Of a stretch of DNA of 34,306 nucleotides, positions 1-34,306 are shown piece by piece. The notes under the pieces are model-generated. The model was not told where the DNA came from and did not search any database. It was given only the letters and a program-made list of their open reading frames with translations. The position numbers and the translations under genes were made by a program. Position 1 is the first letter of the stretch, and the number at the start of each line of letters is the position of its first letter. This DNA comes from Oscillospiraceae bacterium (lineage in GTDB: Bacteria; Bacillota; Clostridia; Oscillospirales; Acutalibacteraceae): assembly GCA_031282735.1 (NCBI GenBank), contig JAITDE010000076.1:1-34306 (forward strand), read 5' to 3'.

Positions 1-1
1 C

Positions 2-30
2 TTGATTTTTTCGCGAGAAAATGCTATAAT
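2..30 (+). promoter_or_regulatory. candidate sigma-A promoter (TTGATT-N17-TATAAT)
   Basis: TTGATT at 2-7, 17-nt spacer, TATAAT at 25-30; no recognised downstream gene. Confidence 0.4.
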
Positions 31-140
31 GCATGCATCTTACCTGTTCCTTTTTTCGGTTGAATGCTTATAGAGCCGTGCCAACGTAGGGAAATCTTTT
101 TTGGAGTACCATTCCAAAATGGTTGCTCAAAAAAGATGCA

Positions 141-179
141 AACGCCTGAAACCCTTGCTGTGCAAGGGTTTCAGGCGTT
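141..179. repeat. perfect inverted repeat, 17-bp stem, 5-nt loop
   Basis: AACGCCTGAAACCCTTG (141-157) / CAAGGGTTTCAGGCGTT (163-179). Confidence 0.85.
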
Positions 180-339
180 GAAAAGGGCAAAAAACAGACT
201 AAATTTTTCGTAGATCTCAAAACCGAACAGGAGACTTTCGAACCCTGGTAAAAACGACAGTTGTCGGCTTCCCGGCTATCCGCGATACCAATAAAACAAT
301 CAAATAACCCACCATCAGTCGTGAATTCTCGATGAGAAC

Positions 340-1108
340 TCACGGCTTTTTCTGTTTCCCGGCAAAAAAATTGATGAAAGGAAAATCGCCTATGCAAGTC
401 TTTCGCTCCGCGAGGGCGAGGATGTTGTTAAGTCCGGTTAAGTTGTCCAGCAGGGCGTCGTTCTCATCCTCTGCCGGCAGTTTTCTGCGTTGAGTACGAA
501 GTGCACTGACCTTCCCGTTCACCGCGCCAGTCTTGGCGGAGAACTCGGCGGCGTCAAAGTATCCTTGGCGTGGCGAGAGGCAATGGTGAGATTTTGCTCG
601 TTCAGCGCGGCGATCTGCGTGTCGATCTCATAAATCTTGCCGTGGATGCCGCTGTGCCGCTGCTGGATGCGGGTGAGCCGGTCAATCAGCGGCACGAGGA
701 TGCCCTCGCGGTGAGCGGCCAGCTTGTGGGTCAGCAGGGTGAAGGCGTCGTACAGCGATTCCTCGCTGTAGCGGATGGTTTGGCAGTCGGCGGTGCCGCT
801 GACATGGGCGTTGCATTCCCAGTAGGCGATGCTGTTGATCATCATGCGCCGGAATTTATGTCCGCAGTCGGGGCAGAGGATTTTTCTGGTCAGCGGATGT
901 TCCGCTTTAGGCTGTGCGGCTGTGCTATCCCGCCGCCGTGACTGCCAGAGCCGTTGCGCCGCTTCGAAATCCTCCCGGCTGATGATGGCGGGATGGCTGT
1001 TCTCGACGTAATATTGCGGCTGCTGCCCCTTGTTGCGGATGGTTTTGAATGGGAACTCGGTGGTGTAGCTCTTTTGCAGGAGGGCGTCGCCGACGGCTCG
1101 TTCGCCAC
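340..1108 (-). pseudogene. C-terminal remnant of a large serine recombinase (recombinase domain plus zinc beta-ribbon), frameshifted
   Basis: Minus-strand reading across frames gives ERAVGDALLQKSYTTEFPFKTIRNKGQQPQYYVENSHPAIISREDFEAAQRLWQ...LTRKILCPDCGHKFRRMMINSIAYWECN...; a frame change near 560 restores GYFDAAEFSAKTGAVNGKVSALRTQRRKL. No catalytic N-terminal domain. Confidence 0.8.
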
Positions 1109-1350
1109 ATCGCCAAACGCCCTACATCCAGCTTGACGTTGTCCATATCAAAGAGGATATCGGTGTGACCGTCATGCTCGAAGACGGACGCATCCTTGAA
1201 TTTGTCGCCGTCCAGCAGAATGCCCGCTTCGGTCAGCACGTCATTGACGCCGTCCAGCCATTCCTGCGGATCGCCGCCGCAACCCTGTAAAATGAGACCT
1301 TCGCGGTCGTTCATCCGGCGAAGGTCATCGGTTGTAATGTTATTTGGCAT
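1100..1350 (-). pseudogene. N-terminal fragment of a conserved hypothetical protein, truncated at the recombinase remnant
   Basis: MPNNITTDDLRRMNDREGLILQGCGGDPQEWLDGVNDVLTEAGILLDGDKFKDASVFEHDGHTDILFDMDNVKLDVGRLAMWR, then low-complexity out-of-frame residues that overlap the recombinase reading. Confidence 0.6.
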
Positions 1351-1601
1351 ATCATTTGCCCTCCTTGATTCGTTTTTTGGCGATTTTATATATTCAAGCT
1401 GGCAAGCTTTGGCTGATGGAGCGACACCTTCATGGCTTCGTTCGCCAGTTGCGGGGCGTTTAGCACAAGCGGCCTACCTCTCGGGTACTGGATCCATCCA
1501 AGCAACCGGTGTCGAAATTTTCTTCCGCGTTCGCCCCGCCCTCTGGGTAAGCGCAGACATTTTTGCTTAAGCAAACGGCATTTTCGCGCCTTGAATAACC
1601 C

Positions 1602-1632
1602 TCAGCCCGTGGAGAAAAACTCTGCGGGCTGA
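1602..1632. terminator. hairpin TCAGCCCG...CGGGCTGA followed by TTTTT
   Basis: 8-bp stem followed by a short T-run. Confidence 0.45.
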
Positions 1633-1674
1633 TTTTTGGCTTATGCGACCGCGCAAAGCGGCTGCCGCTGGGGA

Positions 1675-1712
1675 CAGAAGAAAACAAGCAAAAAGCCTTT
1701 GGTGCTTCGCGC
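1675..1712. repeat. degenerate copy of the interspersed repeat (GAAGAAAACAAGCAAAAAGCCTTTGGTGCTTCGCGC)
   Basis: Resembles the segments at 14785-14827 and 26702-26742. Confidence 0.4.
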
Positions 1713-1726
1713 AAACAAAAGAAATC

Positions 1727-1763
1727 TGCACCGATATTCATTTTAGGCTTGAATATCGGTGCA
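1727..1763. repeat. perfect inverted repeat, 14-bp stem, 9-nt loop
   Basis: TGCACCGATATTCA (1727-1740) / TGAATATCGGTGCA (1750-1763). Confidence 0.85.
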
Positions 1764-1777
1764 AACTGTGATACAAT
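1749..1777 (+). promoter_or_regulatory. candidate promoter for tRNA-Leu (TTGAAT-N17-TACAAT)
   Basis: -35 at 1749-1754, -10 at 1772-1777; -35 lies in the right arm of the inverted repeat. Confidence 0.5.
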
Positions 1778-1857
1778 TGTAGTTGATCAGGTAAAAACGA
1801 GACACGGACGAGTTTTTACGGATGATTTTGTCCGCTCGGTTGCGGGTAGTGTTTTTT

Positions 1858-1940
1858 GCGGGCATGGCGGAATTGGCAGACGCGCAGGTTTTAGGAGCCT
1901 GTGGGAAACTGTGTGGGTTCGAGTCCCACTGCCCGCACCA
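1858..1940 (+). tRNA. tRNA-Leu (anticodon TAG), CCA encoded
   Basis: GCGGGCA/TGCCCGC acceptor stem, GGTTCGAGTCC T-arm, class II variable arm, anticodon loop TTTAGGA. Confidence 0.95.
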
Positions 1941-1981
1941 AATTTATATATAATTGATGACTCATAAAGTGAGGTAAGCGT

Positions 1982-3187
1982 GTGCAATGGTTTGATGTGC
2001 TGATTCTTCTGTTTTCGGCGGCGGCGTTGGCGACCGCAGTGCTGGTGACGCGCAAAATCGATGCTGGATTGGTAGATCCCGCACAGCTATTGCAGCTGAA
2101 CGCGCAATTGCTTGCCATGCGTGAGGCACAAAGTGTCGCCCTCACGCGGCAAACCGAACAGATCGAACACCTGCGCACGGTGTTGGCGAACGAAATGGAG
2201 CGATCCCGCCGCGAAAACGCCCAATTGCAGGAGCGCATGGTGCTGAGCAATGAACGCAAGCTTGCCCAAATGATGCAATCCAATGGCGAACAGCTTGAAC
2301 TGATGCGCCGCACGGTGGATGAGCGTCTGCAAAAAACATTGGAAACCCGCCTGCAGGAATCTTTTAAAGCGGTGAGCGCACATCTCGAAAGCGTTCAGCG
2401 CGGCTTAGGCGAAATGCAAAGCTTGGCCTCCGATGTCGGAGGACTGAAAAAAGCCCTCACAAACGTCAAGGTGCGCGGTACGTTCGGCGAAATTCAACTG
2501 GAACGCATTTTAGAACAAATGCTAACGGTTAGCCAATACGAAAAAAACGCGGCGACCAAGCACGGTAGTGCCGACAGGGTGGAGTTTGCCCTGCGCCTGC
2601 CCGGCAAGGGAGGCGATCAATCGGTTTTTTTGCCCATCGATTCCAAATTTCCAATCGAGGACTACGAACGTTTGCTGGCTGGCTACGACGCGGGCGATAA
2701 AGCTTTGATGGATGCCGCGCGGCGCAATTTGAGCATAAATCTGCGCAATTGCGCAAAGGCTATCCACGACAAGTATATTGATCCCCCCAATACGACGGAT
2801 TTTGCGATTTTATTCCTGCCGACTGAGGGGCTTTATGCCGAAGTTGTGCAAAACGCCGAACTCTTTGAACAAATCCAACATGATTACAAAGTGACGGTCA
2901 CAGGACCGACGACATTGTCGGCATTTTTGAATGCCCTGCAAATGGGCTTCCAGACGCTTGCGATTGAGAAGCGATCGGTGGAAGTGTGGCAGGTGCTGGG
3001 CGCGGTGCGCACGGAGTTCGACAAATTTGCCGACGCTCTGCAAGCGACGCAAAAAAAATTGCGCGCGGCGGAAGACGACCTTGAAAAGCTCGTCGGCACA
3101 CGCACCACGGTGTTGCAACGCAAATTGCGCCAAGTGGAGGCTCTCCCCGCAGAGGACGCGCAGTTATTATTGCTCGACGGCGAATAG
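1982..3187 (+). CDS. rmuC: DNA recombination protein RmuC
   Basis: N-terminal TM, coiled coil, GTFGEIQLERILEQMLT...FLPIDSKFPIEDYERLL; GTG start. Confidence 0.92.
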   Translation: MQWFDVLILLFSAAALATAVLVTRKIDAGLVDPAQLLQLNAQLLAMREAQSVALTRQTEQIEHLRTVLANEMERSRRENAQLQERMVLSNERKLAQMMQSNGEQLELMRRTVDERLQKTLETRLQESFKAVSAHLESVQRGLGEMQSLASDVGGLKKALTNVKVRGTFGEIQLERILEQMLTVSQYEKNAATKHGSADRVEFALRLPGKGGDQSVFLPIDSKFPIEDYERLLAGYDAGDKALMDAARRNLSINLRNCAKAIHDKYIDPPNTTDFAILFLPTEGLYAEVVQNAELFEQIQHDYKVTVTGPTTLSAFLNALQMGFQTLAIEKRSVEVWQVLGAVRTEFDKFADALQATQKKLRAAEDDLEKLVGTRTTVLQRKLRQVEALPAEDAQLLLLDGE

Positions 3188-3197
3188 GGTGAACGAC

Positions 3198-3947
3198 ATG
3201 ATCGATTTGCACTGCCATATCCTTCCGCTGGACGACGGTGCGCAGTCCTTTGATGAAAGCGTCGCCATAGCGCGGATTGCCCGGCAAAACAGAATCACGC
3301 GGATTGTGGCGACACCGCACTTCAAAAAATTGTCTTCCCCCCAATCGTTTTTGCGCCGTCGAGACGCCGCGTTGGAGCGTGTGCGCCAATCGCTTTTGCG
3401 TGACGGCATTGATATAGAACTGTTCCCCGGCGCGGAGGTTCAGCTCTCGGACGAAATTTTTTATGCGGGCGATTTGCGCCCCGCTTGCATTGCGGGCAGT
3501 CGCTTTTTGTTGGTGGAGTTCGATTACGATCTCACCAGCGCGGCGGTTGTGCGGCGGTATCTGGAAGAAATCCTGCGGCGCGGCATGTACCCTATCATTG
3601 CGCATCCCGAACGCTGCGCTGCGTTTTTGAATGATTATGAATTGGTCAACGATTTGGCGGAGGAAGGCACGTTGTTTCAGCTAACAGCCGAAGCGCTTAC
3701 CATGCAAACACCACCGGTCTCATTGGATTTGGCCGCGCAGATGGCGTACTCCAACATCGCGCAGTTCATCGCAACGGATGCCCACCGCGCCTACGGGCAC
3801 CGCGCTCCCGTTGCTGAAACGTTTTTGCGCGACACGATCCCTGAGATCACGGATGCGCAGCTCTATTTTATGACGGAAACCGCCCCTGAGGCCATCATCA
3901 ACGATCGCTTCCCACCCGCGCGGGCGTATGGGTATTTGAGATATTAA
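3198..3947 (+). CDS. CpsB/CapC-type tyrosine-protein phosphatase (PHP fold)
   Basis: MIDLHCHILPLDDGAQS, ATPHF, PIIAHPER, ATDAHR metal-binding motifs. Confidence 0.9.
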   Translation: MIDLHCHILPLDDGAQSFDESVAIARIARQNRITRIVATPHFKKLSSPQSFLRRRDAALERVRQSLLRDGIDIELFPGAEVQLSDEIFYAGDLRPACIAGSRFLLVEFDYDLTSAAVVRRYLEEILRRGMYPIIAHPERCAAFLNDYELVNDLAEEGTLFQLTAEALTMQTPPVSLDLAAQMAYSNIAQFIATDAHRAYGHRAPVAETFLRDTIPEITDAQLYFMTETAPEAIINDRFPPARAYGYLRY

Positions 3948-4014
3948 CGTGCCGGTCACTAGACGCGGGAGGCTAAGCGTTCATTTTTGAAGACTGTGCT
4001 GTGGGGAAGCGTCG

Positions 4015-4054
4015 GCTTCGCGCGGTCATTTGCGAACTGATATATATTTTTGCG
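4015..4054. repeat. partial copy of the intergenic repeat found in tandem at 14824-14977
   Basis: GCTTCGCGCGGTCATTTGCGAACTGATATATATTTTTGCG versus CGCGGTCATTTATAGGCTGATTTATATTTGCG. Confidence 0.5.
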
Positions 4055-4134
4055 ATATTTGTATGAAGCGTATGGTATATTGATAACCGCACGGGGCGAG
4101 AAGCCGCCCGCGTAGGTTCTGAAGGGGTTTGTGT

Positions 4135-5745
4135 ATGCAACAACAAGAGTTTAACCGCCTGCCGCAAGCGGGAAGCGGGACGGGTCTGCCATTTCAAGTT
4201 GACTTCGGTCGGCTGGTTCGCGCTGTGCTGCGCCGCATTTGGATTGTCGTCTTGGTTGCCGTGGTTCTGGGCGGCAGCATGTATGTGATCGCGAAAAATC
4301 AAACATACGAAATTTTCCGCGCCGAAATCACCTTGGCGTTCACCAAAACAACCTACCAAACCATCGTGCGCAACGAGGGCAAAGAAGATGAATACACCGT
4401 CAGCATTCCAACAAAAGATTACTTTACAAAAATGAGCGGCGACCGCTACACAATCCTGCTCACAGGCGATGATGTTGTGGAACGCGTCAATCAAGAATTG
4501 AACAATAAGTATGATGAAAACCTGATTCGTTCCTCCATCCACATCGACGCGCTCGCGGAAGCCGGATTTTACACGCTCTGGGTGCAAAGCGGCGACGGCA
4601 CATTCTGCAACGATGTTTTGAACGCGCTTATCGGCGTGTTTCCGTCGTATTTAACCAAGTTTGAGTCCACACTGTCGGTTGATATCATACGCCGCGCGCG
4701 TCCCGCGCAACGCGTGAGCAATGTGGATAATTCCAAAACAATGACCATGTTGGGCGCGGTTTGCGGCGGCGGCGCAATGATTACACTGTTTGTGTTGCTG
4801 GAACTCTTCCGCAGCACCGTGCGCAGTGGGCAGGATATTCGCACAAAAACAGCGGAACGTCTGCTGGGTATGACGCCTTTTCAGCCCTCAAAACGAGCGT
4901 TCCGCAAAAAAGATCCCGACAGGGTTATCCATATTTTGGACAAACGATCCGTTAGTTTCGATTTTGTGGAGAATATCAAGGCGATCCGCACAAAAATCGA
5001 AAACATTGCGGCGGAATCGCAGGCGAAAGTGTTCGTCGTCACAAGCACATTTGAGGGCGAAGGCAAAAGCACGATCGTCATCAACTTGGCCTGTGCGCTT
5101 GCCCAACGAGGGAAATCGGTCTTGGTGATTGACTGCGATTTGCGCAAACCTGCCATCCTGAAAAAACTGGGCATCAAAGAGGGCGATAAAGCGGGAATTC
5201 TGCCGATCTTGGCGGGGATATCCACCTATGAAGAGTCTGTAAAATATGTAAAATCACTGCGCTTTTTTGTGCTGTCTTCAGGCGGCGTCACCGCCAATCC
5301 AACCGAAAAACTGAGTTTGGACACCGTCTCCGCCATTTTTCAAAAGGCACGAACGGAATTTGATTTTATCTTGGTGGATACGCCGCCCGCGCGCGTGGTC
5401 GCCGACTGTATTTCGCTCGCGCCGCAGATTGATCAACTGATCTTTGTTGTGCGCTACGATTACGCCCGCATTCAGCAAATCAATGAAACGCTCGATGAAA
5501 TTGAGGGCGCGGGTGTTTCGATCGCGGGCGTTATTTTGACCATGGCCGCGCCTGAAAATCTCATTCGGCGCAACGGATACAGCGCGTCTTACCGCCGCCC
5601 GGGCAAATATTACGGCGGCTTTGGTTACGGTTACGGTTCGGGCATTGAGGGACGTTACGGACGCTACGGTTATGGTTACGGTCAGCAGTATCGATCCAAA
5701 GACGTGAGGCATCCCGATGCGGACGAAGGCGGAGGTCAAAAGTAA
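4135..5745 (+). CDS. polysaccharide biosynthesis tyrosine autokinase (Wzz domain fused to BY-kinase)
   Basis: Two-TM Wzz-like N-terminus; STFEGEGKST (Walker A), VLVIDCDLRKP (Walker A'), FILVDTPP (Walker B); Tyr/Gly-rich C-terminus. Confidence 0.9.
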   Translation: MQQQEFNRLPQAGSGTGLPFQVDFGRLVRAVLRRIWIVVLVAVVLGGSMYVIAKNQTYEIFRAEITLAFTKTTYQTIVRNEGKEDEYTVSIPTKDYFTKMSGDRYTILLTGDDVVERVNQELNNKYDENLIRSSIHIDALAEAGFYTLWVQSGDGTFCNDVLNALIGVFPSYLTKFESTLSVDIIRRARPAQRVSNVDNSKTMTMLGAVCGGGAMITLFVLLELFRSTVRSGQDIRTKTAERLLGMTPFQPSKRAFRKKDPDRVIHILDKRSVSFDFVENIKAIRTKIENIAAESQAKVFVVTSTFEGEGKSTIVINLACALAQRGKSVLVIDCDLRKPAILKKLGIKEGDKAGILPILAGISTYEESVKYVKSLRFFVLSSGGVTANPTEKLSLDTVSAIFQKARTEFDFILVDTPPARVVADCISLAPQIDQLIFVVRYDYARIQQINETLDEIEGAGVSIAGVILTMAAPENLIRRNGYSASYRRPGKYYGGFGYGYGSGIEGRYGRYGYGYGQQYRSKDVRHPDADEGGGQK

Positions 5746-6887
5746 TGCGCTTGGCAAAACGCGTTTTTTTGTCGCCGCCCCATTGTACAACGCTCGAGAT
5801 GGATTATGTCCGCGACGCAATCGAAAGCAACTGGATTGCGCCCGCAGGACCGCATTTGCGGCAATTTGAAGAGGAAATTTGCGCGTGTGCCGGCATGTCG
5901 TCCGCTTGTGCGCTCAGTAGCGGCACGGCGGGTGTTCATTTGGCGCTCAAAGCCCTTGGCGTTGGCAGGGGCGACCTTGTTTTTTGTTCCGATCTGACGT
6001 TCGCGGGCAGTGTGAATCCCGTTTTTTATGAGGGAGCGCAAGCCGTATTGATTGATTCCGCCCCATATTCGTGCAACCTTGATCCGTCCGCGCTCGCCCT
6101 TGCGCTGGAAGACGCGGCAAGCCGCCGCAAGCTCCCAAAAGCATTGATTGCGGTGGATTTATACGGTCATCCCGCCGATTGGAACACTATTTTACCGTTA
6201 TGCCAATCCTACAACGTGCCTGTGATTGAGGATGCCGCGGAGGCGTTGGGCGCGTTTGCGGGCGGCAAAGCTTGCGGATCGTTTGGCGCGATCGGCGTGT
6301 TTTCATTCAACGGGAACAAAATCATCACAAGCTCGGGTGGCGGCATGGTTGTGTCGAACGATGCCGCGCTGATAAAAAAAATCAACTTTTGGGCGAATCA
6401 ATCCAAAGAGAACGCGCCCTATTATTTGCACAACGAAATCGGTTACAACTACCGCATGTCGAACATCTGTGCCGCCATCGGCAGGGCGCAGTTGGCGTCT
6501 TTGGACACTCGTATCGCGCGACGGAAACAAATTTTTGAGGCATACAAGGCAGCGTTTGCGGATTTGCCCGTGCGTATGCTCGAACCCGTAGCGCACACCG
6601 CGCCGAATCATTGGCTCAGCGTGATGCTGTTGGAATCCGACGCGCCGCGCACTGCCGCACAGGTTGTGCAATCGCTCGAAGCTGACAACATCGAAGCAAG
6701 GCGTGCGTGGAATCCCATGCATTGCCAGCCTGTTTTCGCGCATTGCGGTTATATTTGCGCACAAGAGCGCAGTATGTCGGAGGATTTTTTTGCGCACGGG
6801 ATTTGTCTGCCGTCAGGCTCGGGAATGACGGACGGCGAACAAAACGAAGTGATTTCGCGCGTGAGGGCGTTGTGCGCAACCAAATGA
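5745..6887 (+). CDS. DegT/DnrJ/EryC1/StrS PLP-dependent aminotransferase
   Basis: SNWIAPAGPHLRQFEEE, SSGTAGVHLALKAL, VIEDAAEALGA, GVFSFNGNKIITSSGGGMVV; overlaps upstream stop (TAATG). Confidence 0.92.
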   Translation: MRLAKRVFLSPPHCTTLEMDYVRDAIESNWIAPAGPHLRQFEEEICACAGMSSACALSSGTAGVHLALKALGVGRGDLVFCSDLTFAGSVNPVFYEGAQAVLIDSAPYSCNLDPSALALALEDAASRRKLPKALIAVDLYGHPADWNTILPLCQSYNVPVIEDAAEALGAFAGGKACGSFGAIGVFSFNGNKIITSSGGGMVVSNDAALIKKINFWANQSKENAPYYLHNEIGYNYRMSNICAAIGRAQLASLDTRIARRKQIFEAYKAAFADLPVRMLEPVAHTAPNHWLSVMLLESDAPRTAAQVVQSLEADNIEARRAWNPMHCQPVFAHCGYICAQERSMSEDFFAHGICLPSGSGMTDGEQNEVISRVRALCATK

Positions 6888-6974
6888 CCACCTTTCGATT
6901 TTATCATGTGCGGGCTGCACAAGTTTTGTGAATTGCTGGGTTTGATAGGCAAATCAAGCTTTCACGAAAAAACG

Positions 6975-7003
6975 TTGCAAACAGCCTGCGTTTGTGCTAT
7001 ACT
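6975..7003 (+). promoter_or_regulatory. candidate sigma-A promoter (TTGCAA-N17-TATACT)
   Basis: -35 at 6975-6980, -10 at 6998-7003, just upstream of the 7032 CDS. Confidence 0.55.
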
Positions 7004-7031
7004 ATACGCTAGATTGTGGTGACGATACCTT

Positions 7032-8519
7032 ATGGGGAGGATGTTTTGCGTGTTATTGTCTTTGCGCCGCACTGTTTCTCTTCTTCTTTGTAGTGTCCTG
7101 TTGGTCGGCGTGTTCGCCGCCGCGCCCCTTGCCGCGGATGCCGATGCCGTACCTGTCCGCGTTGTTTGCACCTATTACGGGGATTCCAAAACCAGCCGCG
7201 GGTTTTCGTGGGCAACGGCGGCTGAAGTGCCGTCGGTTGTGCGCGTTGTATTAAAGGAAAGCGAAAGCGAGATATTGGGTGCGGATGCCGTCGCCGTTTT
7301 GGGCAAGCCAACAAAATTCCAAGGCGACTGGGTGCATCAACTGACCGTTTCGGGGTTGGCGGCGGGAAAAGAATATGCTTATGTTGTGGGCGACGGAACG
7401 AACTGGAGCACGGTCGGTCATTTCAAAACCGACGCGGGGCGTGGAATCGAAACCAATTTTATTGTCATTGCCGATGTGCAAGCGAGCTCCGCCGAAGATT
7501 TCAACAAAGCGGCGGAAGTTTTTGCCGCCGCCTATGAACGCTTGCCGTCCCCCGATTTCCATGTGAATTTGGGCGATTACGTCAACGATTGCACGGCCGA
7601 CGAATGGAATTGGTATTTTGACGCGTTCGCGGATCTCAACAACCGCGCAACCCACGCGCCTGTGGCCGGCAACCACGACGGCAACCTCAAATGGAACTGG
7701 TTTAAAAATATGTTCCAACTGAAGGAACAGGCGGGAAGCGTCAATTTGACGGGTACATACTATTCTTTTGACAGCGGCGACGCGCATTTTGCCGTGCTCA
7801 ATACGAACGATATGTATCCCATGAGCTATCAGCAGCGAAATTGGCTGATCAACGACATGAACGCAACCGACGCGCAGTTCAAAATCATTTTGATGCACCG
7901 CGCGGCGTATTCCGCAGGGAAGAACATCAACAAACCCGATACGCTCATCATGCGCAATGTTTTGTTGCCGATTATAGAAGATTTGGGTGTGGATTTGGTA
8001 CTCACAGGGCACGACCACATGTATTACCGCAGCTATCCGGTTGCGGGAGGCGCCATTGCGGGCGATTTTGACTTGACCAACACGCCGGACACGCAGGAGG
8101 GAAGCGTGTTCCCGCCCGCAAGCGAAGCGAGTTACACTGATCCGGGCGCGCCCATTCATATTGTACCCAATACGGCGGGAACGAAACGGTACCGCGTGTA
8201 TGCCGCCATGAAGCCGATTTTGGATGTCGGCGCACGGATTTTCCAGCCGGATCTTCCGGTTTACAGCACCGTCAAAATCAATGACGGCGTGTTGGAATTC
8301 AATGCCTACGCCTATGATGCCGAAACAAAGACGGATGCGCTGTTCGACACGTTAAAAATCACGAAGACGACGACAAACACGCCGAACACCGACGACCCGC
8401 TCCCCACGGGATTCATCGAAACCCTGCCGCAGTTGCTTTTGAGTTTGACATATGAACTCGTGCGCGTCATTGTTGAAGATTATATCCTTAAGCTTTTGCC
8501 GCAAGCGCTTGGATTGTAG
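7032..8519 (+). CDS. secreted metallophosphoesterase, purple acid phosphatase-like
   Basis: Signal peptide; GDYVND, GNHDG, LTGHDHMYYR motifs; hydrophobic C-terminal tail after a T/N/D/P linker. Confidence 0.87.
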   Translation: MGRMFCVLLSLRRTVSLLLCSVLLVGVFAAAPLAADADAVPVRVVCTYYGDSKTSRGFSWATAAEVPSVVRVVLKESESEILGADAVAVLGKPTKFQGDWVHQLTVSGLAAGKEYAYVVGDGTNWSTVGHFKTDAGRGIETNFIVIADVQASSAEDFNKAAEVFAAAYERLPSPDFHVNLGDYVNDCTADEWNWYFDAFADLNNRATHAPVAGNHDGNLKWNWFKNMFQLKEQAGSVNLTGTYYSFDSGDAHFAVLNTNDMYPMSYQQRNWLINDMNATDAQFKIILMHRAAYSAGKNINKPDTLIMRNVLLPIIEDLGVDLVLTGHDHMYYRSYPVAGGAIAGDFDLTNTPDTQEGSVFPPASEASYTDPGAPIHIVPNTAGTKRYRVYAAMKPILDVGARIFQPDLPVYSTVKINDGVLEFNAYAYDAETKTDALFDTLKITKTTTNTPNTDDPLPTGFIETLPQLLLSLTYELVRVIVEDYILKLLPQALGL

Positions 8520-8538
8520 AATTGTAGAAAGGTTTGCT

Positions 8539-9282
8539 ATGCAACAACCCGCCATCGAGGTCGCCGACGTGAGCATGGTGTTCAGCATCGGCGCACAAAA
8601 AATTGACAATCTCAAAGAATATATCATCCGCGTGTTCAAGCGCAAATTGCAGTTCCGCGCGTTCTGGGCGCTTCGCGATATCTCTTTCCGCGTCGAAAAG
8701 GGCGAACGCTTGGGCGTTTTGGGATTCAACGGCGCCGGCAAGAGCACTTTGCTCAAACTGATTGCCGGCGTGATGAAGCCGACGTCGGGCACAATTGAGG
8801 TCAACGGTGTAATCGCGCCCTTGCTGGAACTGGGCGCGGGCTTCGACAACAACTATTCAGGGCGCGAAAACATCTTTTTATACGGCGCGACCATGGGCTA
8901 TTCGCGCAAGTATATCAAAGAGCGGTATGACGAAATTTTGCAGTTCTGCGAGTTGGAAGATCTGATCGACACGCCCGTGAAAAATTACTCGTCGGGTCAG
9001 CGCGCGCGCTTGGGATTTTCGATTGCCACGGCGGTCGATCCCGAAATATTGATTGTGGACGAAGTCCTCAGCGTTGGAGATGCCCGTTTTAAATCGAAGA
9101 GCGAGGCAAAAATCAAAATGATGTTCGACAAGGGCGTAACGGTGTTGTTCGTTTCGCACAACACCGCACAGGTGCGTAGTCTTTGCGACAAAGCCATTTT
9201 GCTGGATAAAGGCAAAATCATCGCCCAAGGCACGGCGCGGGACGTTTGCGATTTGTATGACGAAATGACGAAGAAGAAGTAG
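8539..9282 (+). CDS. polysaccharide/teichoic acid ABC transporter ATP-binding protein (Wzt/TagH type)
   Basis: GFNGAGKSTLLKLIAG, YSSGQRARLGFSIA, ILIVDEVLSVGD, FVSHN; no C-terminal carbohydrate domain. Confidence 0.92.
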   Translation: MQQPAIEVADVSMVFSIGAQKIDNLKEYIIRVFKRKLQFRAFWALRDISFRVEKGERLGVLGFNGAGKSTLLKLIAGVMKPTSGTIEVNGVIAPLLELGAGFDNNYSGRENIFLYGATMGYSRKYIKERYDEILQFCELEDLIDTPVKNYSSGQRARLGFSIATAVDPEILIVDEVLSVGDARFKSKSEAKIKMMFDKGVTVLFVSHNTAQVRSLCDKAILLDKGKIIAQGTARDVCDLYDEMTKKK

Positions 9283-9365
9283 AGGGAACAACCGAAAGCA
9301 AGCGCCTCGTTATCAATCTCAATTTGCAAATCCGCTTCACACCCCAATAGAAAGGAACACAACAC

Positions 9366-10076
9366 ATGATAATCGCGGCCATTTTTGCGGGCGGCAACGG
9401 CAGCCGCATGGGGAATTCCAACCTGCCGAAGCAGTTTTTGATGTTGGGTACAAAACCCATCTTGGTGCATACGGTCGAAAAATTTTTGATTCATCCGCGT
9501 GTTGAGCGCGTAATCGTGCTTTGCCCCCGCGCTTGGATGAGCTACACCGAGGATTTGCTTGTGGGAACGGGCGTGCCTGTGCTGGAGGGCGGCGAAACGC
9601 GCAATGGCACACTGCAAAACGCTTTGGATTATACCGCCGCCGCGTTCGGCACGCAAGAAGATCATATTTTGATCACGCACGATGCCGTGCGCCCGTTTGT
9701 CACACAGCGCATCATCGGCGAGAACATCAACGCCGCGCTGGAACACGGCGCGTGCGACACGGTCATACCCGCGACGGATACCATTGTGCAAAGCGAAGAC
9801 GGCGTGTACATTTTTACCATCCCCGAACGCCGCACCTGTTACCAAGGGCAAACCCCGCAGACGTTCCGCACCAACAAATTGCGTAAATTGATCGAAAGTC
9901 TCACAGACACCGAGAGCGAAATACTAACCGACGCCTGCAAAATTTTTAGCATGCGCGGTGAACCCGTCGCCATGGTGCAAGGCGAAATACACAACATCAA
10001 AATCACGTATCCCTACGATATGAAAGTGGCGCAGGCGCTGTTGGGCATCCATTTGGAGGAGGCTGAGGCGCAGTGA
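9366..10076 (+). CDS. tarI: IspD/TarI-family cytidylyltransferase, probably ribitol-5-phosphate cytidylyltransferase
   Basis: AGGNGSRMGNSNLPKQF, THDAVRPFV, QTPQTF; GTGA overlap with a TarJ-like gene favours TarI over IspD. Confidence 0.8.
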   Translation: MIIAAIFAGGNGSRMGNSNLPKQFLMLGTKPILVHTVEKFLIHPRVERVIVLCPRAWMSYTEDLLVGTGVPVLEGGETRNGTLQNALDYTAAAFGTQEDHILITHDAVRPFVTQRIIGENINAALEHGACDTVIPATDTIVQSEDGVYIFTIPERRTCYQGQTPQTFRTNKLRKLIESLTDTESEILTDACKIFSMRGEPVAMVQGEIHNIKITYPYDMKVAQALLGIHLEEAEAQ

Positions 10077-11098
10077 TCAACGTGCTTTATCGTCTCACCG
10101 CGCCGGGCATGATTGAGCTTGCCTGTGAAGAACAGGCTATGCCTGTGGATCAAGTGTTGCTACGCCCCGTTTTGCTTTCGATATGCAAGGCGGATCAACG
10201 TTACTATCAAGGGCAGCGTTCGCCGGAGGTTCTCAAAGCGAAACTCCCCATGGCGCTGATTCATGAGTGCTGCGCCGAAGTCGTCAACGATCCGCGCGGC
10301 GAATTGCCGGCGGGTACGCTTGTCGTGCCCGTGCCGAATCTCCCAACACAGATTGATCCCTATATTGCCGAAAACTACCTGCCAGCCAGCAAGTTCCGCT
10401 CCAGCGGTTTTGACGGCTACTTGCAGGAGTATGTCTATGCCCCGCGCGATCATCTTGTTTGCGCGCCGCGGAACACGCTGCCCGAAGTCAGTGCTTTTTT
10501 GGAACTCATCAGCGTCAGTGCCCACGCCATTTCGCGCTTTGAGCGGATTGCCCATCAACGCCGCGAACGTCTTGCCGTTTGGGGCGACGGCAACGTAGGC
10601 TATATCACCGCTTTGCTTTTGCGGGCGTTCTATCCAAACGCGGAATTGATTGTACTCGGGACGGTTTTTGAAAAGCTATCGTTGTTTTCGTTTGCCGATC
10701 GGCGCATGCATGTGGATGATGTGCGCACCAAAAATTTATGCGATCACGCCTTTGAATGCGTTGGCGGCGCGGGGGCGCGGGCGGCAATCAACCAAATGAT
10801 CGACGTGATCGCGCCTGAAGGCGCATTGTCGCTGCTCGGCGTGAGTGAAAATTTTGTGGACATCAATACCCGTATGGTTCTTGAAAAGGGATTGCGGCTG
10901 TTCGGATCGTCGCGCTCCGGCACAGCGGATTTTGCCCGCGCGGCGGAGATATTGGAACGCGATCCGCATGTCGGTCAGGCATTGGAACGCCTTGTCGCGC
11001 AGGTTGTGCGCGTTCGGAGCATCGCGGATATTCACAAAGCCTTTGCGCTGGACGCGCAACAGAATTTTGGCAAAACGGTTTTGGAATGGCAAATATGA
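10073..11098 (+). CDS. tarJ: ribulose-5-phosphate reductase, TarJ-like (MDR family)
   Basis: Zinc-type dehydrogenase-like fold, WGDGNVGYITALLLR nucleotide-binding motif, HAFECVGGAG; coupled to the TarI-like gene. Confidence 0.8.
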   Translation: MINVLYRLTAPGMIELACEEQAMPVDQVLLRPVLLSICKADQRYYQGQRSPEVLKAKLPMALIHECCAEVVNDPRGELPAGTLVVPVPNLPTQIDPYIAENYLPASKFRSSGFDGYLQEYVYAPRDHLVCAPRNTLPEVSAFLELISVSAHAISRFERIAHQRRERLAVWGDGNVGYITALLLRAFYPNAELIVLGTVFEKLSLFSFADRRMHVDDVRTKNLCDHAFECVGGAGARAAINQMIDVIAPEGALSLLGVSENFVDINTRMVLEKGLRLFGSSRSGTADFARAAEILERDPHVGQALERLVAQVVRVRSIADIHKAFALDAQQNFGKTVLEWQI

Positions 11099-11127
11099 GA
11101 CGAATATAAGCAGATTGGAATGATTTT

Positions 11128-12570
11128 GTGGCAAACGAAACGCAGCGCAAAAAATATATCCCAACGCAGGAATTCATCATTTTTTTGGCATCGACCTTTT
11201 TGTTCACCAACATGACGGGCATGGCGGGCAACTTCCGGCAAAAATATTTGGTCGACGTGTTGGGTTTGCCCAGCACAAGCGTAGCGACGATCAATTTTAT
11301 CGCGGTAATCGCGGGCTACGCGCTGTCGTTTTGCTACGTGCTGTTGGTTGATCGCGCGCCAAAACCGGGCAAACCGAAGTTCAAGCCCTTTGTGCTCATG
11401 TCGGCAGTGCCCGCGGGCATATTTGCGATTTTGATGTTCTTTGTGCCGTCGTTCCTCACGGGGCTTTCGGTCTCCTTTATGGTTGTGTATCAAATCACAA
11501 TTACTATTTTACACAACACGAGCCACTATTTTGCGGGGCAAGTGAACCAAATGGCCATTGTTATGTCGCCCGATTTACACGAGCGCGACAACGTATTATC
11601 CTACCGCAGTATGCTCAACGCCATCGGCAATTCCGCGCCTTTGGTGGTTGTGCTGGTGATCGGTTTGTTCATCAAGGACGACAACGGGATGATGTATCTT
11701 GTTTCGGCATCTATTTGCGCCGTCGCGAGTTCGCTCATGCTGGTTGTCGCCATGCGTTTTGTGAAAGAACGGATTGCGTACAGTCCCAAAAAGATCAATC
11801 CTTTGCTGGGTTTTCGTGATATCGTCAAAAACAAATACGCGCTTTTGGTTTTGATTTCGGAGTTCATCAAGGGATTCCGTTCCATTGCGACATACATGGC
11901 CGTCTTTTTGTCGGCGGCTTTGCTGGGCAAAGACAATTTGTACATTTTGTTTGGGCTTCCAACAGGCGTCGGCACGTTTGTTGGTATGCTAATCGTAAAG
12001 TTTTTGCTCAAAAAGCTCAACAGCAAACAGATTTATATGCTTTCGGGCTGTTATTCGATGATCGCCAACATCTGCCTTTTCGCGGCGGGGGTTTTGTCGT
12101 TCGCGCACCCCGATGTGCCTGCGTTCACCATCGTCTTCTTTGTGTTCCTCTTTGGGATTGGGCTACAATACGGCGCAAGCAATTTGCTGCCGACGATGTT
12201 CCAAGCGGATATTTTGGAAGATCTTGAGGTAAAAAGCCACAAGAGGCTGGAAGCCAGTTTGGCGTTCACCATCGGCACGGGAACACAAATTAGCACGGCG
12301 ATTGGGCAGGCGATCGCGCCGCTCATTCTTTACGGCGACACCGCGCTTAATTTCATCCACTATGTGCAACAGACGGTGGGCGAGGGATATTTGCCGCAAT
12401 CGGACGAAACCAAAGTGCGGTTGCTGGGCGTATTTTCGTTGCTCCAGGGCGCGTGCATGTTGCTTTGCTGTGTGCCGTTCCTTTTTTACAAACTGACGGG
12501 CGAGAAGAAGCAGCAAGTCCACGAAGAGGTTTTGGCTTATCGCGCGTCGCTTGAAGCAACGCAGGAATAA
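11128..12570 (+). CDS. MFS transporter, GPH (sugar:cation symporter)-like
   Basis: About 12 hydrophobic helices; MSPDLHERDNVLSYRSMLNAIGN resembles GPH family motif. Confidence 0.75.
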   Translation: MANETQRKKYIPTQEFIIFLASTFLFTNMTGMAGNFRQKYLVDVLGLPSTSVATINFIAVIAGYALSFCYVLLVDRAPKPGKPKFKPFVLMSAVPAGIFAILMFFVPSFLTGLSVSFMVVYQITITILHNTSHYFAGQVNQMAIVMSPDLHERDNVLSYRSMLNAIGNSAPLVVVLVIGLFIKDDNGMMYLVSASICAVASSLMLVVAMRFVKERIAYSPKKINPLLGFRDIVKNKYALLVLISEFIKGFRSIATYMAVFLSAALLGKDNLYILFGLPTGVGTFVGMLIVKFLLKKLNSKQIYMLSGCYSMIANICLFAAGVLSFAHPDVPAFTIVFFVFLFGIGLQYGASNLLPTMFQADILEDLEVKSHKRLEASLAFTIGTGTQISTAIGQAIAPLILYGDTALNFIHYVQQTVGEGYLPQSDETKVRLLGVFSLLQGACMLLCCVPFLFYKLTGEKKQQVHEEVLAYRASLEATQE

Positions 12571-12600
12571 AATAATTTATGCAATTTTGAAGGGAAAAGT

Positions 12601-13458
12601 ATGGCATCGCAAAACCATAGTCAGGAAATTGTCATCGAAGCGAACGGCAAAAACTTGCAATATTGGCGCGATTTGTGGAACTACCGTTCGCTCGTATTCT
12701 ATTTTGCCAAACGCGATTTTATCGTGCGCTACAAACAAACGCTCATCGGCGTGGCTTGGAGTATCATCCAACCGCTGATCAGCACATTTTTGATGGCGTT
12801 TATTTTCGGCAGTTTGGCCGGCTTTGCATCGGGAACCAATATACCATACAGGATCGTCGTTTATGCGGGGGTTTTGCCGTGGAACTTGTTTGCGCGCTGT
12901 GTGTCGATGTGCAGCGGTACGTTCGGCAGTTCGCTGGAACTCACAAAAAAAACGTACTTCCCGCGCCTGATTGTTCCGATGGCAAACATGCTGACGGCGT
13001 TGTTCGACGCGGCGATCTCTTACGTCATCCTGTTTTTACTCATGGGGGTTTATCTTTACATGCCGCCCACGCGTTTTGCGCTCAGCTTTTTGTTTTTGCT
13101 GCCAATCGCGCTGTTGGGGATGTTTGCCGGGATCATCCTGTCTTCGTTCTCAATCCGATGGCGCGATTTGCATTTCATCGTGCCGTTTCTTCTGCAAGTT
13201 GGACAATACGCGACGCCTGTCGCTTATTCGCTCAGTGATTTGCAGAAGAGCATCGGCGGAACCGACTTTTTTTTCAATATCATGTATTACATCAACCCGC
13301 TGATGGGTTTTCAATCCGCGTTTCGCTGGACGGTGCTGGATGATCAATCGTTTGATTTACGGTCGCTCCTGATTGGTTTTTGCTGGTTGGGATTGATTGT
13401 TTGGGTGGGCATCTGGCGTTTCCGCAAGGTGGAACGCACGTTTGTGGACATTGTGTAA
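12601..13458 (+). CDS. ABC-2 type polysaccharide/teichoic acid export permease (Wzm/TagG type)
   Basis: YWRDLWNYRSLVFYFAKRDFIVRYKQTLIGVAWSIIQPL; YINPLMGFQSAFRW. Confidence 0.9.
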   Translation: MASQNHSQEIVIEANGKNLQYWRDLWNYRSLVFYFAKRDFIVRYKQTLIGVAWSIIQPLISTFLMAFIFGSLAGFASGTNIPYRIVVYAGVLPWNLFARCVSMCSGTFGSSLELTKKTYFPRLIVPMANMLTALFDAAISYVILFLLMGVYLYMPPTRFALSFLFLLPIALLGMFAGIILSSFSIRWRDLHFIVPFLLQVGQYATPVAYSLSDLQKSIGGTDFFFNIMYYINPLMGFQSAFRWTVLDDQSFDLRSLLIGFCWLGLIVWVGIWRFRKVERTFVDIV

Positions 13459-13475
13459 AAGGGAGATTATGTTTT

Positions 13476-14762
13476 GTGGATGAATCCGTTTCGGTGCAAT
13501 TAGAAAACATCAGCAAACGCTACCGTATCCCCGTTGGGGTTGACGCGGCGACGAAAAAAATTGACACGCTCGCCGAGACGAGCCGATCCATTCTCGGGCG
13601 GGGGATTGAATCCGTCAAAAAGAGCAACGCGGCGCGGCGGAAAAAGGATTTTTGGGCATTGCAGGATATCAATCTCACCATCCAAAGCGGTCAAAGCATT
13701 GGTGTGATTGGCAAAAACGGCGCGGGCAAGTCGACTATGCTTAAAATTCTTTCGCGCATCACCGAACCGACTACGGGGCGCGTTATGTTTCGCGGGCGCG
13801 TTGCGGCGATGCTCGAAGTGGGCACCGGCTTCAACGACGAACTGACGGGGCGCGAAAATATTTATCTGAACGGCGCGGTTTTGGGTATGCGCAAATCCGA
13901 AATCGACACGAAGATCAAATCTATTTTGGATTTTGCGGAACTTGCGCCATCGTTCGTGGAGTCGCCAGTCAAACGCTATTCCAGCGGCATGCGCATGCGT
14001 TTGGGGTTTGCGGTCGCCGCTCACCTCAATCCCGATATTTTGATCCTTGACGAAGTGCTGGCGGTCGGCGACGCAAAATATCGTGAAAAATGTTTGGATC
14101 ACATGCGGCAAATCGCCACGAGCGGCAAAACGGTCATTTTTGTGAGCCACGACATGGTGCAAGTGCGCAATTTGTGCGAACGTGTCGTTTGCCTCAAGGA
14201 CGGCAAGATTATTTATGACGGCGAGACCGAAGGAGGGATTGCCGTTTATGAGGGCGAAGGCGGTCAACTGCAAGCGGAACGGGATTTTTCGCTTTTGCGG
14301 CGTCCTAATCATATTTCCGGTTGCGTGCTAATGTCGCGCTTGAAGCTTTTGAATACGGTCGATTGCGTGTATGACGCCGACGCGCCGATTGTTTTTGAAC
14401 TAGACCTCACGTGCAAGGTCGACACCGCGAACGCAGGATTGATGCTTGAAGTGTTTGGCCCAAAAGGGGTTGTGGGGCTTTCGTTTTCACAGCCGATTCC
14501 GCAGCCTGTGCGGGCGGGAGAGCGTTACCGCCTCACGTGTTCGTTTGCCGATCATCGTTTGGCAAAAGGGTTATACCATGCTGATATTTCGATATTGACA
14601 GGCGACAGTTTTTCGGCGATTAACACGCATGATACCATATCCAGGGCGTTTGAGTTTTATGTTTCGCCGCGTGTCCAGTCGGATATCCAGGAACATTGGC
14701 GGAACAATTGGGGGAGCAGTCTCATTCCGCCCGTCGAGCTGGAACATTTTATGCGCCTGTAG
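13476..14762 (+). CDS. Wzt-type ABC transporter ATP-binding protein with C-terminal Wzt_C-like domain
   Basis: GKNGAGKSTMLKILSRI, YSSGMRMRLGFAVAAH, ILILDEVLAVGD, then ~150-aa beta-rich C-terminal region; GTG start. Confidence 0.9.
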   Translation: MDESVSVQLENISKRYRIPVGVDAATKKIDTLAETSRSILGRGIESVKKSNAARRKKDFWALQDINLTIQSGQSIGVIGKNGAGKSTMLKILSRITEPTTGRVMFRGRVAAMLEVGTGFNDELTGRENIYLNGAVLGMRKSEIDTKIKSILDFAELAPSFVESPVKRYSSGMRMRLGFAVAAHLNPDILILDEVLAVGDAKYREKCLDHMRQIATSGKTVIFVSHDMVQVRNLCERVVCLKDGKIIYDGETEGGIAVYEGEGGQLQAERDFSLLRRPNHISGCVLMSRLKLLNTVDCVYDADAPIVFELDLTCKVDTANAGLMLEVFGPKGVVGLSFSQPIPQPVRAGERYRLTCSFADHRLAKGLYHADISILTGDSFSAINTHDTISRAFEFYVSPRVQSDIQEHWRNNWGSSLIPPVELEHFMRL

Positions 14763-14775
14763 TTATGGGCTACAC

Positions 14776-14801
14776 CTTACTTTTTCTGAAGAAAAAGTAA
14801 G
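14776..14801. repeat. palindromic repeat CTTACTTTTTC-TGAA-GAAAAAGTAAG
   Basis: Perfect 11-bp stem; the palindrome plus following GCAAAAAGACTT..CGCTTCGCGCGG recurs at 26691-26742. Confidence 0.85.
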
Positions 14802-14823
14802 CAAAAAGACTTCCCTCGCTTCG

Positions 14824-14977
14824 CGCGGTCATTTTTAGACTGATGTGTATTTGCACGGGCTAAATATGACAGCGCGAAGCGACTGCTCCCCGCAGGGGCG
14901 CGCGGTCATTTATAGGCTGATTTATATTTGCGCGGGCTAAATATGACAGCGCGAAGCGGGTGCTCCCCGCAGGGGCG
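14824..14977. repeat. direct tandem repeat, two 77-bp units
   Basis: 14824-14900 and 14901-14977 (CGCGGTCATTT...GGGCTAAATATGACAGCGCGAAGCG..TGCTCCCCGCAGGGGCG), about 7 mismatches by eye. Confidence 0.92.
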
Positions 14978-15001
14978 TTATGAAGGGAGAGAAAAAGGAA
15001 G

Positions 15002-15532
15002 ATGCAAAAAAAAGTATTGCACTTAAGCTTTGCGGCGCTCTTTGCCGCATTGATTACAGCGCTCACGTCCGTTCATCTGGCGGTTCTGCCAAACGGCGGT
15101 TACGTCCACTTGGGCGATGCGTTCGTGTTTTTGGCGGGCTGTATCTTGCCAACCCCCTACGCGATGATCGCGGCGGGGTTCGGCGGCGTGTTGGCGGATT
15201 TACTCGGCGGCGCACCAATGTGGGCTCCCGCAACATTGCTCATCAAAGCGTTGATTGCTCTGCTGTTCACCGCAAAAAAAGAGACGACGCTGAACACAAA
15301 AAACGGCATTGCGCTGGTTGCTTCCGCACCGATCAGCTGTGTTGGCTATTACATTGCGGAATGCTTGATTTACGCGGGCGCAAATCAAGCGGCGTGGCGC
15401 GGGATACTCGCTCCAAGCCTGATCGGCAATGGCGCACAGGCAGTCGCAAGTTCTGTTTTGTTCATTGCGTTCGCGTTCGCCCTGCAAAAAACGAAGGTTG
15501 ACCTCCGTGTGAAAAAACTGCTGCAAGAATAA
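15002..15532 (+). CDS. ECF transporter S-component-like membrane protein
   Basis: LSFAALFAALITALTSVHLAVLPNGGYVHLGDAFVFLAGCILP...GFGGVLADLLGGAPMWAPATLLIKALIAL; substrate unknown. Confidence 0.8.
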   Translation: MQKKVLHLSFAALFAALITALTSVHLAVLPNGGYVHLGDAFVFLAGCILPTPYAMIAAGFGGVLADLLGGAPMWAPATLLIKALIALLFTAKKETTLNTKNGIALVASAPISCVGYYIAECLIYAGANQAAWRGILAPSLIGNGAQAVASSVLFIAFAFALQKTKVDLRVKKLLQE

Positions 15533-15547
15533 GGAGAATACTAAAAT

Positions 15548-16984
15548 ATGCCGCACGATAGCTACGAAACCCCGCTCAACGCGCGCTATGCCAGCAAAGA
15601 GATGCAATACCTTTTTTCGCCCGATTACAAATTCCGCACATGGCGCAAACTCTGGATCGCGCTCGCAAAGGCGGAGCTTTCCCTCGGATTGGACGCCGTA
15701 TCGCAAGCGCAAATCGACGAAATGATGGCGCACAAGGACGATATCAATTACGAAACCGCCCAAGCGCAGGAGCGTAAGGTGCGCCACGACGTGATGGCGC
15801 ATGTGTACGCGTTCGGGGAGCAATGCCCGCTTGCGAAGCCCATCATCCATTTGGGCGCGACGTCCTGCTATGTGGGCGACAACACCGACATCATCACCAT
15901 GACGGAAGCCATGCGCCTCTTGCGGAAAAAGCTGGTGAACGTGCTTGATGTGCTGGGTCGGTTTGCGCATCGCACAAAAGATTTGCCCTGTTTGGCCTAC
16001 ACGCACTATCAGCCGGCACAACCGACGACAGTTGGCAAGCGAGCGTCTTTGTGGATGCAAGAATTGTTGTTGGATTACGAAGCCATTGATCATCAGATCA
16101 TGCAGATGCGCTTGCTCGGCTCAAAGGGTACGACAGGCACGCAGGCGAGCTTTTTGGAGTTGTTTGACGGCGACCATGAAAAAGTCAAAGAGCTTGACGT
16201 AAAAATCGCGCAGGAGATGGGTTTTGCGGGTTCTTACCCCGTGTCGGGGCAAACCTATTCGCGCAAAGTCGATGCGCAGGTGCTTGGCGTATTGTCGGGC
16301 ATCGCGCAATCGGCGGCAAAGTTTTCAAACGATTTGCGCTTGTTGCAAAGCCGGAAAGAACTGGAAGAGCCGTTTGAAAAAAGTCAAATCGGTTCGTCCG
16401 CCATGGCATACAAGCGCAACCCCATGCGCAGTGAACGCATTGCAGCCTTGGCACGTTATGTGATGGTTGACGCGCTGAATCCCGCAATCACGGCGGCGAC
16501 GCAATGGTTTGAGCGCACGTTGGACGATTCCGCAAACAAGCGCATCGCCGTTGCGGAAGCCTTTTTGGCGACCGACGCGATTTTGGAGCTTTATCTCAAC
16601 GTCGCCGACGGTTTGATTGTCTATCCGCAAATGATCCAAAAGCATTTGGCGGCGGAACTGCCGTTCATGGCGACCGAAAACATCATGATGGATGCCGTCA
16701 AGCGAGGCGGGGACCGTCAAGCGTTGCACGAGCGCATCCGCGTGCATGCGCAGGCGGCGGCTCAAGTCGTCAAAGCGCAGGGAGGTGAAAATGATTTGCT
16801 CAACCGCATTGCCGCCGATCCCCTCTTTGGCTTGCGGTTGGAGGAGTTGCAAAAAATGCTTGACCCAATCCGTTTTGTGGGACGCGCTCCGGAACAGACG
16901 GAGGGATTTTTGGAAACATGCATCGCGCCCATTCTGGCAAGGCATCGTGATTGCTTGGGCGTAACCGCCGAAATCAATGTGTGA
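15548..16984 (+). CDS. purB: adenylosuccinate lyase
   Basis: HLGATSCYVGDNTDI, THYQPAQPTTVGKRA, GSSAMAYKRNPMRSERI signature. Confidence 0.95.
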   Translation: MPHDSYETPLNARYASKEMQYLFSPDYKFRTWRKLWIALAKAELSLGLDAVSQAQIDEMMAHKDDINYETAQAQERKVRHDVMAHVYAFGEQCPLAKPIIHLGATSCYVGDNTDIITMTEAMRLLRKKLVNVLDVLGRFAHRTKDLPCLAYTHYQPAQPTTVGKRASLWMQELLLDYEAIDHQIMQMRLLGSKGTTGTQASFLELFDGDHEKVKELDVKIAQEMGFAGSYPVSGQTYSRKVDAQVLGVLSGIAQSAAKFSNDLRLLQSRKELEEPFEKSQIGSSAMAYKRNPMRSERIAALARYVMVDALNPAITAATQWFERTLDDSANKRIAVAEAFLATDAILELYLNVADGLIVYPQMIQKHLAAELPFMATENIMMDAVKRGGDRQALHERIRVHAQAAAQVVKAQGGENDLLNRIAADPLFGLRLEELQKMLDPIRFVGRAPEQTEGFLETCIAPILARHRDCLGVTAEINV

Positions 16985-16990
16985 GGAGAG

Positions 16991-17164
16991 ATGAATATGG
17001 TATCGACAGGCGACCATCGCGAAGTCATCATTGGCATCATCACCGCTATTTTGCTGCTGTGCGTCGGCGTGGTTTGTTACGCGATTTTCGGGAAGAAAAA
17101 GGATACGGATGAAGAGGATTCCCCCGCGCCGGACGAGGATGCGAATCCGGGAAACACGCGGTGA
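16991..17164 (+). CDS. 57-aa single-pass membrane protein, not in the ORF track
   Basis: MNMVSTGDHREVIIGIITAILLLCVGVVCYAIFGKKKDTDEEDSPAPDEDANPGNTR; GAGGAGAG ribosome-binding site just upstream. Confidence 0.6.
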   Translation: MNMVSTGDHREVIIGIITAILLLCVGVVCYAIFGKKKDTDEEDSPAPDEDANPGNTR

Positions 17165-17201
17165 TTGCGCATTTTTCGGTGCATTTACACATTGCTGTTT
17201 T

Positions 17202-17225
17202 AGCCCGTGGAATTTTTCTGCGGGC
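17202..17225. terminator. hairpin AGCCCGTGGAATTTTTCTGCGGGC
   Basis: GCCCG/CGGGC stem with T-rich downstream sequence; resembles 1602-1632 hairpin. Confidence 0.4.
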
Positions 17226-17365
17226 GCAAGCTTTTTCTTTTGTCGAGAGGCGTATACGTTTTTTTGTTATCTTACGCAAAAACGACAGACCCGCATAAAG
17301 TAAAAAGCATTTGTCAGATTGTCCCCCGCATATATCTGTTAGCAGATTGTGAAAGGGATGATTGG

Positions 17366-18052
17366 ATGCTTCAGATGTTTTTGGAACTTGTTTCGTCGCG
17401 TATTTTGTTTTTCGCCCTGCACCTGAGCAATACGGGATCATTTCCCGCGCCATTGAACGCGGCGGAGGAACACGAATGCCTTGTCGCCGCGGCGGCCGGC
17501 GATACCGCGGCGCGTGACCGCCTGATTGAACACAACTTGCGGCTTGTGGTGCATGTGATCAAAAAATATTTTGCCGCCAATGTGGAGCAGGACGATTTGA
17601 TATCCATCGGCACGATCGGTTTGATCAAGGCGATCGATTCGTTCAAAGTCGAGCGCGGCGCGAAACTTGCGACCTACGCCGCAAAGTGCATCGACAACGA
17701 GATTTTTATGTATTTCCGCAATCTCAAAAAAACCGCGCAGGATGTTTCCATGAGCGATCCAATCGACATCGACAGCGAGGGCAACCCGCTCACGCTAATG
17801 GATGTGATCAGCGAAGACGACACGATTTTGGACGACATTGATTTGTCCATCAAAACCGAACAGCTTTACACGTTTTTGAAGAATATGCAAGAATCGCGCG
17901 AAAAAGAGATTCTGATTTTGCGCTACGGCTTGTATGGAAACGATTATCACACACAAAGGCAGGTTGCAAAACGCCTTGGCATATCGCGCTCCTATGTTTC
18001 GCGCATTGAAAAAAAGGCGCTTGCGGCACTCCAAAAAGCAATCGGCAACTGA
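17366..18052 (+). CDS. sigK: RNA polymerase sporulation sigma factor SigK
   Basis: FPAPLNAAEEHECLVAAAAGDTAARDRLIEHNLRLVVHVIKKY...DLISIGTIGLIKAIDSF...ATYAAKCIDNEI...QRQVAKRLGISRSYVSRIEKKAL. Confidence 0.92.
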   Translation: MLQMFLELVSSRILFFALHLSNTGSFPAPLNAAEEHECLVAAAAGDTAARDRLIEHNLRLVVHVIKKYFAANVEQDDLISIGTIGLIKAIDSFKVERGAKLATYAAKCIDNEIFMYFRNLKKTAQDVSMSDPIDIDSEGNPLTLMDVISEDDTILDDIDLSIKTEQLYTFLKNMQESREKEILILRYGLYGNDYHTQRQVAKRLGISRSYVSRIEKKALAALQKAIGN

Positions 18053-18106
18053 CGGACGGCAAAACTGATTTGACAATCGTTCTTTCATTTTGTTGGCGAA
18101 GAAAGC

Positions 18107-18135
18107 TTGACGAATGCGCAAAGAAAGATTATAAT
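18107..18135 (+). promoter_or_regulatory. promoter of the rnf operon (TTGACG-N17-TATAAT)
   Basis: -35 at 18107-18112, -10 at 18130-18135, 34 nt before the rnfC ATG. Confidence 0.7.
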
Positions 18136-18168
18136 CAATCAGTCAGTTATCAAACAAAGGAGAACGCC

Positions 18169-19497
18169 ATGGGTATCTTCCAACAGCGGGGCATTCATGT
18201 TGTGCACAACAAGCACACAAGCAAAATCAAACCCGTGCGCATCGAAACTTGCGGTGAAGTCACGCTGATGATGAAACAGCACATAGGCACACCGTGCGAG
18301 CCGCTTGTCAAAGCGGGGGACGAGATTCGCTTGGGGCAGGTGATCGGCGACACGCAAGCGGGGCTTGCCGCGCCCATCCACGCGAGCGTTTCAGGCAAAG
18401 TGAAGCGCATTGAACAAATTCGCATCCTTACAGGTGAGGACGTGAAAGCCGTCGTGATTGCCTCAGACGGGCAAATGACACCGTTGGACGGCATCGCCCC
18501 GCCTGTGATAAAAACGCGGGACGACTTTTTTGCGGCAATCCGCGCGTCAGGATTGGTCGGTTTGGGCGGCGCGGGATTTCCCGCCCACGCAAAGCTCAAG
18601 AGCGCTTGCGGCGACGTTGATGTTTTGCTTGTGAACGCCGCGGAATGCGAACCCTATATCACGGCGGATCACCGCGAAACGTTGGATGCGGGAGACGACG
18701 TTCTGGAGGGCATTGCGCAGATTGCGCATTATTTGGGGATTCACAAGGCGATTGTTGGCATCGAAAGCAACAAAGGCGACGCGATCGGCAAGTTCCGTGC
18801 GCTGTGCGCCGCAGTCTCCACGCCCGAACTCAAAATCACGACTGCCGTCCTCCCGAGCCGATATCCGCAGGGGGCGGAAAAGATGTTCATCTATTCGCTC
18901 ACAAAGCGGATTGTGCCGTTGGGCAAATTGCCGTCGAGCATCGGCGCGTTGGTGATGAACGTGGCAAGCGTCGCGTTTTTGGCGCGGTATATCAAAACAG
19001 GTAAGCCGCTTGTGAGCCGCACGGTCACCGTGGACGGCGGCGCGGTGCAGTCGCCCATCAATGTGCGCACGCCCATCGGCATTCAGGTGCGCGAGTTGAT
19101 TGACTTTTGCGGATTGCAGGACGTGCGCCCAAAAAAAATCATTATGGGCGGTCCAATGATGGGTGCGGCGACGCCCGATTTGAACGCGGTGATCAGCAAA
19201 TGCAACAACGCCGTGTTGCTTTTTGACGATAAGCAGACGCAAAAACGTCCCGAAACCGCATGTATCCGTTGCGGCAATTGCGTGGCGGGGTGTCCCATGA
19301 AACTCCTGCCGCTCAAACTGGAGGCGGCATACCGCGCGAACGACACTGCCGCACTCACGCGTTTGGATGCCATGGGTTGCATGGAATGCGGGAGTTGTTC
19401 CTATGTTTGCCCCGCGAGCCATGAACTGGTGCAATGTATACGGTTGGGCAAGCGATTGTTGCGCGAAGCACAAAGCAGGGAGGGATCAAAAACATGA
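18169..19497 (+). CDS. rnfC: Rnf electron transport complex subunit C
   Basis: GLVGLGGAGFPAHAKL, NAAECEPYITADHR, two 4Fe-4S motifs CIRCGNCVAGCP and CMECGSCSYVCP. Confidence 0.95.
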   Translation: MGIFQQRGIHVVHNKHTSKIKPVRIETCGEVTLMMKQHIGTPCEPLVKAGDEIRLGQVIGDTQAGLAAPIHASVSGKVKRIEQIRILTGEDVKAVVIASDGQMTPLDGIAPPVIKTRDDFFAAIRASGLVGLGGAGFPAHAKLKSACGDVDVLLVNAAECEPYITADHRETLDAGDDVLEGIAQIAHYLGIHKAIVGIESNKGDAIGKFRALCAAVSTPELKITTAVLPSRYPQGAEKMFIYSLTKRIVPLGKLPSSIGALVMNVASVAFLARYIKTGKPLVSRTVTVDGGAVQSPINVRTPIGIQVRELIDFCGLQDVRPKKIIMGGPMMGAATPDLNAVISKCNNAVLLFDDKQTQKRPETACIRCGNCVAGCPMKLLPLKLEAAYRANDTAALTRLDAMGCMECGSCSYVCPASHELVQCIRLGKRLLREAQSREGSKT

Positions 19498-20513
19498 GTG
19501 CCGAAGAAGAAAAAACATTGACGCCCGCATCGGGGCAGCAATTGGCGATCGTCAGCGCGACGCCGCACTTGCGCACACACCGCACAACGCAGGCGATTAT
19601 GTTGGATGTCTGCCTTGCGCTCATTCCCGCCGTTGCGGCATCGGTTTGGTGCTTCGGCACACGCGCGTTGATCGTCATGCTTTTTGCGGTGATCAGTTGC
19701 GTGGCGTTCGAGGCAATCACACGTATTGCGCTCAAACGCGCACAGACCGTGCAGGATTTGAGCGCGGTCGTCACAGGCTTATTATTGGGCATGAATTTGC
19801 CGCCGACGTTGCCGCTGTGGATGATACCGATCGGATCTTTTGCGGCGATCGTCGTCGTCAAGCAACTTTTCGGCGGAATTGGTCAAAACTTTGCCAATCC
19901 CGCAATTACCGCGCGGATTGTGCTGATGCTGTCGTTCCCCACACAAATGACAAGCTGGAACGCGGCAAACGGACACGCGTGGGGCGCGGATGCCGCCTCC
20001 GCCGCAACGCCCATGAAAGCGTTGACGGCAAACGAACTCGGCGCGTTTTCGGGCGATGATTTGCCTTCCATCCTTGATATGTTCGTGGGACGGCATGGCG
20101 GCAGTTTGGGCGAAACCTGCGCCGTCGCGCTCCTGCTCGGCGCGATCTATCTGTGCGTGTTCAGAGTCATTACGCCGCTGATTCCTTGTTTTTATATCGG
20201 CACGGTTGCGGTGATTACGTTCATTGCGGGCGGATTTGACGCACAATTCACCATCTATCACCTGCTGGGCGGCGGATTGATTCTCGGCGCGTGTTTTATG
20301 GCGACGGATTATGCGACTTCACCCGTGAACTGGAAAGGTAAAATTGTTTTCGCGATTGGTTGCGGCATACTCACAAGCCTGATCCGCCTTTTCGGCAGTA
20401 TGCCTGAGGGCGTATCGTTCAGCATTCTTTTGATGAATCTGCTTGTGCCGCACATCGAAAACCTCACCGCGCCGAGAACCTTTGGAAAGGAGCGGAAACG
20501 CCATGCAAAATAA
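19494..20513 (+). CDS. rnfD: Rnf complex subunit D
   Basis: RTHRTTQAIMLDVCLALIPA; FGGIGQNFANPAITARIVLMLSFP; ATDYATSPVN; ATGA overlap with rnfC. Confidence 0.93.
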   Translation: MSAEEEKTLTPASGQQLAIVSATPHLRTHRTTQAIMLDVCLALIPAVAASVWCFGTRALIVMLFAVISCVAFEAITRIALKRAQTVQDLSAVVTGLLLGMNLPPTLPLWMIPIGSFAAIVVVKQLFGGIGQNFANPAITARIVLMLSFPTQMTSWNAANGHAWGADAASAATPMKALTANELGAFSGDDLPSILDMFVGRHGGSLGETCAVALLLGAIYLCVFRVITPLIPCFYIGTVAVITFIAGGFDAQFTIYHLLGGGLILGACFMATDYATSPVNWKGKIVFAIGCGILTSLIRLFGSMPEGVSFSILLMNLLVPHIENLTAPRTFGKERKRHAK

Positions 20514-21039
20514 GACGTTCGCCGAAATCGCGCGTCCCGCCTTGGTCTTGTTTTTGGTCTGCTTGCTATCCGCAACCGCACTGACAGTCGCCAACAGTTT
20601 GACGCGTGAAAACATCACAAAAAACGCCGCACAGCGCGCAAGCGACTCGCGCTCCGCCATTTTTCCGGGGGCGTCGCTCACGGCGCAGGCGATTGACGGC
20701 ACAACCTACTATAAAGCCGAAAAAAACGGCGTACTCATCGGCTACGCAATCGATGCCAGCGCAAAGGGATACGGCGGCGACGTCGGGATCATTGTCGGCA
20801 TTGGGGCGGACGGCAAAGTGCTCACTGTGCAAGTGGTCGCCGCCGACGGCGAAACGCCCGGATTGGGGCAAAATGTGAAAGACGCAAGCTTTTTGGAACA
20901 ATTCAAAAATCTGCAATCCGCTATGTCCGAAACGCAATTGGATGCCGTCGCCAGCGCGACCTATTCCAGCCGTGCGGTCATGGAGGGTGTCAATGACGCG
21001 CTCAGCTTATACGCGCGTTTTGCGGGAGGTGCTCAATGA
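20503..21039 (+). CDS. rnfG: Rnf complex subunit G, FMN-binding
   Basis: GETPGLGQNV and TQLDAVASATYSSRAV flavinylation motif. Confidence 0.93.
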   Translation: MQNKTFAEIARPALVLFLVCLLSATALTVANSLTRENITKNAAQRASDSRSAIFPGASLTAQAIDGTTYYKAEKNGVLIGYAIDASAKGYGGDVGIIVGIGADGKVLTVQVVAADGETPGLGQNVKDASFLEQFKNLQSAMSETQLDAVASATYSSRAVMEGVNDALSLYARFAGGAQ

Positions 21040-21731
21040 AATCAATCAAAAAAGAAAATCTTCTCCATGAACTGACAAAAGGATTTTTGAAAGAAAATCC
21101 TGTATTGCGCCTTGTGCTGGGCACTTGCCCGACCCTCGCCGTGAGCACGTCGGTGGAAAGCGCGATTGGTATGGGACTTGCCGCGACGGCGGTTTTGCTG
21201 TTCTCGAACATGCTCATTTCCGCGTTGCGCAAGGTCATCCCCGACAAAGTGCGCATCCCCGCCTACATCACCATCATCGCCGCGCTCGTCACGGCCGTGC
21301 AACTGCTGGTTAAAGCGTATCTTCCTGCGCTCGATCAAAGTCTTGGAATTTATCTGCCGCTCATCACGGTCAACTGCATCATTTTAGGGCGCGCTGACGG
21401 CTTCGCCAACAGGCACAGCGTCGCCGCGTCCGCGCTTGACGGGATCGGCATGGGGATTGGCTTCACCGCCGCACTGCTTGCCATGAGCGCAATCCGCGAG
21501 GTGCTCGGCGCCGGCACATTTTATGGTATATCCCTCTTCGGCGAAAATTACACGCCGATGTTGATTTTCATCCTGCCGCCGGGAGGATTTTTTGTCTATG
21601 GTCTTTTGACTGCGGCGGCAAACGCGATTGCCCGCAAGAAAAAAGCGCCGATCAAGGAATCTTTCGGCTGCGAGGGTTGCCCAAGTGCGGCCGGGTGCGC
21701 GGGCTGCAGTTCAAAGGAGGTTTTGGAATGA
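21036..21731 (+). CDS. rnfE: Rnf complex subunit E
   Basis: ENPVLRLVLGTCPTLAVSTS; LPLITVNCIILGRA; Cys-rich C-terminal tail; ATGA overlap with rnfG. Confidence 0.93.
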   Translation: MKSIKKENLLHELTKGFLKENPVLRLVLGTCPTLAVSTSVESAIGMGLAATAVLLFSNMLISALRKVIPDKVRIPAYITIIAALVTAVQLLVKAYLPALDQSLGIYLPLITVNCIILGRADGFANRHSVAASALDGIGMGIGFTAALLAMSAIREVLGAGTFYGISLFGENYTPMLIFILPPGGFFVYGLLTAAANAIARKKKAPIKESFGCEGCPSAAGCAGCSSKEVLE

Positions 21732-22315
21732 AAGAATACATTGCAATTCTTGCCACGGCGATTTTGACGCAAAACTTTGTGCTTGCAAAATTTTTGGGGA
21801 TTTGTCCTTTTCTCGGTGTCTCCAAAAAGGTGAACACCGCGTTGGGCATGAGCGTCGCGGTCATCTTCGTGATGTTGCTTTCCACCGTGGTCACTTACCC
21901 CATCAATCAATTGCTCGTGGCGCAGGATCTCGCGTTTTTGCAAACGGTCGTCTTTATTTTGGTGATTGCCGCGCTGGTGCAATTGGTGGAAACCACACTC
22001 AAAAAATTTCTGCCGCCTCTCTATGAATCACTGGGGATTTATCTTCCGCTCATCACCACGAACTGCGCCGTGCTGGGCGTGGTATTACTCAATATTTCGG
22101 AGGGCTACGGTTTTGCCGCGTCAATGATCAACACGTTGGGCGCGGGAATTGGTTTTTTGGTTGCAATGCTCCTGTTCGCGGGCGTGCGCCAACGGATGGA
22201 AAATAGCGATATCCCAAAAGCCTTTCAGGGTTTGCCGTCAACGCTGATCGCGGCGGCAATCACCTCGCTGTCGTTCCTGGGTTTTTCCAGATTGATTGAA
22301 GGTATGTTGGGCTAA
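21728..22315 (+). CDS. rnfA: Rnf complex subunit A
   Basis: TQNFVLAKFLGICPFLGVSKK; GIYLPLITTNCAVLGV; ATGA overlap with rnfE. Confidence 0.95.
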   Translation: MKEYIAILATAILTQNFVLAKFLGICPFLGVSKKVNTALGMSVAVIFVMLLSTVVTYPINQLLVAQDLAFLQTVVFILVIAALVQLVETTLKKFLPPLYESLGIYLPLITTNCAVLGVVLLNISEGYGFAASMINTLGAGIGFLVAMLLFAGVRQRMENSDIPKAFQGLPSTLIAAAITSLSFLGFSRLIEGMLG

Positions 22316-22337
22316 TACTTCTTTTGAAAAAAGCGTC

Positions 22338-22384
22338 AAAAAAACCGCCCCACAGGAGTTCAAAACTCCCGCAGGGCGGTTTTT
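22338..22384. terminator. bidirectional rho-independent terminator
   Basis: AAAAACCGCCC...GGAGTTCAAAACTCC...GGGCGGTTTTT between convergent genes. Confidence 0.9.
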
Positions 22385-22393
22385 ACATAGATA

Positions 22394-22732
22394 CTACCAA
22401 GAGATACCGTCGCCGCCAATGAAAATGTTGAGGAACGCACTCACGATTGCCGCGAGAGCTTGGCTGAATCCGACAAACGACATTTGATAAATTGCTGTAA
22501 ACAGCGGTTTGAAACTCTGCCACCAAATGTCCAGACGCGCAAAAAAGTCGTCACTTTCCTCTTCGTCCTCTTTCGGTTGTTCGGTGGGAGTCGTCGTGTT
22601 GGACGCTTCTTCTTGTTCGTCATCTTGATAGGTAACCGCAGTGTTCGTGTTTTGATTGGTTGCATACGCAACGGCAACCATCACCGACAACACGGTAATC
22701 ACGCACAGAACAACCGCTAAAACTTTTTTCAC
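22394..22732 (-). CDS. secreted hypothetical protein with acidic/Thr linker and hydrophobic C-terminal tail
   Basis: GTG start 6 nt after AAGGAGGG; MKKVLAVVLCVITVLSVMVAVAYA signal peptide; ends AIVSAFLNIFIGGDGISW. The longer ORF to 22756 is less likely. Confidence 0.7.
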   Translation of the reverse strand: MKKVLAVVLCVITVLSVMVAVAYATNQNTNTAVTYQDDEQEEASNTTTPTEQPKEDEEESDDFFARLDIWWQSFKPLFTAIYQMSFVGFSQALAAIVSAFLNIFIGGDGISW

Positions 22733-22776
22733 AAAAAACCCTCCTTGTTTGGTCATTGACGCCTATTGGTCGCTTG

Positions 22777-24210
22777 TCAGAACGAAATTCCTAAGTCGGC
22801 CAGCGTATCCATAATACTAAATCCAGTCACCGTGCCCAGCCAATCGGCAAACGGCATAAGCCACGCGATAAGCCCTTCCAAGAGTGCGCCCGATCCGGGA
22901 ATCGCTTCGCTACTGTCGTCGTCCGGGTTGGATGGATCCCATTGCCACACAACGCGGGTGGCGGGGAAAACCCAGTTCATCAAACGTTCCAAAATCCAGT
23001 TCCAGGTTCTTTCGAGCAGTGAAACCGTCGCACCGCCCGCCGAGGCGTCTTTTGAGGCAAGCCAAGGCATGTCGCTTTCGTCATATCCCCATTGGGCTTC
23101 CAAGGTGATTTCGTAATCGTAGAGATTGCTCTTCGAAGCTTGAAGACTCTTGATCCTCTCAATATTAGTGACCATCCATCCCAAGAATTTCGCGTCCACA
23201 TCGCCGTTCTGCCCCTTGTAGGTGCAACTCAGGTCGATCGGAATCAAATCCTCCTGCAAATCTTCGAACGACTGGTCAGGTCTGCCGTAAAAGCGAACGC
23301 TCAGAAGCGGTGCTACCCAGACAAAATCATCAACCAGCGGCATGCCGTTTTCGTACGCTAAATTAATGCTTCGCGGCAAGAAGGGATACATGCCGCGCGG
23401 ATTCGATTTTGCGTTGGCAAGCTTGTCAAGGGTTGCGTTCGGTGCCATGCCCATCGCTTTGCCACCAATGCCGGGAACTGTGATCGAAGTTGTTTCGGGC
23501 AATTCATCTTTATCCCAACTGCCAATCATGTAGCCAAAACTGCCAAGATAGTAAGAGGGAAAAATCTGCCGCTTGCCTTCCGGGAAATTGGAATTCCATT
23601 CCGGTGGGGAATAAAACGTTTTGGATTGTTCAATTTCGACCGGTGCCGCCGTTGCGGCATAGGATTTGGAGTTCGCGCTGTAGGGTGCGCGGGCAGGATC
23701 GGTTTTTGCGTCGGCGTAATATTTGTTGTCGAAGTACTCATTAAAGAGAGCTCCGGGCGTGAACACCAAACCGACACTCGCGGTAAAATCAATGTAGGTG
23801 CCGCGACCTATCCACTCCGTGAGCATAGATTCGCCGTCTGAAATTTCGGACTGCTCTTCAGGGGTTAGTTCGTACGCGTGGGAGGCAATAATTTCCGCGC
23901 CCGGCTCAACGAACAAAACTTCTTTTGCGGCGTTCACTTTTTCGGTCAGTTCGGCGAGTTGTGTTCTCTGCTCGTCGGTCATCGGTTCGTTGAGTTCATG
24001 GGATGCAATCAGCAAGTTCTGATAAGTGGCGTTGTTTGCGGCAAGGACCTCGACTGCGGCTTTGATCGCTTGGTATTTTGCGTCCGCTTTTTCGGCATCG
24101 GATACATCGAAATACGGCTCATCCGCCGTCGCGCCGCCGGAAACCAATGTGACTCCCGAAACCAACAGCACGCAGAGCAAAGCCGCGAGTGCGCGTTTGA
24201 AAATTTTCAT
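22777..24210 (-). CDS. secreted hypothetical protein with InlB B-repeat-like segment and hydrophobic C-terminal tail
   Basis: GGAGG ribosome-binding site; MKIFKRALAALLCVLLVSGVTLVSGG signal peptide; FLGWMVTNIERI...YDYEITLEAQW resembles Listeria-Bacteroides repeat; ends IMDTLADLGISF. Confidence 0.75.
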   Translation of the reverse strand: MKIFKRALAALLCVLLVSGVTLVSGGATADEPYFDVSDAEKADAKYQAIKAAVEVLAANNATYQNLLIASHELNEPMTDEQRTQLAELTEKVNAAKEVLFVEPGAEIIASHAYELTPEEQSEISDGESMLTEWIGRGTYIDFTASVGLVFTPGALFNEYFDNKYYADAKTDPARAPYSANSKSYAATAAPVEIEQSKTFYSPPEWNSNFPEGKRQIFPSYYLGSFGYMIGSWDKDELPETTSITVPGIGGKAMGMAPNATLDKLANAKSNPRGMYPFLPRSINLAYENGMPLVDDFVWVAPLLSVRFYGRPDQSFEDLQEDLIPIDLSCTYKGQNGDVDAKFLGWMVTNIERIKSLQASKSNLYDYEITLEAQWGYDESDMPWLASKDASAGGATVSLLERTWNWILERLMNWVFPATRVVWQWDPSNPDDDSSEAIPGSGALLEGLIAWLMPFADWLGTVTGFSIMDTLADLGISF

Positions 24211-24518
24211 TGCAAATCCTCCTGTTTTAATTATGTTTTTGCCATGTGTCTGCCGGCAAGATATACTCCCGCCTTTGTGTGTATCTATTCTACAGGATTG
24301 CAAGCAAAATTGCAAGGGGTTGGACGATTTTTTTTCCGGAAATTTTTTGCCGCTTCACAGAGGTATGGACAATTTGCACAAACAGCACGTTCCACAAAAT
24401 TTAATTTGTTTTTTCGTCAAATGGACCATCTTCTTTGTTACATTGCTGTAATAATGTGAAAGTTATTCACTAATCGATGAAAATTGTTCCTTTTTTGCAA
24501 ATTTTCTTTCATGCCCTC

Positions 24519-24547
24519 TTGCAAAAAGCAAAATATTCGTGTACAAT
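24519..24547 (+). promoter_or_regulatory. candidate sigma-A promoter (TTGCAA-N17-TACAAT)
   Basis: -35 at 24519-24524, -10 at 24542-24547. Confidence 0.5.
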
Positions 24548-24604
24548 ATGTCCAAGTTGCACGAAGATTTGCGCAGACCGTTTGCGCGTGGGAGGATTTT
24601 TAGA

Positions 24605-25690
24605 ATGCCTGATCGCTTGTTCCAAGGGATGATTCAGCATGTCAGCGACGCCATCGACCGGATGGTGGGTATTTTGAGCAATACCGGTGCCGTGATTGCC
24701 TGTTCTAACCCCTCGTTAATCGGCACGAACATGAGCGAAGTTGCGGGAGCTGTTTTTACGCAACCCGGTTGCGTTGCGCGCGAAGGGCTGTCGTTTGCGC
24801 GGCTCGAAAGCAAAACGGGGGCGCACTTCGTTGTTTTTGTGCAAGGCGAAGACGATGCCGCGCAAAGTTGCGCACGACTGTGTTCCGTCACGCTGGGCGG
24901 CATGGAACAGTATGCCGACGAGCGCTTCGATCGTGCCAATTTTATCAAAAACGTGATTTCGGACAATATCCTGCCGGGGGATATCTATCTGCGCACGCGT
25001 GAGCTGCATTTCAACAACGACGTGCCGCGCGCGGTTTTGCTCATCCGCATGAGCGATCCTTGCGAAGTTTCGGTTTTTGAAACCATTTTGTCGCTGTTCC
25101 CCGACAGAACCAAGGACTTTGTCCTGAACATCAGCGAAACGGATATCGCCCTTGTCAAAGAAGTCGCGTCGAACGTAGACATGCGGGATCTCGAAAAACT
25201 TGCGCGATCCATTGCCGACGCGGTGAGCACGGAATATTATCATCAGCCGTGCGTGGGCATCGGCTCCGCCGTCAACAGCATTCAAGAGCTTGCGACATCA
25301 TACAAAGAAGCGCAGGTGTCGCTGGAGGTCGGCAAGGTTTTTGATACGGAAAAGAAGATCATCAGCTATGAATATCTCGGCATTGCCCGCCTCATCTACC
25401 AGCTTCCAAAGCGCCTTTGCGCGATGTTTTTGCAGGAAGTCTTCAAGCGCGGCACAATCGACACGCTGGATCAAGAAACCCTTTTCACCATCCAAAAGTT
25501 TTTTGAAAACAACTTGAACGTGTCCGAAACCTCACGCAAGCTGTTTGTCCACCGCAACACACTTGTCTACCGTCTCGAAAAAATCAAAAAACTCACGGGG
25601 CTGGATTTGCGCGAGTTTGACGACGCGATTGTTTTCAAAGTGGCGCTGATGGTGAAAAAATACTTGGACGCGAGACCGATCAGATATTGA
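24605..25690 (+). CDS. PucR/CdaR-family helix-turn-helix transcriptional regulator
   Basis: C-terminal FFENNLNVSETSRKLFVHRNTLVYRLEKIKKLTGLDLREFDDAIVFKVAL; N-terminus PAS/GAF-like by appearance. Confidence 0.85.
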   Translation: MPDRLFQGMIQHVSDAIDRMVGILSNTGAVIACSNPSLIGTNMSEVAGAVFTQPGCVAREGLSFARLESKTGAHFVVFVQGEDDAAQSCARLCSVTLGGMEQYADERFDRANFIKNVISDNILPGDIYLRTRELHFNNDVPRAVLLIRMSDPCEVSVFETILSLFPDRTKDFVLNISETDIALVKEVASNVDMRDLEKLARSIADAVSTEYYHQPCVGIGSAVNSIQELATSYKEAQVSLEVGKVFDTEKKIISYEYLGIARLIYQLPKRLCAMFLQEVFKRGTIDTLDQETLFTIQKFFENNLNVSETSRKLFVHRNTLVYRLEKIKKLTGLDLREFDDAIVFKVALMVKKYLDARPIRY

Positions 25691-25787
25691 TTCGGCGAAG
25701 CGTGATTGCGTTTATCCTACTTGCTTGCGTTCGCCCAATCACCGCAAAAACACTGGGCATCGATGGTTTTTACAATTTAAAGCGCTA

Positions 25788-25828
25788 CATGGGCGGGAAG
25801 CACAATGCTTCCGCCCATGGGCATTTTT
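25788..25828. terminator. strong hairpin CATGGGCGGGAAGCA-CAA-TGCTTCCGCCCATG with T-run
   Basis: Near-perfect 14-15-bp stem with one bulge, followed by ATTTTT. Confidence 0.8.
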
Positions 25829-25909
25829 AGGGGTGCGGTAAATTATGGATGTTTTTTTACCATTTAATTGCATAATTTGTAGAATACAGGAAATTGCAGG
25901 GAGAATACC

Positions 25910-26683
25910 ATGATTTATTTCCGTGATGTAACAAAGGAATATCCCAACGGCACACGTGCGCTCAACGGTGTCAATTTGCATATTGCGCCGCAGGAATTCG
26001 TGTTTGTGGTCGGCGCGTCCGGCGCGGGCAAAAGCACGTTTTTGAAGTTGCTTCTGCACGAGGAATTGCCCACAGCCGGCAGTGTGCGGGTGGGGCGTTT
26101 TGAACTCAACGCGCTGAAAGCGCGGCAAATTCCCCTGTTCCGCCGTCAGCTCGGCGTGGTGTTCCAAGATTTTCGGTTGATTGCAACGATGGATGTTTAT
26201 GACAACATTGCGTTTGCCATGCGCGTCGTTGGCGCGAAAGAAAAACACATCGCCGAGCGTGTGCACTATTTATTGCATTTGGTCGGTTTGGAGCGAAAAG
26301 AGCACAGCAAGCCCAGTGAACTTTCGGGCGGCGAACAACAGCGTGTCGCCATCGCCCGCGCGCTTGCGAACGAACCTGATTTGATTATCGCCGACGAACC
26401 GACAGGGAACATTGATCCACGCATGAGCCAAGAACTTTTGGAACTGTTTGTGCAGCTCAACGAGGCCGGCACAACCATTGTTATGGTGACGCATGCCCAT
26501 GATTTGGTGCGCCATTACGGCAGACGCGTGATCATTTTGGATAACGGCAGTATTGCCGCCGACGGCGGCTTGCGCCCAACGGTGTCTCCGGCTCCGCCGC
26601 GCCAATCAATGCCCGCGCGTGCGCACCGCAAACCCCCGCAGCTCCCGCCGGAAGAAGTGTTTTCAAATATTTGGAAGGGGTAG
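25910..26683 (+). CDS. ftsE: cell division ATP-binding protein FtsE
   Basis: MIYFRDVTKEYPNGTRALNGVNLHI, GASGAGKSTFLKLL, LSGGEQQRVAIARAL, adjacent to FtsX. Confidence 0.92.
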   Translation: MIYFRDVTKEYPNGTRALNGVNLHIAPQEFVFVVGASGAGKSTFLKLLLHEELPTAGSVRVGRFELNALKARQIPLFRRQLGVVFQDFRLIATMDVYDNIAFAMRVVGAKEKHIAERVHYLLHLVGLERKEHSKPSELSGGEQQRVAIARALANEPDLIIADEPTGNIDPRMSQELLELFVQLNEAGTTIVMVTHAHDLVRHYGRRVIILDNGSIAADGGLRPTVSPAPPRQSMPARAHRKPPQLPPEEVFSNIWKG

Positions 26684-26690
26684 ATTTTTC

Positions 26691-26742
26691 TCTACTTTTT
26701 CTGAAGAAAAAGTAGCAAAAAGACTTTTCCCGCTTCGTGCGG
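26691..26742. repeat. copy of the palindromic interspersed repeat between ftsE and ftsX
   Basis: CTACTTTTTCTGAAGAAAAAGTAGCAAAAAGACTTTTCCCGCTTCGTGCGG; matches 14777-14828 with paired changes in the stem. Confidence 0.8.
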
Positions 26743-26853
26743 CAAGATATCAACGCGTGCGTATTTGGAAAATACACAAATGCATACGGCACAAGCAATC
26801 TCAGAATAATTGCAATACGTTTTTTAAGCGATGAGATAGGAGGCGTTTGTCTT

Positions 26854-27792
26854 ATGAAATCAACAAGCCGGGGACGGGCTTATCTGACAAAGATGGGCTT
26901 GCGCAACATCCGAACGAACCGCACCATGAGTATCGCTTCTGTGCTTGTGCTTGTGTCGTGCCTGATGCTTATCGGCATGGTTTTTTTGGCGGCAATCAAT
27001 TTGAACGCGATCCTTTCGGAATTCAATTCCCGTAATGTGATCATGGTGTTCCTCAAGGACGGCACATCCCCCGCGCAGCAGGATGCCGTAAAGACGGCGA
27101 TTGAGTCGTTGCCCAATATCGAATCCTGCGCATTTGTGTCGAGCGAGGATGCGCTGAACCGCATTGTTGAAAGCAATCAAGAAAACTACGCTTTGCTGGA
27201 GGGCATTGATTCGCAATTTATGCCCGCGGGCTTCGAGGTCGTCCCCGCTTCCATGGACGACTTTGACGCGACGGTCACGCAGTTGCAAACCATTTCCGGT
27301 TTTGTTGAAAGCGTGCGGCATTTTCAAGGGATTGCCGCACAGCTTGCCGCGCTCGAAAAAGCGCTGACGGTCGTCGGCACGGCGGTGATTGCCGTGCTCT
27401 TGGTCGTTTCGCTGTTCATCATCTCCAGCACCGTGCAAACAACGATGTATTCGCGTCAGCAAGAAATCAAGGTGATGAAAAGCGTGGGTGCCGCCCCATC
27501 GTTTATCCGCTGGCCGTTTTTGGTGGAGGGCATTGTGCTCGGCGTGTTGGGATCACTGGCGGCGCTTGTTGTGGTCGGATTGGTCTATCTGCTCTTGGGC
27601 GGAGTGCTCGAACCGTTCCTTGCGCGATTGCTTTCGGGTTTTTCGCTGATTCCTTTCTGGGTAAACCTGCCGGTTGTTTTGCCATCATTTTTGCTCGTCG
27701 GATTAGTCACGGGCGGCGGCGGCAGCATGCTTTCCATCACACGTTACTTAAAAGAAAAAGTTTATGAGACTTCAGAGCTTGAAGCAAGCTGA
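26854..27792 (+). CDS. ftsX: cell division protein FtsX (permease-like)
   Basis: GLRNIRTNRTMSIASVLVLVSCLMLIGMV; C-terminal FtsX domain MYSRQQEIKVMKSVGAAPSFIRWPFLVEGIVLG. Confidence 0.92.
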   Translation: MKSTSRGRAYLTKMGLRNIRTNRTMSIASVLVLVSCLMLIGMVFLAAINLNAILSEFNSRNVIMVFLKDGTSPAQQDAVKTAIESLPNIESCAFVSSEDALNRIVESNQENYALLEGIDSQFMPAGFEVVPASMDDFDATVTQLQTISGFVESVRHFQGIAAQLAALEKALTVVGTAVIAVLLVVSLFIISSTVQTTMYSRQQEIKVMKSVGAAPSFIRWPFLVEGIVLGVLGSLAALVVVGLVYLLLGGVLEPFLARLLSGFSLIPFWVNLPVVLPSFLLVGLVTGGGGSMLSITRYLKEKVYETSELEAS

Positions 27793-27814
27793 AACGGAGG
27801 GCGATGAAATAAAA

Positions 27815-29188
27815 ATGAATGTCAAAAAGACAAGGATTAAAGAACAGATCATCCGGCGCGTTTTTGTGGTCGGGTTATGTTCCGCGTTGCTGTTCGGCAT
27901 CATTTGGGTCAGCCCCGCGGCCGAAACGACTGAGGAAATCAAGTCAAAGATGGAACAGATCGAAGATCGCATCGAAAAACAACAAGAGGAAATCAACGCC
28001 CTGCGCAACGATAAAAAAGACCAGGAAAAGCTGATTGCCGCGCTCGACAAGCAAGTGGACGACGTCACCGCGAAAACAGATATCATCGACGCGGAAATTG
28101 CGGAGCTTGACGGTGAAATGCAGACTCTTGAAACCAAAATCGAAAAACTCAACGATAGCATTGACGATTTGCAAACCAAAATCGCCGATATCGAAACCAA
28201 AACAGGCGCAAAAGAAGCGTTGATCGTCAACATGCAGGAATCGCTCAAACAGCGGCTGCGTCAGCAATATATGGCAGGTCCCGCGTCAAATCTGCAATTG
28301 TTGCTTTCCAGCCCCGATCTGGCGGGATTTTTGACCATGACCGAATACATACACACGGTTGCCGTGCGCGATGCCGCGTTGAAAGAATCGCTTGAAACCG
28401 AAATGAAAGAACTTTTGGCGCTAAAGGAGGACTATGCGGCGCAAACCAAAGAAATCAATGGCAAAAAAGCGGACTTGGAGGCCGAAAAAGCCGTTTTTGC
28501 CCAAAAACGTTCTGAACGCCGCGCGGCAAAAAAAGAGCTTGACAACCAACACGACCGTATATCCGCCGCCATGACCGAAATTTATGCCATTATCGCAACG
28601 CTCGATAGGGAATCCAGCGAGGCAAAGCGGTTGCTCGAAAAAGATCGCAAGGCGCAGGAAGAACTCGAACGCAAATTGGATGAAAAACTCCGCGAAAAAA
28701 AACAAAGCGGCGCAATCAATCCCGACAACATCGCCGTTGCGGAGGGCAAAATGCGCTGGCCCGTGCCCTATGAGGCGTGCTATATCAGCTCGTTGTTCGG
28801 CGACACCGTCAACCGATCGCACACGCACAAAGGGCTGGATATTTCAGCAAGCGGCGCGAACAACAAGGATTATTCCATCATTGCCGCTCTGGACGGCGAG
28901 GTCCTGGAGACCGGCTACAGCAGTTCCATGGGCAATTATGTGGTGCTTTACCACGGCATCTACGCCGTGAACGGCAAAGAGATTAAAACGACCTACATGC
29001 ATTTGCGCTCCGTCGCCGACATCGTCAAAGAAGGTGTGCGGATCAAAGCGGGTAAAATCATTGGCATCATGGGGAGCACGGGGAACAGCACGGGTGCGCA
29101 CCTACACTTCCAAATCAACGAAATCCACAGCGATAACTCATCAACGCCCGTCGATCCGTTGAAATATGTTTCAAATCCATACGATTGA
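27815..29188 (+). CDS. murein hydrolase activator, EnvC/PcsB-like coiled coil plus M23 peptidase domain
   Basis: Signal peptide, long coiled coil, C-terminal SHTHKGLDIS...YMHLRS...GSTGNSTGAHLHFQI (LytM). Confidence 0.9.
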   Translation: MNVKKTRIKEQIIRRVFVVGLCSALLFGIIWVSPAAETTEEIKSKMEQIEDRIEKQQEEINALRNDKKDQEKLIAALDKQVDDVTAKTDIIDAEIAELDGEMQTLETKIEKLNDSIDDLQTKIADIETKTGAKEALIVNMQESLKQRLRQQYMAGPASNLQLLLSSPDLAGFLTMTEYIHTVAVRDAALKESLETEMKELLALKEDYAAQTKEINGKKADLEAEKAVFAQKRSERRAAKKELDNQHDRISAAMTEIYAIIATLDRESSEAKRLLEKDRKAQEELERKLDEKLREKKQSGAINPDNIAVAEGKMRWPVPYEACYISSLFGDTVNRSHTHKGLDISASGANNKDYSIIAALDGEVLETGYSSSMGNYVVLYHGIYAVNGKEIKTTYMHLRSVADIVKEGVRIKAGKIIGIMGSTGNSTGAHLHFQINEIHSDNSSTPVDPLKYVSNPYD

Positions 29189-29226
29189 TAAATGAGACAT
29201 CCTCGAAACCGAAAAACCATCATTTT

Positions 29227-29262
29227 TAAAACGAAATTTCCATGGGAGATTTCGTTTTTTCT
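29227..29262. terminator. rho-independent terminator
   Basis: AAAACGAAATTTCCATGGGAGATTTCGTTTTTTCT. Confidence 0.75.
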
Positions 29263-29263
29263 C

Positions 29264-29292
29264 TTGACAAATCATTAAACAGCATATATAAT
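29264..29292 (+). promoter_or_regulatory. consensus sigma-A promoter (TTGACA-N17-TATAAT)
   Basis: -35 at 29264-29269, -10 at 29287-29292; 20 nt before the Rrf2 gene. Confidence 0.85.
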
Positions 29293-29311
29293 ATATTTAG
29301 ATTAACTGGTA

Positions 29312-29758
29312 ATGGAGGCGGCAACCATAGGATATTCAACTTCATTCACACAGGGAATTACATTGCTCTTAACCATTCATTCGCTGAATGAAGCAAATGG
29401 CGCGCAGGTAGTCCCAACCAAATTGCTCGCCGCATACGCCGGCATCCCTTTCGCGTCGGCGGTTAAAACGCTGAAGAGCCTGAGCGCGGCGGGGATAACC
29501 GATTCAAAAGAAGGCGCCGGTGGCGGCGCGTTTCTGGCAAGACCGGTGTCTGAGATTACCCTGTTGGATATTTTTAAGGCGGTTGAACAGGACACGACCC
29601 TTTTCAAAATGCATACGGGAATCAATTGTGACCAAAGCCGCGTTGACGGATTGAAACGCCGCGTGGAGGTTTGTATTACCGATGCCGCTAACGCGATGAA
29701 GGAATCCCTGCGCGGCGTCACTTTGGAAAACATATGGACGGGGAGATGTTTGCCTTGA
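29312..29758 (+). CDS. Rrf2-family transcriptional regulator
   Basis: TSFTQGITLLLTIHSLNEANGAQVVPTKLLAAYAGIPFASAVKTLKSLSAAGITDSKEGAGGGAFLARPVSEITLLDIFKAVE. Confidence 0.85.
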   Translation: MEAATIGYSTSFTQGITLLLTIHSLNEANGAQVVPTKLLAAYAGIPFASAVKTLKSLSAAGITDSKEGAGGGAFLARPVSEITLLDIFKAVEQDTTLFKMHTGINCDQSRVDGLKRRVEVCITDAANAMKESLRGVTLENIWTGRCLP

Positions 29759-30366
29759 GGAAAAAACTGATTCTTGTAACGCTTGCGGCTGTTATCCTGC
29801 TTGTGGGCGCTACGGTCATCAAAACAAAAAACCCTTTCAATTTCGGAATAAGTCCGCTTTACGTTAACGACGGCTTACGGCAAACCGGCCGACGGCTTGA
29901 GGTTGCTTTCACCTGTGACAACCTGCTCATGGTGGCCTCGAACCAGTACGCAATCTGGATTGAGGATATGGACGGCAACTATGTCGATACGCTCTACGTT
30001 ACCCGTTATACCGCCGGGGAGGGACACCGCCGCCGCCCGCAGTCCATACGGGAATGGGTCGCCGCCGCCGACCCCGGGAATATGCGCGCTTCAGAAATTG
30101 ACGCGATAGCGGGGGCTACGCCAAAGCCGGGCAATTACGTCGTGTGTTGGGATTTCACGGACGGCAAGGGTAATCCCGTTACCGGCTCTCGGTATCGTTA
30201 TTTCATTGAGGGAACACTATACATGGACGATGATGTGATGTACTCCGGCGTCATCCATTTGGGTGACGACGCGTGGGAAGAATATCCCGAACCCGAATAC
30301 ACCGTCGCGGACAGCGAATATAAGGCAATGCTCTCGAATGTTCGGGTGGCGTACTACCCTGATTGA
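29734..30366 (+). CDS. DUF2271-like membrane-anchored extracytoplasmic protein
   Basis: N-terminal TM helix; SEIDAIAGATPKPGNYVVCWDFTDGKGNPVTGSRYRYFIEG. True start may be TTG at 29755 (TTGA overlap with rrf2 stop, GGGGAG upstream). Confidence 0.75.
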   Translation: MDGEMFALRKKLILVTLAAVILLVGATVIKTKNPFNFGISPLYVNDGLRQTGRRLEVAFTCDNLLMVASNQYAIWIEDMDGNYVDTLYVTRYTAGEGHRRRPQSIREWVAAADPGNMRASEIDAIAGATPKPGNYVVCWDFTDGKGNPVTGSRYRYFIEGTLYMDDDVMYSGVIHLGDDAWEEYPEPEYTVADSEYKAMLSNVRVAYYPD

Positions 30367-30382
30367 GCCGGAGGATATTTCA

Positions 30383-30805
30383 ATGAAAACAGAAAACAGA
30401 ATTGTTTTAGACTACGCGATGCTGTGCGCACTCCTGATGATGATGGTCAAACTCATGACGGGCGCGATTGTGCATGAATCCTTGGGCATAGCTTTCACCG
30501 TTCTCGCTGTTGTTCACCTGCTGAACAACAAGATCGGTCTGAAAAATGTGCGCAAAAAAGCGCGGTTTGCCGTAAACACCCTCTTGCTGCTTGCTCTCAT
30601 GTCAACCGTGGTCAGCGGCATGATGCTCTCTGTATCTTTGTTCAGATTTTTGAACATCCCCTATCGCGAGATTGTCTATACCGTTCACACCTCGTCGGCG
30701 TATGCCCTGTTTCTGCTGTCGCTGACGCATTTGTGTATGCACGGAAAAGCAATCGCCGCTTTTTTACGAAAGAGAAAACAGGCGGGGACGGAGGAGAAAT
30801 CATGA
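30383..30805 (+). CDS. DUF4405-like four-helix membrane protein (cytochrome b-like, candidate haem binding)
   Basis: Four hydrophobic helices with conserved-looking His (VVHLLNN, YTVHTSSAYALF, LTHLCMHGK); GGAGG ribosome-binding site. Confidence 0.7.
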   Translation: MKTENRIVLDYAMLCALLMMMVKLMTGAIVHESLGIAFTVLAVVHLLNNKIGLKNVRKKARFAVNTLLLLALMSTVVSGMMLSVSLFRFLNIPYREIVYTVHTSSAYALFLLSLTHLCMHGKAIAAFLRKRKQAGTEEKS

Positions 30806-31458
30806 GTAAGGTCATTGCAATCAACGGCAGTCCGCGTAAAAACGGAAACACCGCCGCCCTGCTTCAAAGAGCTTTAGAAGGTGCGGCTTCCGTCGGCGCG
30901 GAAACGGAACTGGTTCACCTCGTGGATTTATGTTACAAGGGGTGCGTGAGTTGCTTTGCCTGCAAACGCAAGGGCGCGAAGAATCCGAATCGTTGCGCTA
31001 TGCAAGACGACCTTTCCCCGATATTGGAAGGGGCGATGCGCAGCGACGTTATCATCTGCGGCTCGCCGATTTACCTTGGCGACGTGACTTCCCTGATGAG
31101 GGGATTCATCGAACGTTTGGGTTTTATCAACGTGTCCTATAGCCGCAAAGACAACAACAATTTCAAGGGCAAACCTAAAAACTGCGCATTCTTCTACACG
31201 ATGAACGCTCCGAAACCGATGCACTTGCTCTTTGCGGCGGCTTATTTGTATAACACGGGAATGCTGCGAAGATTCGGCGGCAAAACAAAACAGTTGGTCA
31301 GTGCCGATACTTGGCAATTTGATGATTACAGCAAGTATGACGCTTCCAATTTCGGCATTGAAAAGAAGAAAAAGGCGCGCGACACGGTATTTCCGAAAGA
31401 CTGCCAAAAAGCCTACGATATCGGCCGCCGTCTCGCTTTCATCAAGGAGGGCAAGTGA
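30802..31458 (+). CDS. NADPH-dependent FMN reductase / iron-sulfur flavoprotein family
   Basis: VIAINGSPRKNGNTAALLQRAL; CYKGCVSCFACKRKGAKNPNRC; IICGSPIYLGDVTSLMRGFIER; ATGA overlap with upstream gene. Confidence 0.87.
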   Translation: MSKVIAINGSPRKNGNTAALLQRALEGAASVGAETELVHLVDLCYKGCVSCFACKRKGAKNPNRCAMQDDLSPILEGAMRSDVIICGSPIYLGDVTSLMRGFIERLGFINVSYSRKDNNNFKGKPKNCAFFYTMNAPKPMHLLFAAAYLYNTGMLRRFGGKTKQLVSADTWQFDDYSKYDASNFGIEKKKKARDTVFPKDCQKAYDIGRRLAFIKEGK

Positions 31459-32255
31459 TGGCGAACAGAGTTTATTTTTTTACGGGAACAGGCAACAGCC
31501 TGCGTGTGGCGCGAAGCATTGCGGGCGCTCTTGACGATTGCGAAGTAATCGCCATTCACAAGGGCGCGGCGTCAACTGTCCCGGAAAGTTTGGAGCGCGT
31601 CGGCTTCGTATTCCCCGTCTATTTCTGGGGTCTGCCGGGTATGGCCGCGGAATTTTTACGCGGCATAAGCCTTCCGGAGCAAGGCGGCACGTACTATTTC
31701 GCCGTCGCCACGTTCGGCGGGATAATCGGGAACGCGCTCCCGCAAGTTAAACGGTTGCTTGCCGATAAAGGGATAACGCTAAACTATGGCGGCGGCGTAT
31801 GTTCTTACAGAAACGCCGTCGTCTACTACGAAATGAAGCAGGATGTCGAAGCCGTTACCCGCAAAGCTGAAGCCCGCGCTCAAAAAGTGGTGTCGGCGGT
31901 AGTCGCTAAGAAGAAAAAGCGTGTCGGTCGCGGCATAAAGAAAATCTTTCAGCTAAACGCCGATAACATCGCCGCGTTCCATGCGATGGCTCTGCATTAT
32001 ACCATCAGCGGCGATTGCGTGGGATGTGGCCTATGCGCGTCAGTTTGTCCGGCGGAGAACATTCTGTTTCAAGACGGAAAGCCTGTGTTCGGCGATGCTT
32101 GCGAATACTGTCTTGCTTGTATCCAGCATTGCCCGAAACGCGCCATCAACGATGGAGATAAGACCGTCACGCGAGGAAGATACACGCATCCCAATGTGAC
32201 CGCCGATATGATTGCTTGCTATTATAAGTCGAATAACGAAACGCACGAAAGTTGA
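31455..32255 (+). CDS. EFR1-type flavodoxin-ferredoxin fusion protein
   Basis: [17 protein letters not shown] flavodoxin motif; [15 protein letters not shown] and [16 protein letters not shown] 2x[4Fe-4S]. Confidence 0.88.
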
Positions 32256-32263
32256 GGTTTTAT

Positions 32264-33031
32264 ATGCCCGGTTACGCAAAGCGGATTATTCCCTGTTTGG
32301 ATGTGAAAAATGGACGCGTCGTAAAAGGCGTCAGTTTTGTGTGCCTGCGCGACGCGGGCGATCCCGTGGAATGCGCGATGGCCTACGACAAAGCGGGCGC
32401 GGACGAGTTGACGCTGCTTGACATCAACGCCTCACACGAAGGGCGCGGCAACATCGTGCAGGTGGTCGAGCGCGTGGCGGCGTGTATTTTTATTCCGTTC
32501 ACGGTTGGCGGCGGTGTTCGCACGACGGAGGACTTCAAGCGATTGCTCCTTGCGGGCGCAGACAAAATCGCGATCAATTCCGCCGCTGTGCGGCGTCCCG
32601 CGCTCATCAGCGAAGCGGCGTATAAATTCGGCAGTCAGTGCGTCGTTTGCGCCATTGATGCCAAACGGCGCGAAACGGGAGGTTGGGAGGTTTATCTCAA
32701 CGGTGGGCGCATTCCAACAGGATTGGATGCCGTTGCGTGGGCTGTGGATGCCGCAACGCGCGGCGCGGGCGAAATATTGCTCACCAGCATGGATTGCGAC
32801 GGGCAAAAGAGTGGCTACGACTTGGAATTGACCCGCGCTGTGAGTGAACGCGTGCATGTGCCTGTGATTGCATCGGGCGGTGCGGGCAGTCTCACGCATT
32901 TTAAGGATGCTCTCACCATCGGCAGAGCGGATGCCGTGTTGGCGGCGTCGCTCTTCCATTTCGGCGAAATGACGATTGGGGAACTGAAGGCATATTTGCA
33001 TGAAAATGGGATATCCGTTCGGCGATCGTAA
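32264..33031 (+). CDS. hisF: imidazole glycerol phosphate synthase subunit HisF
   Basis: [28 protein letters not shown]; catalytic Asp in CLDVKNG and [16 protein letters not shown]. Confidence 0.95.
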
Positions 33032-33113
33032 TCATGTGTTTGTGATTCTTGCAAGTTGACAAGCAATCGCCGCATATACTGTTGTATATACCGACGCCGA
33101 AAGTTGGTGCAGT

Positions 33114-33803
33114 ATGCGGGGGTTGCGTCAATCATTTTTTTTTGCACACAAAAGGCAAGCGCTGCGGTTGCGGTTGCCGCGCTTGGGGTTCCGAAAATTA
33201 CGCCCCGTCCATATCGTCAAACTCTTGTGCCTGCTTGCGGGTATTGTTGCAATATGCGTTGTGCTTGACGCTCGGTCCGCGCCCAAAATCAAGGCGCTTG
33301 CCGCGCTTGGAGCAAAACAGCAGGCGACGGAAGCGATATCCGCCGCAATTGAGGAAGTTCTTGTCGACGAGCATGTGACATACGACAGTCTTGTCTATAT
33401 TACGCAGGGGGCGGATGGTATTCGATCCATTCAAACCGACGCGGTGATGGTCAACGTTATACGCGGCAAAATCAATCACGCTGTCGAAGAAGCAATCGCG
33501 GCGCACGGCGCGAAACTGAAGCTACCCCTGGGCGCGTTGCTCGGCAGCGATCTGTTCGCGGGAGCGGGTCCGAAACTACCCATCACACTCACGATGGCGG
33601 GGCACGCGCAGTCAGTCGTCCAAAGTGATTTGGTGTCGTCGGGCATCAACCAGACCATGCACCGCGTTTTGCTGCAAATTGACGTTTCACTTTCGGTAAT
33701 TTTGCCTGATGGCATTGTGGAAACCGCGTTGCAAACCGTTGCTTGCCTTGCCGAAACGGTGATTGTCGGCGATGTGCCGCAGGGATTGCTGGCGCAAAAA
33801 TAA
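33114..33803 (+). CDS. yunB: sporulation protein YunB
   Basis: Single N-terminal TM; APKIKALAALGAKQQATEAISAAIEEVL, GADGIRSIQTDAVMVN, LPLGALLGSDLFAGAGPKLPITLTMAG. Confidence 0.87.
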   Translation: MRGLRQSFFFAHKRQALRLRLPRLGFRKLRPVHIVKLLCLLAGIVAICVVLDARSAPKIKALAALGAKQQATEAISAAIEEVLVDEHVTYDSLVYITQGADGIRSIQTDAVMVNVIRGKINHAVEEAIAAHGAKLKLPLGALLGSDLFAGAGPKLPITLTMAGHAQSVVQSDLVSSGINQTMHRVLLQIDVSLSVILPDGIVETALQTVACLAETVIVGDVPQGLLAQK

Positions 33804-33853
33804 GAGCCTGTTTGGCGCGCGCAAATTGCAAGATGTTTTTTCAAAAAATGACC

Positions 33854-33882
33854 TTGACAAACGCGCTGTTTTCGCGTATAAT
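33854..33882 (+). promoter_or_regulatory. consensus sigma-A promoter of tRNA-Lys (TTGACA-N17-TATAAT)
   Basis: -35 at 33854-33859, -10 at 33877-33882, 14 nt before the tRNA. Confidence 0.85.
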
Positions 33883-33895
33883 GATTTTGTTCTTG

Positions 33896-33971
33896 GCACC
33901 ATTAGCTCAGTTGGTAGAGCACCTGACTCTTAATCAGGGTGTCCACGGTTCGAGCCCGTGATGGTGTACCA
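33896..33971 (+). tRNA. tRNA-Lys (anticodon CTT), CCA encoded
   Basis: Acceptor GCACCAT/ATGGTGT, D-arm TAGCTCAGTTGGTAGAGCA, anticodon loop CTCTTAA, T-arm CACGGTTCGAGCCCGTG. Confidence 0.95.
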
Positions 33972-33974
33972 CCG

Positions 33975-34010
33975 AAAAGCCTTGATCCTCACCGGGTTGG
34001 GGCTTTTTTG
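33975..34010 (+). terminator. rho-independent terminator after tRNA-Lys
   Basis: AAAAGCC...GGGGCTTTTTTG. Confidence 0.75.
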
Positions 34011-34306
34011 TTTGCCTTTTTAATGCTCCGAACAACCCAAAACCCCCTCCCATGGGGAGAGGGTTGGCGTACGCGGAAGCCAACCGCGACTCTGAAAAAT
34101 CGGAGAGGAGACATACTCCAAGATCAGAATATCCTGCCTACCTGAACAAGGGGTGTCGAGGGGGCAACGAGTAACCCATGACAAAGTCGTAAATTCCCAA
34201 AGTAAATTCCACAGTGACATGCCAAGTGGCGTTTAACGTGAGAAAGGGGTTAAAAGCAGAGGGAATTTAGTATGAGAAGTGGAAAACGTGCAAAGGAAAA
34301 AGCGGC

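Follow-up and report, generated by a model that had tools for sequence, protein, structure and literature searches.

Within a 34,306-nucleotide contig of an Oscillospiraceae bacterium (the window), we identified a cassette of five tightly linked genes at positions 29264-32255 that encode, in order, an Rrf2-family regulator, a DUF2271 protein, a DUF4405 protein, a flavodoxin-fold reductase (FMN_red family) and an EFR1 ferredoxin. The cassette is real, conserved and mobile, and it probably encodes a self-regulated, horizontally mobile system for transmembrane electron transfer of the flavinylation type, with electron export as the favoured function. DUF2271 and DUF4405, both envelope redox proteins recognised only recently, are here combined with candidate cytosolic donors in a single transferable unit. 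If this reading is true, the cassette offers a compact set of one regulator and four redox proteins for reconstituting transmembrane electron transfer to a covalent flavin in E. coli, and would show that systems of this type spread among gut bacteria as plug-in modules, relying on the flavin transferase already present in the host.

Organization, distribution and transfer of the cassette

The cassette is preceded by a sigma-70 promoter, TTGACA-N17-TATAAT (29264-29292, forward strand), which matches at 12 of 12 hexamer positions. Perfect sequences of this form were found in none of 100 shuffles of the window vs. two in the real window, so that a promoter of this form would hardly be expected by chance; the second lies at 33854-33882, just 5' of a tRNA-Lys gene (33896-33971). 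The 17-nt spacing is kept in three related loci (L018, L019 and L020), with identical hexamers in L018 and L019, and TACAAT as the -10 box in L020. All five genes are on the forward strand: the genes for Rrf2 (29312-29758) and DUF2271 (29755-30366) share a TTGA overlap at 29755-29758, a 16-nt gap precedes the DUF4405 gene (30383-30805), which overlaps the FMN reductase gene (30802-31458) through ATGA at 30802-30805, and the latter meets the EFR1 gene (31458-32255) in TGATG at 31456-31460. A first-pass annotation of the window had proposed a perfect promoter driving five linked genes between a cell-division operon and hisF, and both proposals held: profile matches identified FtsX and an M23 peptidase as upstream neighbours and HisF as the downstream neighbour, and FtsE (25910-26683) is supported by a match to the FtsX-adjacent gene in a congener. 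The terminator proposed upstream fared less well: a weak terminator-like hairpin that would close the upstream operon is present (29228-29258, forward strand), but the region (6 hairpins) has no more of them than would be expected from shuffles (6.5).

A scan with a DUF2271 alignment across 84,980 species, each represented by one genome, yielded 269 relatives, and the analysis continued with the best 80. Among these 80, the complete five-gene order was found in L020. In L018 the cassette runs to the contig end and comprises the first four genes; in L019, Rrf2 and DUF2271 precede the scar of a clean internal deletion (8633-8700), which joins the spacer after DUF2271 to the last FMN reductase codons, with 1018 nt lost relative to the window. 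The DUF2271 and DUF4405 genes are adjacent in L018, L020, L021 and Clostridium sp. MCC353 (L029), in the last two without the flavoproteins. Most related loci among the best 80 of 269 have DUF2271 without DUF4405, and the Treponema loci of the same DUF2271 clade (L023 and L024) have no cassette partners beside DUF2271. Among 391 genomes of the class, 27 have DUF4405 and 4 have DUF2271, and the only one with both is the genome of the window; the other DUF4405 loci examined have no DUF2271, EFR1 or Rrf2 match in their 1.5-kb flanks. Within the genus, any DUF2271 was found in 3 of 14 genomes, the other two at 39-41% identity. Thus, co-occurrence of the families is not the rule, and the cassette is a combination both rare and local. 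A lack of co-occurrence, named in the first-pass annotation as a refuting outcome, is therefore partly observed: the cassette recurs in L020 (complete), L018 (to the contig end) and L019 (truncated), but not generally. DUF2271 and DUF4405 may be the core, with the remaining genes accessory.

Comparison of the cassette DNA shows 87.5% identity between the window and L018 (1766 columns, match starting at 29261) and 86.6% between the window and L019 (1130 columns, starting at 29255), both matches beginning just 5' of the -35 box. HisF, by comparison, is only 66% (L018) and 53% (L019) identical to that of the window, vs. 78% in a congener; the corresponding protein identities for L020 are 72% for DUF2271, 60% for EFR1 and 61% for HisF. 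DUF2271 relatives within the order are 38-47% identical, which indicates that HisF is normally the more conserved protein. Thus, DNA identity of about 87% in the block, set against HisF identities of 53-66%, is strong evidence of horizontal transfer as a unit, promoter included, bearing out the acquisition suspected earlier, and the upstream flanks are unrelated between the window and the other cassette loci. L018, L019 and L020 derive from sample Nm470; in PMC11707648 this code denotes the termite Neotermes meruensis. The cassette has been exchanged among termite-gut bacteria that are only distantly related. An assembly or binning error behind the shared cassette is unlikely, given the DNA differences of about 12-32% between the copies and their different flanks. 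The cassette has no GC shift (about 48-53%, like its surroundings), and no carrier element was seen next to it within the window. A congener (G336) is without DUF2271 and has both FtsEX-M23 and hisF without the cassette, but on different contigs.

The DUF2271 and DUF4405 envelope proteins

The DUF2271 gene product matches PF10029 (50.1 bits vs. a cut-off of 27.3). Its start is most likely the TTG at 29755, because this TTG is kept in L018, L019 and L020 and the upstream ATG codons are not; residues are numbered here on the 210-residue form that starts from the ATG at 29734. Topology prediction gives one N-terminal hydrophobic membrane helix followed by a beta domain, and the protein is predicted to be membrane-anchored outside the cytosol. 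A fold search with its structure model (pLDDT 86) returned no match at E ≤ 0.001, and weak FlgD-like matches. DUF2271 is a proven ApbE substrate, flavinylated at [S/T]GA[S/T] and usually found with PepSY membrane proteins (PMC8238504), and D-x-x-[S/T]-G-A-[S/T] is described as the minimal motif for ApbE (PMC12052999). The protein in the window reads DAIAGAT, with the Asp and the target Thr present and Ala at the fourth position; as this falls outside the published [S/T]GA[S/T], we do not class it, by its sequence, as a proven ApbE-flavinylated member. This motif is the main clue to the mechanism and had been overlooked in the earlier annotation.

D123, G127, A128 and T129 are invariant in 7 DUF2271 proteins, and across 36 aligned proteins T129 and P130 are invariant and Asp123 and Ala128 nearly so. 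The three nearest cassettes (L018-L020) have DAITGAT, and GAT is retained in every DUF2271 protein that adjoins a DUF4405 gene. Many other DUF2271 proteins alter the motif Gly or Ala; TGPT, TSAT or SSAT, with the target Thr present, is found in L037, L041, L055, L058, L064, L074, L087 and other spirochaete loci. Such spirochaete proteins would either lack flavinylation or depend on an ApbE with another specificity, and, given these altered motifs, the Thr may be kept for a reason other than flavinylation.

The host genome has a single ApbE, on contig C53, where the genes beside it are rnfB, NusG_II and Hpre_diP_synt_I. Neither the cassette nor the related loci (best 80 of 269 DUF2271 relatives) contain apbE; the cassette would have to borrow the enzyme, because the sole genomic ApbE sits on another contig. 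ApbE is present in 5 of the 6 other DUF2271-bearing genomes of the order. Host RnfG (DAVASAT) and RnfD (DAASAAT), encoded at 19434-21039 of the window, are without a canonical SGAT-type motif, and RnfG, like the DUF2271 protein, has Ala at the fourth motif position. In other organisms, both of these Rnf subunits are covalently flavinylated. Since the host motifs deviate in proteins that are flavinylated elsewhere, the host ApbE may accept variant motifs, which hints at relaxed specificity in this lineage.

The DUF4405 gene product (PF14358, 32.0 bits vs. a cut-off of 26.7) has 140 residues and four long helices and is without the six transmembrane helices of the described family, whose members are haem-b cytochromes encoded beside flavinylated proteins, often Flavodoxin_4 (PMC11334425). 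Its histidines are arranged as H31-X13-H45 and H102-X13-H116, and these four, as well as H120, are conserved in 32-34 of 34 homologues, in agreement with the cytochrome b-like assignment made earlier. The short four-helix protein probably carries two haems; by the positive-inside rule both of its ends would be cytosolic, which would place H31/H102 near the outer face of the membrane and H45/H116 near the inner face. The structure model is weak (mean pLDDT 59.6), and a fold search with this low-confidence model gave no useful match. The first-pass annotation knew of no assigned joint function for the parts of the cassette; one is in fact assigned to both envelope parts in PMC8238504 and PMC11334425.

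The Rrf2 regulator and the cytosolic flavoproteins

The regulator matches PF02082 (70.4 bits, above the Pfam cut-off), and only two of its cysteines, C106 and C121, are conserved among four aligned orthologues. The Fe-S regulators of the Rrf2 family (IscR, NsrR and RirA) have three clustered Cys ligands. With only C106 and C121 conserved, the protein cannot hold a cluster like these regulators, and the Fe-S or NO sensing noted for the family in the first-pass annotation is not supported. Among proteins of solved structure, 1ylf is its best relative, and ywnA was matched too; these matches, together with the absence of Fe-S cysteines, place it near the SifR/YwnA class, whose members have a single conserved Cys at the start of helix 5. 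SifR, also without Fe-S cysteines, is a monothiol quinone sensor that controls ywnB, catE, fre and the ferric reductase YhdA (PMC9218516). The cassette regulator resembles this class in its linkage to flavin-dependent reductases, and differs from it in that C106 aligns two residues away from the Cys of 1ylf, in its second invariant cysteine, C121, and in its promoter, where the SifR operator TGTAA-N9-TTACA was not found (best match with 3-4 mismatches of 10). A possible, weak operator is an inverted repeat around the -10 box (29274-29306), GTTAAAC-N19-GTTTAAC, which reads ATTAAAC/GATTAAC in the window; it matches at 7/7 in L018 and L019, 5/7 in the window and 3/7 in L020. In the start region of the Rrf2 gene (29312-29330), the window, L018 and L019 read ATA at a codon that is ATG in L020; GGAGG is found 8 nt 5' of this ATA in the window, and the true start may be the non-standard ATA or lie further upstream.

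The FMN reductase (PF03358, 74.7 bits, above the Pfam cut-off) has a conserved CX2CX2CX10C, a pattern similar to one in 7d38 Cd1, and may be an iron-sulfur flavoprotein (Isf-like); Isf proteins combine a flavodoxin fold with a compact four-Cys [4Fe-4S] motif, in which the last spacing is shorter than X10. EFR1 is, by its profile match (NF038196, 210.7 bits vs. a cut-off of 75), a clear member of its family, with a flavodoxin domain and two complete CX2CX2CX3CP 4Fe-4S motifs.

Proposed electron route, alternative readings and known systems

Under the favoured reading, ferredoxin or NAD(P)H would supply electrons to two cytosolic flavoproteins, EFR1 and the FMN reductase with its four Cys. The short DUF4405 cytochrome would carry them across the membrane, with one b-haem at H45/H116 (inner) and one at H31/H102 (outer), and pass them to an FMN that the host ApbE would attach to Thr129 of membrane-anchored DUF2271. 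The DUF2271-bound FMN would then reduce an extracytoplasmic acceptor, and Rrf2 would repress the block at its promoter and release it upon cysteine modification. We propose the envelope half of this route because of the published DUF2271 and DUF4405 biochemistry and the residues conserved here, and the cytosolic half, with EFR1 and the FMN reductase as donors, because of gene linkage only. The path from cytosol through membrane to extracytoplasm in the first-pass annotation is consistent with the published work on both families, but its local redox control, if of the Fe-S/NO type, is unsupported, the cysteines being absent. The strongest doubts concern the AGAT motif, the altered motifs of other DUF2271 proteins and the weak DUF4405 model.

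One alternative is that DUF2271 is not flavinylated and is instead an Ig-like (FlgD-like) structural or binding domain, with DUF4405 serving another partner, for example quinone. AGAT in place of [S/T]GA[S/T], the TGPT, TSAT or TGST of related proteins and the FlgD-like matches would fit such a protein, but GAT is kept wherever DUF4405 adjoins and the three nearest cassettes have DAITGAT, and we regard this possibility as decidedly unlikely. It is also unlikely that DUF2271 and DUF4405 form the real system, with Rrf2, the FMN reductase and EFR1 loosely attached and having no role in transmembrane electron flow. This would account for L021 and L029, where neither flavoprotein follows the two genes, for L019, which keeps Rrf2-DUF2271 with a scar over the rest, and for the MerR-type (L022) and XRE-type (L023) regulators found upstream instead of Rrf2; the stop/start overlaps or very short gaps that join all genes, in the diverged L020 too, argue against it.

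The regulator, with its lack of Fe-S cysteines and its matches to 1ylf and ywnA, would also suit a stress operon of the SifR/YwnA type, in which flavoproteins acting on quinones, O2 or peroxide as reductases are under the control of a Cys-sensing Rrf2, while DUF4405 and DUF2271 add membrane quinone or ferric-iron reduction, for detoxification or iron reduction rather than electron disposal. Quinone sensing by SifR and its control of flavin and ferric reductase genes (PMC9218516) favour this reading, but the two-residue shift of C106, the second invariant Cys and the absence of a TGTAA-N9-TTACA operator do not, and we consider it improbable. A more specific version of the favoured electron-transfer reading makes the cassette a mobile, inducible electron-disposal module of termite-gut Clostridia, in which an electrophile- or quinone-sensing Rrf2, a minimal two-haem DUF4405 and a flavinylated DUF2271 would pass ferredoxin-level electrons to extracellular lignin-derived quinones with a borrowed, Rnf-linked host ApbE; in this full form we think it very unlikely.

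Comparison with known systems places the cassette nearest to four of them, one being the SifR/YwnA class of regulators compared above. PepSY-like flavinylation systems (PepSY, DUF2271 and ApbE, often with DUF4198; PMC8238504) likewise use DUF2271 as an extracytosolic flavin carrier that is supplied by a haem-type protein in the membrane, whereas the cassette has DUF4405 instead of PepSY, is without apbE or DUF4198, adds cytosolic flavoproteins and Rrf2, and is found in Gram-positive-type hosts; a Pfam profile search found neither a PepSY membrane protein nor apbE among its five genes. DUF4405/Flavodoxin_4/ApbE clusters (PMC11334425) share the DUF4405 cytochrome beside an extracytosolic flavoprotein, but in the cassette the partner is DUF2271, not Flavodoxin_4, apbE is in trans, and DUF4405 has 140 residues and four helices vs. 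about 220 residues and six. In our reading, transmembrane electron transfer to an extracytosolic flavin is known and the combination of a membrane-anchored DUF2271, a short DUF4405 and cytosolic flavoproteins is unreported; a DUF2271-DUF4405 unit with candidate cytosolic donors was not found described in the literature. The Rnf complex also passes ferredoxin-linked electrons to covalent flavins outside, is encoded in the same window and would share the same sole ApbE, whereas the cassette has no sequence relation to Rnf subunits and relies on a b-type cytochrome in place of RnfA/E/D. Of the rnf genes, rnfC, D, G, E and A lie at 18070-22315 of the window and rnfB on another contig (L011, 10369-11154), so that the locus is split.
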